This document shows, piece by piece, positions 1 through 64,000 of a DNA stretch of 64,000 nt. The stretch is from an uncultured bacterium (GTDB lineage: Bacteria > Bacteroidota > Bacteroidia > Chitinophagales > Chitinophagaceae): the NCBI GenBank assembly GCA_903920455.1, contig CAIXLY010000025.1, positions 1 through 64,000 on the forward strand. The letters run 5' to 3'. The translations under genes and the position numbers were made by a program. The stretch's first letter is position 1. Every line of letters starts with the position of its first letter. The notes beneath the pieces were generated by a model. The model was not told the origin of the DNA. It saw only the letters and a list, made by a program, of their open reading frames with translations, and searched no databases.

Positions 1-31
1 ATGTACATATATTAAATATTTATATATAATC

Positions 32-47
32 TCAACATTGATGTTGA
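32..47. promoter_or_regulatory. Perfect inverted repeat upstream of purL
   Basis: TCAACAT and ATGTTGA are exact reverse complements separated by only two bases, 67 bases before the purL start. The spacer is too short for a good RNA hairpin, so a protein-binding dyad is more likely than a terminator. The flanking sequence to its left is very AT-rich. No regulator can be named from sequence alone. Confidence 0.4.
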
Positions 48-114
48 AAACAGTTCACTTTCGTCTTTCTTCCCTTCTCCCTTTTTAATTAACTTCGCAT
101 TTCTTAATACTAAC

Positions 115-2322
115 ATGGAAACTACTGTAGATACTGCAAAGCAATTGGGCCTTCTTCCTGAAGAGTTTGAAAGCATAAAAAAGATTTTAAACCGGACCCC
201 AAACTTCAATGAACTTGCTGCTTATTCAGTAATGTGGAGCGAGCATTGTAGTTATAAAAACTCCATCAAATGGTTAAAGACACTCCCTAGAGATGGCAGC
301 AAGCTTTTGGTCAAAGCGGGCGAAGAGAATGCTGGCCTAGCCGATATCGGCGATGGCTACGGCGTTGTTTTCAAGATTGAGTCGCACAATCACCCCTCTG
401 CAATAGAGCCATTTCAGGGTGCAGCAACTGGTGTCGGCGGTATTCACCGTGATATTTTTACCATGGGCGCTAGACCAATTGCAGCGCTTAACTCCCTTCG
501 CTTTGGTAACATCAATGATCCCAAAACAAGGCACTTGCTAAAAGGTGTTGTTGCTGGAATCGGACATTATGGAAATTGTTTTGGTGTTCCTACCGTTGGC
601 GGAGAAGTTTATTTTGAAAATTGTTATCATACCAACCCGTTGGTAAATGCAATGAGTGTCGGTATTGTAAAAGTGGGACAGACCGTAAGCGCAACTGCTG
701 AGGGTAAAGGAAATCCTGTATTCATCGTTGGATCAGCAACTGGTAAAGACGGTATTGGGGGAGCTTCATTTGCTTCTGCAGATATTACTGCTGAGAGTGC
801 GCAGGATCTGCCTTCTGTGCAAGTTGGTGACCCATTTCAGGAAAAGAAATTACTAGAAGCCTGTCTTGAACTTATTCCTAAAGATGCCTTAGTAGGTATG
901 CAAGACATGGGTGCAGCTGGGATAATTTGTTCAACCGCTGAAACCAGTGCAAAAGGTGGTGTAGGCATGATCATAGATTTGGATAAGGTTCCTAAGCGCC
1001 AACAGAATATGAAAGCCTGGGAGCTGCTACTAAGCGAAAGCCAGGAGCGGATGCTGATGGTAGTGAAGAAAGGAAGAGAGCAGGATGTTTTAGATGTGTT
1101 TGAAAAGTGGGATCTTCCTTGCTCTGAGATTGGGGAGGTGACTACCGACGGACTTCTAAAATTTTATATGAATGGTCAACTTGAAGCAGAAATTCCTGCT
1201 GAGAGTTTGGTCTTGGGCGGCGGCGCACCAGTCAATGACAGGGTGTATTCCACTCCGGTATATTTTGAAAAAATTGCGGCCTTTGATCAATCTCAAGTGC
1301 CCGTCCCTACTGATCTTAAAGCGGTGGCCCAACAATTGTCCGTTATTCCAAACATAGCCAGCAAGAAATGGATTTATACCCAATATGACAGCATGGTGGG
1401 TACTGGGAACACCTCAACAAATCAACCCAGTGATGCATCAGTGGTATTGGTGAAGGAAACAGGAAAGGCATTGGCCATAACCACTGATTGCAACAGCAGA
1501 TATGTTTATGCAGATCCGTATAAAGGGGCAATGATAGCAGTAAGTGAGGCTGCACGAAATATTGTTTGTAGTGGTGGTGTACCTCTGGGTGTAACCAATT
1601 GCTTGAATTTTGGAAATCCATATGATCCAGAAGTCTATTATCAGTTTGTTCACGCAATCAAAGGAATGGGTGAGGCCTGTCTCAAATTTGATGCACCAGT
1701 TACTGGAGGAAATGTAAGTTTTTACAACCAAAATCCTGACGGCGCTGTATACCCAACACCAACGATTGGAATGGTTGGGTTGCTAGATTCTGAAGATGAT
1801 AAAATGACATTGGGATTTAAGAATGAAGGCGATCTCATCTATCTATTAGGGGCATCGCAAAATGATATCGCATGTTCTGAATACGTGCACAAAATTTGTG
1901 GGATAGAATTTTCTCCTGCTCCTTATTTTAATATTGATGAGGAGTATGCGCTGCAGCAACTTGTTCTGGGATTGATTGGTAAAAAACAAATTCTCTCTGC
2001 GCATGACATCAGTGAGGGAGGCTTGTATATAACATTGCTTGAAAGTGGCTTTGTTGGTGGACTTGGCTTTTCAGTTGCTCAGCAAAACTCAGCTATTCGA
2101 CCTGACGCATACTGGTTTGGGGAAGCCCAAAGCAGGGTTGTTGTATCGGTATCGCCATCAGCGAAAAAATCATTTGAAGATGCCGTTTCTGCATCAGGTA
2201 TTTCCTCCGAATTATTGGGAGAAGTCAAGGGGCAGGATGTTTTGGTCAATAAAGAAAACTGGGGTAAGTTGTCCGACTGGAAAAATAATTACGACGACAA
2301 GATTTCTTCCTTGATGTCTTGA
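115..2322 (+). CDS. purL: Phosphoribosylformylglycinamidine synthase subunit PurL (small form)
   Basis: Catalyses the fourth step of purine synthesis: ATP-dependent conversion of FGAR to FGAM with ammonia. At 735 aa it is the small PurL type, which lacks the glutaminase domain and therefore needs separate PurQ and PurS; neither is in the window. The N-terminal motif MWSEHCSYKNS places the catalytic histidine at about residue 44, and two AIR-synthase-like halves follow, with glycine-rich nucleotide loops such as GGGAPVNDR in the middle. The ATG at 115 is the first start consistent with the family. The gene converges on the next one with three bases between the stops. Cytoplasmic; identification is secure. 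Confidence 0.97.
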   Translation: METTVDTAKQLGLLPEEFESIKKILNRTPNFNELAAYSVMWSEHCSYKNSIKWLKTLPRDGSKLLVKAGEENAGLADIGDGYGVVFKIESHNHPSAIEPFQGAATGVGGIHRDIFTMGARPIAALNSLRFGNINDPKTRHLLKGVVAGIGHYGNCFGVPTVGGEVYFENCYHTNPLVNAMSVGIVKVGQTVSATAEGKGNPVFIVGSATGKDGIGGASFASADITAESAQDLPSVQVGDPFQEKKLLEACLELIPKDALVGMQDMGAAGIICSTAETSAKGGVGMIIDLDKVPKRQQNMKAWELLLSESQERMLMVVKKGREQDVLDVFEKWDLPCSEIGEVTTDGLLKFYMNGQLEAEIPAESLVLGGGAPVNDRVYSTPVYFEKIAAFDQSQVPVPTDLKAVAQQLSVIPNIASKKWIYTQYDSMVGTGNTSTNQPSDASVVLVKETGKALAITTDCNSRYVYADPYKGAMIAVSEAARNIVCSGGVPLGVTNCLNFGNPYDPEVYYQFVHAIKGMGEACLKFDAPVTGGNVSFYNQNPDGAVYPTPTIGMVGLLDSEDDKMTLGFKNEGDLIYLLGASQNDIACSEYVHKICGIEFSPAPYFNIDEEYALQQLVLGLIGKKQILSAHDISEGGLYITLLESGFVGGLGFSVAQQNSAIRPDAYWFGEAQSRVVVSVSPSAKKSFEDAVSASGISSELLGEVKGQDVLVNKENWGKLSDWKNNYDDKISSLMS

Positions 2323-2325
2323 TTT

Positions 2326-3015
2326 TTATTTTATCTCAAATAAAACAAGGCTTGCCTTTTTGCCTTTTTTCAATAACAGGGTTGTTGAAAGATCGGGGCG
2401 GACATACCCATAATCTTCCTCGTGTAGGGTCGAACTTGATTTGAATTCAGGCTGGCTGATGCTGATTTCTTCTCCCGAAACTACTACTGCTACTATAGGG
2501 CCGCGTCCTGAAAAAACAAAGCTCGGCTCGGCTGCAGTTAATTCAAGTCGATATGCTACGCACTTATCAGCGTCAAATAAAGTATCAGCAGACAGCGCTT
2601 GCCAGTTGTCAGTCTTTGTGAATTCATAACCAGATACGATCTCTATATCGTAAGCGTGTATTCTTTCATTTTTAGGAGCAGCAACGCGATGTGTCGCTGG
2701 TCCAGAAATAAATGATGAATACCAGGCATATCCCTTTTTTGAAGTCGCTTTTTTCCACTCGCCTCCGAGTTTTTGGTCATCATACATCACATCGGTTAGG
2801 AAAATGAAGGCCGATGGTATTGAATGAATGTGAAAAAAGCTGGTGTCCTCATCCTCAATTGTTGCATTAATCACGCGAACATATTTGTTCAATAAAACAG
2901 GCAAATGCCTGGGCTCATCTTTTACTTGCACAACCTTTTGAGCTTGAGCGCTCATTATATAAAATGTAAAGAAAAAAACGGCTAGGGTTAGTGTGCGATT
3001 GAGTATAGGTTTCAT
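2326..3015 (-). CDS. Secreted cupin-like protein of unknown function
   Basis: A 229-aa protein starting with a clear signal peptide (basic MKPILNR, a hydrophobic run, then SAQAQ as a likely signal peptidase I site near residue 26). The mature part looks like a small beta-barrel: SFFHIHSIPSAF resembles the first cupin motif with H62 and H64, and ATHRVAAPKNERIH may be the second. That fold assignment is inference; the usual cupin glutamate is not obvious. Its 3' end faces purL with three bases between the stops. It sits alone on the minus strand, so context says nothing about its substrate. Probably periplasmic. Confidence 0.75.
   Translation of the reverse strand: MKPILNRTLTLAVFFFTFYIMSAQAQKVVQVKDEPRHLPVLLNKYVRVINATIEDEDTSFFHIHSIPSAFIFLTDVMYDDQKLGGEWKKATSKKGYAWYSSFISGPATHRVAAPKNERIHAYDIEIVSGYEFTKTDNWQALSADTLFDADKCVAYRLELTAAEPSFVFSGRGPIVAVVVSGEEISISQPEFKSSSTLHEEDYGYVRPDLSTTLLLKKGKKASLVLFEIK
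2347..2371 (+). terminator. Possible weak terminator for purL inside the convergent gene
   Basis: AAGGC at 2347-2351 can pair with GCCTT beginning at 2362, followed by a run of T. It lies inside the last codons of the opposing gene, since purL has no free 3' space. The stem is only five base pairs, so this is a weak call. Confidence 0.3.
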
Positions 3016-3127
3016 CTTGCGGGCTTGAGATTCAATGTTTTTTTGTTGAATTTAGCCAATTCTAATTTAAGCAGATTTTACTTATCCACATGACTCTTCA
3101 TTTTTTTTTCAGATTATAAAATTATGG

Positions 3128-3135
3128 TATGTTTG
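3128..3135 (+). promoter_or_regulatory. Bacteroidota -7 element TATGTTTG for pyrG
   Basis: Exact match to TAnnTTTG. The position 19 bases upstream reads TTTT instead of TTTG, inside a T run. A start of transcription just downstream would give pyrG a leader of roughly 100 bases that contains the dyad at 3169-3201. Confidence 0.55.
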
Positions 3136-3168
3136 TATGACCTCTGAAAGTTGCTATTACTCTTTCTA

Positions 3169-3201
3169 ATGGTCCAATTTTTTTATATTCCAGCGGACCA
3201 T
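3169..3201 (+). promoter_or_regulatory. Stem-loop in the pyrG leader
   Basis: ATGGTCC (3169-3175) and GGACCAT (3195-3201) form a perfect 7-bp stem around a 19-base AT-rich loop, 41 bases before the pyrG start codon. There is no GGGC initial-transcript signature of the Bacillus pyrG attenuation mechanism and no T run after the stem, so the function is unknown. Confidence 0.4.
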
Positions 3202-3242
3202 AACAAGCCTGCGAGAAAGAGACTCTTAAAAATATTTAAGCT

Positions 3243-4874
3243 ATGACCAAGTACATTTTCGTAACCGGTGGAGTTACTTCATCGCTAGGTAAAGGCATTG
3301 TTGCTGCTTCACTTGCAAAATTGCTTCAGGCCAGAGGCTTTAAGGTGACCATTCAAAAATTCGATCCCTATATCAATGTTGATCCGGGAACACTTAATCC
3401 ATATGAGCATGGGGAGTGTTATGTGACAGAAGATGGAGCAGAAACCGATCTTGATCTTGGGCATTATGAGCGATTTCTAAATATCTACACCACCCAAGCC
3501 AATAACGTTACGACTGGAAGAATTTATCAGTCTGTTATCAATAAAGAAAGGGAAGGCGCTTACCTAGGTAAGACTGTCCAGGTAGTTCCACACATTACTG
3601 ACGAGATTAAAAGACGCATGCAGTTGCTTGGCGACTCAGGCTATGATATCATTATTACTGAGATCGGAGGTACTGTGGGAGATATTGAGAGTTTGCCCTT
3701 CATAGAAGCTGTACGGCAATTGCAGTGGGAGTTACCCGAAGGAGACTGCCTTGTTGTTCACCTTACCCTTGTGCCTTACCTGAAGGCAGCGAAAGAGTTG
3801 AAAACCAAGCCTACCCAGCATAGTGTTAAAATGATGAGTGAAAACGGTGTGCATCCTGATATCATCGTATGCAGAACTGAGCAGCCCTTATCGAATGAGT
3901 TAAAGGCAAAAATCGCACTATTTTGTAATGTAAAAACCGATTCAGTAATTGAAGCTGCTGATGCTACCAGTATATATGAAGTCCCATTGTTAATGCAACA
4001 AGAGCAGCTAGATATCATCTGTTTAAAAAAGCTAAACATTACCTGGTATCCAGAGCCGGACCTTACCATATGGAAAGGATTTATTTCTAAATTAAAAAAT
4101 CCTAAATCTACCGTAACTATTGGACTAATCGGAAAGTATATTGAGCTGCAGGATGCTTACAAGTCAATTCTAGAGGCCTTTATCCATGCAGGTGCCATGA
4201 ATGAGTGCAAGGTCCAGGTACAAGACGTTCACAGTGAATTTATCACTTCAGAAAATGTCAACCACAAACTCGAGGGGCTCGATGGGCTGCTCGTTGCCCC
4301 AGGTTTTGGTAATAGGGGAATTGATGGGAAAATTCTCGCAGTTAAATATGCAAGGGAAAATGGACTGCCCTTTTTCGGAATATGCTTGGGGATGCAAATG
4401 TCTGTAATTGAGTTCGCCAGAAACCAGCTCGGACTTCCAACTGCACACTCAACCGAAATGGATCCCGGAACAGCTGATCCGGTTATTGATCTGATGGAAG
4501 GTCAAAAAACAATCACCAATAAGGGAGGAACAATGAGGCTTGGCTCTTATCCTTGCAAAATCGAAAAAAACTCTCTTGCTTATAAAATCTATGGTTCAGA
4601 ATTGATTGCAGAGCGTCATCGCCACCGCTGGGAGTTTAATAGCAAATACCTCGAAGCTTTTCAGGCAGCTGGTATGAAAGCAACCGGTATTAATCCAGAA
4701 ACAAACCTCGTAGAGATTGTTGAGATTCCTACCCATCCATTCTTTATAGGAGTGCAGTACCATCCTGAGTTAAAGAGTACAGTTGAAAATCCACATCCAA
4801 TATTTGTCCATTTCGTAAGTGCAGCCAAAATATTTGCAGAAAAGAAGGGGATAACAAAATTCGAAGCGATATAG
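3243..4874 (+). CDS. pyrG: CTP synthase
   Basis: Converts UTP to CTP using ATP and glutamine-derived ammonia, the last step of pyrimidine nucleotide synthesis. The 543-aa length is typical. The N-terminal synthetase domain opens with the TGGVTSSLGKGI loop. The C-terminal class I glutaminase domain carries the nucleophile Cys381 in GICLGMQ and the partners His507 and Glu509 in QYHPE, so all catalytic residues are present. It follows its own promoter and a leader with a 7-bp stem-loop, and is followed after 95 bases by yidC with a separate promoter. Cytoplasmic. No oddities. Confidence 0.98.
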   Translation: MTKYIFVTGGVTSSLGKGIVAASLAKLLQARGFKVTIQKFDPYINVDPGTLNPYEHGECYVTEDGAETDLDLGHYERFLNIYTTQANNVTTGRIYQSVINKEREGAYLGKTVQVVPHITDEIKRRMQLLGDSGYDIIITEIGGTVGDIESLPFIEAVRQLQWELPEGDCLVVHLTLVPYLKAAKELKTKPTQHSVKMMSENGVHPDIIVCRTEQPLSNELKAKIALFCNVKTDSVIEAADATSIYEVPLLMQQEQLDIICLKKLNITWYPEPDLTIWKGFISKLKNPKSTVTIGLIGKYIELQDAYKSILEAFIHAGAMNECKVQVQDVHSEFITSENVNHKLEGLDGLLVAPGFGNRGIDGKILAVKYARENGLPFFGICLGMQMSVIEFARNQLGLPTAHSTEMDPGTADPVIDLMEGQKTITNKGGTMRLGSYPCKIEKNSLAYKIYGSELIAERHRHRWEFNSKYLEAFQAAGMKATGINPETNLVEIVEIPTHPFFIGVQYHPELKSTVENPHPIFVHFVSAAKIFAEKKGITKFEAI

Positions 4875-4942
4875 GCCATATCTACGCACCTATTTGCCTC
4901 AAGTAGTGAAAAGCAGATAGCTTCGGATACGATGGAGTTCGT

Positions 4943-4950
4943 TACCTTTG
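4943..4950 (+). promoter_or_regulatory. Bacteroidota -7 element TACCTTTG for yidC
   Basis: Exact TAnnTTTG match 19 bases before the yidC ATG. No good TTTG lies at the -33 position. The short distance implies a very short 5' leader. Confidence 0.6.
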
Positions 4951-4969
4951 CCCCTCAATAAGATCGAAC

Positions 4970-6805
4970 ATGAAATTTGAAAAGAACTCGGTTATAGGCA
5001 TAGCCCTACTCGCTATATTGTTTATTGCTTATTTTTATTTTACCCGTCAAGGGCAAATTGAACTAGAGGCTAAGCAGGCTCAGATAAGGGATTCTATAGC
5101 AGCTATTCAGCCCCCGGCAAAAGACAGCTTGGCTGATTCCGCATCAGTGAATTCTCCGGCTCTACAAACCGCAGTTGCAGGCTCTTTCATTCAACAAGGA
5201 TCTTCAGAAGAAGTAATTTCTACACTTGAAAACGACTTGGTGATCATTTCCTTTACGAATAAAGGCGGGCAGCCACTGTCTGTTCTTTTGAAGAAATTTC
5301 AATCAGTTGACAGCGGTAAGAACGTAATGCTTGGGTCGGACAATTTCAATAAAGTTTCCTATCTCATCAATACAGGAGCTAACCAAACCGCTGCCTCTAG
5401 CGACCTGTTTTTTTCTCCATCAACGGTTACGAAAGACAGCAATGGAAATCAAGTACTGACCTATACATTGGCTGACTTCACTGGCAAATCCATCACGCAT
5501 CGATATACCCTAAAGAATGGCGAGTACATGATCGATTGGAATATAGGGTTGAGAGGCGCGGACAAGTTGCTTACTGGCAATTCAATAAATTTATTGTGGC
5601 AGGTACAGGCTAATCAGCAGGAGCGGGATATAAAGTCTGAAAAAAGGGAAACACAACTTGGTCTTTTTGGTGCAGATGGATTCGATTATTTCACCATGAG
5701 CGATGGGTTGAATAAACGTTGGGAAGAAGGGTTAAAGTGGGTTGGTTTGAAGCAAAAATTCTTTAACACGACATTGATCGCAGAAAGCGGATTCAGTTAT
5801 GTTGATATCAATTGCACTATGCCTGATGATTCATTAAAGGTGGTTGCAAGAACCGTGGCTAGTCTTCGTTCAACTTTCCCCGCATCTTCAGATGTTAATC
5901 TGGCCTATCGATTTTTTATCGGGCCTAATGATTACACAACCCTCAAGAAATATAATCTTGAGATGGAAGACATGGTGAATCTTGGCCAGGGGTTTTATGC
6001 ATTTGTAAAATACATTAATCGTTGGATCGTATTACCCGCCTTTGGATTTTTCGAGAAACATGTTACTAGTCTTGGTTTGGCTATCGCCCTCCTTACCATT
6101 CTCATTCGTCTCATTACATCCCCTCTTGTATACACATCGTATGTCAGTGGTGCAAAAATGAAAGCCCTTAAGCCAGAGATTGATACACTCAAAGAGAAGT
6201 ACAAGGAAGATCAACAAGCTTTCAGCATGGAGCAAATGAAGTTGTTCAGAACAGCTGGAGTTAATCCGCTTGGTGGTTGTATACCGGCATTGTTGCAGAT
6301 TCCAATATTCTTTGCACTATATAGCTTTTTTAATTCAAGCATCAACCTCAGAGGTGTTCCTTTTTGGTGGTCTAAGGATCTTTCCTCCTATGACGCAGTG
6401 ATCACCTGGGGATTCAATTTCCCAGGTCTCGGAAGCCATCTTTCCTTGTTCACTGTATTGGCTGTAATTACTAGTTTGCTCATATCATTGTATAGCATGA
6501 GTATGACGCCAGATCAAGGGAATCCCGTACTGAAATACATGCCTTATATTTTTCCAGTTATGTTGTTGGGTATATTCAATAGCCTTCCTTCGGCATTGAC
6601 ATGGTATTATACCGTATCGAACGTTATCACACTGGTTCTGCAGTTTGTAATCCAAAACTATATCATTGACCACGATAAAATACTTGCTGGTCTAGAAGCC
6701 AATAAAAAGAAACCAAGGGCTAAGTCTAAATGGCAGGAGCGCCTTGAGCAAATGCAAGCCACACAGAAGAAGGTGGGGGATATGAAGTCGAAGGCCAAGA
6801 AATAA
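4970..6805 (+). CDS. yidC: Membrane protein insertase YidC
   Basis: Inserts proteins into the inner membrane, alone or with SecYEG. The 611-aa protein has the Gram-negative layout: an N-terminal membrane anchor (residues about 7-24), a large periplasmic beta-domain to about residue 340, then the conserved five-helix insertase core containing GVNPLGGCIPALLQIPIFFA. The C-terminus is lysine-rich, as expected for ribosome contact. In many bacteria yidC sits in the rpmH-rnpA cluster; here it stands between pyrG and a secreted protein gene, with its own promoter. Confidence 0.97.
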   Translation: MKFEKNSVIGIALLAILFIAYFYFTRQGQIELEAKQAQIRDSIAAIQPPAKDSLADSASVNSPALQTAVAGSFIQQGSSEEVISTLENDLVIISFTNKGGQPLSVLLKKFQSVDSGKNVMLGSDNFNKVSYLINTGANQTAASSDLFFSPSTVTKDSNGNQVLTYTLADFTGKSITHRYTLKNGEYMIDWNIGLRGADKLLTGNSINLLWQVQANQQERDIKSEKRETQLGLFGADGFDYFTMSDGLNKRWEEGLKWVGLKQKFFNTTLIAESGFSYVDINCTMPDDSLKVVARTVASLRSTFPASSDVNLAYRFFIGPNDYTTLKKYNLEMEDMVNLGQGFYAFVKYINRWIVLPAFGFFEKHVTSLGLAIALLTILIRLITSPLVYTSYVSGAKMKALKPEIDTLKEKYKEDQQAFSMEQMKLFRTAGVNPLGGCIPALLQIPIFFALYSFFNSSINLRGVPFWWSKDLSSYDAVITWGFNFPGLGSHLSLFTVLAVITSLLISLYSMSMTPDQGNPVLKYMPYIFPVMLLGIFNSLPSALTWYYTVSNVITLVLQFVIQNYIIDHDKILAGLEANKKKPRAKSKWQERLEQMQATQKKVGDMKSKAKK

Positions 6806-6892
6806 GCTGCTTGTGTTTTAACAATGTGTGGATCCTGATCTAATGCATGAATTCATTTCTTTAATAGAATGCTAAAACCATCTTCCGCGACA

Positions 6893-7522
6893 ATGAAAAG
6901 GGGATTACTTATTACGCTTCTATTCTTTGCTGTTTCTGCTTCTGCACAAAAAACATTTTCTGAGGGAACCATTACGTTTGATGTGCTCACGATCATGGAA
7001 GGGAAACAGATTGAGGGACTTGCCACCTGCATTCAGATGGTCAAGGGAGCTCATTATCGATCAGACCTGATCAGCGGCATTGGTAAAACCAGCACTATTT
7101 TTGATATGCGCGAAGGCGCGGGAGCAGTCATACGCGATTTTGGCTCTCAAAAAATTATGACCCCATTGAGCCGTGAGAACTGGAAAGAAATCAACAAAAA
7201 GTTTGCTGACCTTACTTACGAGATTGGCTCCGATACCATTACACTTCTAGGCTACTCATGTTCCAAGGCCACTGCATCATTAGCGGGGGGCACAACCATT
7301 GCGGTTTATTTCACAAGAAGCCTTGTCCCGGATAATGCTGAAATGTTTGTTCAACTTGGACATTTACCCGGAATCGTTTTAGGCTATAGCGCTACAACAA
7401 TTAATTCGACCGTCACCTATACTGCCAAATCATTGAGTTTTGATCCAGTGCAGATACAAAAATTCGATATCCCGGCCGTTGGTTACCGGATTATGGGGTA
7501 CGAGGAAAGTAAAAGAAAATGA
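6893..7522 (+). CDS. Secreted DUF4412/GLPGLI-like protein
   Basis: Starting at the ATG at 6893 gives a 209-aa protein with a standard signal peptide (MKRGLL, hydrophobic core, ASAQ). An in-frame ATG at 6869 would add eight residues in front of the signal and is less likely. The mature part is predicted to be all-beta and resembles the Bacteroidota DUF4412/GLPGLI families: an early GTITFDV strand, a central lipoprotein-localisation-like fold, and LGHLPGIVLGY in the position of the GLPGLIL signature. The molecular function of these families is unknown. It converges with the next small gene, nine bases apart. Confidence 0.75.
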   Translation: MKRGLLITLLFFAVSASAQKTFSEGTITFDVLTIMEGKQIEGLATCIQMVKGAHYRSDLISGIGKTSTIFDMREGAGAVIRDFGSQKIMTPLSRENWKEINKKFADLTYEIGSDTITLLGYSCSKATASLAGGTTIAVYFTRSLVPDNAEMFVQLGHLPGIVLGYSATTINSTVTYTAKSLSFDPVQIQKFDIPAVGYRIMGYEESKRK

Positions 7523-7531
7523 TGAGGAGTT

Positions 7532-7876
7532 TTAGTTCAAGGGCTTTTGAGGAGTCTTGAATTTTTGAACAATGCTTTTGTTCTTGTAAGGAGTGATGTA
7601 CTTAATGTTACCCTTCTGATAAGAGATTGCTGAGTTGAACTCATTGTTCTTGCTGCCTTTTTTAAAACCGAATGAACGGTTTTCATGATAAGTAAAACCG
7701 GAGCTAAGTGTCAGTCTTAGGTTTTTTTTCATGGTAGAGAAAGAAGCAGAGGAAGCGGATTTTGATTTTACAATGATACCATCAACTGCAAAAACGGCAT
7801 GAGAGAAAACAAGCACCATGGGAATCATGGCCAGCTGTTTAATAAACCTGCGCGATATAGAGATTGACTTTTTCAT
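7532..7876 (-). CDS. Small secreted protein of unknown function
   Basis: A 114-aa protein whose N-terminus looks like a signal sequence: basic KKSISISRRFIK, a hydrophobic stretch AMIPMVLVFSHAVFA, and a plausible cleavage after AFA near residue 30. The mature part (about 84 aa) is rich in serine, lysine and asparagine and has no motif I recognise. It faces the DUF4412-like gene with nine bases between stops and is divergent from the TPR gene. I cannot assign a function; it may be lineage-specific. Confidence 0.6.
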   Translation of the reverse strand: MKKSISISRRFIKQLAMIPMVLVFSHAVFAVDGIIVKSKSASSASFSTMKKNLRLTLSSGFTYHENRSFGFKKGSKNNEFNSAISYQKGNIKYITPYKNKSIVQKFKTPQKPLN

Positions 7877-7996
7877 GTGCTATACGAATTTAACACTTTT
7901 TGGGGATATAACAAATTCGATTTCAACTAACTATCAAAAAATAACCTATTGGGAAGGAATTTATTGTAACACAAATCCTATGTGCTATAGATTTCC

Positions 7997-8004
7997 TACC
8001 TTTC
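7997..8004 (+). promoter_or_regulatory. Near-consensus -7 element TACCTTTC for the TPR gene
   Basis: Seven of eight bases match TAnnTTTG, 15 bases before the ATG at 8020. Confidence 0.4.
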
Positions 8005-8019
8005 GATAAGCCCAAGAAA

Positions 8020-9441
8020 ATGAAAGGAGAGTCACGTATACCAGAAGATGAAGACATCAACGATTTGTTGACTGTATATGAGAAATTGAGGTCTGGAAAA
8101 GGCTCCGCATTTCTTAGTGAGGAGTCTTTTGAGCGAATTATTGATCATTTTGATGATGAAGACGCCCTGCCTAAGGCAATCGAGGCGGCCGAAATTGGCA
8201 TCCTTCAGTTCCCTTTCTGCGCTTCTCTGTTGGTTAAAAAAGCCGACCTCCTCATTGCTTCTCGCCAGTATAAAAAAGCACTTTCATTATTGGATAAAGC
8301 ACAAATATTAGATAGAAGCGATATTGATATTTATATCTTGAGAACAGATGCATATCTAGCTTTAGATATGCAGGGGAAGGCAGTAGAATTGCTTGAAGAG
8401 GCATTGGGGCAGTTTGATGGGGAAGAGCGAATAGATTTATTGTTTGAGTTGGCAGATGTGTATGACGACTACGAGGCATTTGAGAAGATTTTTGACTGCC
8501 TCAAGCTGATACTTGAATACGATCCGAATAATGAAGAGGCGCTTTACAAAATTTGTTTTTGGACGGATTTTACAGGACGTAACGAGGAGAGCATCAAGCT
8601 TCATCTAAAGATCATTGATGAGTATCCTTATAATGAACTCGCTTGGTTCAATCTTGCTGCCGCTTATCAGGGATTGAGGTTGTTTGAAAAAGCAATTGAT
8701 GCTTATCAGTATGCAATTGCCATCAATGAAAAATTTGATTACGCATATAGGAATATGGCAGATGCCTTGATGAGGCTGCATCGATACAAGGAAGCCATTG
8801 AGTCTTTGGAGAAGGTCATAGAGCTATCTAGGCCAGAAGACATGATTTATCAAGCCATTGGATTTTGCTATGAGAAAATCAAAAACTATGCACAAGCAAG
8901 ATTTTATTATAGGAAAGCATCTCATCTAAACCCAGATGATGCAAAGCTCTATGTGAAAGTTGCGGGTACCTATATGAAGGAGTCAAAATATGCTCAGGCC
9001 ATAAAATATCTTGACATGGCATTGAGAATAAAGCGGCTGGATCCAGACTTTAACCTTGTGATGGGAGAGTGTCTTGTAAAAACCGGCAAGATTAAAGAAT
9101 CGGTTCATTATTTTTTAGCTGCAGTTCAAGCAAAACCTCGAAACCTAAAGGGATGGGAAGCCCTGATAAGAGCCATGTTCGAAAGCAATCAATTTGGCGA
9201 AGCCGAGAAGCAGGTGCGCGAGGCTATGGTAAGGATTGGAGACAAGCCAATCCTAGGATTTTATCATAGCGCTATTCTACTGGCCATGGGAAAAACAAAG
9301 GAGGGAATGAGTCTTCTTGAAGCATCGGCAGAGAAAAATCCTAAATATCTCAAGAGCTTTTTAAAGCTTTATCCGTCTTCCGTTAAACATACGCAGGTGG
9401 TTGAATTGATATTAAGGTATAAGCGTCGTCGCCGTCTTTAG
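8020..9441 (+). CDS. Tetratricopeptide repeat protein
   Basis: A 473-aa protein without a signal peptide or membrane segment, made almost wholly of TPR units from about residue 45 to 440 (for example WFNLAAAYQGLRLFEKAIDA and its successors, 34 residues apart). An acidic N-terminal segment of about 40 residues precedes the repeats, and the protein ends in a basic YKRRRRL tail. TPR proteins act as protein-binding scaffolds; the partner is not evident. It lies directly upstream of comA, which has its own promoter. Cytoplasmic, function unknown. Confidence 0.85.
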   Translation: MKGESRIPEDEDINDLLTVYEKLRSGKGSAFLSEESFERIIDHFDDEDALPKAIEAAEIGILQFPFCASLLVKKADLLIASRQYKKALSLLDKAQILDRSDIDIYILRTDAYLALDMQGKAVELLEEALGQFDGEERIDLLFELADVYDDYEAFEKIFDCLKLILEYDPNNEEALYKICFWTDFTGRNEESIKLHLKIIDEYPYNELAWFNLAAAYQGLRLFEKAIDAYQYAIAINEKFDYAYRNMADALMRLHRYKEAIESLEKVIELSRPEDMIYQAIGFCYEKIKNYAQARFYYRKASHLNPDDAKLYVKVAGTYMKESKYAQAIKYLDMALRIKRLDPDFNLVMGECLVKTGKIKESVHYFLAAVQAKPRNLKGWEALIRAMFESNQFGEAEKQVREAMVRIGDKPILGFYHSAILLAMGKTKEGMSLLEASAEKNPKYLKSFLKLYPSSVKHTQVVELILRYKRRRRL

Positions 9442-9482
9442 GCACAACTTCTTATTATAATGGATGTTACTTTTCTCTTTCG

Positions 9483-9490
9483 TATTTTTG
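9483..9490 (+). promoter_or_regulatory. Bacteroidota -7 element TATTTTTG for comA-aroE
   Basis: Exact TAnnTTTG match, 19 bases before the comA ATG. The -33 position shows no clear TTTG. Confidence 0.45.
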
Positions 9491-9509
9491 TCAAAACCAA
9501 AAGCATACA

Positions 9510-10271
9510 ATGAATTTCACCTTATCACAGATGCCCGATCGTCATGCGAAGCCACGCATCGAAGGCATTACCATGGTCATGGACAAAGGGTTGACATTTG
9601 AAGAAGCTAAACAATTCATCGAAAATGCGGAGCATCATGTAGATGTTGTCAAGCTTGGATTTGGAACCGCTTATGTTACTCCAAGACTGCGTGAAAAAAT
9701 TGACTTGTATCAGTCTGCAGGCATCCCTGTATACTTTGGGGGAACCTTGATGGAGGCTTTTTTAATTAGAAATCAGTTCAATGATTATATCTCCCTTTGC
9801 AAGGAATATAACATAAAATATATGGAAGTAAGTGATGGGTCGATAACGATACCCCACACGGAGAAATGCGGCTACATTGAGAAGTTAAGTGCGCTAGGAA
9901 CTGTATTCAGCGAAGTTGGCAGCAAAGATGCTGCACATATTATACCTCCTTACAAATGGATTGAGCTCATGCGTGCTGAGCTGAATGCAGGAGCTTCTTG
10001 GGTTATTGCAGAGGCAAGGGAGGCTGGCAATGTTGGTATTTATCGTGGGAGTGGTGAGGTGAGAGAGGGGCTAGTACAAGAAATATTAACGCAGATCCCT
10101 GGTGAAAAAATACTTTGGGAGGCACCCCACAAAGCACAGCAACTTTACTTTATTGAACTTTTAGGAGCCAATGTAAACCTGGGCAACATTGCACCAGGAG
10201 AAGTGATTGCGCTTGAAGCCATGCGTGTTGGTCTGCGTGGCGATACATTTGATCTTTTTCTCAATAAATAA
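9510..10271 (+). CDS. comA: Phosphosulfolactate synthase (ComA family)
   Basis: Family reaction: addition of sulfite to phosphoenolpyruvate, giving (2R)-phosphosulfolactate. The 253-aa length fits. Recognisable ComA blocks are KPRIEGITMVMDKGL near residue 15, VVKLGFGTAYVTP, VYFGGTLMEAF, YMEVSDGSI, VFSEVGSKD and WVIAEAREAGNVGIY, consistent with a TIM barrel. In methanogens this starts coenzyme M synthesis; in Bacillus it makes spore sulfolactate. Neither fits here. Bacteroidota make sulfonolipids (capnine) from cysteate, so a role in supplying the sulfonate head group is a reasonable but unproven inference. aroE follows after six bases and probably shares the transcript. Confidence 0.9.
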   Translation: MNFTLSQMPDRHAKPRIEGITMVMDKGLTFEEAKQFIENAEHHVDVVKLGFGTAYVTPRLREKIDLYQSAGIPVYFGGTLMEAFLIRNQFNDYISLCKEYNIKYMEVSDGSITIPHTEKCGYIEKLSALGTVFSEVGSKDAAHIIPPYKWIELMRAELNAGASWVIAEAREAGNVGIYRGSGEVREGLVQEILTQIPGEKILWEAPHKAQQLYFIELLGANVNLGNIAPGEVIALEAMRVGLRGDTFDLFLNK

Positions 10272-10277
10272 TTTGAT

Positions 10278-11015
10278 TTGATCAAGTCATACGGACTTAT
10301 TGGTTTCCCGCTCTCGCATTCATTTTCGAAAAAGTACTTCACTGAAAAATTTCAGCGGGAGTCCTTGATTGAATATTCCTATGAACTATTTCCGATAGCA
10401 TCAATTGATTTGCTGCCCGATATTCTAAAGAAAAATCCAACACTGGCAGGGCTTAATGTTACGATTCCTTATAAGGAACAAGTAGTTCGCTTTCTGGATA
10501 AAAGTTCGCCTGTGGTGGAAGAAATTGGAGCCTGCAATTGCATCATGATAAAAGACGGGCAATTGATAGGCTACAATACTGATGTCATTGGATTTACAAA
10601 ATCATTAGAGCCAAAACTTAGGACTACTCATAAAAAGGCACTGGTCTTAGGTACAGGAGGCGCAGCAAAGGCTGTTCATTATTCATTGAGGCAAAAAGGA
10701 ATTGATTTTTTACAAGTGAGTAGAAGTCGGTCTGATCGAGCGATTGCGTATGATGACATCGATCAACAATTGCTAAAAGAGTACACGCTCATCATCAATA
10801 CTACACCATTGGGGATGCATCCTAATGTTGACCAGGCGCCGGACATGCCCTATCAATTTATTGGGCCAGATCATTATCTATTTGACCTTGTATACAACCC
10901 TTCCCAAACAAAATTTTTAGCAGAAGGAAAAGCAAGAGGTGCCGAAATTGAAAATGGAGCAGAAATGCTCATCATTCAGGCAGAGGCATCTTGGGATATC
11001 TGGAATTCGCAATAA
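10278..11015 (+). CDS. aroE: Shikimate dehydrogenase
   Basis: Reduces 3-dehydroshikimate to shikimate with NADPH. The 245-aa protein has the substrate-binding LSHSFSK near the N-terminus, NVTIPYK with the catalytic lysine, NTDVIGF with the catalytic aspartate, and a GTGGAAKA Rossmann loop. The start must be TTG at 10278: the frame upstream closes at once with the comA stop, and no ATG lies before the conserved LIGFPLSHS. This non-ATG start six bases after comA suggests translational coupling. Its stop abuts the stop of the opposing thioesterase with no base between. aroK is elsewhere in the window. Confidence 0.95.
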   Translation: MIKSYGLIGFPLSHSFSKKYFTEKFQRESLIEYSYELFPIASIDLLPDILKKNPTLAGLNVTIPYKEQVVRFLDKSSPVVEEIGACNCIMIKDGQLIGYNTDVIGFTKSLEPKLRTTHKKALVLGTGGAAKAVHYSLRQKGIDFLQVSRSRSDRAIAYDDIDQQLLKEYTLIINTTPLGMHPNVDQAPDMPYQFIGPDHYLFDLVYNPSQTKFLAEGKARGAEIENGAEMLIIQAEASWDIWNSQ

Positions 11016-11462
11016 TCATAAACTCGAAATGCGTTGTTCGAGTTTTGCCTTAATATCCTCTGGAATAGATCTTAGTTTTCTTGCAGCATAGTCGTAGCAG
11101 ACCATTCCTATCATGAGTTTGGCAACAAGAATTTTTATTCCATTTCTTTGAGTTGAAATGGTGTGAAAACAGTCAAAGCCAACCCTTGAAAGACTCCCAA
11201 TCGACATGGAGATTGATATGCAGTCGCCATGAAAAAGCTCTTGTAAATATTCTATCGAAGCTTCAGAAACTACAAGACCATACGGTCCAAACTTCATTTC
11301 ACTGTATCCGATAGATTCTAAAAAACGTATTCGGGTTTCCTGAGCAAAGAGGAGGTAGCGCTCGTTACCTACATGGCCACCATAATTAAGATCGCCAACC
11401 TGCATGGTTATTTCTGTTTCGAAGCAGGTCTTATCAGGACAAGTAATCTTATTCTTACGCAT
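11016..11462 (-). CDS. Acyl-CoA thioesterase (4HBT/YbgC-like hotdog)
   Basis: A 148-aa single hotdog-domain protein. The motif DLNYGGHVGN at residues 24-33 matches the 4-hydroxybenzoyl-CoA thioesterase type active site on the long helix, in which a D/N-Y-x-x-H-V pattern is usual. It likely hydrolyses an acyl-CoA or acyl-ACP, but the chain cannot be told from sequence. It is the last gene of a minus-strand group after rdgB (11-base gap) and its stop codon touches that of aroE. Cytoplasmic. Confidence 0.85.
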   Translation of the reverse strand: MRKNKITCPDKTCFETEITMQVGDLNYGGHVGNERYLLFAQETRIRFLESIGYSEMKFGPYGLVVSEASIEYLQELFHGDCISISMSIGSLSRVGFDCFHTISTQRNGIKILVAKLMIGMVCYDYAARKLRSIPEDIKAKLEQRISSL

Positions 11463-11473
11463 GAGAAGGTGGT

Positions 11474-12070
11474 TTAAGGTTTTGTTGGGGAAGCCATTTC
11501 ATTAAGAAATTGAGCCATCTTCTCTACTGCCTTTTTGCGGTGGCTCAGGCTTATCTTTTCTTGCATAGACATTTGAGCAAATGTTTTTTCTAGCCCATCA
11601 GGTAAGAACACTGGGTCGTATCCAAATCCATTGTTGCCATTGATTTCCTTGGTGATATGCCCTTCACATCTGCCCTCAAACAGGAATTCATTTCCGTCTA
11701 TAATTAGGGAGATGACGGTTTTGAAGCATGCTTGCCTATTTTCTATACCGTTCATTTCCCTAAGCAGTTTTGCAATATTATTTGTGTCGTTGGATTGCTC
11801 TCCTGCATAGCGAGCCGACTTGACACCGGGGGCGCCACCAAGTGCATATACTTCAAGTCCACTGTCTTCAGAAAAGCAATCTGACTGTGTCATTTCAAAA
11901 ATCACTCTTGATTTTTCGCTTGCATTTTCTTCAAGTGTTTCGTGAGGTTCTGGGATATCAATATCTATTCCTGCTTCCTTTAGCGTAACGATCTGGAAAA
12001 CATGATTGAGAATCGATTTTATCTCTTCCGCCTTGTGTTTATTGTTGGATGCAAAAATGAGTCTTCTCAT
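11474..12070 (-). CDS. rdgB: XTP/dITP diphosphatase (RdgB/HAM1)
   Basis: Removes non-canonical purine triphosphates (ITP, XTP, dITP) from the nucleotide pool by releasing pyrophosphate. The 198-aa length and the N-terminal ASNNKHKAEEI substrate-binding block are typical, as are SEDSGLEVYALGGAPGVKSARYAG in pieces across residues 65-90 and the C-terminal FGYDPVF and SHRKKA motifs. Its ATG overlaps the stop of the upstream unknown gene by one base (TAATG in the coding sense), implying coupling. Cytoplasmic housekeeping function. Confidence 0.96.
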   Translation of the reverse strand: MRRLIFASNNKHKAEEIKSILNHVFQIVTLKEAGIDIDIPEPHETLEENASEKSRVIFEMTQSDCFSEDSGLEVYALGGAPGVKSARYAGEQSNDTNNIAKLLREMNGIENRQACFKTVISLIIDGNEFLFEGRCEGHITKEINGNNGFGYDPVFLPDGLEKTFAQMSMQEKISLSHRKKAVEKMAQFLNEMASPTKP

Positions 12071-12546
12071 TAGGGGAATAGTTGTTTAAGAGATTGCCAC
12101 AGCTGAACTTTCAGCGTCTTGTCTGCTTCAATATCCTCCAAACTGGGTGCATGCAGGTAGTTGGTGTCCTGAAAAGATTGAATCTGGAAAGGAGGAAAAT
12201 AAACAGGCAGAGCAATGGATGATGGGGAGAGTCCAAAAAGAATGATGTTCTCGGCACCATAATGTGCATTTATTTCTTTGTGGTCAGCGGTCATTGGATC
12301 TTTGTCTGTAATTACTGCAACCTCAGCAATATTTAGTTTGCAGGCCTTCAAAATAGCTTCAAGAAATAGTTGCTGATTGGGGGGCAGTGCATTTGTTTTC
12401 GCTTCAGCGATAATCACTATTTTTTTTGTTGATGAGGTCTCTTTTGCCACTTGTTCGATGCTGGCAACGGCTTCATCAATCAAAACGTTTTCGTAAAGTG
12501 AAGCAATAAGGCCTGGGGGGAGGATGATTGGGTTTGGTAGCGGCAT
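12070..12546 (-). CDS. Conserved hypothetical protein upstream of rdgB
   Basis: A 158-aa cytoplasmic protein when started at the ATG at 12546; a GTG at 12552 would add two residues. Features visible are an alternating alpha/beta pattern (KKIVIIAEA, IAEVAVITDKD, ENIILFGLSP) and a C-terminal segment with the pattern LPVYFPPFQIQSF, then APSLEDIEADKTLKVQLW. I do not recognise a named family. The conserved-looking tail and translational overlap with rdgB suggest a real gene. A distant resemblance to DNA polymerase III psi-type proteins came to mind but is unsupported. Confidence 0.7.
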   Translation of the reverse strand: MPLPNPIILPPGLIASLYENVLIDEAVASIEQVAKETSSTKKIVIIAEAKTNALPPNQQLFLEAILKACKLNIAEVAVITDKDPMTADHKEINAHYGAENIILFGLSPSSIALPVYFPPFQIQSFQDTNYLHAPSLEDIEADKTLKVQLWQSLKQLFP

Positions 12547-12604
12547 GATCACATTAATCTTTTAAACTTGCCTTATGTTTTGTTACTTTGTAAAAATTAC
12601 GGTT

Positions 12605-13675
12605 ATGCAGCATGCTGACGCTATAAAGGTAACAAAAGCAGAGAGATCAAAAAGATCAGATATTGATTTTAGCAACCTTTCTTTTGGGAAATATTTTACT
12701 GATCATATGCTGGTTGCAGATTACAGCAACGGTGTATGGGGAGATCCCGAAATCGTCCCTTATGCCCCTATCTGCTTTGATCCGTCTATGGCAACCCTGC
12801 ATTATGGGCAGTCAATTTTTGAAGGCATCAAGGCCTATCGAATGGCCGATGGAACTGCTGCTATTTTTAGGCCCATCGAAAACCTCAAAAGATTCAATCG
12901 TTCTGCCCAAAGAATGGAAATGGCTGAAGTTCCTGAACATATATTTATGCAAGGCATGAAAACGCTGTTGGAGGTTGAAAGCCAGTGGATTCCAAAAGAG
13001 TATGACCATGCTTTATATATACGTCCGTTCATGTTTGCTACCGATGAGCAGCTGGGCGTGGCGCCCTCTTCGAGGTATAAGTTTATGATTATTTGTAGTC
13101 CAGTAGGACCATTTTATTCTGCTCCTTTGCGCTTGTATGTGGAGGAACAATTTGTGCGCGCAGTTCCTGGAGGTGTCGGCAATGCCAAGACTTCAGGAAA
13201 TTATGCTGCATCCCTGCATCCCACTGCTGTTGCGAAGAAGCGAGGTTTTGACCAGGTGTTGTGGACGGACGCAGTAGAGCACAAGTACGTTCAGGAGTGC
13301 GGCACCATGAATGTTTTCTTTGTGATAGGAGGGCGTCTTATTACCCCTAGCCTGAATAGCGGAACTATTTTAGAGGGAATTACCAGAGATAGTGTGATCA
13401 AGGTTGCGCAAGACATGGGTAAAATAGTTGAGGAAAGGGAAATATCGGTGGATGAGTTGGCTGCTGCTTACAAAGAAGGCACTTTTACCGAGGCCTTTGG
13501 TGCTGGCACTGCCGCTACGATTTCAAAGATTACTGAACTTCAATACAAGGACTTCACAATGTCTTTTGATTCTGAGGCAATGGAAAACGCCAATGAAATC
13601 AAGGCCATATTGACTGCAATCCGCGATGGCGTTGCTCCAGACCCGCGTGGCTGGATGCTTCATGTTGCCGGTTGA
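12605..13675 (+). CDS. ilvE: Branched-chain amino acid aminotransferase
   Basis: Transfers the amino group between glutamate and the keto acids of valine, leucine and isoleucine. It is a fold-type IV PLP enzyme; the PLP lysine is Lys195 in NAKTSGNYAAS, and YGQSIFEGIKAYR and TEAFGAGTAA are the other family blocks. I start at the ATG at 12605 (356 aa). An in-frame ATG at 12575 would add ten residues (MFCYFVKITV), but it overlaps a promoter-like element TTACTTTG at 12573-12580, so it is probably upstream of the transcript. No other ilv or leu gene is nearby. Confidence 0.95.
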   Translation: MQHADAIKVTKAERSKRSDIDFSNLSFGKYFTDHMLVADYSNGVWGDPEIVPYAPICFDPSMATLHYGQSIFEGIKAYRMADGTAAIFRPIENLKRFNRSAQRMEMAEVPEHIFMQGMKTLLEVESQWIPKEYDHALYIRPFMFATDEQLGVAPSSRYKFMIICSPVGPFYSAPLRLYVEEQFVRAVPGGVGNAKTSGNYAASLHPTAVAKKRGFDQVLWTDAVEHKYVQECGTMNVFFVIGGRLITPSLNSGTILEGITRDSVIKVAQDMGKIVEEREISVDELAAAYKEGTFTEAFGAGTAATISKITELQYKDFTMSFDSEAMENANEIKAILTAIRDGVAPDPRGWMLHVAG

Positions 13676-13705
13676 TTAAAAACTCATAAAAATTTGGGAA
13701 CTGCT

Positions 13706-13736
13706 TTTGGTTTTTGGAAATTTACCCATACCTTTG
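13706..13736 (+). promoter_or_regulatory. Full Bacteroidota promoter for rpsL-rpsG
   Basis: TTTG at 13706-13709, an exact 19-base spacer, then TACCTTTG at 13729-13736. Both halves match the consensus perfectly. The rpsL ATG follows 24 bases later. Confidence 0.85.
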
Positions 13737-13760
13737 CCGTCCCGTTAAAAAAAGGGTATA

Positions 13761-14141
13761 ATGCCTACAATTCAACAGCTCGTAAGAAAAGGAAGAGAGA
13801 TCATCAAGGCCAAAAGCAAGTCTAGGGCGCTCGATGCATGTCCTCAACGCCGTGGAGTATGCACACGTGTATACACTACCACGCCTAAGAAGCCAAACTC
13901 AGCATTAAGGAAAGTTGCCAAGGTGCGTCTGACCAATAAGATTGAGGTAATTGCGTACATACCAGGTGAAGGTCACAACCTCCAAGAACACTCGATCGTA
14001 TTGATCAGAGGTGGTCGTGTGAAGGATCTTCCAGGTGTTCGTTACCACATTGTAAGGGGAAGCCTTGATACTGCTGGTGTAAAAGACCGTAAGCAGAGTC
14101 GTTCCAAGTATGGTACCAAGCGTGAAAAAGCTAAAAAATAA
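13761..14141 (+). CDS. rpsL: 30S ribosomal protein S12
   Basis: Decoding-centre protein of the small subunit. The 126-aa sequence is full length with the invariant [17 protein letters not shown] and [11 protein letters not shown] blocks, the regions in which streptomycin-resistance changes arise in other bacteria; both look wild type (KPNS and the lysine of the [14 protein letters not shown] block are present). It opens the str region from an exact promoter and is followed 25 bases later by rpsG. Confidence 0.99.
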
Positions 14142-14166
14142 ACAACACACATCGAAATTTATATAG

Positions 14167-14634
14167 ATGAGGAAGTCAAGAGCCAAAAAATTACCCCTAG
14201 CCCCAGATCCTAAGTTCAACGATACGTTGGTTACACGTTTCGTAAACAACGTAATGTGGCAAGGAAAAAAGGATGCATCATTAACCATTTTCTACGATTC
14301 CCTCGACAAAGTGTCAAAAATGACTGGCGAGGATGGATACGAGGTATGGAGAAGGGCATTGTCCAATATCACTCCAGCTGTTGAGGTAAGAAGCCGCCGT
14401 ATTGGTGGGGCTACCTTCCAGATTCCTGCCGAAGTGCGCGCAGACAGAAAAATCTCTCTCAGCATCAAATGGCTGGTAAGATTTGCTAGAGAGCGTAACG
14501 GACGCAGCATGGCTGACAAGCTTGCCAACGAGATTGTAGCAGCTAGCAAAGGAGAAGGTGGAGCATTCAAAAAGAAAGAAGATACACACAGGATGGCAGA
14601 GGCCAACAAGGCATTTGCTCACTTCCGTGTATAA
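14167..14634 (+). CDS. rpsG: 30S ribosomal protein S7
   Basis: Primary 16S rRNA-binding protein that organises the 30S head. At 155 aa it is full length, with RVFVNNVMWQGKK-like N-terminal residues, the VEVRSRRIGGATFQIP block, and a C-terminal helix ending AHFRV. It is co-transcribed with rpsL. A strong terminator follows after about 20 bases, so fusA is not read from the same promoter unless there is readthrough. Confidence 0.99.
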   Translation: MRKSRAKKLPLAPDPKFNDTLVTRFVNNVMWQGKKDASLTIFYDSLDKVSKMTGEDGYEVWRRALSNITPAVEVRSRRIGGATFQIPAEVRADRKISLSIKWLVRFARERNGRSMADKLANEIVAASKGEGGAFKKKEDTHRMAEANKAFAHFRV

Positions 14635-14654
14635 CCTTATAGTTCGTGTAAATG

Positions 14655-14684
14655 AAGGGCTGCCCACAAGCAGCCCTTTTTTTA
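14655..14684 (+). terminator. Rho-independent terminator after rpsG
   Basis: GGGCTGC (14657-14663), loop CCACAA, GCAGCCC (14670-14676), extended by AA/TT pairs and followed by seven T. A strong canonical terminator that separates rpsL-rpsG from fusA. Confidence 0.92.
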
Positions 14685-14738
14685 TTTAAATTGGCTATCC
14701 CGCGCTGATAAAAAATAGCAGATGGCATATTTATTTCC

Positions 14739-14746
14739 TAACTTTG
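14739..14746 (+). promoter_or_regulatory. Bacteroidota -7 element TAACTTTG for fusA
   Basis: Exact TAnnTTTG match located between the rpsG terminator and fusA, 76 bases before the start codon. The -33 region does not match. Its place after a terminator supports it. Confidence 0.7.
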
Positions 14747-14822
14747 CAACCGCAAAACTGACGTTTCTGGTAGGCGTATCTGTTTGCAACTAAAACAAAA
14801 CATTTAAACAATAAGATCAGTC

Positions 14823-16967
14823 ATGGCAGACTTAAAATTTCAACGGAATTTCGGTATTGCAGCACACATTGATGCTGGTAAAACCACAACCACAGAGCGT
14901 ATCCTTCGTTATACAGGAATGATCCATAAGATAGGAGAGGTGCATGATGGTGCCGCTACAACGGACTGGATGGAACAAGAAAAGGAACGTGGTATTACCA
15001 TTACTTCCGCTGCAGTGAGCTGCCAGTGGAACTTTCCTACGGTGCTTGGTAAAGTGTCTCCCGAAACTAACAATTATTATTTTAACATTATCGATACTCC
15101 AGGTCACGTTGATTTCACTGTAGAAGTGGAGCGTTCAATGCGCGTGTTGGACGGGCTGATCGCCTTGTTCTCAGCTGTTGATGGCGTTGAACCGCAATCT
15201 GAAACCGTTTGGCGTCAGGCCAATCGTTACAAGGTTCCACGCATTGGCTTTGTTAATAAAATGGACCGTAGTGGAGCTGACTTCCTCATGGTGGTCAAGC
15301 AGGTTAAAGAGATGCTTGGTGCAAAAGCAGTACCTCTTCAACTTCCTATTGGTGCAGAGGATGATTTTATTGGGGTAGTTGACTTGATCAAAATGAAAGG
15401 CATCATTTGGCATATGGAAACAGAAGGAATGACCTTCGATGAGGTTCCGGTGCCTGCTGATATGATTGAAGAAGCAAATGAGTGGAGACAAAATCTTATT
15501 GAGGCCGTTGCTGAGTACGACGACAAATTGCTTGAGAAATTTTTTGAAGATCCAACTTCTATTTCAGAAGACGAGGTGCATGAGGCGATACGTAAAGCCG
15601 CGATTGACTTGAGTATCGTTCCTATGATGTGTGGTTCTTCTTTCAAAAATAAAGGAGTACAAACCGCATTGGATGCAGTATGCAGATACCTTCCTTCACC
15701 GGTGGATATTGATGCAGTTGAGGGGATCAACCCAGACAATGGCGAAATAGTTTCACGTAAGCCTTCGGCTTCTGAGCCATTTGCAGCCCTTGCCTTTAAA
15801 ATCATGACCGATCCTTTTGTTGGACGTCTCGCATTCTTCCGTGTGTATTCTGGTCATCTTGATGCCGGATCTTATGTACTAAATGTAAGAAGTGGAAAAA
15901 AAGAGCGTATTAGCCGTATCATGAAGATGTTTGCGAACAAACAAAACCCAATTGATTTTATTGAGGCGGGAGATATTGGTGCAGCAGTCGGATTCAAGGA
16001 AATCAAAACTGGAGATACACTTTGTGATGAAGATCATCCAATCGTACTTGAAAATATGTTTATCCCTGAGCCGGTAATATCGGTGGCAGTTGAGCCTAAA
16101 GCACAGGCGGATGTTGATAGAATGGGCATGGCAATCGCCAAGCTAGTTGAAGAAGATCCAACCTTGCGCGTTAGAACAGATGAAGAAACTGGACAAACCA
16201 TCCTTAGTGGTATGGGTGAATTGCACTTGGAGATTATCGTTGACCGGATGCGCAGAGAGTTTAAGGTTGAGGTTAATCAAGGAGCACCTCAGGTAGCTTA
16301 TAAAGAGGCCTTCCATTCTACAATTCAGCATAGGGAAACCTTGAAAAAGCAAACCGGTGGTCGTGGTAAATTCGCCGACATCGTTTTTGAATTTGGTCCG
16401 GCTGACAAAGAATGGTTGACTGAAAATCCTGGAAAATCGATGCAGTTTGTTAACGATATTTTTGGAGGATCAATCCCCCGTGAATTCATCCCAGCTATTC
16501 AAAAAGGGTTCGAACAATCTATGTCAACAGGGGTACTAGCCAACTACCCTGTAGAAAGCATGAAAGTGAGAATATTCGACGGAAGCTACCACCAGGTGGA
16601 TTCTGATTCAATGTCTTTCGAACTTTGCGCCAAAGGTGGTTTCCGCGAAGCTGCCCGCAAGGCCAAACCGGTATTGCTTGAGCCAATCATGAAAATTGAG
16701 GTGATTACTCCTGAGCAGTACATGGGAGATGTTACAGGTGACTTGAACAGAAGAAGAGGAATGCTTGAGGGCATGGACAGCAGAGCTGGAGCTCAGGTGA
16801 TTAAGGCAAAGGTGCCATTGAGCGAGATGTTTGGGTATGTTACACAGCTTCGTTCACTATCATCCGGCCGTGCTTCCTCTACCATGGAATTCTCTCATTA
16901 TAGCCCAGCACCTAATAATATCGCTGAAGAAGTGATCGCTAGGGTTAAAGGGAAGGCAAAAGAATAG
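14823..16967 (+). CDS. fusA: Elongation factor G
   Basis: GTPase that drives translocation and, with RRF, ribosome recycling. The 714-aa protein has all five domains: the G domain with [26 protein letters not shown] and NKMDR, then the domain III-V blocks including [18 protein letters not shown] and the domain IV tip. It carries the usual EF-G insertion in the G domain. It is transcribed on its own: a terminator precedes its promoter and another follows its stop, unlike the single str transcript of E. coli. Any second EF-G lies outside the window. Confidence 0.99.
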
Positions 16968-16993
16968 TACAAGTAATTGAAAGTTAATACATT

Positions 16994-17022
16994 ATGCCCC
17001 GGAACACTCCGGGGCATTTTTT
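16994..17022 (+). terminator. Rho-independent terminator after fusA
   Basis: ATGCCCCGG (16994-17002), loop AACACT, CCGGGGCAT (17009-17017), then a T run. A 9-bp GC-rich perfect stem that isolates fusA from rpsJ. Confidence 0.93.
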
Positions 17023-17065
17023 ATAAAAAAAACTGTTCAATCTGATTAAAAATTCATCTTTTTCT

Positions 17066-17096
17066 TTTGAAAGTATAAAACTAATCCATACTTTTG
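17066..17096 (+). promoter_or_regulatory. Full Bacteroidota promoter for the S10-spc operon
   Basis: TTTG at 17066-17069, an exact 19-base spacer, then TACTTTTG at 17089-17096. Both halves are perfect. The rpsJ start lies 28 bases downstream. I see no other consensus promoter before map, so this may drive the whole run of about 12 kb. Confidence 0.87.
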
Positions 17097-17124
17097 CATC
17101 CCATTTAAAAATGGCGAAGAAACT

Positions 17125-17430
17125 ATGTCACAGCGAATTAGAATCAAACTACAGTCCTACGACCATAACCTGGTTGACAAATCAGCGGAGAAAATCGTAA
17201 AAACAGTACGCAGTACAGGCGCCGTAATTACTGGCCCTATTCCATTGCCTACACAAAAAAGGATTTTCACAGTGTTGAAGTCGCCACACGTTAACAAGAA
17301 AGCACGTGAGCAGTTCCAATTGTGTACGCACAAGAGGTTGCTTGACATCTATACTTCATCTTCCCGCACAGTAGACGCGCTGAGCAAGCTCGATCTTCCA
17401 AGTGGTGTTGATGTTGAAATTAAGGCCTGA
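17125..17430 (+). CDS. rpsJ: 30S ribosomal protein S10
   Basis: 30S head protein that also binds NusB in antitermination complexes. Full length at 101 aa, starting [20 protein letters not shown] and containing the conserved [19 protein letters not shown] in its middle. It is the first gene of the S10 operon, downstream of a perfect promoter. It is separated from rplC by an unusually long structured spacer of 273 bases, whereas all later spacers in the run are below 100 bases. Confidence 0.99.
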
Positions 17431-17438
17431 TGAGGCAA

Positions 17439-17665
17439 GGTATCGGTTCATCCGGTACCGCAGTTCTTTTTCATTCATCTCCCAATTGATTGCCGTTGGC
17501 ATGAGAAAAAGGAGCGCTGAAATTTAATTTTTTTTCTCTCATATGAGAGTGGAAATATAAACAAGCCCTTCGAGGTTTGTTTACCATTGGTACTTCCGTT
17601 TCTGAAATTTCGGAAAAAAAGGAAAAGGTCGATGGCAAACTGGGATTGAAGCGAGGTAATACCTC
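17439..17665 (+). promoter_or_regulatory. Hairpin-rich spacer between rpsJ and rplC, candidate autoregulatory leader
   Basis: Within a 273-base gap I see at least four stems: GGTATCGG/CCGGTACC (17439-17446 with 17452-17459, one G-T pair) followed by a T-rich stretch; the 14-base palindrome CTCTCATATGAGAG (17536-17549); ACAAGCC/GGTTTGT (17561-17567 with 17574-17580) with a CTTCGA loop; and GAGGT/ACCTC (17653-17665). This resembles a ribosomal-protein mRNA leader. In E. coli L4 controls this operon, but its site is upstream of rpsJ; here the structure follows rpsJ. The function is inference. Confidence 0.55.
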
Positions 17666-17703
17666 ACTGTCCATTTAACCGAAAAGGGTATAAACATTGA
17701 ACA

Positions 17704-18321
17704 ATGAAAGGAATAATCGGTAAGAAAATCGGAATGACCAGCATCTTCGGTCCCGACGGGAAGCAGACTCCCTGCACCGTCATCGAAGCTGGTCCATGTG
17801 TTGTAACACAAGTAAAGTCTAAAGACAGCGACGGTTATACAGCGCTACAGCTTGCTTTCGGCGAAAAGCTTGAAAGAAAAGCAATCGCATCTGAGAAGGG
17901 CCATTTTGCAAAAGCCTCTTCTACTCCAAAAAGTTTTGTAAAAGAATTCAGGGATTACAGCCTTGAGAAAAGTCTTGGTGAATCCATTACATGTGAAATT
18001 TTCGCAGAAGGCGAAGAGGTTGATGTAGTTGGAACATCCAAAGGTAAAGGTTTTCAGGGTGTTGTAAAACGCCATGGATTCAGTGGTGTTGGTCAGCAGT
18101 CTCACGGTCAGCATGATCGTCAGCGTGCTCCAGGTTCCATTGGTAACTCATCTGATGCCTCAAGGGTATTCAAAGGAATGCGCATGGCCGGCCGTATGGG
18201 TGGCGACCGTGTGAAAGTGAAAGGGCTTAAGGTGGTGAAAATTTTCCCTGAGAAGAATTATATCATCGTGACTGGATCTGTTCCAGGCCACAATGGTTCT
18301 ATCGTTTATATTCAGAATTAA
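17704..18321 (+). CDS. rplC: 50S ribosomal protein L3
   Basis: Early assembly protein near the 3' end of 23S rRNA, reaching the peptidyl transferase centre. Full length at 205 aa with [17 protein letters not shown] at the start and the long loop [17 protein letters not shown] whose glutamine is the usual methylation site. It is the first gene after the structured spacer and 15 bases before rplD, so the spacer may set expression of L3, L4 and what follows. Confidence 0.99.
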
Positions 18322-18336
18322 TTCAACGCAGTTATC

Positions 18337-18975
18337 ATGCAACTAGACGTATTAACAACAACAGGAAGTAAGACCGGCAGGACCATTGATTTGCCGGAAG
18401 ATATATTTGGCACTGAGCCGAACAAGCACGTCGTTTACCTAGCGGTTAAGCAATATCTTGCTGCACAGCGTCAAGGTACACACAAGGTAAAGACTCGTGC
18501 AGAAGTTCAAGGTTCTAGCAAAAAATTGCACCGTCAAAAGGGAACCGGTGGATCTCGTAAGGGCAATATTCGTAACCCTTTATACAAGGGTGGTGGTACT
18601 ATTTTTGGTCCAAAGCCTCACGCATACGATTTCAAGTTAAATCGCAGGGTGAAAGATCTTGCTAAAATCAGTGCACTAAGTCATAAAGGCAAAGAGAATG
18701 CAATTATTGTTGTGGAAGATCTCAAGCTTGAGGCTCCAAAAACAAGTTCTTTCGCCAGCATGTTGAAAGGCTTGAACGTGAGCAACAAAAAGGCGCTTTA
18801 CGTCATGCCTGATTTAGATGAAAATGTATTTGTAAGTGCTAGAAATATACCTTCTGTTCTTTCTTCTGTACTTTCTGACATCAATACCTATGATGTTGTG
18901 AATGCAGATGTTTTGATTATCACTGAGTCCGCAGCAAAATTGTTTGCTGAGCAGGAAGAAGGTGCTGAGGCATAA
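18337..18975 (+). CDS. rplD: 50S ribosomal protein L4
   Basis: Lines the exit tunnel; in E. coli it also represses its own operon at transcription and translation. The 212-aa protein has the internal loop QKGTGGSRKGNIRNPLYKGG and GPKPHAYDFKLNRRVKDLA. The C-terminus is slightly longer than in E. coli and acidic (EQEEGAEA). As the classical autogenous regulator of the S10 operon it is the first candidate ligand for the structured spacer before rplC. Confidence 0.98.
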   Translation: MQLDVLTTTGSKTGRTIDLPEDIFGTEPNKHVVYLAVKQYLAAQRQGTHKVKTRAEVQGSSKKLHRQKGTGGSRKGNIRNPLYKGGGTIFGPKPHAYDFKLNRRVKDLAKISALSHKGKENAIIVVEDLKLEAPKTSSFASMLKGLNVSNKKALYVMPDLDENVFVSARNIPSVLSSVLSDINTYDVVNADVLIITESAAKLFAEQEEGAEA

Positions 18976-19005
18976 TTGAATTGATTAATAATATAAATAA
19001 GATAT

Positions 19006-19305
19006 ATGAAACTTGCTGATGTTCTAGTAAAGCCCATTCTTTCTGAGAAGGCAAATCAGCTTTCAGAGAAAAGACGTGTTTATTCCTTCAAGGTTGCACG
19101 TATGGCTAACAAGCTTGAAATCAAGAAAGCGGTTGAAGATTTTTATGGTGTAACTGTAGAAGACGTAAGAACAGCTGTTTCTCCTGCTAAAAGCAAAAGC
19201 CGCAATACCAAAGCTGGTGTTGTTAGCGGAAGAAAGCCTGGTTTCAAGAAAGCATTTGTCAAGGTTGGAGAAGGCGACACAATTGATCTTTATACAACTA
19301 TTTAA
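19006..19305 (+). CDS. rplW: 50S ribosomal protein L23
   Basis: Sits at the tunnel exit and docks trigger factor, SRP and SecYEG. The 99-aa protein begins LADVLVKPILSEKANQL and keeps KLEIKKAVEDFYGVTVEDVRT, with the flexible basic loop in between and an FKKAFVKVGEGDTIDLY ending. Spacers of 30 and 40 bases to its neighbours indicate ordinary operon membership. Confidence 0.98.
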   Translation: MKLADVLVKPILSEKANQLSEKRRVYSFKVARMANKLEIKKAVEDFYGVTVEDVRTAVSPAKSKSRNTKAGVVSGRKPGFKKAFVKVGEGDTIDLYTTI

Positions 19306-19345
19306 CTGAGTAGAAAAGCGGCCCTCGGGGCAAAAAAATAACAAA

Positions 19346-20185
19346 ATGCCATTAAAGAAGTACAAACCAATTACAGCGGGAACCAGATGGAGGATCGGTA
19401 ACGCATACGCAGAGGTTACCACAATGACTCCTGAAAAATCGCTGTTGGAAAAGACAAAGTCAACTGCTGGTAGAAATTCTCAAGGCCGTCGTTCCATGCG
19501 TTACATGGGTGGTGGAAACAAGAAGATGTATCGTATCATTGACTTTAAGCGTGATAAGCATGAGGTGCCTGCTAAAGTTGCTACCATCGAGTATGATCCA
19601 AACAGGACTGCCTTCATTGCGCTTCTTAATTATGTAGATGGTGAAAAGCGTTATATTCTTGCTCCGCAAGGATTGACTGTTGGAATGACTGTAATTAGCG
19701 GTCTTGCTGTTCCTCCTGAGATTGGAAACACGTTGATGTTGAAGAACATGCCACTTGGTACCAATGTTCACAACATCGAGATGCAACCTGGTCAGGGTGG
19801 AAAGATTGCACGTAGCGCCGGCGCTTCTGCACAGCTTACCAACAAGGAAGAAAAATACGCGGTATTGAAAATGCCTTCAGGTGAACTGAGAAAGGTATTG
19901 GTTAATTGCTGCGCAACTGTCGGAGTTATTTCAAACTCAGATCATAGTCTTGAGAGCATGGGTAAAGCGGGAAGAAATCGCTGGAAAGGTATTCGTCCGC
20001 GTACCCGTGGTGTAGCGATGAACCCTGTCGATCACCCAATGGGTGGTGGTGAAGGCCGCGCTTCAGGAGGTCATCCTCGTAGCCGTACTGGTAAGTACGC
20101 AAAAGGTGAGAAGACAAGAACACGTGGAAAGGGTAGTGATAAGTTGATCCTTCAGCGTAAGGACGGCAGCAAGCTTGCAAAATAA
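19346..20185 (+). CDS. rplB: 50S ribosomal protein L2
   Basis: Primary 23S rRNA-binding protein needed for subunit association and peptidyl transfer. Full length at 279 aa, with the [19 protein letters not shown] region, [18 protein letters not shown], and the conserved [19 protein letters not shown] tip loop including the functionally key histidine. The C-terminal tail is basic. Standard position after rplW. Confidence 0.99.
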
Positions 20186-20222
20186 TTAAACAGAAAAGAA
20201 CACATAACAAGAAACCAATATT

Positions 20223-20492
20223 ATGGCTCGTTCAATAAGAAAAGGTCCGTATGTAGCGGCCAAACTAGAGAAGAAGGTTGAAGCAATGAATGATGGCAAA
20301 TCAAAAAAGTCAGTTGTGAAGACATGGAGCCGCAGAAGCACCATCACTCCTGATTTCGTTGGCCACACTTTTGCTGTACACAATGGGAATAAGTTTATTC
20401 CTGTGTATGTAACCGAATTTATGGTTGGTCACAAGTTGGGTGAATTTTCACCTACAAGGAATTTCAGAGGACACTCAAGTAAGAAAGTATAA
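20223..20492 (+). CDS. rpsS: 30S ribosomal protein S19
   Basis: Head protein that contacts the A-site region and S13. Full length at 89 aa, beginning [19 protein letters not shown] and carrying [21 protein letters not shown] and [16 protein letters not shown]. It sits 37 bases after rplB and 44 before rplV. Nothing unusual. Confidence 0.99.
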
Positions 20493-20536
20493 ATCATTTT
20501 CCAAAACTTCGGTCAGGGAAATAGAAAACTAAACAT

Positions 20537-20875
20537 ATGGAAGCAATAGCAAAATTGAAAAATCATCCAACTTCACCCCGCAAAATGCGTTTGCTCGCAG
20601 ACGTTATTCGCGGAATGAATGTTGAGAAAGCAGTAGCCATCCTAGAGCACCATCCTCAGCATAGTGCAATTCCATTGCGCAAGCTTGTTCTTTCAGCAGT
20701 AAGCAACTGGAAGCAAAAAAATGATGGTGGCAATGTAGAAGCCTTGGTGGTAAAGACAATATTTGTTGATGGTGCTAGAAGCATCAAGAGAATGTTGCCG
20801 GCTCCACAAGGTCGTGCTTATCGCATGCGCAAGCGCAGCAATCACGTAACTGTTATTGTTGACGCAAACAATTAA
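20537..20875 (+). CDS. rplV: 50S ribosomal protein L22
   Basis: Its long beta-hairpin lines the exit tunnel near the macrolide site. The 112-aa protein has SPRKMRLLADVIRGMNVEKA near the start and ends with the hairpin region MLPAPQGRAYRMRKRSNHVTV in two adjacent blocks. Length and hairpin appear normal, with no insertion of the kind linked to macrolide resistance. Confidence 0.98.
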   Translation: MEAIAKLKNHPTSPRKMRLLADVIRGMNVEKAVAILEHHPQHSAIPLRKLVLSAVSNWKQKNDGGNVEALVVKTIFVDGARSIKRMLPAPQGRAYRMRKRSNHVTVIVDANN

Positions 20876-20896
20876 GAACATACAAACTGAATCATA

Positions 20897-21682
20897 ATGG
20901 GTCAAAAAACGAATCCAATTGGCAACAGGTTAGGCATCATCCGCGGATGGGAGAGCAACTGGTACGGAAGTAAGAAAGATTACGCGCACAAATTAATTGA
21001 GGATACAAAAATCCGCAGTTACCTAAATGCTCGTATCAACAAGGGTGGTATTGCAAAGATTGTTATTGAGCGTACGTTGAATAAACTCATTGTAACGATC
21101 CATACATCCAAGCCTGGTATCATCATCGGAAAAGGTGGCGGAGAAGTGGATAGGGTTAAAGAAGAGTTGAAAAAACTGACTGGGAAAGAAGATGTTCAAA
21201 TTAACATCCTCGAAATCCGCAGGCCAGAATTGGATGCTACCATTGTCGGCGAAACAATCGCTAAACAAATTGAAAACCGCATCAGCTACAAACGTGCTAT
21301 CAAAATGGCTATCGCCTCAACGATGCGCTTAGGAGCTGAAGGCATCAAGATCAAGGTTGGTGGTCGTATCGGCGGAGCAGAGATTGCCCGTTCTGAAGAA
21401 ATCAAACAAGGTCGTGTACCTCTTCATACCTTCAGGATGGATATCGATTACGCCTCTCTTTTCGCACAAACCGTTTACGGAAAGATTGGAATAAAGGTAT
21501 GGATCTGTAAGGGCGAGGTTCTTGCAAAGCGTGACTTGAATCCAAATTTCGTTGGCGGAAAGTCTGATGGAGCTGAAAGAAGAGATGTTCGTGGCGGAGC
21601 ACCATCGGGTGGTCGTGATGACAGACGTGGTCCTGGTTCGGGCGATAGAAGACCAAGTGCTGGAAGGGATCGTAGAGGATAA
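20897..21682 (+). CDS. rpsC: 30S ribosomal protein S3 with a glycine/arginine-rich tail
   Basis: Lines the mRNA entry tunnel and has helicase-like activity with S4 and S5. The core of about 220 aa is standard: [17 protein letters not shown], the KH loop [17 protein letters not shown], and KRDLNPNF near the end of the core. It extends to 261 aa by a low-complexity tail of about 40 residues rich in Gly, Arg and Asp ([15 protein letters not shown] within it), likely disordered. Such tails occur in Bacteroidota; the role is unknown. Confidence 0.98.
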
Positions 21683-21717
21683 TTTTTAAAACGGGTATTC
21701 AATATAAATACTTCAAC

Positions 21718-22137
21718 ATGTTACAACCAAAAAGAACGAAACACAGAAAGGCGCAGAAAGGAAGGATTAGAGAAGTGGCCAAAAGAGGCGCATTGCTCTC
21801 CTTTGGTTCATTCGGACTTAAAGCGCTTGAGCCAGTGTGGATGACCAACAGGCAAATAGAAGCAGCACGTCAAGCAATGACACGTGCTATGAAAAGGGAA
21901 GGAAACGTTTGGATCAGAATTTTCCCTGATAAACCAATCACCCGCAAGCCCGCCGAAGTAAGGATGGGTAAGGGTAAAGGTAATCTTGAATTCTGGGCAG
22001 CTGTTGTTGAGCCAGGAAGGATTCTTTTCGAGGTAGAAGGTGTCACTATTGAGGTGGCGCGTGAAGCAATGGAACTTGCTGCAGCCAAATTGCCTATTAA
22101 AACTAAGTTTATTGTACGCAGGGATTATGCGGTATAA
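21718..22137 (+). CDS. rplP: 50S ribosomal protein L16
   Basis: Helps position A-site tRNA and complete the peptidyl transferase centre. The 139-aa protein begins [16 protein letters not shown] and includes [18 protein letters not shown] and the [16 protein letters not shown] block. Between rpsC (35 bases) and rpmC (27 bases), the universal order. Confidence 0.98.
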
Positions 22138-22164
22138 GGATTTTGAAAGTTAAACAACTGAAAC

Positions 22165-22371
22165 ATGTCACAGAAGATCGAATTTTTGAAAAGCCTTTCA
22201 TCACTCAGTGAATCTGATATCAAGTCAAAGATTATTGAAGATGAATTGCGTCTTAAAAAACTACATTTTGCCCACGCAATTACTCCACTTGAAAACCCTA
22301 TGACAATTAGGATTTTGAGGAAGGATATCGCAAGGCTCAAAACAGAATTAAAGAAAAGGGCAATTGCCTAG
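22165..22371 (+). CDS. rpmC: 50S ribosomal protein L29
   Basis: Small coiled two-helix protein near the tunnel exit. At 68 aa it is normal in length but the sequence is divergent at its N-terminus (SQKIEFLKSLSSLSESDIKS), with the conserved tail TIRILRKDIARLKTELKKR identifying it. Its place between rplP and rpsQ confirms the call. Confidence 0.95.
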   Translation: MSQKIEFLKSLSSLSESDIKSKIIEDELRLKKLHFAHAITPLENPMTIRILRKDIARLKTELKKRAIA

Positions 22372-22431
22372 TAACCGAAAGGGAACATTAAAAACCAATC
22401 CGGTCTTGGACCGGGGCTAAAATAAAAAGAA

Positions 22432-22689
22432 ATGGTTGATAGAAAAATTCGTAAGACCAAAACGGGTGTTGTAAGCAGCGACAAGATGGAAAAAACCATC
22501 ACAGTTGCTGTTGAAAGAAAAGTAAAGCACCCCCTTTATGGAAAGTTCGTTAAGAAAACGACTAAGTTCCATGCACATGATGAAAAAAACGAAGCCAAAC
22601 CAGGTGATGTGGTAAGAATCATGGAAACCAGGCCCCTCAGCAAGACAAAACGCTGGAGATTGGTAGACATTATTGAAAAAGCCAAATAG
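22432..22689 (+). CDS. rpsQ: 30S ribosomal protein S17
   Basis: Primary 16S-binding OB-fold protein. The 85-aa sequence has [19 protein letters not shown] and [25 protein letters not shown] in consecutive blocks. It follows a 60-base spacer that contains a short CCGGTCTTGGACCGGG hairpin (22401-22416); this has no following T run and is probably not a terminator. Confidence 0.98.
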
Positions 22690-22760
22690 TATCTTTCGAC
22701 CTAGTGTCTAAAGACAAATTGTTTAACCATACGGCATAGCCCGTATAAAATAGAAAAAAA

Positions 22761-23129
22761 ATGATTCAGCAAGAATCCAGATTGAATGTAGCAGACAACA
22801 GCGGTGCCAAAGAAGTTCTTTGTATCCGTGTCTTGGGCAATAGCGGACAGGATTATGCGAAGATCGGCGACAAAATCGTTGTTACCATTAAAGATGCAAT
22901 TCCTGCAGGTGGTATCAAAAAAGGTACTGTAGCCAAGGCTGTAATTGTTCGCACCAAGAACAAACTTCGCAGAAAAGATGGTTCGTATATACGCTTTGAC
23001 GACAATGCAGTTGTGTTGCTTAATGCCTCTGATGAGCCAAGGGGTACTCGTATCTTCGGCCCAGTTGCACGTGAGCTGAGGGACAAAGGATATATGAAGA
23101 TTATTTCACTTGCACCAGAGGTTCTATAG
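22761..23129 (+). CDS. rplN: 50S ribosomal protein L14
   Basis: Forms the intersubunit bridge B8 and contacts L19 and the silencing factor RsfS. Full length at 122 aa: [42 protein letters not shown], and the ending [13 protein letters not shown] are all canonical. First gene of the classical spc segment, 71 bases after rpsQ with no promoter consensus seen between. Confidence 0.99.
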
Positions 23130-23168
23130 TAAGTATAAACTGCGTGAAGAACGCTTAAAATAAAGACA

Positions 23169-23507
23169 ATGAGCAATAGATTTAAACCCAAGTTCAATAT
23201 CAAAAAAGGCGATACCGTTGTGGTAATCTCCGGTGATGACAAGGATACCAAAAAGCCACGCAAAGTGCTTGAAGTATTCCCTGAAAAGTCACGTGTTCTT
23301 GTGGAAGGGGCAAACATTATCACTCGCCACACCAAACCTTCAGCACAGAATACTAAAGGTGGACTTGTAAAAAGAGAAGCTTCTATGCACATCAGCAACG
23401 TAATGCTGTGGGATGAAAAGAAAGAAGTAGCTACTAAGATCACAAGATCTAGGGAGAATGGTAAATTAGTTAGAATATCTAAAAAGTCAGGGGAGGTAAT
23501 TAAATAA
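23169..23507 (+). CDS. rplX: 50S ribosomal protein L24
   Basis: Early 50S assembly initiator. The 112-aa KOW-domain protein has [20 protein letters not shown] and [16 protein letters not shown]. Its TAA stop shares its last base with the rplE ATG (TAATG), and the last codons include GGGGAGG ten bases before that ATG, which may act as a ribosome binding site for rplE. Confidence 0.98.
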
Positions 23508-24079
23508 TGAGCACAACTACATACACACCCAGGTTACAGGCTAAGTATCACAACGAAGTGATTCCAGCACTGATGAAAAAATTCGGCTACACTTCTGTGA
23601 TGCAAGTGCCCAAACTAACAAAAATCTGTTTGAACAGAGGCGTTAATGGTGCCGTTACAGACAAGAAGTTGATCGATATCGCTATTGATGAAATGACTAT
23701 CATTAGTGGTCAAAAAGCACAATCAACCCGTTCAAAAAAGGATATTTCAAATTTCAAACTTCGTAAGCACATGCCAATCGGTGCCCGCGTAACACTTCGT
23801 GGTGTTAAGATGTTTGAATTTCTTGACAGGTTAGTTTCTGCTTCATTGCCACGAGTTCGTGATTTCAAAGGAATAAGCGAGAAAGCTTTTGATGGTCGTG
23901 GAAACTATACTTTGGGCGTTACCGAACAAATCATTTTCCCTGAGATTGATATTGATAAGGTGAGCAAAATAACAGGAATGGACATCACCTTTGTAACCAC
24001 TTCAAAAAACAATGAAGAGGCTTACGAGCTGTTGAAAGAAATGGGGATGCCGTTTAAAAACATCAGAAAAGAAAATTAA
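23507..24079 (+). CDS. rplE: 50S ribosomal protein L5
   Basis: Binds 5S rRNA and contacts the P-site tRNA. The 190-aa protein includes the [16 protein letters not shown] start region, [20 protein letters not shown], and [20 protein letters not shown]. It overlaps rplX by one base and has a GGGAGG sequence at 23491-23496, one of the few purine-rich start signals in the window; coupling to rplX is likely. Confidence 0.98.
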
Positions 24080-24122
24080 TTTAAAATTGGGCCTAGCCCG
24101 CGATTAATATAATCCAGAATTT

Positions 24123-24392
24123 ATGGCAAAAGAATCGGTAAAAGCCAGACAAAGAAAAAGAGAAAAAATGGTTGTTAAGTTTGCTGAAAAGCGTGCTGCC
24201 CTCAAGGCTGCAGGTGATTGGCAAGCGTTGGACCAATTGCCTAAAAACTCCTCTAAGGTGCGCCTAAAAAACAGGTGTCAAATTACAGGTCGTCCAAAAG
24301 GCTACATGCGTTTCTTTGGACTGTCGAGGGTAACCTTCAGGGACATGGCCTTGGCCGGAAAAATACCCGGTGTAAAAAAAGCGAGCTGGTAA
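24123..24392 (+). CDS. rpsN: 30S ribosomal protein S14 (zinc-independent type)
   Basis: 30S head assembly protein. At 89 aa it is the longer C-minus form: it has a single cysteine in the [19 protein letters not shown] block instead of the two CxxC pairs of the zinc-binding short form. This means no zinc-regulated exchange can be inferred here. It is 43 bases after rplE and 74 before rpsH. Confidence 0.98.
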
Positions 24393-24450
24393 TCGAAACA
24401 ACTCTATTAATAAACAAACAACAAAAACCTAAATAATCCCGAAGGGGACT

Positions 24451-24457
24451 AAGGAGG
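24451..24457 (+). promoter_or_regulatory. Perfect Shine-Dalgarno sequence before rpsH
   Basis: AAGGAGG ends nine bases before the rpsH ATG. Nearly all other genes here lack such a sequence. An upstream TCCC (24437-24440) could pair either with GGGG at 24444-24447 or with the GGGA overlapping the Shine-Dalgarno, and GGGACT occurs twice (24445-24450 and 24456-24461), so the site might switch structure. Confidence 0.75.
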
Positions 24458-24466
24458 GACTAAAAT

Positions 24467-24865
24467 ATGACTACAGATCCAATTGCAGATTTTTTGACAA
24501 GGGTCAGAAATGCACAGATGGCAGGACACAGAATCGTTGAGATTCCCGCTTCTAACCTAAAGAAGCGCATAACTGAAATCCTGTACCATCAAGGCTATAT
24601 CCTTAAGTATAAATTTGAGGATGACAGTAAGCAAGGCGTAATCAAGATCGCCTTGAAATACGATGCCATGAGCAAGGCCCCAGCCATCAAGACCCTTGAG
24701 CGTGTAAGTCGCCCAGGTTTGAGGCAGTATGCTAAGCCGCTTGAGTTTAAAAGAGTTAAAAACGGTTTGGGAATAGCTATCCTTTCCACCTCTAAAGGGG
24801 TGATGACTGACAAGGAAGCAAAAACCCAGAACGTTGGTGGCGAAGTCCTTTGCTATATATATTAA
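24467..24865 (+). CDS. rpsH: 30S ribosomal protein S8
   Basis: Central-domain 16S rRNA-binding protein; in E. coli it represses the spc operon by binding its mRNA. Full length at 132 aa with DPIADFLTRVRNAQMAGH and the C-terminal SRPGLRQYAKP and ILSTSKGVMTDKEAK blocks. It has a perfect Shine-Dalgarno (AAGGAGG at 24451) in a genome that scarcely uses them, which may mark a special control point. Confidence 0.98.
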   Translation: MTTDPIADFLTRVRNAQMAGHRIVEIPASNLKKRITEILYHQGYILKYKFEDDSKQGVIKIALKYDAMSKAPAIKTLERVSRPGLRQYAKPLEFKRVKNGLGIAILSTSKGVMTDKEAKTQNVGGEVLCYIY

Positions 24866-24963
24866 ACATCTTCCCTGCCGGGATATCCAGGTGCGCGTAC
24901 TAAGTTTTCTATACGGAACTGAAACCGCCAGGAGTAATCGTCAGGGACTTAAAAACAAATAGT

Positions 24964-25518
24964 ATGTCTCGTATAGGTAAAAAGAACATTGAAATCCCAA
25001 AGGGTGTTACCGTAACAGTTGGTTCGGATAACACGGTTACCGTGAAAGGCCCTAAAGGAGAATTGAAACAAGCCATTGACCGTGATATCACAGTAGTTGT
25101 TACTGATTCAGTCGTTGAGTTTAAAAGGCCAACTGACCAAATCAGACACCGTGCTCTTCATGGTTTGTACCGAGCGCTTGTGAATAATCTCGTTAATGGT
25201 GTAACGATCGGGTTTAAAAAAGAATTGGAACTTGTCGGTGTGGGTTACAAAGCATCAAGTCAAGGTAATTTACTTGACCTTGCTCTTGGTTATTCTCACA
25301 ACATCATTTTTGAAATTCCTAGTGAATTAAAAGTGTCGACTACCCAAGAAAAGGGAGACAATCCGCGTATATTTCTTGAAGGCATCGACAGGCAATTGCT
25401 TGGTCAGGTGGCTGCAAAAATCAGGGGACTAAGAAAACCTGAACCATACAAAGGAAAGGGTGTGAAGTACAAAGGAGAATATATCCGTCGTAAAGCTGGT
25501 AAATCAGCAGGTAAATAA
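24964..25518 (+). CDS. rplF: 50S ribosomal protein L6
   Basis: Supports the sarcin-ricin loop and factor binding. The 184-aa protein has two related domains, starting MSRIGKKNIEIPKGVTV and ending with the LRKPEPYKGKGVKYKGEYI block and a KSAGK tail. A 98-base spacer, the longest after rplC, precedes it; I see only short pairings there and no consensus promoter. Confidence 0.98.
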   Translation: MSRIGKKNIEIPKGVTVTVGSDNTVTVKGPKGELKQAIDRDITVVVTDSVVEFKRPTDQIRHRALHGLYRALVNNLVNGVTIGFKKELELVGVGYKASSQGNLLDLALGYSHNIIFEIPSELKVSTTQEKGDNPRIFLEGIDRQLLGQVAAKIRGLRKPEPYKGKGVKYKGEYIRRKAGKSAGK

Positions 25519-25563
25519 TAATCGTTAACCGCTCCTGGCAGTATCAGGAAAAAATTTAATAAG

Positions 25564-25917
25564 ATGAACGTAAAATCACTAAGAAGACAAAGGATCAAAT
25601 ATACGATCCGTAAAAAAATATCGGGCACCGCTGCGTTGCCTAGGCTCAGTGTATTCAGAAGCAATACAGAAATTTATGCTCAGATGATTGACGATGTCAA
25701 TGGTAATACCCTTGCCTCAGCTTCATCTCGCGATAAAGACATCAAGGCTCAAAAAGGAAACAAGACCGATAAAAGTAAGCTTGTTGGACAAGCGATTGCC
25801 AAAAAGGCAATTGAACTTGGCATGGCAACTTGTGTTTTTGATCGTGGAGGGTTTCTATATCATGGAAGGGTTAAGGCTGTGGCAGAAGGTGCACGTGAAG
25901 GGGGCCTTAAATTCTAA
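25564..25917 (+). CDS. rplR: 50S ribosomal protein L18
   Basis: Brings 5S rRNA into the 50S subunit with L5. Full length at 117 aa: basic N-terminus with [33 protein letters not shown], and the C-terminal [21 protein letters not shown] block. Ordinary operon position between rplF and rpsE. Confidence 0.98.
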
Positions 25918-25949
25918 TCAATCATTTATTTAAATCAATATTTCAATAC

Positions 25950-26468
25950 ATGTCACAAGTAATTTATACCAAAGTCAAAGCCGGAGACCTTGAGTTGAAA
26001 GAGAAAGTTGTTGCCATCAACCGTGTTGTTAAAACAACCAAAGGTGGTAGAGCTTTCAGTTTCTCCGCATTGGTAGTTGTTGGTAACGGAGAAGGTGTTG
26101 TTGGTCACGGACTGGGGAAAGCCAAAGAGGTACAAGAAGCCATCACAAAGGGTATTGAAGATGCAAAAAAGAACCTGATTAAAATACCTGTAATGAAGGG
26201 TACAATCCCTCATGATCAACTTGCAAAAGAAGGCGCAGCGAAAGTGCTTATAAAGCCTGCTGCCCATGGTACTGGTGTTCTTGCTGGAGGCAGCATGCGC
26301 GCAGTTCTAGAGAGTGTTGGTCTAACTGACGTTCTTGCAAAATCACTTGGTTCAGCCAATCCGCACAACGTGGTAAAGGCAACTTTCAAAGCCCTCGCTT
26401 TGTTGCGTGAACCTATCCATGTTGCAAAAACAAGGTCCATTGGTTTGAAAAAAGTTTTTAACGGGTAA
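25950..26468 (+). CDS. rpsE: 30S ribosomal protein S5
   Basis: Decoding fidelity and mRNA unwinding protein. The 172-aa protein has the dsRNA-binding-like N-domain with the [20 protein letters not shown] loop (the usual site of spectinomycin-resistance changes; looks wild type) and the C-domain [19 protein letters not shown]. Standard order before rpmD. Confidence 0.98.
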
Positions 26469-26519
26469 GCAGTAGCTCACCAATTATTTGATTAAATTAA
26501 ATCCCCCAGGGGTTTCAAT

Positions 26520-26699
26520 ATGAAAAAGCTGAAAATAACGAAAGTAAAGAGTGTCATCGACCGTCCTGAACGTCAAAAGCGTACCATGGAGGCTCTTGGA
26601 CTAGGAAAACTTAACGCCACAGTAGAAGTAGAGGCAACTCCACAAATACTCGGAATGGTTAGAAAAGTTAACCATCTTATCAAAGTAGAAGAAATCTAA
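26520..26699 (+). CDS. rpmD: 50S ribosomal protein L30
   Basis: A 59-aa protein that I translated directly from the gap between rpsE and rplO. It reads [20 protein letters not shown] at the start and ends [15 protein letters not shown], matching L30 in size and in the [20 protein letters not shown] middle. Position between rpsE and rplO is the universal one. An upstream GGGG stretch is only weakly Shine-Dalgarno-like. Confidence 0.96.
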
Positions 26700-26777
26700 A
26701 GGCAATCCCTGTTAGCCTTTATTCATATTTAAACATACGAGTGGTCTCAGGGGACTGCGCTGAGTAAAATTTTTGAC

Positions 26778-27227
26778 ATGAAACTGCATACATTAAGGCC
26801 CGCTAAAGGCGCCACTAAGAAAGAGAAAAGAATTGGTCGTGGTGAAGCTTCCGGACATGGAGGAACATCGACCCAAGGTAATAAAGGTGCTCAATCTCGC
26901 ACCGGTTACAAGAGCAGAAGAGGACACGAAGGTGGCCAGATGCCTATTCAACGCCGTATTCCAAAGGTCGGATTCAAAAACTTTAGCAGAGTTGAATATA
27001 AAGTATTCAATCTTGGACAGGTTGAATCCCTTGTTGAGAAATACAACCTACCTGACTTCGGTATGGAGACATTATACATCAATGGATTGATAAGCCGGAC
27101 AGATAAAGTGAAAATACTGGGTAATGGCGCCATCACTACAAAAGTTACTTTCAAAGTAACTGCTGCAAGCGAAAAGGCGAAGTCTATTATTGAGGCAGCT
27201 GGCGGTTCCGTTGAAATCATTAAATAA
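26778..27227 (+). CDS. rplO: 50S ribosomal protein L15
   Basis: Late assembly protein deep in the 50S. The 149-aa protein has the glycine-rich basic N-terminus (KRIGRGEASGHGGTSTQGNK, GAQSRTGYKSRRGHEGGQMP) and the C-terminal VTAASEKAKSIIEAAGG globular part. It precedes secY by 56 bases, as in most bacteria. Confidence 0.98.
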   Translation: MKLHTLRPAKGATKKEKRIGRGEASGHGGTSTQGNKGAQSRTGYKSRRGHEGGQMPIQRRIPKVGFKNFSRVEYKVFNLGQVESLVEKYNLPDFGMETLYINGLISRTDKVKILGNGAITTKVTFKVTAASEKAKSIIEAAGGSVEIIK

Positions 27228-27283
27228 TTTCCGATATTTAATGTGCACGGTCGCATTCATTATAACGGACTAAATATTTTCCA

Positions 27284-28615
27284 GTGAAGAAATTCATTCA
27301 AACCATAAAGAACATCTGGGTTATTGACGAACTCAGAAACAAAATTGCAATAACGCTTTTGCTGGTATTGGTATACCGCTTTGGCTCTCATGTTGCATTG
27401 CCCGGAATAGACCCTAATAAGCTCGATCTCCAAAGCGCTAAAAAAGGGTTGCTTGGATTGTTCGATACCTTTGCTGGTGGATCTTTTTCTAGTGCATCTA
27501 TTTTCGCACTCGGAATTATGCCCTATATATCAGCCTCAATCTTCATGCAGTTGATGACCATCTTGGTTCCACAAATGCAGAAAGTTCAAAAAGAAGGTGA
27601 TAGTGGAAGAAAAAAAATAAATCAGTGGACCCGTTATCTAACTGCTCTTGTAACAATATTCCAAGCTGCAGCTTATGTTGCTTACTTAAAAAATGTAAGT
27701 CAGGATGCCTTAATTGACGCTTACCAACCTTTCTTCTGGATCTCTACTGTGGTAGTACTTACGGCTGGAACACTCTTTGTAATGTGGCTTGGTGAAAAAA
27801 TACAGGACAAGGGATTGGGAAATGGAACATCTATCATCATCATGGTGGGTATTCTTGCACGACTTCCACAATCTTTTATTGGTGAATTTGGTGCAAAGCA
27901 AACGCGAGGTGGTGGCGGTCTTTTGTTGTTCCTAATTGAAATTGCATTTTTAATCATCATCATACTTGGACTTATTCTTCTTGTTCAGGGAGTTCGCAAG
28001 GTTCCCATAAGCTACGCAAAACAGCTTGTTGGCAATAGGGCCATAACAGGAGCAAGACAGTTTTTACCACTTAAGGTAAATGCATCTGGTGTTATGCCAA
28101 TTATATTTGCGCAAGCCATCATGTTCCTTCCAACGTTATTTTCTTTTACCAACATTGAGTCTGGAAAAGGAATTTCAAGAATTTTTAGTGATCCCAGTAG
28201 CCCTTGGTACATGCTGATATACGTAATCATGGTAATTGCCTTTACTTTCCTATATACTGCTTTGATTTTTAATCCAAAGCAAATGGCCGATAACCTCAAG
28301 CAGAACAACGGCTTTATTCCAGGTGTAAAGCCAGGTCAGCCTACTGCAGATTACATCGGACAAGTTATGGATCGAATTACCTTACCCGGTGCAGTATTTC
28401 TTGCACTCATTGGTATATTGCCTGGTGTTGCCCAACATCTTGGCATAACACAATCATTCGCATCATTCTTCGGGGGTACTTCCTTGTTGATCATGGTGGG
28501 TGTTATACTTGATACATTGCAACAGATCGAAACACATCTCCTTATGCGCCAATATGATGGCCTTATGACAGGTGGACGTATTCAGGGCAGACAGACTGCA
28601 ACTTCTTCGATCTAA
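27284..28615 (+). CDS. secY: Protein translocase subunit SecY
   Basis: Channel subunit of the Sec translocon in the inner membrane. The 443-aa protein shows ten hydrophobic segments, the plug-region FDTFAGGSFSSASIFALGIMP (in two pieces), and the cytoplasmic loop PGVKPGQPTADYI before the last helices. It starts with GTG at 27284; no ATG is placed better before KKFIQTIKNIW. map follows after a single base, so the two are almost certainly coupled. Confidence 0.98.
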   Translation: MKKFIQTIKNIWVIDELRNKIAITLLLVLVYRFGSHVALPGIDPNKLDLQSAKKGLLGLFDTFAGGSFSSASIFALGIMPYISASIFMQLMTILVPQMQKVQKEGDSGRKKINQWTRYLTALVTIFQAAAYVAYLKNVSQDALIDAYQPFFWISTVVVLTAGTLFVMWLGEKIQDKGLGNGTSIIIMVGILARLPQSFIGEFGAKQTRGGGGLLLFLIEIAFLIIIILGLILLVQGVRKVPISYAKQLVGNRAITGARQFLPLKVNASGVMPIIFAQAIMFLPTLFSFTNIESGKGISRIFSDPSSPWYMLIYVIMVIAFTFLYTALIFNPKQMADNLKQNNGFIPGVKPGQPTADYIGQVMDRITLPGAVFLALIGILPGVAQHLGITQSFASFFGGTSLLIMVGVILDTLQQIETHLLMRQYDGLMTGGRIQGRQTATSSI

Positions 28616-28616
28616 T

Positions 28617-29417
28617 ATGATCCGCATAAAAACGAACGCGGAGGTAGAACTTATCCGCGAAAGTGCCCTTCTCGTTAGCGATACACTCGCTGAATTGGCT
28701 TCTATTGTCAAGGCTGGAGTTACCACTGAATTTCTTGATAAGCGAGCAGAGGAGTTTATACTCGACAATGGAGCAGTTCCTTCTTTTAAGCATTATCGCG
28801 GATATCCATTTGCCACTTGCATATCTGTTAATGACGCTGTCGTTCACGGCTTTCCCAATAAAAGAGAAATTATGGAAGGCGACCTTGTCTCTATTGACGT
28901 AGGGGTATACAAAAATGGCTTTCATGGTGATAGTGCATACACATTCGGTGTTCTACCAGTACTTGATGAGCACCAGCTATTAATGAAAGTTACGCGCGAC
29001 TCTTTACTACTTGGAATTGAAAAAGCGATTGCTGGAAATAGAATTGGAGATATTGCTTTCGCCATTCAGGATTATTGCGAGAGACAACATCGGTTTGGTG
29101 TAGTCAGAGAATTGGTTGGGCATGGCCTAGGAAAAAATTTGCATGAAGACCCTCAGGTTCCGAACTATGGCAAGAAAGGTAGCGGGCCAAAGCTGCGTGA
29201 AAATATTGTCATTGCTATTGAACCCATGATTAACCTGGGCACAAAGGATGTTGTTTATGATTCCGATGGGTGGACGGTTAGAACAAAGGATGGGAAATTC
29301 TCTGCCCATTATGAACATGACGTTTGCATTAAAAGAGGCAAGGCTGATATACTCTCTAGCTTTGAAAAAATAACTCAACGTGAATCTTCCAATTCCGCAT
29401 TGCTAGGCGGCTATTGA
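28617..29417 (+). CDS. map: Methionine aminopeptidase, type I
   Basis: Removes the initiator methionine from nascent proteins. Started at the ATG at 28617, one base after the secY stop, giving 266 aa; a longer reading would run back into secY. Metal ligands are visible: aspartates in SIDVGVYKNGFHGDSAYTF, the histidine in GHGLGKNLHEDP, and glutamates in IEPMI and YEHD. In most Bacteroidota infA and the S13-S11-S4-rpoA-L17 genes follow map; here they do not. Confidence 0.97.
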   Translation: MIRIKTNAEVELIRESALLVSDTLAELASIVKAGVTTEFLDKRAEEFILDNGAVPSFKHYRGYPFATCISVNDAVVHGFPNKREIMEGDLVSIDVGVYKNGFHGDSAYTFGVLPVLDEHQLLMKVTRDSLLLGIEKAIAGNRIGDIAFAIQDYCERQHRFGVVRELVGHGLGKNLHEDPQVPNYGKKGSGPKLRENIVIAIEPMINLGTKDVVYDSDGWTVRTKDGKFSAHYEHDVCIKRGKADILSSFEKITQRESSNSALLGGY

Positions 29418-29474
29418 TACTGTATTGATGTGTCTGTTGAAGGCCTACCTTTACTTGGGCTTGAGATTGTTATC

Positions 29475-30722
29475 ATGGACAAAAGAAAAAAATTAATTGT
29501 TATTGGCGGTGGTGCATCAGGTTTTTTCTGTGCTGTCAATGCTGCTAGGATCTCTCCTAATCTTGATGTATTAATTCTTGAGAAAACCTCTAAACTGCTA
29601 TCAAAAGTAAGGATTAGTGGTGGTGGCAGATGCAATGTAACCCACCAGTCGGAGGTGGTTGAGGACATGATTGACGCATACCCTCGAGGTAAAAATTTTG
29701 TAAAAAAAACTTTTCATCAATTCTCGGCACTTGATACACTATCTTGGTTTAATGACCGAGGAGTAGCTATAAAAGCTGAGCCAGATGGCAGAATGTTTCC
29801 TGTTACAGATCAGTCAGAGACCATTATTCAGTGCTTATTGGCGGAAGCTGAAAAGTTCGGTGTTAGAATCAGATTGCAGTCTGAAGTGGTTTCTATATCC
29901 AGGAAGAATGAATTTTTTGAATTAACGCTATCTGATATGCATAAAGCCACTGAGATTGAGCGATCCGATTTTATTTGCGTATCCGTTGGAGGCTATCCAA
30001 AGGAGTCTGGATTTGATTGGTTGAAAAACATAGGCCATCATGTTTCCCCCCCTGTTCCATCACTATTCACATTCAATATCCCCGATAAAGTATTGCATCA
30101 ACTGATGGGAGTTGCCAACAAGGATACACTTGTTAAAATCCCGGCATTAAAAATGCAGGAACTTGGCCCGCTACTTATTACGCATTGGGGCATGAGTGGT
30201 CCAGCTGTATTGAAGTTATCTTCAAGGGCTGCAAAAGATCTTCATGCGCTAGACTATCGCTATGATATCATTGTTAGCTGGGTGCCAGCATTCCACGAAA
30301 GCGCAATGCTTGAAAAGCTTAAAAGCTTTAAGGTTGTTTCTCCCAAACAGTTGGTCCACTCAAGAAATCCCTTTGAGCTAATTGCTCGCCTTTGGACCTA
30401 CTTGCTCTTGAAGTCTCATATTTCACCAGAATTAACATGGGCCAATATTACCAACACTTCATTGGTTGCCTTGTCTAAGTCGCTCTGCAATGATCTTTAC
30501 AGCGTTGAGGGAAAAACAACATTCAAAGACGAATTTGTAACTGCTGGAGGCATCAAGCTAGAGGAGATTAACCCCGCAACAATGGAAAGTCGCAAGGTCT
30601 CAGGCTTGTTTTTTGCTGGCGAGGTCATGGATGTTGACGGGATAACCGGCGGCTATAATTTCCAGCATGCTTGGTCAAGTGGGTGGATAGCTGCCAATGC
30701 CATCAGCAAGGGTACTAATTAG
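29475..30722 (+). CDS. HI0933/BaiN-family FAD-dependent oxidoreductase
   Basis: A 415-aa flavoprotein starting at the ATG at 29475; a GTG at 29430 would add 15 residues that are not part of the domain. The N-terminal dinucleotide-binding motif VIGGGASGFFCAVNAAR is followed by the family signature KVRISGGGRCNVTH, and the C-terminus has GEVMDVDGITGGYNFQHAWSSG (in two blocks). The family includes BaiN and proteins of unknown physiological role; the substrate here is not evident. It occupies the place after map where infA would be expected. Confidence 0.93.
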   Translation: MDKRKKLIVIGGGASGFFCAVNAARISPNLDVLILEKTSKLLSKVRISGGGRCNVTHQSEVVEDMIDAYPRGKNFVKKTFHQFSALDTLSWFNDRGVAIKAEPDGRMFPVTDQSETIIQCLLAEAEKFGVRIRLQSEVVSISRKNEFFELTLSDMHKATEIERSDFICVSVGGYPKESGFDWLKNIGHHVSPPVPSLFTFNIPDKVLHQLMGVANKDTLVKIPALKMQELGPLLITHWGMSGPAVLKLSSRAAKDLHALDYRYDIIVSWVPAFHESAMLEKLKSFKVVSPKQLVHSRNPFELIARLWTYLLLKSHISPELTWANITNTSLVALSKSLCNDLYSVEGKTTFKDEFVTAGGIKLEEINPATMESRKVSGLFFAGEVMDVDGITGGYNFQHAWSSGWIAANAISKGTN

Positions 30723-30789
30723 GCCTCCCAAAACCAGAAAAAACACCTAAAAAAGCCAGTAAATTATAGGCTGGAAAGCATAATTCCGC

Positions 30790-30797
30790 TACCTTTG
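30790..30797 (+). promoter_or_regulatory. Bacteroidota -7 element TACCTTTG for rpsA
   Basis: Exact TAnnTTTG match in the 135-base gap before rpsA. The -33 position reads TAGG and does not match well. Implies a leader of about 55 bases ending in a strong Shine-Dalgarno. Confidence 0.65.
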
Positions 30798-30840
30798 CCG
30801 TCCCCAAATCAGTCTGACAAAACAGATTGAAATTTAAACA

Positions 30841-30848
30841 AAAGGAGG
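30841..30848 (+). promoter_or_regulatory. Perfect Shine-Dalgarno sequence before rpsA
   Basis: AAAGGAGG is fully complementary to the usual 16S 3' end and lies nine bases before the GTG start. It both decides the start codon and stands out, since most genes in the window have no such signal. Confidence 0.85.
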
Positions 30849-30857
30849 AAATTAATA

Positions 30858-32678
30858 GTGGAAGAAAACAACACACTAGCAAGTCCGTCAACAGTCTCCG
30901 CACACGATGATTTCGATTGGAGCATTGACAAGCGCAACGTTGCCCGTTACAACAACGAAGAGCAACTAAAGTACGATGCCGTTTACGAGGGCACCTTTAA
31001 GCAGATCACCGATGGTGAAATGATTCAAGGAACAGTAGTTGGAGTTACCAAAACCGACGTCGTTATTAACATTGGTTTTAAGAGTGATGGTCTTGTTTCC
31101 TTAAACGAATTCAGGGATCTATCTGGTCTTAAGACTGGTGATGTGGTTGAGGTAATGGTTGTGGAGAAAGAAGACAGGGAAGGGCACTTGCATCTCAGTC
31201 GCAAGCAAGCACGTGTTACACGAGCTTGGGAGCGTATTGTGGACATGCACAAGACTGGCGAAGTCGTTACTGGTCTCGTTACAAGCAAAACAAAAGGTGG
31301 TCTCATTGTTGACATCCTTGGTATGGAAACATTCTTGCCGGGATCTCAAATTGATGTTAAGCCTGTTACAGACTACGATCAATTCGTTGGTAAATCCATG
31401 GAGTTTAAAATTGTGAAGATCAACGAAGCAATTAAAAATGCAGTTGTATCGCACAAGGCACTTATTGAAAGCGATATCGAAGCTCAGCGTGCTGAGATCA
31501 TGGGTAAATTGGAAAAAGGACAAGTACTTGAGGGTACCATCAAGAACATTACTGACTTCGGGGCATTCCTTGATCTTGGTGGTGTAGATGGACTTCTTTA
31601 TATCACTGATATCAGCTGGGGACGTATCAATCATCCATCTGAGGTACTTAAGCTTGACCAAAAGCTCAATGTCGTTGTACTTGATTTCGATGATGAGAAA
31701 CGCAGGATAAGCTTAGGCTTGAAACAATTGACTCCTCATCCTTGGGATACACTTTCTGCAGATATTGTAGAAGGTGCAACTGTAAAGGGTAAGGTGGTAA
31801 ATATCGAAGACTATGGCGCATTCCTTGAAATCACACCTGGTGTAGAGGGACTTGTTCACGTTAGTGAAATCACTTGGGCTAATACTCCGGTGAATGCAAA
31901 AGAGTTCTTCAAATTGGGAGATGATTATGAAGCTAAAGTGGTAACACTCGATAAGGATAGTAGAAAGATGAGTCTCTCTATAAAACAATTGACTTCAGAT
32001 CCTTGGGATATTATAGAAGAAAAATTCCCTGTTGGAAGTCGCCATAATGGACTGGTAAAAAACATTACCCCTTACGGAGTATTTGTTGAGCTTGAGCCAG
32101 GTATTGGCGGTATGATTCACATCAGTGATTTGAGTTGGTTGAAGAGATTCAATCACCCTACTGAGTTTACAAAATCAGGAAGTCATATTGATGTTATCAT
32201 CCTAAATATTGATAAGGAGAATAGGAAACTTCAATTGGGTCATAAGCAACTAGAGGAAGATCCTTGGAACTCTCTTCAGGAAACATTTGCAATTGGTTCA
32301 ATCCACGAAGGAACTGTAGTGAAGAAAGACGAAAAAGGTGCTGTTGTACAGTTGCCTTATGGTCTAGAAGGTTTTGCACCAGCCCGTCATCTTGCAAAAG
32401 AAGATGGAAAAACAGTTGGCGCTGACGAAACTGCCCAATTTATGGTGATCGAATTCGATCGCAATGAAAAAAGGATTGTATTGAGTCATGCACGCATCTG
32501 GGAGCAAGTAATCGTGGATGAGAAAGAAGCAGTAAATAAGGAAAAGAAAGCCGACGCAGCCAAAACTAAAAAAGCTGTGAAGGATATTCAAGGAAAGGTT
32601 GAAAAAACTACACTTGGAGATCTAGGCGTTCTTGCTGAACTCAAAAAGAAAATGGAAGGCGGAGAAGAGCCTAGCTAA
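30858..32678 (+). CDS. rpsA: 30S ribosomal protein S1
   Basis: Binds mRNA and brings it to the 30S subunit. The 606-aa protein has six S1 OB-fold repeats, starting near residues 53, 137, 223, 308, 394 and 480; repeats 3-5 are the most canonical (for example GTIKNITDFGAFLDLGGVDG). An acidic N-terminal segment and a lysine-rich C-terminal tail flank them. It starts with GTG behind a perfect Shine-Dalgarno. In E. coli rpsA lacks a strong one and is autoregulated, so the logic here may differ. A strong terminator follows. Confidence 0.98.
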   Translation: MEENNTLASPSTVSAHDDFDWSIDKRNVARYNNEEQLKYDAVYEGTFKQITDGEMIQGTVVGVTKTDVVINIGFKSDGLVSLNEFRDLSGLKTGDVVEVMVVEKEDREGHLHLSRKQARVTRAWERIVDMHKTGEVVTGLVTSKTKGGLIVDILGMETFLPGSQIDVKPVTDYDQFVGKSMEFKIVKINEAIKNAVVSHKALIESDIEAQRAEIMGKLEKGQVLEGTIKNITDFGAFLDLGGVDGLLYITDISWGRINHPSEVLKLDQKLNVVVLDFDDEKRRISLGLKQLTPHPWDTLSADIVEGATVKGKVVNIEDYGAFLEITPGVEGLVHVSEITWANTPVNAKEFFKLGDDYEAKVVTLDKDSRKMSLSIKQLTSDPWDIIEEKFPVGSRHNGLVKNITPYGVFVELEPGIGGMIHISDLSWLKRFNHPTEFTKSGSHIDVIILNIDKENRKLQLGHKQLEEDPWNSLQETFAIGSIHEGTVVKKDEKGAVVQLPYGLEGFAPARHLAKEDGKTVGADETAQFMVIEFDRNEKRIVLSHARIWEQVIVDEKEAVNKEKKADAAKTKKAVKDIQGKVEKTTLGDLGVLAELKKKMEGGEEPS

Positions 32679-32697
32679 TCTTGCCATTCCAATAAGT

Positions 32698-32735
32698 AAA
32701 AGGTCCTGTACAGCAATGTGCAGGACCTTTTTTTA
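32698..32735. terminator. Bidirectional terminator between rpsA and the HAD gene
   Basis: AGGTCCTGTAC (32701-32711) pairs with GTGCAGGACCT (32718-32728, one G-T pair) around the loop AGCAAT. T runs flank it in both directions, so it can serve rpsA on the plus strand and the converging HAD gene on the minus strand. It is the only intrinsic terminator at a convergent junction in the window. Confidence 0.92.
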
Positions 32736-33395
32736 TGATATAAGTTTTTGGAGCGAGTCTTTGTCTAGTGCTAATAGGGAGCTGAGTTTCAAGTCGGCGA
32801 TATTCCATTTATTTTCACTGAACTGTTCAGGGTGTGGAACTAATATACATTTCATCCGGGCAGCTTTTGCTGCAATTAATCCATTAAAAGAATCTTCAAA
32901 ACAAATACATTCAACGGGAAGGCTTTGTAATGCGTTTGCACAGTCTATAAATACTTGGGGATGAGGTTTGCCAAATGGCAGATGTTCTGCAGAAGTATAT
33001 GCAGTAAAAAAACTTTTCAAATTAATTTTCTCTAGCACCGCCTCAATGAGTGCTAGAGGAGAAGAGCTCGCCAGGCCAACTTTTAATCCCAATCTCTGAG
33101 TGAGTTCTATAGCCTCAATTGCACCTTCCATTGACACCCCACTTGCTCTTACCTTTTCAATTACTCTGTGTGTAATATCAACTTCAGTCTCGCTGATAAT
33201 AGCGTGATCGATATTGAATACGGAAAACCAATGCTGAAGAAACTCTTTTGTTCTCAGTCCTGTTGTTTGATAATATTCCTCTTGATTGATGTGTACGCCA
33301 AACTTATTCATGCTTTCTAGCGCGGATTCGTACCATAGGGGTTCTGAATCTATCAATAATCCGTCCATGTCAAATATTGCAGTTGTAATTTTCAT
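32733..33395 (-). CDS. HAD-superfamily sugar-phosphate phosphatase (HxpB/beta-PGM-like)
   Basis: A 220-aa HAD hydrolase started at the ATG at 33395; an upstream start at 33452 would place 19 unrelated residues first and overlap the -7 element at 33419-33426. The DxD motif is D9 and D11 in IFDMDGLLIDSEPLWYES, the second motif serine-threonine region is VGLASSSPLALIEAVL, then KPHPQVF and CFEDSFNGLIAAKAA carry the lysine and acidic residues. The small helical cap and sequence resemble hexitol-phosphate phosphatases and beta-phosphoglucomutase. The substrate is not certain. Confidence 0.88.
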   Translation of the reverse strand: MKITTAIFDMDGLLIDSEPLWYESALESMNKFGVHINQEEYYQTTGLRTKEFLQHWFSVFNIDHAIISETEVDITHRVIEKVRASGVSMEGAIEAIELTQRLGLKVGLASSSPLALIEAVLEKINLKSFFTAYTSAEHLPFGKPHPQVFIDCANALQSLPVECICFEDSFNGLIAAKAARMKCILVPHPEQFSENKWNIADLKLSSLLALDKDSLQKLIS

Positions 33396-33418
33396 ATACG
33401 GCAGTTGGTTTGTAATCG

Positions 33419-33426
33419 CAAATTTA
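33419..33426 (-). promoter_or_regulatory. Bacteroidota -7 element for the HAD gene
   Basis: CAAATTTA on the plus strand is TAAATTTG on the minus strand, an exact TAnnTTTG match 23 bases before the ATG at 33395. It supports that start. Confidence 0.5.
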
Positions 33427-33521
33427 ACGCATAATAAATCTCCTAATTTCAATTTGCATCAACTCTTGTTTGTCTTAAAGTTCTGCTTGAATTCTATGAA
33501 TAATTCTTATCTTGAAAAACT

Positions 33522-34280
33522 ATGATTACCGAAAAGCTGAAGGATGTCAAGTTGGTGAGGAAATTATTCTACGCCATTGTGGGTTTACTGACTTACCCGG
33601 GACTTGCGATTGTTAATCGGATTAAAGTTAGTGGCACGGAATACCTGAAGGGCTTGCCCAAGCGAAACGTTTTGTTTGTGAGTAATCACCAAACGTATTT
33701 TGCAGATGTAATGGCTTTTCTTCATATTTTCTGTGCAGTCAAGTGGAGGAAGCACAATAGACTTGGTGTTCCGTATTATCTCTTGAATCCATTTGCTAAT
33801 GTCAATTTTGTTGCTGCTGAAGAGACGATGAAAGACAATATACTCACCAGACTTTTTAAGCTTGCAGGTGCAATTACCATCAAGAGAACATGGCGTGCTG
33901 GGGGACAAGACATTAAGCGAGAAGTCGATTCTGCTGACTATGGAAAAATTTATGAAGCATTAAAAAAGCGTTGGGTTATTACCTTTCCACAGGGAACTAC
34001 AAAGCCTTTTGCACCTGGCCGTAAAGGAACTGCGCATATCATAAAGGAAATGAGACCAATTGTTATTCCTGTAGTAATAAGTGGTTTTTGGAGAGCTTTC
34101 AACAGGAAAGGGCTATCCTTTAAAAAGAAAGGAACCTTGCTGACTGTTAGTTTTAAGCCGCCTCTTGAAATTGACTATAATGAAAGCGTGGAAGTGATTT
34201 TAGAGCATATCATGAATGCAATTGAACAAAGCAAGCAGTTTATGCTCCTAGGCAGCCACCATGCTGTTGGTAATGCATAA
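33522..34280 (+). CDS. PlsC-like 1-acyl-glycerophosphate acyltransferase
   Basis: A 252-aa membrane-associated acyltransferase of the PlsC/LPLAT superfamily. Block I reads SNHQTYFAD, with His56 and Asp62 separated by five residues instead of the usual four, and block III reads FPQGTT, with glutamine where EGT is typical. Hydrophobic stretches lie at residues 15-30 and 45-55. The family acylates lysophosphatidic acid or related lipids; the altered blocks leave the substrate open. It converges with the thioesterase, nine bases apart, without a terminator. Confidence 0.85.
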   Translation: MITEKLKDVKLVRKLFYAIVGLLTYPGLAIVNRIKVSGTEYLKGLPKRNVLFVSNHQTYFADVMAFLHIFCAVKWRKHNRLGVPYYLLNPFANVNFVAAEETMKDNILTRLFKLAGAITIKRTWRAGGQDIKREVDSADYGKIYEALKKRWVITFPQGTTKPFAPGRKGTAHIIKEMRPIVIPVVISGFWRAFNRKGLSFKKKGTLLTVSFKPPLEIDYNESVEVILEHIMNAIEQSKQFMLLGSHHAVGNA

Positions 34281-34289
34281 TAAACCAAG

Positions 34290-34802
34290 TTACTTTACGA
34301 AGAGGGCCTTTAATTCTGTTGCTTCTTCGGGCTTCATTTTTTTTGCCAATACAAGCCTTAGTTGCCTTCGTCTTAGTGCGCTATCAAAAAGTTTTATATC
34401 CTCTTGCGTTTCGGGAATTAGTTCAGGCACCTTGCGAGGCCTTCCATTCGGATCTAGGGCTACAAAGGTGAAGTATGCTTCATTGCTTTTGTATTTGTAT
34501 TCTTGCGTTAGATCTTCTCCCCATACGTTGATATGAATCTCCATTGAGGTATTGAATGCCCTTGTTACGTTTGCTTCAATATGCACAACATTTCCCAGTT
34601 TGATTGGCGCATCGAATGAAAGATTGTCAACCGATACGGTTGCAGCAGGGAGTTTACAGTGTTTTCCCGCGGCCATCGCAGCCGCTGTATCCATCCAGTA
34701 CATTAGTCTACCACCCATAAGGTTGCCATAAAAATTAGTATCATTGGGGAATACCATTTCTGCCATGAGGACTTTTGTTTCTGATGCTTTTTTGGGATTC
34801 AT
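34290..34802 (-). CDS. Acyl-CoA thioesterase (hotdog, ACOT type)
   Basis: A 170-aa hotdog-fold thioesterase of the YciA/ACOT type: MVFPNDTNFYGNLMGGRLMYWMD near residue 16 (in two adjacent blocks) contains the catalytic asparagine/aspartate and the GG turn. It hydrolyses acyl-CoAs; chain length is not predictable. It is the last of three minus-strand genes (photolyase-related, flavin reductase, thioesterase), 24 bases after the flavin reductase. Cytoplasmic. Confidence 0.9.
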   Translation of the reverse strand: MNPKKASETKVLMAEMVFPNDTNFYGNLMGGRLMYWMDTAAAMAAGKHCKLPAATVSVDNLSFDAPIKLGNVVHIEANVTRAFNTSMEIHINVWGEDLTQEYKYKSNEAYFTFVALDPNGRPRKVPELIPETQEDIKLFDSALRRRQLRLVLAKKMKPEEATELKALFVK

Positions 34803-34826
34803 GTGATCTGTGTTTAGGTTGCGATA

Positions 34827-35303
34827 TTAGCCCCTTATGATGCCTTTTTCTCTGATTATGTTCAAAGTTAACGGTTCACCCTCTACATTATTTGAAAAAC
34901 TTATCACATCGCACAGGTGAATGATGTGGTCGCCAGCATCCAATGTGTTTATTGTTTTCAATTCCATATAGGCAAGTGCGTCTTTTAGCACATTGAAATC
35001 CTTCCATTGTGACAAAAGTTTACGTTTCATCAATCTGCTAATTTTATCAATCTTGAGCCCTGTGGATTGCCCCAGTAGTTTGATTAGAATAGACTGATTA
35101 TTGGAAAGAAGCTGCAGTACAAAATGTGGATTCTTCTGCACAAGCTCAATTGTTTTCGTCCCCTTGTATATGGCAATCATCATTCTTTTGGGTTCCATGC
35201 TTACTGCCGAAACATAAGTGCAGATGTGCATGTTGGACTCGTCTTTGCTGCGGGAGCTTATGCTGTATACTGGCAGATCAACCCTGTTCCATGGTCTCTT
35301 CAT
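34827..35303 (-). CDS. Flavin reductase-like FMN-binding protein
   Basis: A 158-aa split-barrel flavoprotein started at the ATG at 35303; a TTG at 35315 would add four residues. CTYVSAVSMEPKRMMIAIYK and the following helix match the flavin reductase-like domain that binds FMN and uses NAD(P)H. The gene begins inside the 3' end of the photolyase-related gene, in another frame, overlapping it by 26 bases, so the two are translated from one message. Pairing with a flavin-dependent light-reactive protein hints at a shared redox role, which is inference. Confidence 0.85.
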   Translation of the reverse strand: MKRPWNRVDLPVYSISSRSKDESNMHICTYVSAVSMEPKRMMIAIYKGTKTIELVQKNPHFVLQLLSNNQSILIKLLGQSTGLKIDKISRLMKRKLLSQWKDFNVLKDALAYMELKTINTLDAGDHIIHLCDVISFSNNVEGEPLTLNIIREKGIIRG

Positions 35304-36822
35304 TTTCTCTGTCAATTTTATTTAGAAATAACTGTGCATTTGCCAGGTGTGCTGCCTTTTTTGAGTCGCTCATTTTTTCGTAGGTTCTTACGAGCATTCC
35401 AAGTCGAGGGTTCGAAAGGAAGAAGTCGCTGTGCTTATGCATGAACTGCCAAAACAATCCGTCCCATATCATATCCCAGCCAACCTCTCCTGCAGCAAGT
35501 GATGGTTTTTTATGATCGCTCATTTTAAAAATATAATTACTCCCACTGATGTATGGCTTTGTTGCCATCAGGCCACCGTCAGCAAATTGTGTCATGCCAT
35601 ATACATTCGGTACCATTACCCAATCGTATGCATCAATGAATAATTCCATAAACCATCTGTACACTTCGTTCGGATCAAACTCACACAACAAGAAAAAATT
35701 ACCAAGAATCATCAGTCGTTCAATATGATGTGCGTATCCGGTGTCTAGTATTTTTTTTATTGTCTCATCGATTGGCAAAATTCCGGTTGTGCCATTGTAA
35801 AAGGAGGGCGGAATTTTTCTATTAAAGCCCCAGTAGTTGGTTGTTCTTTGTTTACTTCCCCTCGCTTCATAGATGATTCTGATAAATTCGCGCCAGCCTA
35901 TGAGCTGTCTAATGAATCCCTCAAGTGAATTGATTGGTATATTATTTTTTTGTGCATGATCAATCGTGCGATCTACTATGAATCCTGGATTGATTAAGCC
36001 AATATTCATCATGGGTGACAGGATGCTGTGGAAGAGAAATTTTTCTTTAGCTACGATCGCGTCTTCATAGGTCCCAAAATGTAGGAATCTAATGTTCAAA
36101 AAATTGTCCATCAACTTGATACTCGCAATTGAGTTCCATGCCCAAGGATACGTGCTTGATTCTGGTTTAATATTTCCGGGGTTATTGCTAAAGTGTTTTT
36201 CAGTGTAACCGATGGCCTCCACGAGGTATTCGTCTGATGCGGGAAAGTCAATTGGAGGAAGGATAGTTTTAGGTGGTATTTTTTTTCTATTTTCTGCATC
36301 GAAGCTCCATTTGCCACCAACTGGTCCACCTTTTTCGTCCAACATCAGGGTTAATCTTTTTCTCTGAGAGATGTAGAAGTCGGTCTGATGAAAATGTTTT
36401 TTGTCTTTGAAGAAGTCGATTCCAGCATCCAAATTTGTCAAGAAATTCGGATTCTGGTATTCTACTGCTGTGAGTAAGTTTTTTGATAGGGCATTATTAA
36501 TTCTTCTCTTGAGTAGGTAGTCTGTAGGGTCGCAAAAATGAATTGTCTTTACCCCTTTTATGCCAAGCGCTTCAATCAGTCTTTCTATGGAAGATATTGA
36601 TTCGGATGACTCAATATAAATTATCTCGTATCCATTTTTAGTCAAGCGATGCTCAAAAGACTTCATGCTTGATCGGTGCAGTACGATTTTTTGCTTATGA
36701 AATTTGTATTGCTTAAAGAAAAGGTACTCCTCAATCAAATATACTGGCCTTCCGTTCTCAATCGCTGGATGATTTTCGAATAGCTGGTGTGGAAAAACTA
36801 ATGTTGCTGCACTCATCGACAT
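35278..36822 (-). CDS. Photolyase/cryptochrome-related protein (PhrB-like) lacking Fe-S cysteines
   Basis: A 514-aa protein of the PhrB/FeS-BCP branch of the photolyase superfamily, started at the ATG at 36822 (another at 36816). The C-terminal FAD region shows GFIRQLIGWREFIRIIYEARG in pieces, DAYDWVMVPNVYGMTQFADG and TKPYISGSNYI. PhrB-type enzymes bind a 4Fe-4S cluster through four cysteines; here only the first counterpart (Cys380 in LLCEFDPNEV) is seen, and the segment at about residues 434-455 (MSDHKKPSLAAGEVGWDMIW) has none. Repair of (6-4) lesions or photoreception are both possible. Confidence 0.88.
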   Translation of the reverse strand: MSMSAATLVFPHQLFENHPAIENGRPVYLIEEYLFFKQYKFHKQKIVLHRSSMKSFEHRLTKNGYEIIYIESSESISSIERLIEALGIKGVKTIHFCDPTDYLLKRRINNALSKNLLTAVEYQNPNFLTNLDAGIDFFKDKKHFHQTDFYISQRKRLTLMLDEKGGPVGGKWSFDAENRKKIPPKTILPPIDFPASDEYLVEAIGYTEKHFSNNPGNIKPESSTYPWAWNSIASIKLMDNFLNIRFLHFGTYEDAIVAKEKFLFHSILSPMMNIGLINPGFIVDRTIDHAQKNNIPINSLEGFIRQLIGWREFIRIIYEARGSKQRTTNYWGFNRKIPPSFYNGTTGILPIDETIKKILDTGYAHHIERLMILGNFFLLCEFDPNEVYRWFMELFIDAYDWVMVPNVYGMTQFADGGLMATKPYISGSNYIFKMSDHKKPSLAAGEVGWDMIWDGLFWQFMHKHSDFFLSNPRLGMLVRTYEKMSDSKKAAHLANAQLFLNKIDRENEETMEQG

Positions 36823-36864
36823 TAAAACAAATTTCCCTTTTAAATGTTTTAATAAAAAAAGAAC

Positions 36865-37581
36865 ATGGAAAAACTCGTTGGAAAGAAAATAGTTATTGCT
36901 GGAGCAACCGGGGGCATTGGATCTCAATTGGCCAAATTACTGCACCAAAGTGGAGCAGAGCTTTTTCTTACAGGGAGAAATCATGAAAAACTAGCAGCAA
37001 TTGCAACTTCAATGGGCATTCCGGCTACACATATCTTCGCAGCAGACATTGCTGATTCAGCTGCTGTTCAAGCAATGTCTGATGCTGCCTTTTCATCTCT
37101 TGGCATCCCTGACATATTGATTAACGCTGCAGGCATAGGCATCATTAAGCCAATCGATCAGCTCAGCATCGAAGAGTTCACCCAATCTTTACAAACAAAT
37201 CTCATAGGGTCTTTTCTTTTAGTCAAGGCATTTCTTCCGGGCATGAAAGAGTTGAAAAAAGGTCTGATCATCAATATTCCTGGAGTTTTAGGGAAAGTGC
37301 CAATGGCCGGGGCAGCTGCTTATTCAGCGAGCAAGTATGGCATCGTAGGTATGATGCAAAGCATACGAGAGGAGTTAAAAAGAACCGAAATCAGAATTAC
37401 TAATTTATTTCTTGGAGGAGTTGATTCGCCATTTTGGGACAGCATCGACCTTAAGGTCCAAAAAGAAAAAATGATCAGAGAAGAAGAAGCTGCCAGGGCA
37501 ATTTGGTTCTTGTGTCAGCAGCCTGCAGGAGGGGTAGTGAGTGAGATGGTGCTGCAGCCATTTAACCACCAGGCAATTTAA
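36865..37581 (+). CDS. Short-chain dehydrogenase/reductase
   Basis: A 238-aa classical SDR: the cofactor loop AGATGGIGSQLA near residue 13, the NAAG block, and the catalytic Tyr153 and Lys157 in YSASK. The position after the second beta strand reads TGRN, with Arg, which favours NADPH. The substrate is unknown. It is divergent from the photolyase-related gene (42 bases between starts) and its 3' end faces mgtE with five bases between stops. Confidence 0.93.
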   Translation: MEKLVGKKIVIAGATGGIGSQLAKLLHQSGAELFLTGRNHEKLAAIATSMGIPATHIFAADIADSAAVQAMSDAAFSSLGIPDILINAAGIGIIKPIDQLSIEEFTQSLQTNLIGSFLLVKAFLPGMKELKKGLIINIPGVLGKVPMAGAAAYSASKYGIVGMMQSIREELKRTEIRITNLFLGGVDSPFWDSIDLKVQKEKMIREEEAARAIWFLCQQPAGGVVSEMVLQPFNHQAI

Positions 37582-37586
37582 TAGAA

Positions 37587-38978
37587 TTAAAGCATGACGC
37601 CACGCAAAAAGAAGTAGGCGCAGTTGAAGTAGATAATCACGCCAGTAACGTCTACAAGTGTTGCCACAAAAGGCGCAGAGGAAACAGCAGGGTCGGCCCC
37701 AAGTCGTTTCAGTACAATGGGGAGCATTGATCCTGTGATGGTGCCAAACATAACTACACCAATCAATGATATTCCTACTACTGATGCAATGAGCAGATAG
37801 TGGGGGCCATAGACCGCAGGAAATATTTGTGACCAGAGTGCCACGCGAACAAATCCGATTATTCCCAATACAGTACCGAGCATGAGACCTGAAATAATTT
37901 CTCTTTTCATCACATTCCACCAGTCGGCCAGCGTTACTTCGCCTACCGTAAGTGCCTGTATAATCAAGGAAGATGCCTGAGAGCCAGTGTTGCCACCGCT
38001 AGAGATAATGAGAGGTATAAAAAGAGATAGTACGAGTGCTTTTTCAAGTGCGAGTTCATAGGATGCCATTGCGGTAGCAGTGAGCATTTCACCGATAAAG
38101 AGAACAATCAACCACCCAACGCGTTTTTTGAAGAGCCTGAAAATGGAGATTTCCAAGTAAGGTTCTTCAAGGGCCTCGGTCCCCCCCATTTTTTGCATAT
38201 CCTCGCTAAACTCCTCATTGGCTACCCAAAGCACGTCATCAATAGTTACGATGCCGAGCATAATGTTGTTATTGTCTACTACAGGCAGGGCCACCCTGTT
38301 ATTCATTTTGAACACTTGGTTTGCCATTTCTTGGTCGTCGTTTACATTGAGGGCTATGTATCGGCCATCGGTAAGCGCAGACACAACCCTATCTGGGGGA
38401 GCCAAGAGAAACTCTCTAATTCTTACGTCATCCACCAGTTGACCTTGCTTATTGACCACATAGATTACATCAATCGTTTCACTCGCCTTTCCATTTTTTC
38501 TTATATGGTCTAACACTTCGCTGGTTGTCCATTCTGGTTGAACAGCTATATAGTCTGGGGTCATGAGTCGACCCACACTGCTTTCGGGGTATCCAAGAAG
38601 CGAAAGCGTGATTTTTCTTTCTTCAGGATTTAAGAGTTTAATCAGTTCCCTGACAGCCTCAGTGGGAAGCTCCTCAAGGAATGCTGTACGGTCATCTGCA
38701 GGAAGTTCGTTTAGGAGTGCTGCAGTCTTTAGCGGCTGAAGCTCTTGGATGATCGTCTTTTGAGTGCCCAGTTCCATTATCTTGAATGTACTGGCGGCCC
38801 TGTGAACGGATAATGAAGCGATAATCTCAGTTGCATTGTCTTCATTCTCCTCGATGAGTACTGATACATCACTGATGTTAAGGTTGTTCAGAAATTCATG
38901 CATACGCATCTTGTCCTCTGATTGGAGGATGCGTTCGAATTCTTCCTGAATTTCAAGGTTGTTGACAACCTGGTTCAT
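37587..38978 (-). CDS. mgtE: Magnesium transporter MgtE
   Basis: Mg2+ channel of the inner membrane, closed by cytoplasmic Mg2+ binding. The 463-aa protein has the family layout: an N-terminal helical superhelix (to about residue 140), two CBS domains (about 140-270), a plug helix, then five C-terminal transmembrane segments including SGGNTGSQASSLIIQALTVGE in the conserved pore region. No Mg-responsive riboswitch is evident in the 161-base gap upstream. It is not linked to other ion genes here. Confidence 0.96.
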   Translation of the reverse strand: MNQVVNNLEIQEEFERILQSEDKMRMHEFLNNLNISDVSVLIEENEDNATEIIASLSVHRAASTFKIMELGTQKTIIQELQPLKTAALLNELPADDRTAFLEELPTEAVRELIKLLNPEERKITLSLLGYPESSVGRLMTPDYIAVQPEWTTSEVLDHIRKNGKASETIDVIYVVNKQGQLVDDVRIREFLLAPPDRVVSALTDGRYIALNVNDDQEMANQVFKMNNRVALPVVDNNNIMLGIVTIDDVLWVANEEFSEDMQKMGGTEALEEPYLEISIFRLFKKRVGWLIVLFIGEMLTATAMASYELALEKALVLSLFIPLIISSGGNTGSQASSLIIQALTVGEVTLADWWNVMKREIISGLMLGTVLGIIGFVRVALWSQIFPAVYGPHYLLIASVVGISLIGVVMFGTITGSMLPIVLKRLGADPAVSSAPFVATLVDVTGVIIYFNCAYFFLRGVML

Positions 38979-39139
38979 CGTTCAAGTTATTTCGGCTAAA
39001 TTAATCATAGTTTTCAACCCTGCCATATTAAGTTATGCTTTGGCCAGAACTTCTTCTGTGATCCACAACTTTCTTACCTTTACCTAGGCCTAGCCAGTCA
39101 GCGCATGTTCTCCGATCATTCATTCTTACTATTTATTTT

Positions 39140-39682
39140 ATGATCATTTTCTTAATAGGGTTTATGGGGTCTGGAAAATCTTTTTATGCTGAGAAAGTAG
39201 CATCCATGATGAAGATCCCCTTCATAGATCTTGATGTGGAGTTGGAGCGAGAAGAAGGTATTTCCATTAGTGAAATTTTTGCCCAAAAAGGAGAGGATGA
39301 GTTCAGGCGCATAGAAGCTTCTTTGTTGAGGGAATGTGTAGCTTCATTTGATGAAAAGGCCGGTTCTGCTAACGATACTGGTGATTTTGTTGCTTTAATA
39401 GCCTGTGGGGGTGGTACGCCTTGTTTCTATGACAATATGGATTGGATGAATCAGCATGGGCTAACAATTTGGATTAATCCGTCTTCTGATGTGCTCAAGC
39501 AGCGATTGGTCCTGGAGAAGGCAAAAAGGCCATTGATTGCAGGATTATCCGGAGAGGCATTAGAAAAGTATATTGACGCCCAATTGAGCATCAGGGCACA
39601 GTACTATACCAAGGCCAACATCCAGATTACAAATTCAGAAACTTCGATTGAAGAAATTATTAATAAGATCAAACATGCATAG
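39140..39682 (+). CDS. aroK: Shikimate kinase
   Basis: Phosphorylates shikimate at the 3-hydroxyl in aromatic amino acid synthesis. The 180-aa protein has the P-loop GFMGSGKS at residues 7-14, the DLD shikimate-binding aspartate region, EFRRIE, the CGGGTP loop and the LID arginine in KRPLIAG. A near-consensus TACCTTTA lies at 39075-39082. The DUF423 gene starts inside its last codons (8-base overlap). aroE is about 29 kb away. Confidence 0.96.
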   Translation: MIIFLIGFMGSGKSFYAEKVASMMKIPFIDLDVELEREEGISISEIFAQKGEDEFRRIEASLLRECVASFDEKAGSANDTGDFVALIACGGGTPCFYDNMDWMNQHGLTIWINPSSDVLKQRLVLEKAKRPLIAGLSGEALEKYIDAQLSIRAQYYTKANIQITNSETSIEEIINKIKHA

Positions 39683-40094
39683 GTTGTTTTTTAGAACTGC
39701 CTCAATCCTTGCTGCAGTAGCTGTAGTATTTGGCGCCTTTGGTGCGCACCTTTTAAAAAAGTATTTGCCTGTTGATGATCTCACGGGTTACCATACAGCA
39801 GTTGGTTATCAGATGACTCATGCATTGGGAATTTTTATTGCCGGCATAATTTATCGCTTCTACAGGAGCAAAGGGCTAATCTGGGCTGGATATTGTTTTA
39901 TGTTGGGCATCATGTTTTTTTCTGGTTCAATCTATCTGAGGTTGTTGTTTAATTATCTGCAATTGGATTGGGGTCGAATTGTCATTATGTTTGCTCCTTT
40001 GGGGGGCACCCTTTTTGCGCTTGGTTGGATTTTTATTCTTTTTTCAATACCATCAAGAAAGCAGCTTCCCAAAAAGACCGATGAAGAAGCCTAA
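39675..40094 (+). CDS. DUF423 inner-membrane protein
   Basis: A 139-aa small membrane protein started at the ATG at 39675, which overlaps the aroK stop by eight bases; an upstream start would only add residues encoded within aroK. It has four hydrophobic segments and the DUF423/UPF0382 pattern AVVFGAFGAHLLKKYL then TAVGYQMTHALGIF. The family is widespread, with no established biochemical function. Coupled translation with aroK is likely, but no functional link is evident. Confidence 0.88.
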   Translation: MHRLFFRTASILAAVAVVFGAFGAHLLKKYLPVDDLTGYHTAVGYQMTHALGIFIAGIIYRFYRSKGLIWAGYCFMLGIMFFSGSIYLRLLFNYLQLDWGRIVIMFAPLGGTLFALGWIFILFSIPSRKQLPKKTDEEA

Positions 40095-40202
40095 TCATTC
40101 TGTACGCCAGCAAGCTCTTTCTCTTCTATTTCAGCTGAAATAGCTGTATTTTTGAAAGAGTTTCTAAAGCAATCAAATAATAATAAATCTGATCAATAGC
40201 AC

Positions 40203-42674
40203 ATGGGCAACCGATTAAAATCTCCCAAGCCAGAAGTAGATCCTGAAGTACTTGTGGAAGATAAGGAAGAAGAGGTTGAAATGAAATCACTGGTCAAGGA
40301 CGAACGAACCCAAAAGATTCTAGGCTCCTTGCTAATCTTTATCTGTTTCTTCTTATTTGTTGCCTTCACGTCCTACCTTTTTACTTGGATGGAAGATCAG
40401 GACAAGGTTAGAAATACCGGAGCCTCAATCTTAATGCCCAATGAGCTTGAGATTAGCAACCAGCTCGGAAGTTTCGGGGCATACGTATCCTTTCTATTTT
40501 TCGAATATGGATTCGGTATCGCTTCATACTTATTTTGTTCGCTGTTTTTTGTGTTGGGGATAAATCTACTTTTTGACAGGGTTGTTTTTTCTGTTTGGAG
40601 AAACCTGCGTTATCTCGTGATGGGCTTGCTGATCATTAGTGTTAGTGCATCTTTTTTTACCCCCAGTGCATCTTTTAATTGGGGTGGGGCATTTGGGAAG
40701 TATGCCTCAGGCTGGTTGACGGCTGTGATTGGCAAGTTAGGCACCTTGGCATTACTTTCTATCTCACTATTTTCTTATGTTATATGGAGGTTCAATCCTG
40801 TATTCAATTGGCCTGTTTTTGGTAAGGGAGTAGCTAAGCCAATGGCTGACCATCTTGAATCTACCTCGTTTGAAGTTGCCCCAGATCCTGAGGAAATTCA
40901 ACCAAGATTGGACCTAACTGAAGGGAATATATTGAAGAAAGGAAGCGCGCCTCTTTCAATTAATGATCCAGTTCATTCAGCTCCCCTCGAGGAAATTATT
41001 GATAACGACCAATTGCCCGAATTGATTTTGGAAGATGAAGAGGAAACTGTCGCGAGTGATGAAATTGTGGAAGACAAAACTCTAAGCCCAATTGAAGAGT
41101 TGCCGCTTGAAATAAAACCAATACAAAAAGATGCAGGTCTTTCTCCGAAAGCCGCAGCAGTATTGGCCTCTGCAAAATTTGATCCCATTGCTGACCTAAA
41201 GGGATACAAGTATCCATCTTTGGATTTGCTTGCACAATACTCTGGGGAAAAAATTGTCATGGACCAAACGGAACTCGAGGCGAACAAGACGCAGATCATG
41301 AAAACCCTCAAGAACTATGACATTGATATTCAAAAGATATTTGCAACAGTTGGTCCAACGGTAACGCTATATGAAATTGTTCCTGCTGCTGGTGTGAGGA
41401 TATCACGCATCAAAAATCTTGAGGATGATATTGCTTTAAGTCTTTCCGCACTCGGCATTAGGATTATTGCTCCAATTCCAGGTAAGGGAACCATAGGGAT
41501 TGAAGTTCCCAATGTCAAAAAAAGCATTGTTGGAATGAGGGCACTTCTTTCATCTGATAAATTTCAAAAAAACGACTTTGCACTTCCAATTGCATTGGGA
41601 AAAAAGATTGACAACGAAAATTTCATAGTTGATCTAGCCGCAATGCCCCACCTCTTGATGGCAGGAGCAACAGGTCAGGGTAAATCCGTCGGACTGAACG
41701 CCATCTTGGTATCCCTGCTCTACAAAAAGCATCCATCTCAACTGAAGTTTGTACTTGTTGATCCTAAAAAAGTAGAACTAAGTCTATATCGAATTATTGA
41801 GAAACATTTTCTGGCAAAGCTTCCTGGTGAGGAGGATGCCATTATCACCGATACTCGAAAAGTTGTAAATACACTCAATGCATTGTGTATTGAAATGGAC
41901 GAAAGGTATGATCTGCTAAAAGAAGCAGGCTGCAGAAATATTCGTGAATACAATGCCAAATTTGCAGAAAGAAGACTGAGCCCTGAAAAGGGGCATAAGT
42001 TTCTTCCTTTCATTGTGTTGGTGATTGATGAGTTTGCAGATTTGATTATGACTGCAGGAAAAGAAATTGAAACGCCAATTGCACGTTTGGCTCAACTTGC
42101 AAGAGCTGTAGGTATACACTTGATTGTAGCAACGCAGCGCCCTTCAGTAAATATCATCACAGGTACGATCAAGGCGAACTTCCCTGCCCGTATCGCTTTT
42201 AAGGTTTCCTCCAAAGTGGATAGTCGAACTATTCTCGATATTGGTGGTGCTGAGCAATTGATTGGAAGAGGCGATATGCTTGTTTCGTATATGGGTGAGG
42301 TGACAAGAGTGCAGTGTGCTTTTGTAGATACGCCCGAAGTAGAGAAGGTGGTTGATTTTATTGGTCAGCAACAAGGCTATGCATCTGCATTTGAACTTCC
42401 TGAGGTAGTTGATGAAAAGGACATGGATGATCGGGAGTTTGATTTGCTGAGCAAAGACCCACTCTTTAATGATGCCGCTCTTCTTATTGTGCAAAGTCAG
42501 ATGGGTTCAACCTCCTTGATTCAAAGGAGACTAAAACTTGGGTACAACCGTGCTGGAAGGCTTATGGATCAGCTTGAGGCCGCTGGAATTGTAGGACCAA
42601 GCAAAGGCAGTAAGGTGCGGGAGGTGTTGTACAAAACAGAATACGAACTTGATCAGTTTTTGAATTCAATCTAA
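40203..42674 (+). CDS. ftsK: DNA translocase FtsK/SpoIIIE
   Basis: Membrane-anchored motor that pumps chromosomal DNA at the division septum and activates dimer resolution. The 823-aa protein has four N-terminal membrane segments (about residues 38-200), an acidic linker of about 120 residues rich in Glu and Asp, the motor domain with Walker A GATGQGKS at 488-495 and Walker B FIVLVIDEFADLI, and a C-terminal winged-helix gamma domain (about 760-823) that reads orientation sequences. The linker is short compared with E. coli FtsK. lolA follows. Confidence 0.97.
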   Translation: MGNRLKSPKPEVDPEVLVEDKEEEVEMKSLVKDERTQKILGSLLIFICFFLFVAFTSYLFTWMEDQDKVRNTGASILMPNELEISNQLGSFGAYVSFLFFEYGFGIASYLFCSLFFVLGINLLFDRVVFSVWRNLRYLVMGLLIISVSASFFTPSASFNWGGAFGKYASGWLTAVIGKLGTLALLSISLFSYVIWRFNPVFNWPVFGKGVAKPMADHLESTSFEVAPDPEEIQPRLDLTEGNILKKGSAPLSINDPVHSAPLEEIIDNDQLPELILEDEEETVASDEIVEDKTLSPIEELPLEIKPIQKDAGLSPKAAAVLASAKFDPIADLKGYKYPSLDLLAQYSGEKIVMDQTELEANKTQIMKTLKNYDIDIQKIFATVGPTVTLYEIVPAAGVRISRIKNLEDDIALSLSALGIRIIAPIPGKGTIGIEVPNVKKSIVGMRALLSSDKFQKNDFALPIALGKKIDNENFIVDLAAMPHLLMAGATGQGKSVGLNAILVSLLYKKHPSQLKFVLVDPKKVELSLYRIIEKHFLAKLPGEEDAIITDTRKVVNTLNALCIEMDERYDLLKEAGCRNIREYNAKFAERRLSPEKGHKFLPFIVLVIDEFADLIMTAGKEIETPIARLAQLARAVGIHLIVATQRPSVNIITGTIKANFPARIAFKVSSKVDSRTILDIGGAEQLIGRGDMLVSYMGEVTRVQCAFVDTPEVEKVVDFIGQQQGYASAFELPEVVDEKDMDDREFDLLSKDPLFNDAALLIVQSQMGSTSLIQRRLKLGYNRAGRLMDQLEAAGIVGPSKGSKVREVLYKTEYELDQFLNSI

Positions 42675-42731
42675 TAGTCTTTTCTTTGCAGCATATTGTT
42701 GATTAACCCTGACACTAAAACTAACTTCATC

Positions 42732-43403
42732 ATGTTTAGTAGAATTTCTCTCCTGTTCTTGGTTTCGGTTTTTTCATCTCTTCTGTCATTTGGCCAATCT
42801 TCAAAGGGAATTGGGAAGAGTGATCCGGAAGCAAAAAAAGTGTTGGATGCTGTGAGTGAAAAGTTCAAGACCTTCAAAACTGTCAAGGCTAATTTTTCAC
42901 TTAAAATCGAAAATGCAGCAGGGAAAGTTCAAGGAACAAAGACCGGTACAGTGATGATGAAAGGTGTCAAGTATCGGGTTTCTATAACAGGCCAGGAAAT
43001 TTTTTGTGATGGGTCAACTATTTGGAGTTTTGATGTTGGTGCAAACGAAGTTCAGGTGAGCACACTCGATAACAGCAGCGGCTCAATTACCCCTCAGAAG
43101 TTATTTACGAATTTTTATGACAAAGACTTTTTGTTCATGTTGAATCCTGAGGTTAAGCGGGCTGGAAAAACATATCAGGTAATAGAGCTCACGCCCATTG
43201 ATAAAACCAAGCCATTTTTTAAGGTGCTTGTAGAAGTGGATAAGGCAACAAAAATAATCATGTCTACCCAGGTGTTTGAAAAAAATGGGAACAGGTATTT
43301 TTATGCGATCAATTCGATGTCCACAACGGCTTCACTGCCCGATGAAGGTTTTTCTTTCAGTCCAAAGAAGTATCCAGGTGTAGAGCTTATCGACTTGCGA
43401 TAA
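42732..43403 (+). CDS. lolA: Outer-membrane lipoprotein carrier protein LolA
   Basis: Periplasmic chaperone that carries lipoproteins from LolCDE to the outer membrane. Started at the ATG at 42732 (223 aa), which begins a clean signal peptide FSRISLLFLVSVFSSLLSFG; a TTG at 42696 would add 12 residues and spoil it. The mature part has the LolA half-barrel pattern, with FKTVKANFSLKIENAAGK and EIFCDGSTIWSFDVGANEV. ftsK-lolA is a common neighbour pair in bacteria. It converges on ubiX, four bases apart. Confidence 0.9.
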   Translation: MFSRISLLFLVSVFSSLLSFGQSSKGIGKSDPEAKKVLDAVSEKFKTFKTVKANFSLKIENAAGKVQGTKTGTVMMKGVKYRVSITGQEIFCDGSTIWSFDVGANEVQVSTLDNSSGSITPQKLFTNFYDKDFLFMLNPEVKRAGKTYQVIELTPIDKTKPFFKVLVEVDKATKIIMSTQVFEKNGNRYFYAINSMSTTASLPDEGFSFSPKKYPGVELIDLR

Positions 43404-43407
43404 GTAA

Positions 43408-43965
43408 TTATTTTCCCCAGCGAAATGTGCTAATATCAAAACCCGCGAGGTCAAGGACTCGGTCAACAACCGTTAATGCTACTTCTTCAATGGTTGTAGG
43501 ATTGCTATAAAATGATGGGGTGGCAGGACAAATAATTCCCCCAGCAAGGGTGAGGGTTTCCATGTTTCGAATGTGAATGAGGTTGTAGGGAGTTTCCCTG
43601 ACAACACAAATCAATTTTCTTCTCTCTTTCAATACCACATCCGCAGCTCTTGTAATCAAATCATTTGATACTCCAGACGCAATCCGCGCTAGCGTTCCCA
43701 TGGAGCAGGGAATAATGATCATGGTGTCGTATTTTCCAGAACCTGAAGCGAAGGGGGCACTAAAATCATGCTTGCCGTAGATAGGGAGGGCAAGCTCATT
43801 GTGTTTTTTGTTGCTGAGCTCTGTTTCCCATACTTCTTTCGCATTGTCTGAAAAAACAATGGAAACTTCGTCCCATTGCGACCTCAATTGTTTCAGTTTG
43901 TCTAATAATAATTGTGCATAAATTGACCCACTAGCACCAGTAATCGCCACCACTATTTTTCTCAT
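43408..43965 (-). CDS. ubiX: Flavin prenyltransferase UbiX
   Basis: Makes prenylated FMN from reduced FMN and dimethylallyl phosphate, the cofactor of UbiD-type decarboxylases. The 185-aa length fits. The N-terminal flavin-binding ITGASGSIYAQLLLDKL, the CSMGTLARIASGVSNDLI block and the VRETPYNLIHIRNMETL block are all characteristic. No ubiD-type gene is in the window, so its partner is elsewhere. Cytoplasmic, expected to be a dodecamer. Confidence 0.95.
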   Translation of the reverse strand: MRKIVVAITGASGSIYAQLLLDKLKQLRSQWDEVSIVFSDNAKEVWETELSNKKHNELALPIYGKHDFSAPFASGSGKYDTMIIIPCSMGTLARIASGVSNDLITRAADVVLKERRKLICVVRETPYNLIHIRNMETLTLAGGIICPATPSFYSNPTTIEEVALTVVDRVLDLAGFDISTFRWGK

Positions 43966-44117
43966 ACTATCTGTTGATTAATTCGATTAACAATAGTTAT
44001 TGGAAAAGGTTAGGGCTATTCTGAAAAAGAGCTCCTAAATTTTCTGGCGGGAAAGGCAATAACTGAATCAAAATCACGTTAATATTTTGGTTTTTCAAAG
44101 GATATTGGATTTAATTC

Positions 44118-44139
44118 GGGCTGGATTTCTATCCGGCCC
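44118..44139. other. Second hairpin downstream of the alpha-oxoamine synthase gene
   Basis: GGGCTGGAT (44118-44126) pairs with ATCCGGCCC (44131-44139, one G-T pair) around the loop TTCT. On the minus strand it follows the terminator at 44147-44176 but has no strong T run, so it may stabilise a readthrough 3' end. On the plus strand it is followed by TCTTTATT, though no plus gene ends nearby. Confidence 0.45.
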
Positions 44140-44146
44140 TCTTTAT

Positions 44147-44176
44147 TAAAAAAAATCCCCGCCAACTGGCAGGGAT
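44147..44176 (-). terminator. Rho-independent terminator after the alpha-oxoamine synthase gene
   Basis: On the minus strand ATCCCTGCC, loop AGTT, GGCGGGGAT (stem 44155-44176, one G-T pair) followed by a run of eight T, beginning nine bases after the stop codon. A strong canonical terminator. Confidence 0.9.
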
Positions 44177-44184
44177 CTATATCC

Positions 44185-45441
44185 TTAGACTTCAGCCATT
44201 TGTGCGATTGCCTCGCTTTTATAGGCGCCTTCATCAAGTTTTTTCTTGGTCTCTTCAAATGCTTTAAGGGTCAGCTGGATATCCTCGTCTGTATGCACTG
44301 CCGTCGGGATAAGACGATAGATAATATGACCCTTCGGAATAACGGGGTAGACGACAATTGAGCAAAATATATTGTAGTTTTCTCTCAAGTCTGTTACCAT
44401 ATGGGTTGCTTCTTCAACCCCGCCTTTCATGTACACAGGGGTAACTACCGAATCTGTTTTCCCAATGTCAAACCCCTTTGATTTAAGGCCGTTTTGCAGT
44501 TTGAGCGCATTTTCCCACAATGTTGCTTTGAGTCTAGGTTCTGTTTTCAGGAGCTCTAACCTTTTTAGGTTCCCTATGACGATGGGCATTGGAAGTGATT
44601 TGGCAAAAATCTGACTTCTGATGTTATAGCGGATATAATCCATGATATTTTTTGGGCCTGCAATAAATGCCCCTATAGACGCCATTGACTTTGCAAAAGT
44701 TGAAAAATAGAGATCTATCTCATCTTGAATGCCTTGCTCTTCTCCTGCTCCAGCTCCTGTCTTGCCTAGTGTTCCGAAGCCGTGTGCATCGTCAACCAAG
44801 AGTCGGAAAGCATATTTTGGCCTTAAGCCTGCAAGCTCTTTTAGTTTTCCCTGGTCACCTGCCATTCCAAAAACACCTTCAGTAATGAGCAAGATGCCAC
44901 CAGATTTTTGCTTGTCGATTAATGCAGTCGCACGTTGTAGTTGTTTTTCGCAATCAGCAACATCGTTGTGTTTGAATACAAAACGATGTCCAGGATGCAG
45001 CCTTAGTCCATCTATTATACAGGCGTGGCTCTCAGCGTCGTATACAATCACATCATGCCTGTTGCACAGTGCATCAATCACACTCATGATTCCTTGGTAT
45101 CCGAAATTAAGAAGTATTGCATCTTCCTTCATCTCGAATGCGGCTAGCTCTCTTTCTAATTGTTCATGTTGGTTCGTATTCCCACTCATCATTCTTGCAC
45201 CCATTGGTGTTGCAAGTCCATATTTTGCAGCAGCATCGGCATCTGCTTTGCGAACTTCTGGGTGGTCGGCTAGTCCCAAATAATTATTCAGGCTCCATAC
45301 AATCTTCTCCTTTCCTCTAAATTTCATTCTGTTGCCTATCTCGCCCTCAAGTTTAGGAAATGCAAAATATCCATGGGCCCGCTCACGGTGTTGGCCTAAA
45401 GGACCATAGTTGCTGATTAACCTTTCAAAAATGTCTGCCAT
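44185..45441 (-). CDS. PLP-dependent alpha-oxoamine synthase (SPT/KBL/cysteate acyltransferase-like)
   Basis: A 418-aa enzyme of the alpha-oxoamine synthase group, which condenses an amino acid with an acyl thioester and releases CO2. The PLP lysine is Lys251 in TFAKSMASIG; VDDAHGFGTLG carries the PLP aspartate and histidine, and NYLGLADHPEV and GARMMSGN are group motifs. It could be serine palmitoyltransferase, 2-amino-3-ketobutyrate ligase, or the cysteate acyltransferase that makes capnine. No threonine dehydrogenase (tdh) lies beside it, which weakens the ligase option. ComA in this window makes the cysteate option worth testing. Confidence 0.85.
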   Translation of the reverse strand: MADIFERLISNYGPLGQHRERAHGYFAFPKLEGEIGNRMKFRGKEKIVWSLNNYLGLADHPEVRKADADAAAKYGLATPMGARMMSGNTNQHEQLERELAAFEMKEDAILLNFGYQGIMSVIDALCNRHDVIVYDAESHACIIDGLRLHPGHRFVFKHNDVADCEKQLQRATALIDKQKSGGILLITEGVFGMAGDQGKLKELAGLRPKYAFRLLVDDAHGFGTLGKTGAGAGEEQGIQDEIDLYFSTFAKSMASIGAFIAGPKNIMDYIRYNIRSQIFAKSLPMPIVIGNLKRLELLKTEPRLKATLWENALKLQNGLKSKGFDIGKTDSVVTPVYMKGGVEEATHMVTDLRENYNIFCSIVVYPVIPKGHIIYRLIPTAVHTDEDIQLTLKAFEETKKKLDEGAYKSEAIAQMAEV

Positions 45442-45471
45442 AGTTCAGGGTTTTGGGTGATTTACACGCTG

Positions 45472-45479
45472 CAAAGATA
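45472..45479 (-). promoter_or_regulatory. Bacteroidota -7 element for the alpha-oxoamine synthase gene
   Basis: CAAAGATA on the plus strand is TATCTTTG on the minus strand, an exact match, 30 bases before the start codon. The -33 half is poor. Confidence 0.6.
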
Positions 45480-45547
45480 ATTTTTTCATATTAACATTGA
45501 GCAATAGGATGTTCATAAAATGACGGTAATAAAGGAAGGCATTCCCA

Positions 45548-45555
45548 TAACTTTG
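45548..45555 (+). promoter_or_regulatory. Bacteroidota -7 element TAACTTTG for the PafA-like gene
   Basis: Exact TAnnTTTG match 28 bases before the ATG at 45584. The -33 half is poor. Confidence 0.6.
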
Positions 45556-45583
45556 TATAGTTCTGTGATTAATACGAATTGCC

Positions 45584-47188
45584 ATGAAAAAACTATTGCT
45601 TTACGCTACTTTTTACCTGTTTTTATCTGTTGTTGGGCAAGCCCAACAATTGGTAAAGCAATCAGCATCCCCAAAGCTGGTCGTTGGACTTATGGTAGAC
45701 CAAATGAGATGGGATTATATATACAGGTTTCAAAGTAGGTATAGTGAGCATGGATTTAAGCGAATACTTAGAGAGGGTTTTTCTTGCGAGAATACGTTTA
45801 TTCCATACGCGCAAACCGTTACTGCTGCAGGACATGCGTCAGTCTATACGGGTTCTGTTCCTTCAATTAATGGCATCATGGGCAATGATTGGTATGATCA
45901 ATCGCTAAACAAATATGTATACTGTACAGAAGACAATGCCGTGGCCATTGTAGGAGGCGGTAAGGGTGGTCCAATGTCCCCCAAAAATCTAAAGACCACC
46001 ACCATAACCGATGAGCTTGAGCTTGCAACAAACTTTAGGTCTAAGGTCATAGGCGTTGCCATTAAAGACCGAGGGAGTATTCTTCCTGCGGGGCATTCAG
46101 CCGATGGGGCATATTGGTATGATGGCACAACTGGAAATTTTGTTTCCAGCACCTGGTATATGAAGCAATTAAGTCCATGGGCTGATGCATTCAATCAACG
46201 CAAAGTAGTGGACTCTCTATATCGACAGAATTGGAATCTCAGTTATCCATTTACCTCTTACACGCAAAGTAATATCAGTAGTACTCGATATGTCAACAGC
46301 CCTTTTCCAAGAAAGCTCGAAGACTTTGTGGCTAAGGATTATGGACAAATTGCCTCAACGCCATCGGGAAATACACTAACCTTCGCTTTTTCAAAGGCTG
46401 CAATTGAGGGGGAGATGTTGGGTGCAGATAGTATACCTGATTTTTTGGCAATCAGCCTTTCTTCTCCTGATTATATTGGGCATGCTTTTGGTCCGAATTC
46501 CGTTGAAATAGAAGATAATTATTTGAAACTTGATAGGGAGTTGGCTGCTTTTTTTGACTATCTAGACAAGAAGATAGGCAAAGGAAAATATTTGCTTTTC
46601 TTAACTGCTGATCATGCAGTTTCTCATTCGCCAGGTTTTATGATGGATCATCAGTTGCCGGCAAAGGCGATGAAGTCTAGCGACAAAGCGGAGCTGGCCA
46701 CAAAAAAACAATTCGGATTGAAGAGGCTTGTTAAGGCCACTGCTAATTACCAGCTTTATCTAGACAGGGCTGCGATTGATTCAGCAGGGGCCGACTTTGG
46801 CGCGGTAAAATCATTTTATGTACAGGAGTTAAATAAAGATGAAGATGTATTGATGGCATTTGATAATGCACATATTAATGATGCCAATTTACCTCAGGAA
46901 TATCGTGAGATGTTTCAAAAAGGATTTAATTATAAACTAGCGGGTGACATACAGGTAGTCTATAATTCAGGAAACTTCTTTACCAGCTCTCTGGTAGGGG
47001 CTACTCATGGAACCATGTATGCTTATGATTCTCATATTCCTTTGTTATGGATGGGATGGGGGGTAAAACAAGGAACTTCACACCGTACGGTATACATGAG
47101 TGACATCGCAGCAACGGTAGCAGCATTGTTAAAAATACAAGTGCCGAGTGGTAATGTTGGCTCAGTGATTGGGGAGCTTATTAAATAA
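45584..47188 (+). CDS. PafA-like alkaline phosphatase, secreted
   Basis: A 534-aa phosphatase with a signal peptide ([19 protein letters not shown]). It resembles PafA of Elizabethkingia: metal-binding Asp39 in [11 protein letters not shown], likely nucleophile Thr80 in TVTAAGHA, the asparagine of [10 protein letters not shown], and the Lys-x-Arg pair in [21 protein letters not shown] supplies further metal ligands. PafA is a phosphate-insensitive periplasmic phosphomonoesterase that frees phosphate in Bacteroidota. I see no Pho-box. thyA follows closely (19 bases), probably by chance of operon packing. Confidence 0.92.
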
Positions 47189-47207
47189 TTTTAAAGCAAT
47201 ACGTATT

Positions 47208-48002
47208 ATGCAACAGTATCTTGATTTGCTAAAGCATATTTTAGAAACAGGCACCGAAAAAAGCGATCGTACAGGAACGGGAACCAAAAGTGTATTCGGA
47301 TATCAAATGAGGTTCAATCTGCAAGATGGTTTTCCGATGGTCACAACGAAGAAGCTTCACCTTCGCAGCATTATTTATGAATTGCTTTGGTTCTTAAAAG
47401 GCGAAACAAATATTAAGTATCTAAACGACAATGGTGTAAGCATTTGGAACGAATGGGCTGATGAAAACGGCGAGCTCGGTCCGGTTTATGGAAAGCAGTG
47501 GAGGTCTTGGACTGCAGCGGATGGAAAGGTGTATGATCAGATCTCCGACTTGATAACGCAGATAAAGACCAACCCTGATAGCCGTAGATTAATTGTTAGT
47601 GCTTGGAATGTGGGTGATTTGCCACATATGGCGCTAATGCCCTGTCATACGCTGTTTCAGTTTTATGTTGCTGATGGAAAACTTTCTTGTCAGTTGTATC
47701 AGCGATCTGCAGATGTTTTTCTTGGCGTTCCTTTCAACATTGCATCCTATGCATTATTTACCATGATGGTTGCCCAAGTCTGCAATTTGAAGCTGGGTGA
47801 TTTTGTTCATAGCTTTGGGGATGTACACCTCTACAATAATCATATTGAGCAGACGCAGTTGCAGTTGAGCCGCACTAGCTTCCCGCTTCCGCAAATGAAG
47901 ATCAACCCTGACGTGAAAGATATTTTTGGATTTAGTTTTGAGGATTTTGTTTTGGAAGGATATCAGTCGCACCCAGGCATCAAAGCACCTGTGGCAGTTT
48001 AA
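47208..48002 (+). CDS. thyA: Thymidylate synthase
   Basis: Methylates dUMP to dTMP with methylene-tetrahydrofolate, producing dihydrofolate. The ATG at 47208 gives 264 aa, the same length as E. coli ThyA, and begins [12 protein letters not shown]; an upstream ATG at 47169 lies within the phosphatase gene. Catalytic Cys146 is in [12 protein letters not shown], the phosphate arginines are in [10 protein letters not shown] and [13 protein letters not shown]. folA follows by 17 bases, a classical functional pair that recycles the dihydrofolate. Confidence 0.98.
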
Positions 48003-48019
48003 CTTAACTTAGTGTTCAT

Positions 48020-48544
48020 ATGTATATATCTCTAGTCGTCGCTGCCTCTAATGCCAATGCCATCGGGGGTAATAATGCGCTCTTGTGGCGATTGCCCAAT
48101 GACATGAAGTTTTTTAAGAACCTAACTTGGGGTATGCCCGTAATCATGGGAAGAAAAACATTTTTTTCTATGGCAGGTAAGCCGTTACCAGGAAGGTTTA
48201 ATATTGTGATTACCAGAAACATTGATTCCGTTCCAGCTCAAGAAGGCGTATGGATATGCACTAGTTTAGAAGAAGCTATAGAGAAAGCTAAGGCTACCGA
48301 TTGTAGGGAAGCCTTCGTCATAGGCGGCGGTGATATATACAGGCAGTCAATGGCTATTGCAGATAAGATTTACATGACCAGGGTGCATGCTGATTTCAGT
48401 GAGGCCGATGTTTTTTTTCCTGAAATCAGTGTTGATGATTTTGGACTATCAGAAAGTATAGAATTTGCTGCTGACGAAAAGCATGCTTTTCCCTATGCGT
48501 TTGAAACATGGACCAGGATAAAAGACATGGAATCCAACGGTTGA
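48020..48544 (+). CDS. folA: Dihydrofolate reductase
   Basis: Regenerates tetrahydrofolate with NADPH, consuming the product of ThyA just upstream. The 174-aa protein has ISLVVAASNANAIGGNNALLW, LPNDMKFFKNLTWGMPVIMGRKTF in two blocks (containing the catalytic aspartate in place of glutamate and the folate-binding region), and FVIGGGDIYRQ. It is somewhat longer than E. coli DHFR. The next gene starts three bases after its stop. Confidence 0.97.
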   Translation: MYISLVVAASNANAIGGNNALLWRLPNDMKFFKNLTWGMPVIMGRKTFFSMAGKPLPGRFNIVITRNIDSVPAQEGVWICTSLEEAIEKAKATDCREAFVIGGGDIYRQSMAIADKIYMTRVHADFSEADVFFPEISVDDFGLSESIEFAADEKHAFPYAFETWTRIKDMESNG

Positions 48545-48547
48545 CGG

Positions 48548-49348
48548 ATGTATACACCTAGCCGCATTTTCGTTAAGTACCTCTCTTATCTACTGAATGC
48601 ATCCAATGGCAGGGGCCATGGCACTCACTCCCCCTTTGTTTTTGATTTTATTGTTAACCTTCTTAGGGATAAAGCCATCAGTGACGCAAGGTTTGATGCA
48701 ATAGAGCTGACTAGAAGCCGACTGAGAAAATCAAGGGATACCATCTCGGTAAAAGATCTGGGTGCTGGATCTGCTTATGAGCAAAATACCATAAGAAGTG
48801 TTTCTCGGATTGCAAAGCATGCTGTAAAGTCGCCCAAATACGCTCAGCTGCTTTATCGCATGATCCGATACTATCACATTGAATCCGTAATCGAGCTCGG
48901 AACTTCGCTCGGAATAACCACACAGTATCTTGCACTCGCTGAACCCAAGAATGGAGTTGTTACCCTCGAGGGCGCACCAGAGATTGCAGCTTTTGCCTCG
49001 GATTCTTTTATTGCTGCTGGGTGTAAGAATATTAGGCTAATCTGCGGTGATTTCAAAGATCATTTTTCTGGCCTACTCAATGAGACAAAGGGAAGGAAGT
49101 TGATTTTTTTTGATGGCAATCATCAATATGATGCCACCATGGAATACTTTAATACCGCTTTGGCTTCAGCCAATCAGGGGGATATCTTTGTTTTTGATGA
49201 TATTCATTGGAGTCTAGGAATGGAGCGGGCATGGTCGGAAATTCAAGAAAATGAGGCAGTTGCATGTACCATTGATTTGTTTTTTATAGGTATTGTTTTT
49301 TTCAAATCAGATTTTTATCAGAAGCAGGATTTTGCAATTCGATTTTAA
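48548..49348 (+). CDS. Class I SAM-dependent methyltransferase
   Basis: A 266-aa protein of the class I (Rossmann) methyltransferase type. The SAM motif is VIELGTSLGITTQYLA near residue 115, followed by VTLEGAPEIAAFA and IFFDGNHQYDATMEYF, which resemble the Methyltransf_24 group. An N-terminal segment of about 100 residues with RGHGTHSPFVFDFI precedes the domain and is the kind seen in Bacteroidota homologues. The substrate is unknown. It is tightly linked to folA (3-base gap). Confidence 0.82.
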   Translation: MYTPSRIFVKYLSYLLNASNGRGHGTHSPFVFDFIVNLLRDKAISDARFDAIELTRSRLRKSRDTISVKDLGAGSAYEQNTIRSVSRIAKHAVKSPKYAQLLYRMIRYYHIESVIELGTSLGITTQYLALAEPKNGVVTLEGAPEIAAFASDSFIAAGCKNIRLICGDFKDHFSGLLNETKGRKLIFFDGNHQYDATMEYFNTALASANQGDIFVFDDIHWSLGMERAWSEIQENEAVACTIDLFFIGIVFFKSDFYQKQDFAIRF

Positions 49349-49381
49349 TCCCTTTATTAAGGATGACATAGTTAAATTGAT

Positions 49382-49389
49382 TAGATTTG
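49382..49389 (+). promoter_or_regulatory. Bacteroidota -7 element TAGATTTG for the pnt operon
   Basis: Exact TAnnTTTG match 19 bases before the first transhydrogenase gene. The -33 half is poor. Confidence 0.55.
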
Positions 49390-49408
49390 TGACTTCAATT
49401 CAGCTCCT

Positions 49409-50479
49409 ATGATTGTTGGTGTTTTAAAAGAAATTGCTCCAGAAACAAGGGTTTCTCTAATTGCAGAAGGTGTTTCACAACTTATTAAAAAAGGAATTAC
49501 GGTTTGGGTGGAAAGCGGATCAGGAGCAAACGCGTTTTGCTCGGATGATGATTATCGCGCTGCGGGTGCAGGGGTAAAAAGTGAAGGGGAAATCGCCCAA
49601 CATGCTGATGTCATCCTTTCTATTCATCCTCCAAAGGGAACATTTAAAAAAGGGGCAGTGCTGATTGGCATGTATCAGGCAAGGTTTCAGCCAGAGAGAA
49701 TAAGCAAATGGACAGAAGAGGGACTCGTAGTATTTAGTATGGAACTTCTTCCTCGAACAACCAGAGCGCAAAGCATGGATGTTCTTTCAAGCCAAGCAAA
49801 TATTGCGGGATACAAAGCGGTGCTCACAGCAGCAAATGCATACGGAAGATATTTTCCTATGTTTATGACAGCCGCAGGCAGCATACCTCCTGCTAAAGTG
49901 TTGATCTTAGGCGCTGGTGTTGCGGGGTTACAAGCCATCGCTACAGCAAAACGATTGGGTTCTGTGGTAGAGGTATTTGATACCAGGCCTGCTGTTAAGG
50001 AAGAAGTACAAAGTTTGGGTGCAAAGTTTATAGAAATACCTGGCGCAGCGGATGCTTCATCTGCTGGTGGTTATGCAGTTGAGCAAACAGAAGAGTATAA
50101 GCGTAATCAGGAATTGAAAATCGCAGAAAGCATTGCCAAGGCGGATATCGTTATAACCACTGCACAGATACCAGGCAAAAAGGCACCAATATTGATTTCT
50201 GAAGATATGATCAAGGGCATGAGAAGAGGAAGTGTAATTGTTGACTTGGCTGCATCAACTGGAGGTAACACGCCCGTTACAAAGGATAGGGAAGTTGTTC
50301 TCTATAATGGAGTTACAATCATTGGCGACAGCAATCTACCGGCAACCCTGCCTTCTGACGCAAGCAAATTGTATGGAAAAAATATTTTAAACTTTCTTCA
50401 ATTGATTACCACCAAGGAAAACACGTTGAATGTTGAGGTTGATGACGATTTAGTGAAAGGTACACGCGCAAGAGTATAA
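49409..50479 (+). CDS. pntA: NAD(P) transhydrogenase subunit alpha, part 1
   Basis: Soluble NAD(H)-binding domain I of the proton-pumping transhydrogenase, which makes NADPH from NADH using the proton gradient. At 356 aa it covers only the nucleotide-binding part, as in Rhodospirillum rubrum PntAA. It has the alanine dehydrogenase-like start IVGVLKEIAPETRVSLIAEG, the Rossmann loop LILGAGVAGLQAIATAKRLG and the mobile loop region. The membrane part of alpha and the beta subunit are encoded by the next two genes, with short gaps. Cytoplasmic face of the inner membrane. Confidence 0.97.
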   Translation: MIVGVLKEIAPETRVSLIAEGVSQLIKKGITVWVESGSGANAFCSDDDYRAAGAGVKSEGEIAQHADVILSIHPPKGTFKKGAVLIGMYQARFQPERISKWTEEGLVVFSMELLPRTTRAQSMDVLSSQANIAGYKAVLTAANAYGRYFPMFMTAAGSIPPAKVLILGAGVAGLQAIATAKRLGSVVEVFDTRPAVKEEVQSLGAKFIEIPGAADASSAGGYAVEQTEEYKRNQELKIAESIAKADIVITTAQIPGKKAPILISEDMIKGMRRGSVIVDLAASTGGNTPVTKDREVVLYNGVTIIGDSNLPATLPSDASKLYGKNILNFLQLITTKENTLNVEVDDDLVKGTRARV

Positions 50480-50507
50480 TTTTATAGTTAACGAATAAAT
50501 CGTTTAT

Positions 50508-50816
50508 ATGGAACAAGTTTTAGAATGGATTGCCGGACATCAAGAAATGATCTATGTGGTTGTATTGATGATTTTCGTGGGAATCGAAATCATCGGCAAG
50601 GTGCCTAGCGTTTTGCACACACCCTTAATGAGTGGCGCAAACGCAATCCATGGAGTAGTAATTATTGGAGCCATCATTGTGATGGGTAAAGCAGAGGAGG
50701 GCAATACCATAGCGCTAATACTAGGCTTTCTTGCAGTAATACTTGGCACGCTGAATGTGGTTGGTGGATTTGTTGTTACAGACAGGATGTTGGAGATGTT
50801 TAAAAAGAAGAAATAA
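50508..50816 (+). CDS. pntA: NAD(P) transhydrogenase subunit alpha, part 2
   Basis: A 102-aa membrane protein with three to four hydrophobic segments, equal to the C-terminal membrane portion of fused PntA (the R. rubrum PntAB type). The conserved TPLMSGANAIHGVVIIGA is clear. It lies between part 1 (28-base gap) and pntB (27-base gap). The split alpha subunit is known in alphaproteobacteria and Bacteroidota and is not a frameshift. Confidence 0.96.
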   Translation: MEQVLEWIAGHQEMIYVVVLMIFVGIEIIGKVPSVLHTPLMSGANAIHGVVIIGAIIVMGKAEEGNTIALILGFLAVILGTLNVVGGFVVTDRMLEMFKKKK

Positions 50817-50843
50817 TAATAAAGAAATTCTAATTAAGTTTTC

Positions 50844-52241
50844 ATGGAATTGAACATACTTGTAGTTTGTTATTTAATCGGGTCGATTACTTTCATTGTA
50901 GGCTTGAAAATGCTTTCGAATCCAGCATCTGCGCGTAAGGGCAACCTTATTGCTGCAGGAGGCATGGGGATTGCCATTTTAGGTACCATTTTTCTTTATG
51001 AAGAAGATGGAAGTCGACTTGGAAATTATGGTTGGATTTTTTCTGCTTTGTTATTAGGTTCCATTGTTGGAACGCTGATGGCAAAAAGAGTTAAGATGAC
51101 CGCAATGCCAGAGATGGTTAGTTTGTTTAATGGAATGGGTGGAGCTTGTGCTGCTTTGATTTCTGTGATTGAATTCAGGCATATGCTTCATGTTGGCGTT
51201 GATCAAACCAGTCTTTTGATTATTCTACTTGGGTTAATTATTGGCTCGGTTTCTTTTTCGGGGAGCATGATCGCTTGGGGCAAGTTGAATGGCAGGGTAA
51301 AGGATTTTGCTTTTCAAGGACAACATATCATCAACCTCGTGATCTTGGTGCTTAATTTGGCAATTGCTGGATATTTGATGATTGCAGGTCCAGCAGCGGT
51401 CCCATTATTTTTCTATCTCATCATTTTCTTGTCTTTACTGTATGGTGTATTTTTTGTTTTGCCAATCGGTGGGGCGGATATGCCTGTAGTCATATCATTA
51501 TTGAATTCCTTTACTGGAGTAGCAGCAGCTTGCGGCGGGTTCTTATACAACAACAAAGTCATGCTTACCGGAGGAATTCTTGTAGGTGCTGCTGGAACCT
51601 TGTTGACAATTTTGATGTGCAAGGCCATGAATCGCTCACTCAAAAATGTATTAATAGGATCTTTCGGTGGTAAGAAGTCGGTTTCAGCTTCACAAGGCCC
51701 GCAAGGCGGAACCTACAAGGAGCTTTCCTTGAGCGATGCAGCGATGGTCATGAGTTATGCTACAAAGGTGATGATTGTGCCAGGGTATGGACTTGCAGTT
51801 GCCCAGGCGCAGCACGTTTGTCATGAATTAGAAAAAACGCTTGAGAGTAAAGGTGTTGAAGTGAAGTATGCAATTCATCCTGTTGCAGGCCGTATGCCCG
51901 GACATATGAATGTGTTGCTTGCTGAAGCGGATGTGAGTTATGATAAGTTGTTAGAAATGGAACAAGCCAATGAGGAATTTAAAACCACTGATGTAGTACT
52001 GGTGCTTGGAGCAAATGATGTGGTTAACCCTGCTGCAAAAACAGACCCATCCTCTCCGATTTACGGCATGCCTATACTTGAAGTAGAGGAAGCAAAGCTC
52101 ATCATCGTCAACAAACGAAGCATGAAGCCCGGTTACGCCGGAATTGAAAACCAACTTTTTTTCCAGCCCAAAACATCAATGCTTTTTGGAGACGCGAAGA
52201 AAGCCTTGCAGGATCTTTTGGCGGAGGTTAGGAATATCTGA
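50844..52241 (+). CDS. pntB: NAD(P) transhydrogenase subunit beta
   Basis: Membrane domain with the proton channel plus the NADP(H)-binding domain III. The 465-aa protein has about eight or nine hydrophobic segments to residue 265, including the VSLFNGMGGACAALIS region, and a soluble C-terminal domain with VPGYGLAVAQAQHVCHELEK, HPVAGRMPGHMNVLLAEA and VLGANDVVNPAAKTD. All canonical. The RNA methyltransferase gene follows after 32 bases. Confidence 0.98.
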   Translation: MELNILVVCYLIGSITFIVGLKMLSNPASARKGNLIAAGGMGIAILGTIFLYEEDGSRLGNYGWIFSALLLGSIVGTLMAKRVKMTAMPEMVSLFNGMGGACAALISVIEFRHMLHVGVDQTSLLIILLGLIIGSVSFSGSMIAWGKLNGRVKDFAFQGQHIINLVILVLNLAIAGYLMIAGPAAVPLFFYLIIFLSLLYGVFFVLPIGGADMPVVISLLNSFTGVAAACGGFLYNNKVMLTGGILVGAAGTLLTILMCKAMNRSLKNVLIGSFGGKKSVSASQGPQGGTYKELSLSDAAMVMSYATKVMIVPGYGLAVAQAQHVCHELEKTLESKGVEVKYAIHPVAGRMPGHMNVLLAEADVSYDKLLEMEQANEEFKTTDVVLVLGANDVVNPAAKTDPSSPIYGMPILEVEEAKLIIVNKRSMKPGYAGIENQLFFQPKTSMLFGDAKKALQDLLAEVRNI

Positions 52242-52273
52242 CGACCTTCAGTCATCCCTCAGGAACTTTACAT

Positions 52274-53641
52274 ATGATTCTTTCAGAAATTTTTTTGTCT
52301 TCTTTGCGAGACTGCACAGGGTTTTGCAGAGAAGATTTTGTAGCAGCACATCAATCTTCACCAACAGTTTCTGTAAGGTTGAACAAATTGAAGCTGGCAT
52401 CTTCTGATATGCTATTTTCTCCTGCAATCAAAGGTCGATCAGTTCCGTGGTGCGAAGATGCTTTCTATCTCAATGAAAGACCTTCCTTTACGCTGGACCC
52501 CTTGATTCATGCTGGTGCTTATTATGTTCAGGAAGCCTCTAGTATGTTTATTCATCATGTGCTCACCAGCGTACTTGGTAATAGCCGTAATCTGAAAGCA
52601 CTTGACCTTTGTGCTGCACCCGGAGGTAAAACGACCCTATTGGCATCGCTTCCTCAATTTCAAATGATTCTTGCTAATGAGATTGTACAATCACGCATAT
52701 CCGCGCTTATTGAAAATATTGTAAAGTGGGGGGCACACCATGTCTTTGTTTCAAACAATGATCCAAGAGATCTTGAGCGCTTGGGGGATATGTTTGATCT
52801 GGCTTTGGTTGATGCTCCATGCAGCGGAAGCGGCTTATTTCGGAAAGATGAAAATGCACAAAATGAGTGGTCCGAAAGCAGTGTTTTGCATTGTTCCAGC
52901 CGGCAAAAACGGATCATGGAAAGTGCATCCAAGGTGATCAAGGAAGGCGGTTATTTGGTGTATTCAACCTGCTCTTTCTCCAAAGAGGAAAATGAGGATA
53001 TTGTTGATTTTCTCATCGGTTCTGGAATGTATGAGTCCGTAAGGGTTGATTTGTTGGCCGATTGGGGTATTGTTGAGTCTGCTTCAGACCAGCATGAGGG
53101 GTATGGGTATAGGTTTTATCCAGATCGGCTGCAGGGAGAAGGATTTTTTTGTGCAGTACTTAAAAAAAATACATCAGATGTTGCAAATGAATTTAGGGTA
53201 GGGTCAAGCGGACTGAACTTTGTAAAAGACCCTAATCTGCTCAAACCCTGGCTGAATAATTCCGAGGGAATTGCCTTTTATCAAAAGGAGAATGAGGTCT
53301 TTGTCTGTCAGGAAAACAGCATTCAGGATTTGATTGTAATGAAGGAAGTTCTGAGGTTGAGACGTTCCGGAATGCGCATAGGTGAATTGATTCGAAATGA
53401 ATTGATTCCTGATCATGAACTGGCAATGAGTACATCCCTTTCTAACCAATTGGCTAAGATTGAATTGGATTGCCCGACTGCGTTGAAGTTTCTGCGTCGC
53501 GAGCAGATAGGGGGCGAAATGCCTTCTCCTGGTTGGAACTTAGTACAGTATAGGGGGGTTGTGTTGGGATGGGTTAAAGTTGTTCAAGGTAAGCTCAAGA
53601 ATCATTATCCCATGCCATGGAGGATACTGATGAGAGGCTGA
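52274..53641 (+). CDS. RsmF-type rRNA (cytosine-C5) methyltransferase
   Basis: A 455-aa enzyme of the NOL1/NOP2/Sun family. The SAM-binding block is LDLCAAPGGKTTLLA, and the two catalytic cysteines are in DAPCSGSG (motif IV) and VYSTCSFS (motif VI). The C-terminal third, ending in LGWVKVVQGKLKNHYPMPWR, has the RsmF/YebU type PUA-like layout and not the NusB-like N-domain of RsmB, so the 16S rRNA methylation site typical of RsmF is the best guess. It follows pntB by 32 bases and may share its transcript. Confidence 0.92.
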   Translation: MILSEIFLSSLRDCTGFCREDFVAAHQSSPTVSVRLNKLKLASSDMLFSPAIKGRSVPWCEDAFYLNERPSFTLDPLIHAGAYYVQEASSMFIHHVLTSVLGNSRNLKALDLCAAPGGKTTLLASLPQFQMILANEIVQSRISALIENIVKWGAHHVFVSNNDPRDLERLGDMFDLALVDAPCSGSGLFRKDENAQNEWSESSVLHCSSRQKRIMESASKVIKEGGYLVYSTCSFSKEENEDIVDFLIGSGMYESVRVDLLADWGIVESASDQHEGYGYRFYPDRLQGEGFFCAVLKKNTSDVANEFRVGSSGLNFVKDPNLLKPWLNNSEGIAFYQKENEVFVCQENSIQDLIVMKEVLRLRRSGMRIGELIRNELIPDHELAMSTSLSNQLAKIELDCPTALKFLRREQIGGEMPSPGWNLVQYRGVVLGWVKVVQGKLKNHYPMPWRILMRG

Positions 53642-53737
53642 ACTAAATGTTAATTTTTGTTCTCGGCTTACTTCATTTATTCTTTGCCTGCTTTTTATGA
53701 AAAATTATAGATTATTTTGTACCATAACGCATTTTAT

Positions 53738-54730
53738 ATGAGGCTCCTTTTTTCAGTAACCCTTTGTTTGCTTTCTCTTTCCATCTTTGCTCAACCTGGA
53801 CCTTTTGCGATAAAGCGATCAGGAACTGTCATGTTGATTGAGCATAAAGTGCTGCCTAAAGAAAACTGGTATAGCGTTGGCAGGATATATATGATTAGTC
53901 CAAGAGAGATTGCTTCTTTCAATGGACTATCCATTGACAAGGGTTTGGGGATCGGCCAGGTGTTAGAAATTCCCTTGACAAAATCAAACTTCTCACAGTT
54001 GATTGATGCTTCAGCCGATGGTGTTCCTGTAGTTCATATTGTACAACCTAAAGAGGCCTTGTTTCGATTGGCTAGCAACTATCAGGTTGATGTTAGTGTG
54101 TTGAAAAAATGGAATGGATTAAAAAAGGACCAAGTTAACGTTGGCTTTAAGTTGATCGTTGGATACATTAGATCCGTTGCTATTGCTCAAGCTCAGTCAC
54201 CAGACCAGCCGATTGAGAACCAAGTCAAAGTAGAATCATCCCCTGTTGTTATTCCCACTTCTTCTATTGTGTCTAAACAAGAGAAAGAGCCAACGAGAAT
54301 TCCCAGTGCAGTTTCAGTACCTCAGCGAACTGTCACCTCAACAGCTGAAAAAGCAGCTCAGTCTGTTCCTGTTTCAACCACACCTGAATTGAAGGACAAT
54401 GGCGTAGGTCAGTTCTTTGAGCTTTTTAATATACAGTCTAACGAAGGGTCAATAAAAAACCTTGATCAGCCGGCCTATGGCATCTTCAAGAGCACAAGTG
54501 GATGGCAGGATGGCAAGTACTATGTGCTGATGAACAATGTTGTTCCTGGCACTGCTGTTCGGATTATTGCAGCACAAACGGGGAAGGAAATTTACGCCAA
54601 GGTCTTAGCTCCTGTGCCAGCGGGTAAAGAGAGTGAGGGGATGGCGCTGAGGATTAGCAGTGCTAGTGCCGCTGCCTTGAACTTGGGCGAGGCAACAAAT
54701 GGCAACTTGAAAATTTCTTGGAATAATTAG
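53738..54730 (+). CDS. Secreted LysM protein with a C-terminal RlpA-like domain
   Basis: Started at the ATG at 53738 (330 aa), giving a signal peptide RLLFSVTLCLLSLSIFAQ; an in-frame TTG at 53717 is less likely. Two LysM repeats follow: a divergent one at about residues 35-85 (VLPKENWYSVGRIYMISPRE) and a clearer one at about 100-148 (ALFRLASNYQVDVSVLKKWN). After a serine/threonine/proline-rich linker, the last 90 residues (NNVVPGTAVRIIAAQTGKEI, then ISSASAAALNLG) resemble the double-psi barrel of RlpA, which is inference. Likely peptidoglycan-associated. Confidence 0.82.
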   Translation: MRLLFSVTLCLLSLSIFAQPGPFAIKRSGTVMLIEHKVLPKENWYSVGRIYMISPREIASFNGLSIDKGLGIGQVLEIPLTKSNFSQLIDASADGVPVVHIVQPKEALFRLASNYQVDVSVLKKWNGLKKDQVNVGFKLIVGYIRSVAIAQAQSPDQPIENQVKVESSPVVIPTSSIVSKQEKEPTRIPSAVSVPQRTVTSTAEKAAQSVPVSTTPELKDNGVGQFFELFNIQSNEGSIKNLDQPAYGIFKSTSGWQDGKYYVLMNNVVPGTAVRIIAAQTGKEIYAKVLAPVPAGKESEGMALRISSASAAALNLGEATNGNLKISWNN

Positions 54731-54798
54731 TTGCTGTTCTCCCAGCTTGCAAGCCTAGTTAATGATTCTAAATAAAGCATTAGGTGGATGCAATTTGA

Positions 54799-54806
54799 TA
54801 TATTTG
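54799..54806 (+). promoter_or_regulatory. Bacteroidota -7 element TATATTTG for the FkbM gene
   Basis: Exact TAnnTTTG match 25 bases before the ATG at 54832. The -33 half is poor. Confidence 0.5.
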
Positions 54807-54831
54807 GCTTTGTTTAAATCAAAAACTCTCG

Positions 54832-55713
54832 ATGTCATTTTTATTTCAGCTCTACAGGGTATTGGTTCCCAAGCCATTGCGAACTAAAATTCTTCTCAAT
54901 TCGCTTAGAAAACAAATACCTCAATTTCACGAGTCTGACCCTCTTTTGATTAGTGATCCAGAAAGAAGGGAGGTTGTTGAATTTGTTAAACATCAAGGCG
55001 TTAAAGTTTTCCCCTATTCTTTTACCAATAAATATAATCAGTCCAAGGTTGAAGTATTTGTTGATTCGGGATCTGGATTAAAATATGTGCTGATGGACGG
55101 CAAACGTTTGTATTTCAAACGAAGGTGGTCTGTTTCGCGCATACAGAGATCATTCAATGATCTTTCAATGGAGCAAGATGAAAAAAGTCCACACCGCTAT
55201 CTTTCAGATGACTTCAGAATTTCAGAAGGCGATATAGTGGCTGACTTTGGAGCAGCCGAAGGCAACTTCTCACTTTCGATAATCGAAAAAGTAAAAAAAA
55301 TATATCTTTTTGAATCAGATCCAGAATGGATAGAGGCGCTTGATAAAACTTTTGAACCCTGGCGCGAAAAGGTTGAAATTGTTGCCAAGTTTGTATCGGA
55401 TATTGACGATCAGCGGCATTGTACTGGCGATGTATTTTTCTCTAATAAAGAGTTGAATTTTTTGAAGATTGATGTTGATGGCGGAGAACAAAAGTTATTG
55501 AAAGGCTTTGAAAAAACATTGGAGAGGGATAGCAATATCAAGATTGCCTTATGTACCTATCATCAGCATAACGATGAAAAAGAGTTTACTGAACTCCTTG
55601 TTGATAAAGGGTTTTCTGTCAATCCTTCTTATGGGTTCATGATTTTTCATTATGATAAAAAATTAAAGGCACCCTATATTCGAAGAGCACTGCTAAGGGC
55701 GATTAAACCATAA
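54832..55713 (+). CDS. FkbM-family methyltransferase
   Basis: A 293-aa SAM-dependent methyltransferase. The SAM motif is VADFGAAEGNFSLSI near residue 137, followed by IYLFESDPEW with the acidic ribose-binding residue; NFLKIDVDGGEQKLLKG is the FkbM signature. The family methylates hydroxyls on sugars and secondary metabolites; in Bacteroidota such genes often sit in polysaccharide regions, but only one glycosyltransferase is nearby (about 2 kb away). The acceptor is unknown. The Nudix gene follows three bases later. Confidence 0.85.
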   Translation: MSFLFQLYRVLVPKPLRTKILLNSLRKQIPQFHESDPLLISDPERREVVEFVKHQGVKVFPYSFTNKYNQSKVEVFVDSGSGLKYVLMDGKRLYFKRRWSVSRIQRSFNDLSMEQDEKSPHRYLSDDFRISEGDIVADFGAAEGNFSLSIIEKVKKIYLFESDPEWIEALDKTFEPWREKVEIVAKFVSDIDDQRHCTGDVFFSNKELNFLKIDVDGGEQKLLKGFEKTLERDSNIKIALCTYHQHNDEKEFTELLVDKGFSVNPSYGFMIFHYDKKLKAPYIRRALLRAIKP

Positions 55714-55716
55714 GCT

Positions 55717-56262
55717 ATGGAATGGAAAATATTAAATTCGGAGTATCTCTTTAAAGACCTCTGGTTCACTGTGAGAAAAGATGTTTGTGAAACAAAAGAG
55801 GGTAAGCGGGTAGATCCTTATTATGTTTACGAATTCCCAACTTGGGTAACTGCAGTAGCATTGACCGAGGAAGGAGAGTTCATTTTTGAGCGGCAGTACC
55901 GCCATGCGATAGGCCTAACCATGATGGAAATTCCTGGCGGATGTGTTGATGGCGATGAGAGTTTTGATGCAGCTATTGCCAGAGAACTTAAAGAGGAAAC
56001 GGGTTATGAGTTTTCTTCTTTCGAATGTCTTGGCAGAACCTCGGCTAATCCATCAACCCATAACAATTGGATGTATTTTTATCTTGCTAGGGGAGGGAAA
56101 AAAGTATCAGCACAATCCCTTGATCATAACGAAGAAATTGAAGTGTGTTTGCTTAGCATTGACAAGGTCAAGGATTTATTAAAAAGCAATCAGATATACC
56201 AGAGCATGCATTCGACAGCACTTTTTTATGCGCTGGATAAGTTGGGGGCGCTTAGTTATTAA
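55717..56262 (+). CDS. Nudix hydrolase (ADP-sugar pyrophosphatase type)
   Basis: A 181-aa protein with a complete Nudix box at about residues 75-97: glycine, glutamate at plus six, and RELKEETGY with the catalytic REUxEExGU spacing. The size and WVTAVALTEEGEFIFERQYR before the box resemble ADP-ribose/ADP-sugar pyrophosphatases. The exact substrate cannot be read from sequence. Its last codons overlap the 3' end of folC on the other strand by 11 bases, so the folC stop codon lies inside this gene. Confidence 0.9.
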   Translation: MEWKILNSEYLFKDLWFTVRKDVCETKEGKRVDPYYVYEFPTWVTAVALTEEGEFIFERQYRHAIGLTMMEIPGGCVDGDESFDAAIARELKEETGYEFSSFECLGRTSANPSTHNNWMYFYLARGGKKVSAQSLDHNEEIEVCLLSIDKVKDLLKSNQIYQSMHSTALFYALDKLGALSY

Positions 56263-57559
56263 CGAAGTTATTTTTGTCTACTTCTCCAACTACAAATATG
56301 CTCCCGCAAACCACAATAAGATCATTGTCCCCCGCCTCTCCAATGCATGATTGAATAGCAATATTTACATTCTCAAAGCAACTCCCTTGTAGCCCAGCAT
56401 CCTCAGCTATTTTTTGTAAGGCATCGATTTCGAGGGCCCTAGGGATATCCGCCTTGGTAAAGCAATACTGAGCATTAGTGGGCATTGAGGCAATTGACTT
56501 TTTTACATCTTTCTCCTTTGACATTCCTAAGATAAGATAGAGGCGATCGTGTTTAATTGAATGGATTTGGTCTACTACATTTCGAATTCCATCTTCATTG
56601 TGTGCAACATCCAATATTAACATTGGTTTCCTCATTAGCATTTCCCACCTTCCTCCCAGTCCGGTGATTTTTTTTGCATTTTTAATTCCATCAATAATGC
56701 TCTTTTCATGAATCTTCCAGCCTATTTTAGAAAGCAAGTTGATTGCTGTCATTACTGTTCTGATGTTTTCGCATTGGTATAGTCCTGCTAAATCACTCAC
56801 TATTTCTATATTAACGTCCCCTGTATTTTTTGCAAGTTTTACATGCAGGTTATCAAGGTTGCTTTCTATGACTTCAGCGTTCCACTCTTGTTCTGCAAAG
56901 CAGATTGGGGCATCTTCTTTTTCTGCTTTTTCGAGAAAGACCTTTTTTGTTTCAGGGGTGCTTCGTCCAATGACTACGTGCACTTTTTCTTTTATTATTC
57001 CAGCTTTTTCTTGTGCGATTTTTTCAAGGGTATCTCCTAATATTTGTTGGTGATCATAGCCAATGTTCGTAATGATCGACAATACTGGCATAATCACATT
57101 GGTGCTGTCTAGTCGCCCCCCCAATCCTGTTTCGATAATTGCGATATCGACATGTTCTTGTGCAAAATATTGGAATGCCATGCCTACGGTTACTTCAAAA
57201 AAAGAGGGCTCTATTTCTTCTATGATTGCGGACATATTCTTTGTAAACTGAATAATTTTTTCTTCCGATATCATGACCCCATCAATTTTGATGCGCTCTC
57301 TGAAGTCGCTAAGGTGCGGTGATGTGTATAGTCCAGTTTTGTAGCCAGCATGCTGAAATATTGCCGCGACCATATGGCTTACTGAACCCTTGCCATTGGT
57401 GCCAGCAATATGAATTGAAGGAAAGGTTTTTTCTGGGTTGCCCAATGCTTTGCAGATAGCAATTGTATTGCTTAGGTCAGTTTTTAGCGCCGCATGTCCA
57501 ATTTTACTGAACATAGGCAGTTTGGTGTAGAGGTACTCCAGGCATTCGGGATAATTCAT
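56252..57559 (-). CDS. folC: Folylpolyglutamate synthase / dihydrofolate synthase
   Basis: Adds glutamate to dihydropteroate and to folates. Started at the ATG at 57559 (435 aa), since MNYPECLEYLYTKLP is the family start and a -7 element lies just upstream; longer readings enter the intergenic region. The P-loop IAGTNGKGSVSHM, GLYTSPHLSDFRERI with the substrate-binding residues, ETGLGGRLDSTN and the C-terminal LDVAHNEDG are all present. Its stop is inside the opposing Nudix gene. It complements folA and thyA 8 kb away. Confidence 0.95.
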   Translation of the reverse strand: MNYPECLEYLYTKLPMFSKIGHAALKTDLSNTIAICKALGNPEKTFPSIHIAGTNGKGSVSHMVAAIFQHAGYKTGLYTSPHLSDFRERIKIDGVMISEEKIIQFTKNMSAIIEEIEPSFFEVTVGMAFQYFAQEHVDIAIIETGLGGRLDSTNVIMPVLSIITNIGYDHQQILGDTLEKIAQEKAGIIKEKVHVVIGRSTPETKKVFLEKAEKEDAPICFAEQEWNAEVIESNLDNLHVKLAKNTGDVNIEIVSDLAGLYQCENIRTVMTAINLLSKIGWKIHEKSIIDGIKNAKKITGLGGRWEMLMRKPMLILDVAHNEDGIRNVVDQIHSIKHDRLYLILGMSKEKDVKKSIASMPTNAQYCFTKADIPRALEIDALQKIAEDAGLQGSCFENVNIAIQSCIGEAGDNDLIVVCGSIFVVGEVDKNNFVNN

Positions 57560-57563
57560 GATA

Positions 57564-57571
57564 CAAAGATA
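57564..57571 (-). promoter_or_regulatory. Bacteroidota -7 element for folC
   Basis: CAAAGATA on the plus strand equals TATCTTTG on the minus strand, exact, only four bases before the folC ATG at 57559. Transcription would start at or next to the start codon, so the message may be leaderless. Confidence 0.6.
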
Positions 57572-57642
57572 TTGATGTCTTTTTGTTAAAAACCGATGGA
57601 TAAAATATCCTTTATCGGAGGGCCGGTTCCCCTTCCCTTGTT

Positions 57643-57650
57643 TATCTTTG
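57643..57650 (+). promoter_or_regulatory. Bacteroidota -7 element TATCTTTG for the glycosyltransferase gene
   Basis: Exact TAnnTTTG match five bases before the ATG at 57656. If used, it makes the in-frame ATG at 57596 untranscribed and the mRNA nearly leaderless. Confidence 0.5.
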
Positions 57651-57655
57651 TGCAC

Positions 57656-58771
57656 ATGAGTATTTTGTTGTGGGTTCCCCTATCGTTATTTTCTCTTTTA
57701 ACGGTTATTCAGCTTTATTATTACATTAGGTATTTTAGGCTTCTTGCTTTTTATAAAAACAAGGGTATTGATGCTCAAATGGAGCATGCTGTAAGTGTAA
57801 TTGTCTGTGCTAGAGACGAAGCAGATGAGATAGAAGTCAATCTTCCCGGGATTTTGGTTCAATCCTACAGGAGTACCCATGAAATCGTTGTCGTGAATGA
57901 TAATTCTCATGATGACACTAAGTATCTCTTAGAGGGACTGTATAAACAATTCAAGCAGCTCCATATTCTAGAGTTAAAGCAGGAGGCTGTTCATATTCCG
58001 GGAAAAAAATTCCCACTGTCCATGGGCATTAAGGCAGCTAAGTATGAATTGCTTTTGTTGACTGATGCAGACTGTGTTCCCGCATCTGAACATTGGCTAA
58101 AGAAAATGCAGGATGCATTTGCTCCTGGCATTGAGATTGTGCTTGGATATGGAGCCTATAAAAAGAAACCGGGAATTCTCAACAAACTCGTGCGCTTTGA
58201 TGCTTTTCATACCGCTATTCAATATTTGTCATCAGCGCTTGGTGGTAAGCCTTACATGGGGGTGGGAAGAAATCTGGCTTATAAAAAAGAGCTTTTCTTT
58301 AGGCACAAGGGCTTTGCCACGCACCATCATTTTTCTGGTGGAGATGATGATCTTTTTGTCAATGGGGCTTCTACCCGCACCAATACTGCAGTAGTTATTG
58401 ATGCGGATGCGTTTACCTATTCCTCCGCGCCATCCTCATGGAATGAGTGGGTTGTTCAAAAGGAAAGGCACAATACCGCTGGCAAATATTACAAGGGGAA
58501 GGACCGCTGGCGTTTGGGTTGCTATATTGTCTCTCATTTTCTTTATTATCCTGTTTTTTTCGCTGCTCTTTTCACTTTTGATTGGCGTTGGGTGTTGGCA
58601 ATCTTTTTATGTAGGATGTTGACGCAGGGTATTGTTTTTGGTCGTGCTATGAAAAAGTTGGGCGAATCTGATTTGCTCCCTTTTTACTGGATTTGGGATT
58701 TTTGGATGTTTTTTTATTATTTCATTTTTGTTTCCTCTCTATGGAAAAAACCAAAGGCTCAATGGAACTAA
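57656..58771 (+). CDS. Family 2 glycosyltransferase, membrane-bound
   Basis: Started at the ATG at 57656 (371 aa); an in-frame ATG at 57596 would add 20 residues. An N-terminal membrane helix is followed by a GT-A domain: VSVIVCARDEADEIE, VVVNDNSHDDT, LLTDADC (DxD metal site), then GGDDD and QKERHN in the place of the ED and QxxRW motifs of processive GT2 enzymes. Two or three membrane segments end the protein. It may extend a polysaccharide or glycosylate a lipid; the product is unknown. rsmG starts within its last codons. Confidence 0.88.
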   Translation: MSILLWVPLSLFSLLTVIQLYYYIRYFRLLAFYKNKGIDAQMEHAVSVIVCARDEADEIEVNLPGILVQSYRSTHEIVVVNDNSHDDTKYLLEGLYKQFKQLHILELKQEAVHIPGKKFPLSMGIKAAKYELLLLTDADCVPASEHWLKKMQDAFAPGIEIVLGYGAYKKKPGILNKLVRFDAFHTAIQYLSSALGGKPYMGVGRNLAYKKELFFRHKGFATHHHFSGGDDDLFVNGASTRTNTAVVIDADAFTYSSAPSSWNEWVVQKERHNTAGKYYKGKDRWRLGCYIVSHFLYYPVFFAALFTFDWRWVLAIFLCRMLTQGIVFGRAMKKLGESDLLPFYWIWDFWMFFYYFIFVSSLWKKPKAQWN

Positions 58772-59388
58772 TTCAAAAGTATTTTGGTGATTTCTCTGAG
58801 AAGCAGTTGGGTCAGTTAGCTCAGCTTGAGGACTTATATCATGTGTGGAATGAAAAAATAAATGTGGTCTCCCGCAAAGACATCAATTCTTTATATGAAA
58901 AGCATGTGCTTCACTCTCTCTCAATTGCTGCCCAGTATTCTTTTGCAGATGGAATCCAAGTGATCGATATCGGCACAGGAGGGGGCTTCCCCGGTATTCC
59001 ATTGGCCATATTCTTTCCTGAAGTAGAGTTTCATTTGGTAGATTCAATAGCAAAAAAGATAAAAGTGGTAGAGGCGGTGGCCGAGGAAATTGGACTAAAA
59101 AATGTAACAACCGCGCACACTCGGGCGGAAGACATCAAGAGTCGAAAGTTTGACTTTGCTGTATCCAGGGCCGTTGCCCCTTTAAAAGACCTTTGGCGTT
59201 GGAGTAAGCCCCTTCTTAGAAATGAAAAGAAAATGGAGGATTTGAAAAATGGTTTGATCTGCCTAAAGGGAGGAGATCTTACTTTGGAAATAGCGGATTC
59301 GTTGCTCAGGCCTTATGTTCAGGATATTTACTCCTTGTTTCCAGAGGTTTATTTCGAGCAAAAATATATCATATATGTGCCTATCTGA
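58762..59388 (+). CDS. rsmG: 16S rRNA (guanine-N7) methyltransferase RsmG
   Basis: Methylates G527 (E. coli numbering) of 16S rRNA; loss gives low-level streptomycin resistance in other bacteria. The ATG at 58762 gives 208 aa beginning MELIQKYFGDFSEKQ, as in the family; another ATG at 58741 would add seven residues. Key blocks are VWNEKINVVSRKD, KHVLHSLS, the SAM loop IDIGTGGGFPGIPLAI and VSRAVAPL. It overlaps the glycosyltransferase gene by ten bases. Confidence 0.95.
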   Translation: MELIQKYFGDFSEKQLGQLAQLEDLYHVWNEKINVVSRKDINSLYEKHVLHSLSIAAQYSFADGIQVIDIGTGGGFPGIPLAIFFPEVEFHLVDSIAKKIKVVEAVAEEIGLKNVTTAHTRAEDIKSRKFDFAVSRAVAPLKDLWRWSKPLLRNEKKMEDLKNGLICLKGGDLTLEIADSLLRPYVQDIYSLFPEVYFEQKYIIYVPI

Positions 59389-59474
59389 TAAAGTGATAAA
59401 ACGTATTAAATCTCCTCTATTTCCTAGAACTTTCTCCATTCACGTGTGTTTAATCTAATATTGGATCAGAATAC

Positions 59475-60119
59475 ATGGAAAACAATATTAAGGTAAGTGT
59501 AGTAGAGGATAACCATTTCATCCGTTCAGCATTAGAGCATGTCATTCAGGGGGCAAAGGGGTATGATGTGGTCGGTTTATATGCTTCGGCGGAAGAGGCA
59601 GTAGACAAAATGCCTAAGGAACAGCCTGATGTTGTGCTTATGGACATCAACATGGGGAAAATGAATGGCATCGAGGCAGTAAGAATTTTGAAATTGCGTT
59701 GTCCTGAAATCCTTTTCATGATGTGTACCATTTATGAGGATGATGAAAAAATATTTGAAGCACTTGCTGCAGGGGCAAGTGGTTATATCTTAAAAAAAAC
59801 CAAGCCTGCAGACATGATTGCTGCAATCAAAGATTTATATGAGGGTGGGGCACCAATGACCAGTCAGATTGCCCATAAGGTAGTGGCTAGTTTTAGAAAA
59901 AAAGAAGAAACACGGGATCAGCTCATTGAACAATTATCAACCAGAGAGTATGAGATTCTTGAGTTATTGGTGAGGGGAAGGTTATACAAAGAGATTGCAT
60001 CGGCTCTTGAAATATCACAGGAAACTGTTCGAAAGCATGTCTACAATGTCTACAAAAAGCTGCACATTAATAATCGGGTAGAGGCTTATAATAAATATTA
60101 TGGTAGCAATGGGGGGTGA
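59475..60119 (+). CDS. LuxR/NarL-family response regulator
   Basis: A 214-aa two-domain regulator. The receiver has the acidic pair Glu11/Asp12, phosphoacceptor Asp57 in VVLMDINMG, Thr85 and Lys107 (YILKK), so it should be phosphorylatable. The C-terminal helix-turn-helix (about residues 148-205) carries LSTREYEILELLVRGRLYKE and SQETVRKHVYNVYKKLH. No histidine kinase is next to it; an Hpt-like gene converges from the other side, 14 bases away. Targets are unknown. Confidence 0.95.
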   Translation: MENNIKVSVVEDNHFIRSALEHVIQGAKGYDVVGLYASAEEAVDKMPKEQPDVVLMDINMGKMNGIEAVRILKLRCPEILFMMCTIYEDDEKIFEALAAGASGYILKKTKPADMIAAIKDLYEGGAPMTSQIAHKVVASFRKKEETRDQLIEQLSTREYEILELLVRGRLYKEIASALEISQETVRKHVYNVYKKLHINNRVEAYNKYYGSNGG

Positions 60120-60133
60120 AATCTTTTCATCAC

Positions 60134-60469
60134 TTAAATAGAACTCAAAAATTGTTTCACCGTTGCAATTTGGTTATTTGATTCCTGAATGAGTGAGACT
60201 AGTCCCTCATCCTCCTCCGAAATGGCAATACCTAATTTCACCTTAGCCAATATTTCTTCATATTGTTCAAGTAGCTCATCCATTTCAAATATCACAAGGC
60301 TCGGCTTTATTTTATGCAACGCGAATTGAACTTGCCCCATTTGGCTGGGAGATGTGATTGATGAAAATAATTCTTTGAATGTTTCAAGGTCATTTAAAAA
60401 GATCGATGCAATTCTTCTATTCATAACAGGATCCTTGCCTGTCATATTATTCAATCTCTTGAATTCCAT
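60134..60469 (-). CDS. Hpt-domain-like protein
   Basis: A 111-aa all-helical protein with the histidine phosphotransfer pattern: FALHKIKPSLVIFEMDELLE, where His52 would be phosphorylated and the Lys three residues before the Ser-Leu pair matches HxxKxxxxxxG types loosely. An early helix (NRRIASIFLNDLETFKELF) fits the first Hpt helix. There is no kinase domain. It converges on the response regulator gene, 14 bases apart, suggesting one phosphorelay; that is inference. It has its own -7 element. Confidence 0.72.
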   Translation of the reverse strand: MEFKRLNNMTGKDPVMNRRIASIFLNDLETFKELFSSITSPSQMGQVQFALHKIKPSLVIFEMDELLEQYEEILAKVKLGIAISEEDEGLVSLIQESNNQIATVKQFLSSI

Positions 60470-60533
60470 AATGTTGTATTGTTGGGTATTGGTTTTTTAG
60501 CAATTAATTTTGCTGGACTGGATTTTTGGAAAG

Positions 60534-60541
60534 CAAATTTA
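60534..60541 (-). promoter_or_regulatory. Bacteroidota -7 element for the Hpt-like gene
   Basis: CAAATTTA on the plus strand is TAAATTTG on the minus strand, exact, within the 107-base gap upstream of the gene. The -33 half is poor. Confidence 0.45.
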
Positions 60542-60576
60542 TGAATTCTAACGAAGACTTGAGTTTTCATTTGCTT

Positions 60577-61221
60577 TTACGATAGCATGCGCTCTACTGC
60601 ATTGTCATTCAGCTGTTTAAAGTCTTTGTAGTAGCCCCCTATGCCTATGAAATGAATAGGCTGCAGTATACAGATGAAGTGATCTGATATTTCTCGCATG
60701 GTTAGAGCTGTGTTTGAAGGACAAACTGGAGTGGCAATGATTATTTGCCTCACGCCAACACTCCTCATCTCTTTTGCTGCAAGTTTGAGACAGGCTCCAG
60801 TTGCAACACCATCATCTACAAGTATAACGACTTTATGCTTCAATTCAGTTGGCTTGTATTCATGGCCAAACTTCTTTTTCATTTCATCAATTCTTGACTT
60901 CGCTTTGCTTATTTTTTCTTGAACATATTTCTCTGATACCTGTTCTTTGTCGCTAATTAATTCATCATGCTCACTTACTGCCCCAATAGCATATTCTTCA
61001 TTTGCTGGGTGTCCAATTTTTCTTACAAAGCATAGCCTGAGTGGAATGTTTAGTTCTATTGCAATCACATTGCCAACAGGAACTCCACCGCGAGGCAATG
61101 CGATGACGAAGTCAGCCTTTAATCTCTTCTTTTTAATCTCAGCAGCCAATTGCATTCCGGCTTCTTCTCTATTATCGAATGGCATTTCATCATCGGAAAC
61201 GAGTGATATTTCGTTATCCAT
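60577..61221 (-). CDS. Phosphoribosyltransferase-domain protein
   Basis: A 214-aa type I phosphoribosyltransferase fold: the PRPP loop is VVILVDDGVATGACLKLAA near residue 130, and the early DFVIALPRGGVPVGNVIA with LCFVRKIGHPANEEYAIGAV matches the stand-alone PRTase group common in stress-related clusters. The substrate is unknown, and these proteins are not typical purine salvage enzymes. It starts two bases after the stop of the PNPOx-like gene, so both are co-transcribed. Confidence 0.85.
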   Translation of the reverse strand: MDNEISLVSDDEMPFDNREEAGMQLAAEIKKKRLKADFVIALPRGGVPVGNVIAIELNIPLRLCFVRKIGHPANEEYAIGAVSEHDELISDKEQVSEKYVQEKISKAKSRIDEMKKKFGHEYKPTELKHKVVILVDDGVATGACLKLAAKEMRSVGVRQIIIATPVCPSNTALTMREISDHFICILQPIHFIGIGGYYKDFKQLNDNAVERMLS

Positions 61222-61223
61222 TA

Positions 61224-61679
61224 CTAGATTTTTTGGTACCTGCCGCTTTTTTCATTGATTTTAATCAGGAACATGATTGGTTTTATTCTATGTTCATCAG
61301 CCAGTTCATGGCCTTGGCCCTCATCATGCTCGTGTTGGTGAATAGCTGAGTTTGTCATGAAGGGTAGTATCTTATTAGTCATCATTTCACGGACCCTCTT
61401 TTCAGAGGCCCCAATCTGCTCTTCAAATTGTCCAAATATTAATACACTCTGCCAAGTTGAAGTGTTGTTGGTGATGTCTACCTGAAAGCAGACATTGGGA
61501 TTGTCTCGCATCAGTTCGATTTTTTTCCCTTCGAAAGATTGCCCATATATATTTTCCCCGTCATAGGTATAAATAACTGGAACAACATAAGGGTGGTTCT
61601 TGGAGCAACATGCAAGATGGCCAATAGCCTGACTTGAAAGTACATTGTTGATTTCTTGTTCGTTGAGTTCTCCTGTCAT
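61224..61679 (-). CDS. Pyridoxamine 5'-phosphate oxidase-family flavoprotein
   Basis: A 151-aa split-barrel protein: LSSQAIGHLACCSKNHPYVVPVIYTYDGENIYGQSF (in consecutive pieces over residues 13-50) is the typical PNPOx-like N-terminal barrel, and GKKIELMRDNPNVCFQVD follows. Small proteins of this group often bind FMN, F420 or heme and serve unknown redox roles; it is too short for true PdxH. An ending HEHDEGQGHE segment is histidine-rich. Pairs with the phosphoribosyltransferase gene (2-base gap). Confidence 0.85.
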   Translation of the reverse strand: MTGELNEQEINNVLSSQAIGHLACCSKNHPYVVPVIYTYDGENIYGQSFEGKKIELMRDNPNVCFQVDITNNTSTWQSVLIFGQFEEQIGASEKRVREMMTNKILPFMTNSAIHQHEHDEGQGHELADEHRIKPIMFLIKINEKSGRYQKI

Positions 61680-61755
61680 AGATCACTTTTGTTTAGTGAA
61701 TCTAGCCATGAGTTTAGGCTCGTTGGATGATGCAGGTCAGTTTATTTGATGATTA

Positions 61756-61905
61756 TTATTTCTTTGACCTGCACTTGTCGCTACAATAGAGTACTTCCTC
61801 CCAGCATCGTTCCCATTTCTTTCTCCAAGAAAATGGTCTTCCGCATTGCTTGCATATCTTTTGGGGGAGATTTTGTTTTTTAATATTTTTTTTTGTGGCT
61901 GCCAT
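61756..61905 (-). CDS. DUF2256 zinc-ribbon-like small protein
   Basis: A 49-aa protein I read directly from the gap after the phospholipase D gene. It has a lysine-rich start, then [20 protein letters not shown] and LYCSDKCR, which is the DUF2256 pattern; cysteines at 18, 21, 41 and 45 can form a zinc site, with Cys34 extra. It starts two bases after the stop of the phospholipase D-type gene. DUF2256 genes are often linked to photolyase-like genes in other genomes; here that gene is about 25 kb away. Function unknown. Confidence 0.88.
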
Positions 61906-61907
61906 TG

Positions 61908-63095
61908 TCAGGATGAACTTGTTCTTTTTTGTTTAGTAAAGTAAAAGGTGAAAAGGGTGAACAAAAAGCGAACGGTTTCGTAAGAAACCCACTGGGCCAG
62001 TCGTTCAATTGCGCCGAATGATCTGATTACCGTCAGGGGCATTACCCTCACACAGTCGTTTTGGATAATTGAATTGAAGGTATTGTAAACATGTGCTGCA
62101 AAAACTGGGTCTTCAACATCCAAGTTGAGTTCTATACTGGCTAATGCGCTGATGTCATTGATATTGTAAGACCCAATCGTTACAATACGACTATCGCTTA
62201 TGGCTACTTTCCCATGAAGGATATTGTGTCTGTATTCATAAATCTCAATGCCATTTCGAACAGCCCATCGGTAGAGGTAGCGCTCGGCGTACTTCGCTAT
62301 CCCAATATCTGAAATGCCAGCTAGGATAAGTTTAATTTTCACTCCTCGCTTTAATGCTTTTAAAATATTATGTTTAAAAAAAGAACTTGGGATAAAATAG
62401 CTGGACATGATGATGATTTCATTTTGAGCATGCTTAAACATCTCCATATAGCTAGCCGAAATTTGATTTCTGTTCATTACCCAATCATTTCTTCTAATTC
62501 TAATTGGACAATGAAGTTCTTCTTTTGATTGGCGAATATTCTTTTTTCTATCTATATGAATTTTATCACTTGTTTTTTTTGCGTAGAAATGATTGCATAG
62601 TTTATACAATTCATATGCCGCGTCTCCCTCTACCTTGATCGCCCAGTCAAGCCATCCTGGCTCACCTGGGATATCGTTGTATTTATCAGAGATGTTAATT
62701 CCTCCTACAAGTGCTGTGCTCGCATCAGTTACCAGTATTTTATGGTGAAGTCGTCTTCCAAAATAAAAATTCCCCCCCTTAAGTATAGGTTCAAAAAGCC
62801 TCAGTTGAATGCCGCTAGCGCGGAGTTTGTTTTTAAAATGGGTGCTAAGTGCTCTTGACGCATATCCGTCCAGCAACATTTGAACTTTTACCCCTCTTGA
62901 TGACGCTTCTATCAATTTGTTGGCAACAGATTCTCCTGTGCTGTCCTGCTCAAAAATGTATACCTGTAATTGTATTGATTGTTGGGCTTTTTCAATCATC
63001 TCTTCCATGATTAAAAAATATTCTTTGCCTCCACGAATCAGTGCTGGCTTATTGTTGAAAGTGTAGGTTGTTTTTATGCGACTTTGGGAGGACAT
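61908..63095 (-). CDS. Phospholipase D-family cardiolipin synthase (ClsB-like)
   Basis: A 395-aa protein with two HKD motifs, HHKILVTD at residues 117-124 and HGKVAISD at 294-301, both followed by the usual GG/GS. It lacks N-terminal membrane helices, so it resembles ClsB or other soluble PLD-type synthases more than ClsA. The likely reaction is transfer of a phosphatidyl group to make cardiolipin, though other phosphodiesterase roles are possible. The C-terminus has a short hydrophobic stretch ([11 protein letters not shown]) that may contact the membrane. It leads a two-gene unit with DUF2256. Confidence 0.88.
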
Positions 63096-63288
63096 GTTAT
63101 TTTTTAGAAAACTATTTTATGTCAATAGGACTCAGGGTGATTTCAATCAGGCTCTCCAATGAATTTAATGCGGCATGGATTGTTCAAGACCTTGATCTAG
63201 ATCTCTAATATGGTTATCCGATGTAAAATTATTCTAAAATAATGAGCTGTAGGGTAAGCTTTTCTGGCATTCTCTTCATTTGCTTTCG

Positions 63289-63296
63289 TACTTTTG
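63289..63296 (+). promoter_or_regulatory. Bacteroidota -7 element TACTTTTG for mutS
   Basis: Exact TAnnTTTG match 27 bases before the mutS ATG, in the 228-base divergent gap. The rest of that gap shows only AT-rich dyads. Confidence 0.6.
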
Positions 63297-63323
63297 AGCA
63301 CATTCTCAGAAGAAAGGCCGAAG

Positions 63324-64000
63324 ATGAAAAACGTTAACGATACTCCTTTAATGCAGCAACACCGGGCGATTAAGCAGAAGTACCCTGATGCAATACTTCT
63401 TTTCAGGGTTGGGGACTTTTATGAGACATTTGGGGATGATGCTGTGAAGTCTTCTTCTGTGCTGGGTATTACCCTCACAAAAAGGAATAACGGAGCTGCG
63501 GCCTCACTTGAACTTGCCGGCTTTCCGCACCATTCGCTTGATACCTATTTGCATAAATTGGTAAAGGCTGGGTATAGGGTTGCTATTTGTGATCAATTAG
63601 AGGATCCTAAGCTTGCTAAGGGCTTGGTCAAGCGTGGCGTTACTGAAATGGTTACTCCTGGATTGGCCACACATGATAAATTATTAGAGCACAGTAGCAA
63701 TAACTTTTTAGCGGGTATCCATTTTGGAGATCATTTGAATGGAATCTCTTTCCTGGATATTTCAACTGGAGAGTTTTTTGTTGCGGAGGGAGATAATGAA
63801 TACACTGAAAAATTACTTCAAACATTTCAGCCAGCAGAGGTAATATTTCAAAAAGGGAAACAGGCTGATTTTTCCGAGCGCTTCGGTAAGCGTTTTTACA
63901 CCTATTGTCTTGATTCATGGATTTTTGACCAGCGCTATGCAGAGGAAGGTTTATTAAGGCAGTTTGGTACACATTCACTGAAAGGCTTTGGAATTGAGAA
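63324..64000 (+). CDS. mutS: DNA mismatch repair protein MutS (5' part)
   Basis: Recognises mismatches and starts repair with MutL. Only the first 225 codons are in the window; the frame is open to the end at 64000. The mismatch-binding Phe-x-Glu is at residues 32-34 in GDFYETFGDDA, and GITLTKRNNG and AGFPHHSLDTYLHKLVKAGYRV confirm domain I; domain II begins after about residue 110. The ATG at 63324 fits the family start (MQQH follows at residue 10). Divergent from the phospholipase D gene. Confidence 0.96.
   Translation, partial: MKNVNDTPLMQQHRAIKQKYPDAILLFRVGDFYETFGDDAVKSSSVLGITLTKRNNGAAASLELAGFPHHSLDTYLHKLVKAGYRVAICDQLEDPKLAKGLVKRGVTEMVTPGLATHDKLLEHSSNNFLAGIHFGDHLNGISFLDISTGEFFVAEGDNEYTEKLLQTFQPAEVIFQKGKQADFSERFGKRFYTYCLDSWIFDQRYAEEGLLRQFGTHSLKGFGIE

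Follow-up and report, generated by a model that had tools for sequence, protein, structure and literature searches.

A strong Shine-Dalgarno sequence before a GTG-started rpsA in a genus of Chitinophagaceae

The rpsA start and its genomic background

The window, a stretch of 64,000 nucleotides (contig CAIXLY010000025.1, positions 1 to 64,000) from an uncultured bacterium of the Chitinophagaceae, carries rpsA, the gene for ribosomal protein bS1, a main helper of initiation that is independent of a Shine-Dalgarno (SD) sequence. The features of the locus are listed in Table 1. The gene product was recognised as 30S ribosomal protein S1 (NCBIfam NF004953, 805 bits, cut-off 720). The GTG at 30858 is taken as the start of rpsA because an in-frame TGA lies upstream at 30828, no other possible start occurs from there to codon 55, and the product is bS1. 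Upstream, TACCTTTG matches TAnnTTTG, the -7 promoter box of Bacteroidota; similar boxes stand before rpsA in relatives of the same genus, and the transcript is predicted to start a few nucleotides downstream of it. No Rfam family reached its gathering score in the window, the rpsA leader included (0 matches).

Table 1. Features of the rpsA locus and other strong SD sequences in the window
Feature	Position	Strand	Detail
SD before rplE (uL5, ATG 23507), GGGGAGGT	23490..23497	+	-14.1 kcal/mol
SD before rpsH (uS8, ATG 24467)	24451..24457	+	-11.6 kcal/mol
Match to -7 promoter box, TACCTTTG	30790..30797	+	read from sequence
Hairpin I: TCAGTCTG (30809-30816), loop ACAAAA, CAGATTGA (30823-30830)	30809..30830	+	8/8 pairs
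A-rich linker, hairpin I to SD	30831..30839	+	read from sequence
SD of rpsA, AAAAGGAGG	30840..30848	+	9 bp with 16S tail CCUCCUUUU of genus relative G019
Possible start-codon hairpin II: UAGUG (30856-30860, contains GUG) with CACUA (30874-30878)	30856..30878	+	
rpsA, ribosomal protein bS1, GTG start	30858..32678	+	606 aa

The strong SD and the GTG start claimed for rpsA in an earlier note on this DNA were borne out, with AAAGGAGG (30841-30848) followed by a spacer of 9 nt and then by the sole possible start (30858-30860). The 9-bp pairing is with the 16S tail of G019, AAUACCUCCUUUUU, a genus relative that stands in for the window genome, in which no 16S end was found; the mature 3' end of G019 is a predicted one, and G026 ends identically. 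The energy of SD/anti-SD pairing is -13.0 kcal/mol with this tail (RNAduplex) and -12.2 with a standard tail. Matches to the Rfam 16S model were obtained in 5 of 40 genomes, and the 3' end could be read in three. The 16S of G039 (L130), from a family of the same order, has the tail GGATCATCTCCTTTTT, with a variant anti-SD core (UCUCC).

The genome (2.31 Mb, 106 contigs) shows no general use of SD sequences, so the signal before rpsA is more than would be expected by chance. AAGGAGG followed after 4-10 nt by RTG, a pattern blind to TTG starts and to weaker cores, that of rplE among them, has 61 occurrences, and the reversed pattern has 74. By our own reading about five of the 61 matches lie at the starts of recognisable genes (infB, rpsA, rpsH, murG and probably nuoE), six of the proteins at these sites having been identified with short ORFs left out. 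Among the 74 non-overlapping window ORFs of at least 60 aa, the median SD energy is -3.2, compared with -3.35 for mock sites; five ORFs and five mock sites reach -10 or below, and at -12 or below there are two ORFs (rplE and rpsA) and no mock site. The earlier note had counted rpsA and rpsH as the only two such signals in the 64 kb. There are three, and the one before rplE is stronger than that of rpsA, with rpsH the weakest. In addition, infB, the gene for initiation factor IF2 (L013 1501-1514, G000:C18:13692-13705), starts 4 nt after an AAGGAGG and is a second initiation gene with an SD in this SD-poor genome; its sequence is partial and scores under its NCBIfam cut-off.

Conservation and leader hairpins in the genus

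The genus of the window genome, a group from water and soil, includes Pollutibacter soli JS81 and MAGs from lakes and bays. The 5' end of rpsA is present in 18 of the 25 own or same-genus genomes, the gene being cut off or not found in the remaining seven, and all 18 have AAAAGGAGGA, the GTG and the hairpin. With G312, labelled as the same genus, and L140 and L142, placed in it by 93-94% bS1 identity (the other 19 carry the genus label), SD, GTG and hairpin are found together in 21 of 21 relatives in which the start region of rpsA can be read. The sequence L147 (84% identity, no genus label) falls with the genus in the bS1 tree (support 98) and has an ATG without an SD. Conservation in close relatives, on which the earlier note had made its reading depend, extends to every readable start of the genus and stops short of L147 within the same clade. 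The AAAAGGAGGA block is constant while the neighbouring leader bases and stems vary.

Hairpin I, which precedes the SD, occurs as nine distinct arm pairs in 19 hand-aligned rows (the 18 genus rows and G026 of family f3), all pairs being standard except for one A.C in G019. Over 12 distinct rows 100% of the cells are paired, a value reached by 4 of 500 shuffles, and one pair has changed on both sides; this test, made on 13 rows of near-equal length, is modest when taken alone, and most of the weight is carried by the divergent rows G007, G020 and G026. RNAalifold missed hairpin I on alignment A1 because MAFFT misplaces the divergent rows. With strict filters, a leader model (R1) gave hits in 5 of 396 genomes of the order, all labelled own or same genus, and its match in f3 is weak (E 0.043, with chance-level hits from 0.16).

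Regarding the start codon, hairpin II would include the GUG. Its cells are 97.5% paired and near-invariant. In 3 of 16 distinct rows one UA pair is replaced by CG, two of these rows also having an additional A next to it; the other four pairs show no covariation, a control slid by +3 (2 pairs) reaches an equal score, and the element overlaps codons. The support for this hairpin is weak, and its presence is suggested at most. In all eight leaders folded, RNAfold predicts four or all five of the GGAGG bases to be mostly paired, with partners that vary by leader, an argument against an SD that lies freely open. Pairing between a 5' C-tract and the SD was predicted in L140, L143 and L144 but not in the remaining five, which were likewise folded together with coding sequence, and this claim was dropped.

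Distribution in the family, the order and the class

Among 80 named loci of the family, SD and GTG occur in seven (five genomes already counted, together with L140 and L142); at the other 73 no SD was found at a clear start, the start of L212 being unclear. In 69 of these 73 loci a script that took ATG only placed an ATG 28-50 nt downstream of the -7 box, and the ATG starts rest on our own reading. The leader fold is more stable than that of shuffled sequences (z below -1.5) in 71 of 76 assigned leaders. A stem of 4-8 bp lies 4-13 nt before the start in all 62 distinct short leaders (L147-L219), with 28 distinct stems; when the 3' arms are re-dealt, pairing drops from 100% to a mean of 68% and a maximum of 85%, the observed value being favoured by the choice of the best helix in each leader. 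The hairpin loop contains AAAA in 53 of the 62, compared with 18.3 expected from shuffled loops. A 5' hairpin with an A-rich loop before rpsA is common in the family, and this genus adds the SD and the GTG. The family-wide hairpin is a candidate ribosomal leader in its own right, the Rfam comparison having covered the window alone. One of the loci (L149) comes from a contig titled Williamsia (Actinomycetota), while its rpsA falls among the Chitinophagaceae in the tree; the record looks mislabelled or contaminated.

Such a leader brings to mind the classical autogenous control of rpsA, in which free bS1 would repress the gene by binding the A-rich loop and linker, and the SD would set the strength with which the 30S subunit competes. 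The spread of the A-rich loop through the family, on stems that vary yet remain paired, would fit this, as would the preference of bS1 for U- or AU-rich sites described in passages of PMC10931766. Against it, the same passages report that a canonical SD abolishes S1 autorepression in E. coli, and the role of the 5' hairpin may instead lie in mRNA stability, bS1 binding to it being putative. We consider autogenous control unlikely here. The two leaders belong to the same gene and may be alike in being structured with A- or AU-rich single strands, hairpin I and the A-rich linker being conserved in this genus, but E. coli rpsA, as described in those passages, has no canonical SD and loses control if given one, whereas a canonical SD is present in this genus. 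An rpsA signal opposite to that of E. coli, as the earlier note had it, agrees with that account (PMC10931766).

In the order, 15 genomes of 15 other families were inspected and a strong rpsA SD was found in three (G026, G034 and G038), all with TTG starts. In the other 12 families, which have no SD, the start is TTG in seven, GTG in one and ATG in four by our own reading. The seven TTG families (f2, f5, f9, f10, f12, f13 and f14; L052-L054, L056-L058 and L060) thus appear to start rpsA with this weak codon and without any SD.

For the class Bacteroidia, 99 genomes were drawn and 68 taken, namely all those with a returned locus and one per remaining family (56 families); one of them (G513) was cut off, and 67 were scored. 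The machine scoring, which used a standard 16S tail and picked the best of the candidate starts in real and in mock windows, gave an rpsA SD at -9 or below before an in-frame start in 19 of 67 genomes, compared with 3 of 66 mock windows. Three hits were rejected as false on reading: G482 has AGAGGCC before a GTG and an ATG downstream, G503 has AAGAGGTG 14 nt before the ATG, and the hit in G480 lies inside the coding frame, where an ATG directly follows the in-frame stop. A strong rpsA SD is left in 16 of the 67 genomes, from 10 families: three genomes in f1 (the window's included) and three in f32, two each in f61 and f71, and one each in f59, f38, f74, f23, f60 and f77. The core is GGAGG in six, GGAGA in seven (f61, f32, f23, f60) and AAAGGA only in three (f71, f38), the 10 genomes without GGAGG having been scored with the standard tail. 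The distance from GGAGG to the start is 8-10 nt in f1, f3, f11, f15, f59 and f74. The signal was seen at none of the 73 other named family loci with a clear start; it recurs as a lineage-specific device and is not phylum-wide.

The start codons bear on a simpler account, according to which the SD simply increases the yield of rpsA or marks where a GUG gene begins, with no regulation, there being enough ribosomes with a free tail at any time. An SD could offset a weak start codon, and GTG or TTG does accompany it in this genus, in f3, f11, f15, f32, f59 and f74 and in two other f1 genera. However, non-AUG starts occur without an SD in 8 of the 12 SD-less families of the order (own reading), the SD occurs with ATG in f61, f71, f38, f23, f60 and f77, and the genome has no general SD enrichment, so that we judge this account rather improbable, if still worth serious consideration.

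A tree of 75 bS1 proteins, made by a quick method without bootstrap and with f15, f74, f23, f60 and f77 absent, needs seven changes of SD label, at least four of them forced by well-supported branches; the rpsA SD has been gained or lost several times. The genus is nested in the Chitinophagaceae among SD-less lineages, a position that suggests gain or regain of the SD. It may alternatively have been retained here and lost several times elsewhere, given that two genomes of other genera of the family, outside its main group (G044 and G058), have an rpsA SD with TTG. The recurrence also bears on whether the purine run is read as an SD at all, or is kept for another reason, such as RNA stability or a protein site, or by recent descent. 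The rows of the genus are close relatives and the SD is predicted to be mostly paired, as this last account would have it. Yet AAAAGGAGGA is fixed amid changing leader bases and stems, and strong rpsA SDs recur in other families, exceed the mock windows and require the label changes counted above, all of which makes it highly improbable.

A free anti-SD tail and rpsA

According to passages of McNutt et al. 2023 (PMC9976891), the 16S tail of Flavobacterium johnsoniae ribosomes is held by bS21, bS18 and bS6 and redirected by Tyr54 of bS21, and ribosomes that lack bS21 prefer rpsU. There, an AGGAGGU placed in a tuf reporter gave more than 2-fold more GFP when bS21 was truncated, with no such rise for a weak AGGA; added bS1 hardly changed initiation on rpsU and doubled its amplitude on an SD-less message. 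The autoregulation is said to need an extraordinarily strong SD, in the range of -14 to -21 for rpsU.

We propose that the SD of the rpsA leader is functional and under selection, and that it may direct preferential translation by 30S subunits whose anti-SD is exposed, above all those without bS21, extending the known control of rpsU to a second gene; we see the chances of this as evenly balanced. In complete ribosomes of this genus the anti-SD tail would be tucked into the bS21-bS18-bS6 pocket, as is known for Flavobacterium. A 9-bp SD with a weak GUG would then make rpsA a preferred message of subunits with a free tail, above all newly assembled or worn ones that are bS21-less, and the output of bS1 would rise with the share of incomplete subunits. 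SD-led initiation would need little bS1, so rpsA could be translated even under bS1 shortage. The homeostatic loop under S1 scarcity put forward in the earlier note is compatible with control by a free tail and inseparable from it by sequence data, and the note's idea of an exposed anti-SD fits the published bS21 work, as far as the passages of PMC9976891 go.

The observed basis for control by a free tail is the signal and its conservation across the genus, together with the leader hairpin, a background poor in SD sequences and the conserved Tyr54 of bS21. All 18 members of the genus in which bS21 was inspected, out of 22 with an rpsU match, have Tyr54, as do 11 of 11 other genera checked, and the residue does not single out this genus. 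The proposal is supported by the joint presence of SD, GTG and hairpin in every readable relative, the 9-bp pairing with the G019 tail, recurrence in 16 of 67 class genomes and the shared geometry. Against it stand the energy of -13.0, weaker than the -14 to -21 of rpsU and computed with a different program from that of McNutt et al., so near the border; the fact that the rest of the family does without an SD, none being found at a clear start in 73 named loci including L147; and the predicted pairing of GGAGG in 8 of 8 RNAfold leaders, together with its presence in only 6 of the 16 class genomes.

The locus resembles rpsU autoregulation in F. johnsoniae and other Bacteroidia, as given in passages of PMC9976891, in having a strong SD on a gene for a 30S protein, in a class that hides its anti-SD, in an SD-poor genome and with Tyr54 in bS21. 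It differs in that control would be crossed and not autogenous, and in its GUG start, its leader hairpin, its 9 bp and -13 compared with 9-13 bp and -14 to -21 for rpsU, and the mostly missing strong SD on rpsU itself. Among the other SD-bearing ribosomal protein genes of Bacteroidia in that source, the modes of -8 to -12 are close to the energy of rpsA, and rplE is on the list; rpsA and rpsH, in contrast, are unnamed in the sections compared. A literature search found no report of an rpsA SD in Bacteroidia. PMC9976891 was the only paper to join rpsA, Shine-Dalgarno and Chitinophag-, with rpsA appearing once in its passages, for cloning; rpsA is absent from the passages of PMC10783764 and PMC6847099, and from PMC2864571. 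It is thus new among the named SD genes of Bacteroidia, as far as these passages go, and may be present in the figures of McNutt et al. or Jha et al. 2021. With it, bS1 joins a short list, and if the link to bS21-less subunits is true, a single specialised class of ribosomes governs more than the one part that it lacks.

A broader and more speculative picture, which we think unlikely, is an SD regulon in Bacteroidia for proteins that join the 30S subunit late. Immature subunits, with an anti-SD not yet tucked away by bS21, would selectively translate rpsU, rpsR, rpsB and, in several lineages, also rpsA, and ribosomes still under assembly would thereby request the parts needed for their completion; in this genus the strong signal would have moved from rpsU to rpsA. 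The rpsU SD has a median energy of -15.8 in 29 genomes of other Chitinophagaceae genera, 23 of them at -10 or below, and of -7.6 in 18 genomes of this genus, with two at -10 or below (G014, -16.1, whose rpsA start is beyond the contig end, and G019, -10.8); the genomes compared are the best-scoring 29 of 54 matching ones from other genera and 18 of 22 from the same genus. The Fisher p of 5e-6 for this shift is overstated, because the genus is one clade and represents one event. The sequences indicate that the shift holds only for this genus relative to other genera of the family, and G044 and G058 have the SD on both genes (rpsU -9.1 and -13.6). A class-wide rule by which either rpsU or rpsA carries an SD was rejected: at a cut-off of -9, both genes have one in 8 of 64 genomes, rpsA only in 11, rpsU only in 9 and neither in 36. 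The association between the two is positive, with a Fisher p of 0.02 when the three false rpsA calls are counted as negative and 0.12 before that, relatedness being ignored in both.
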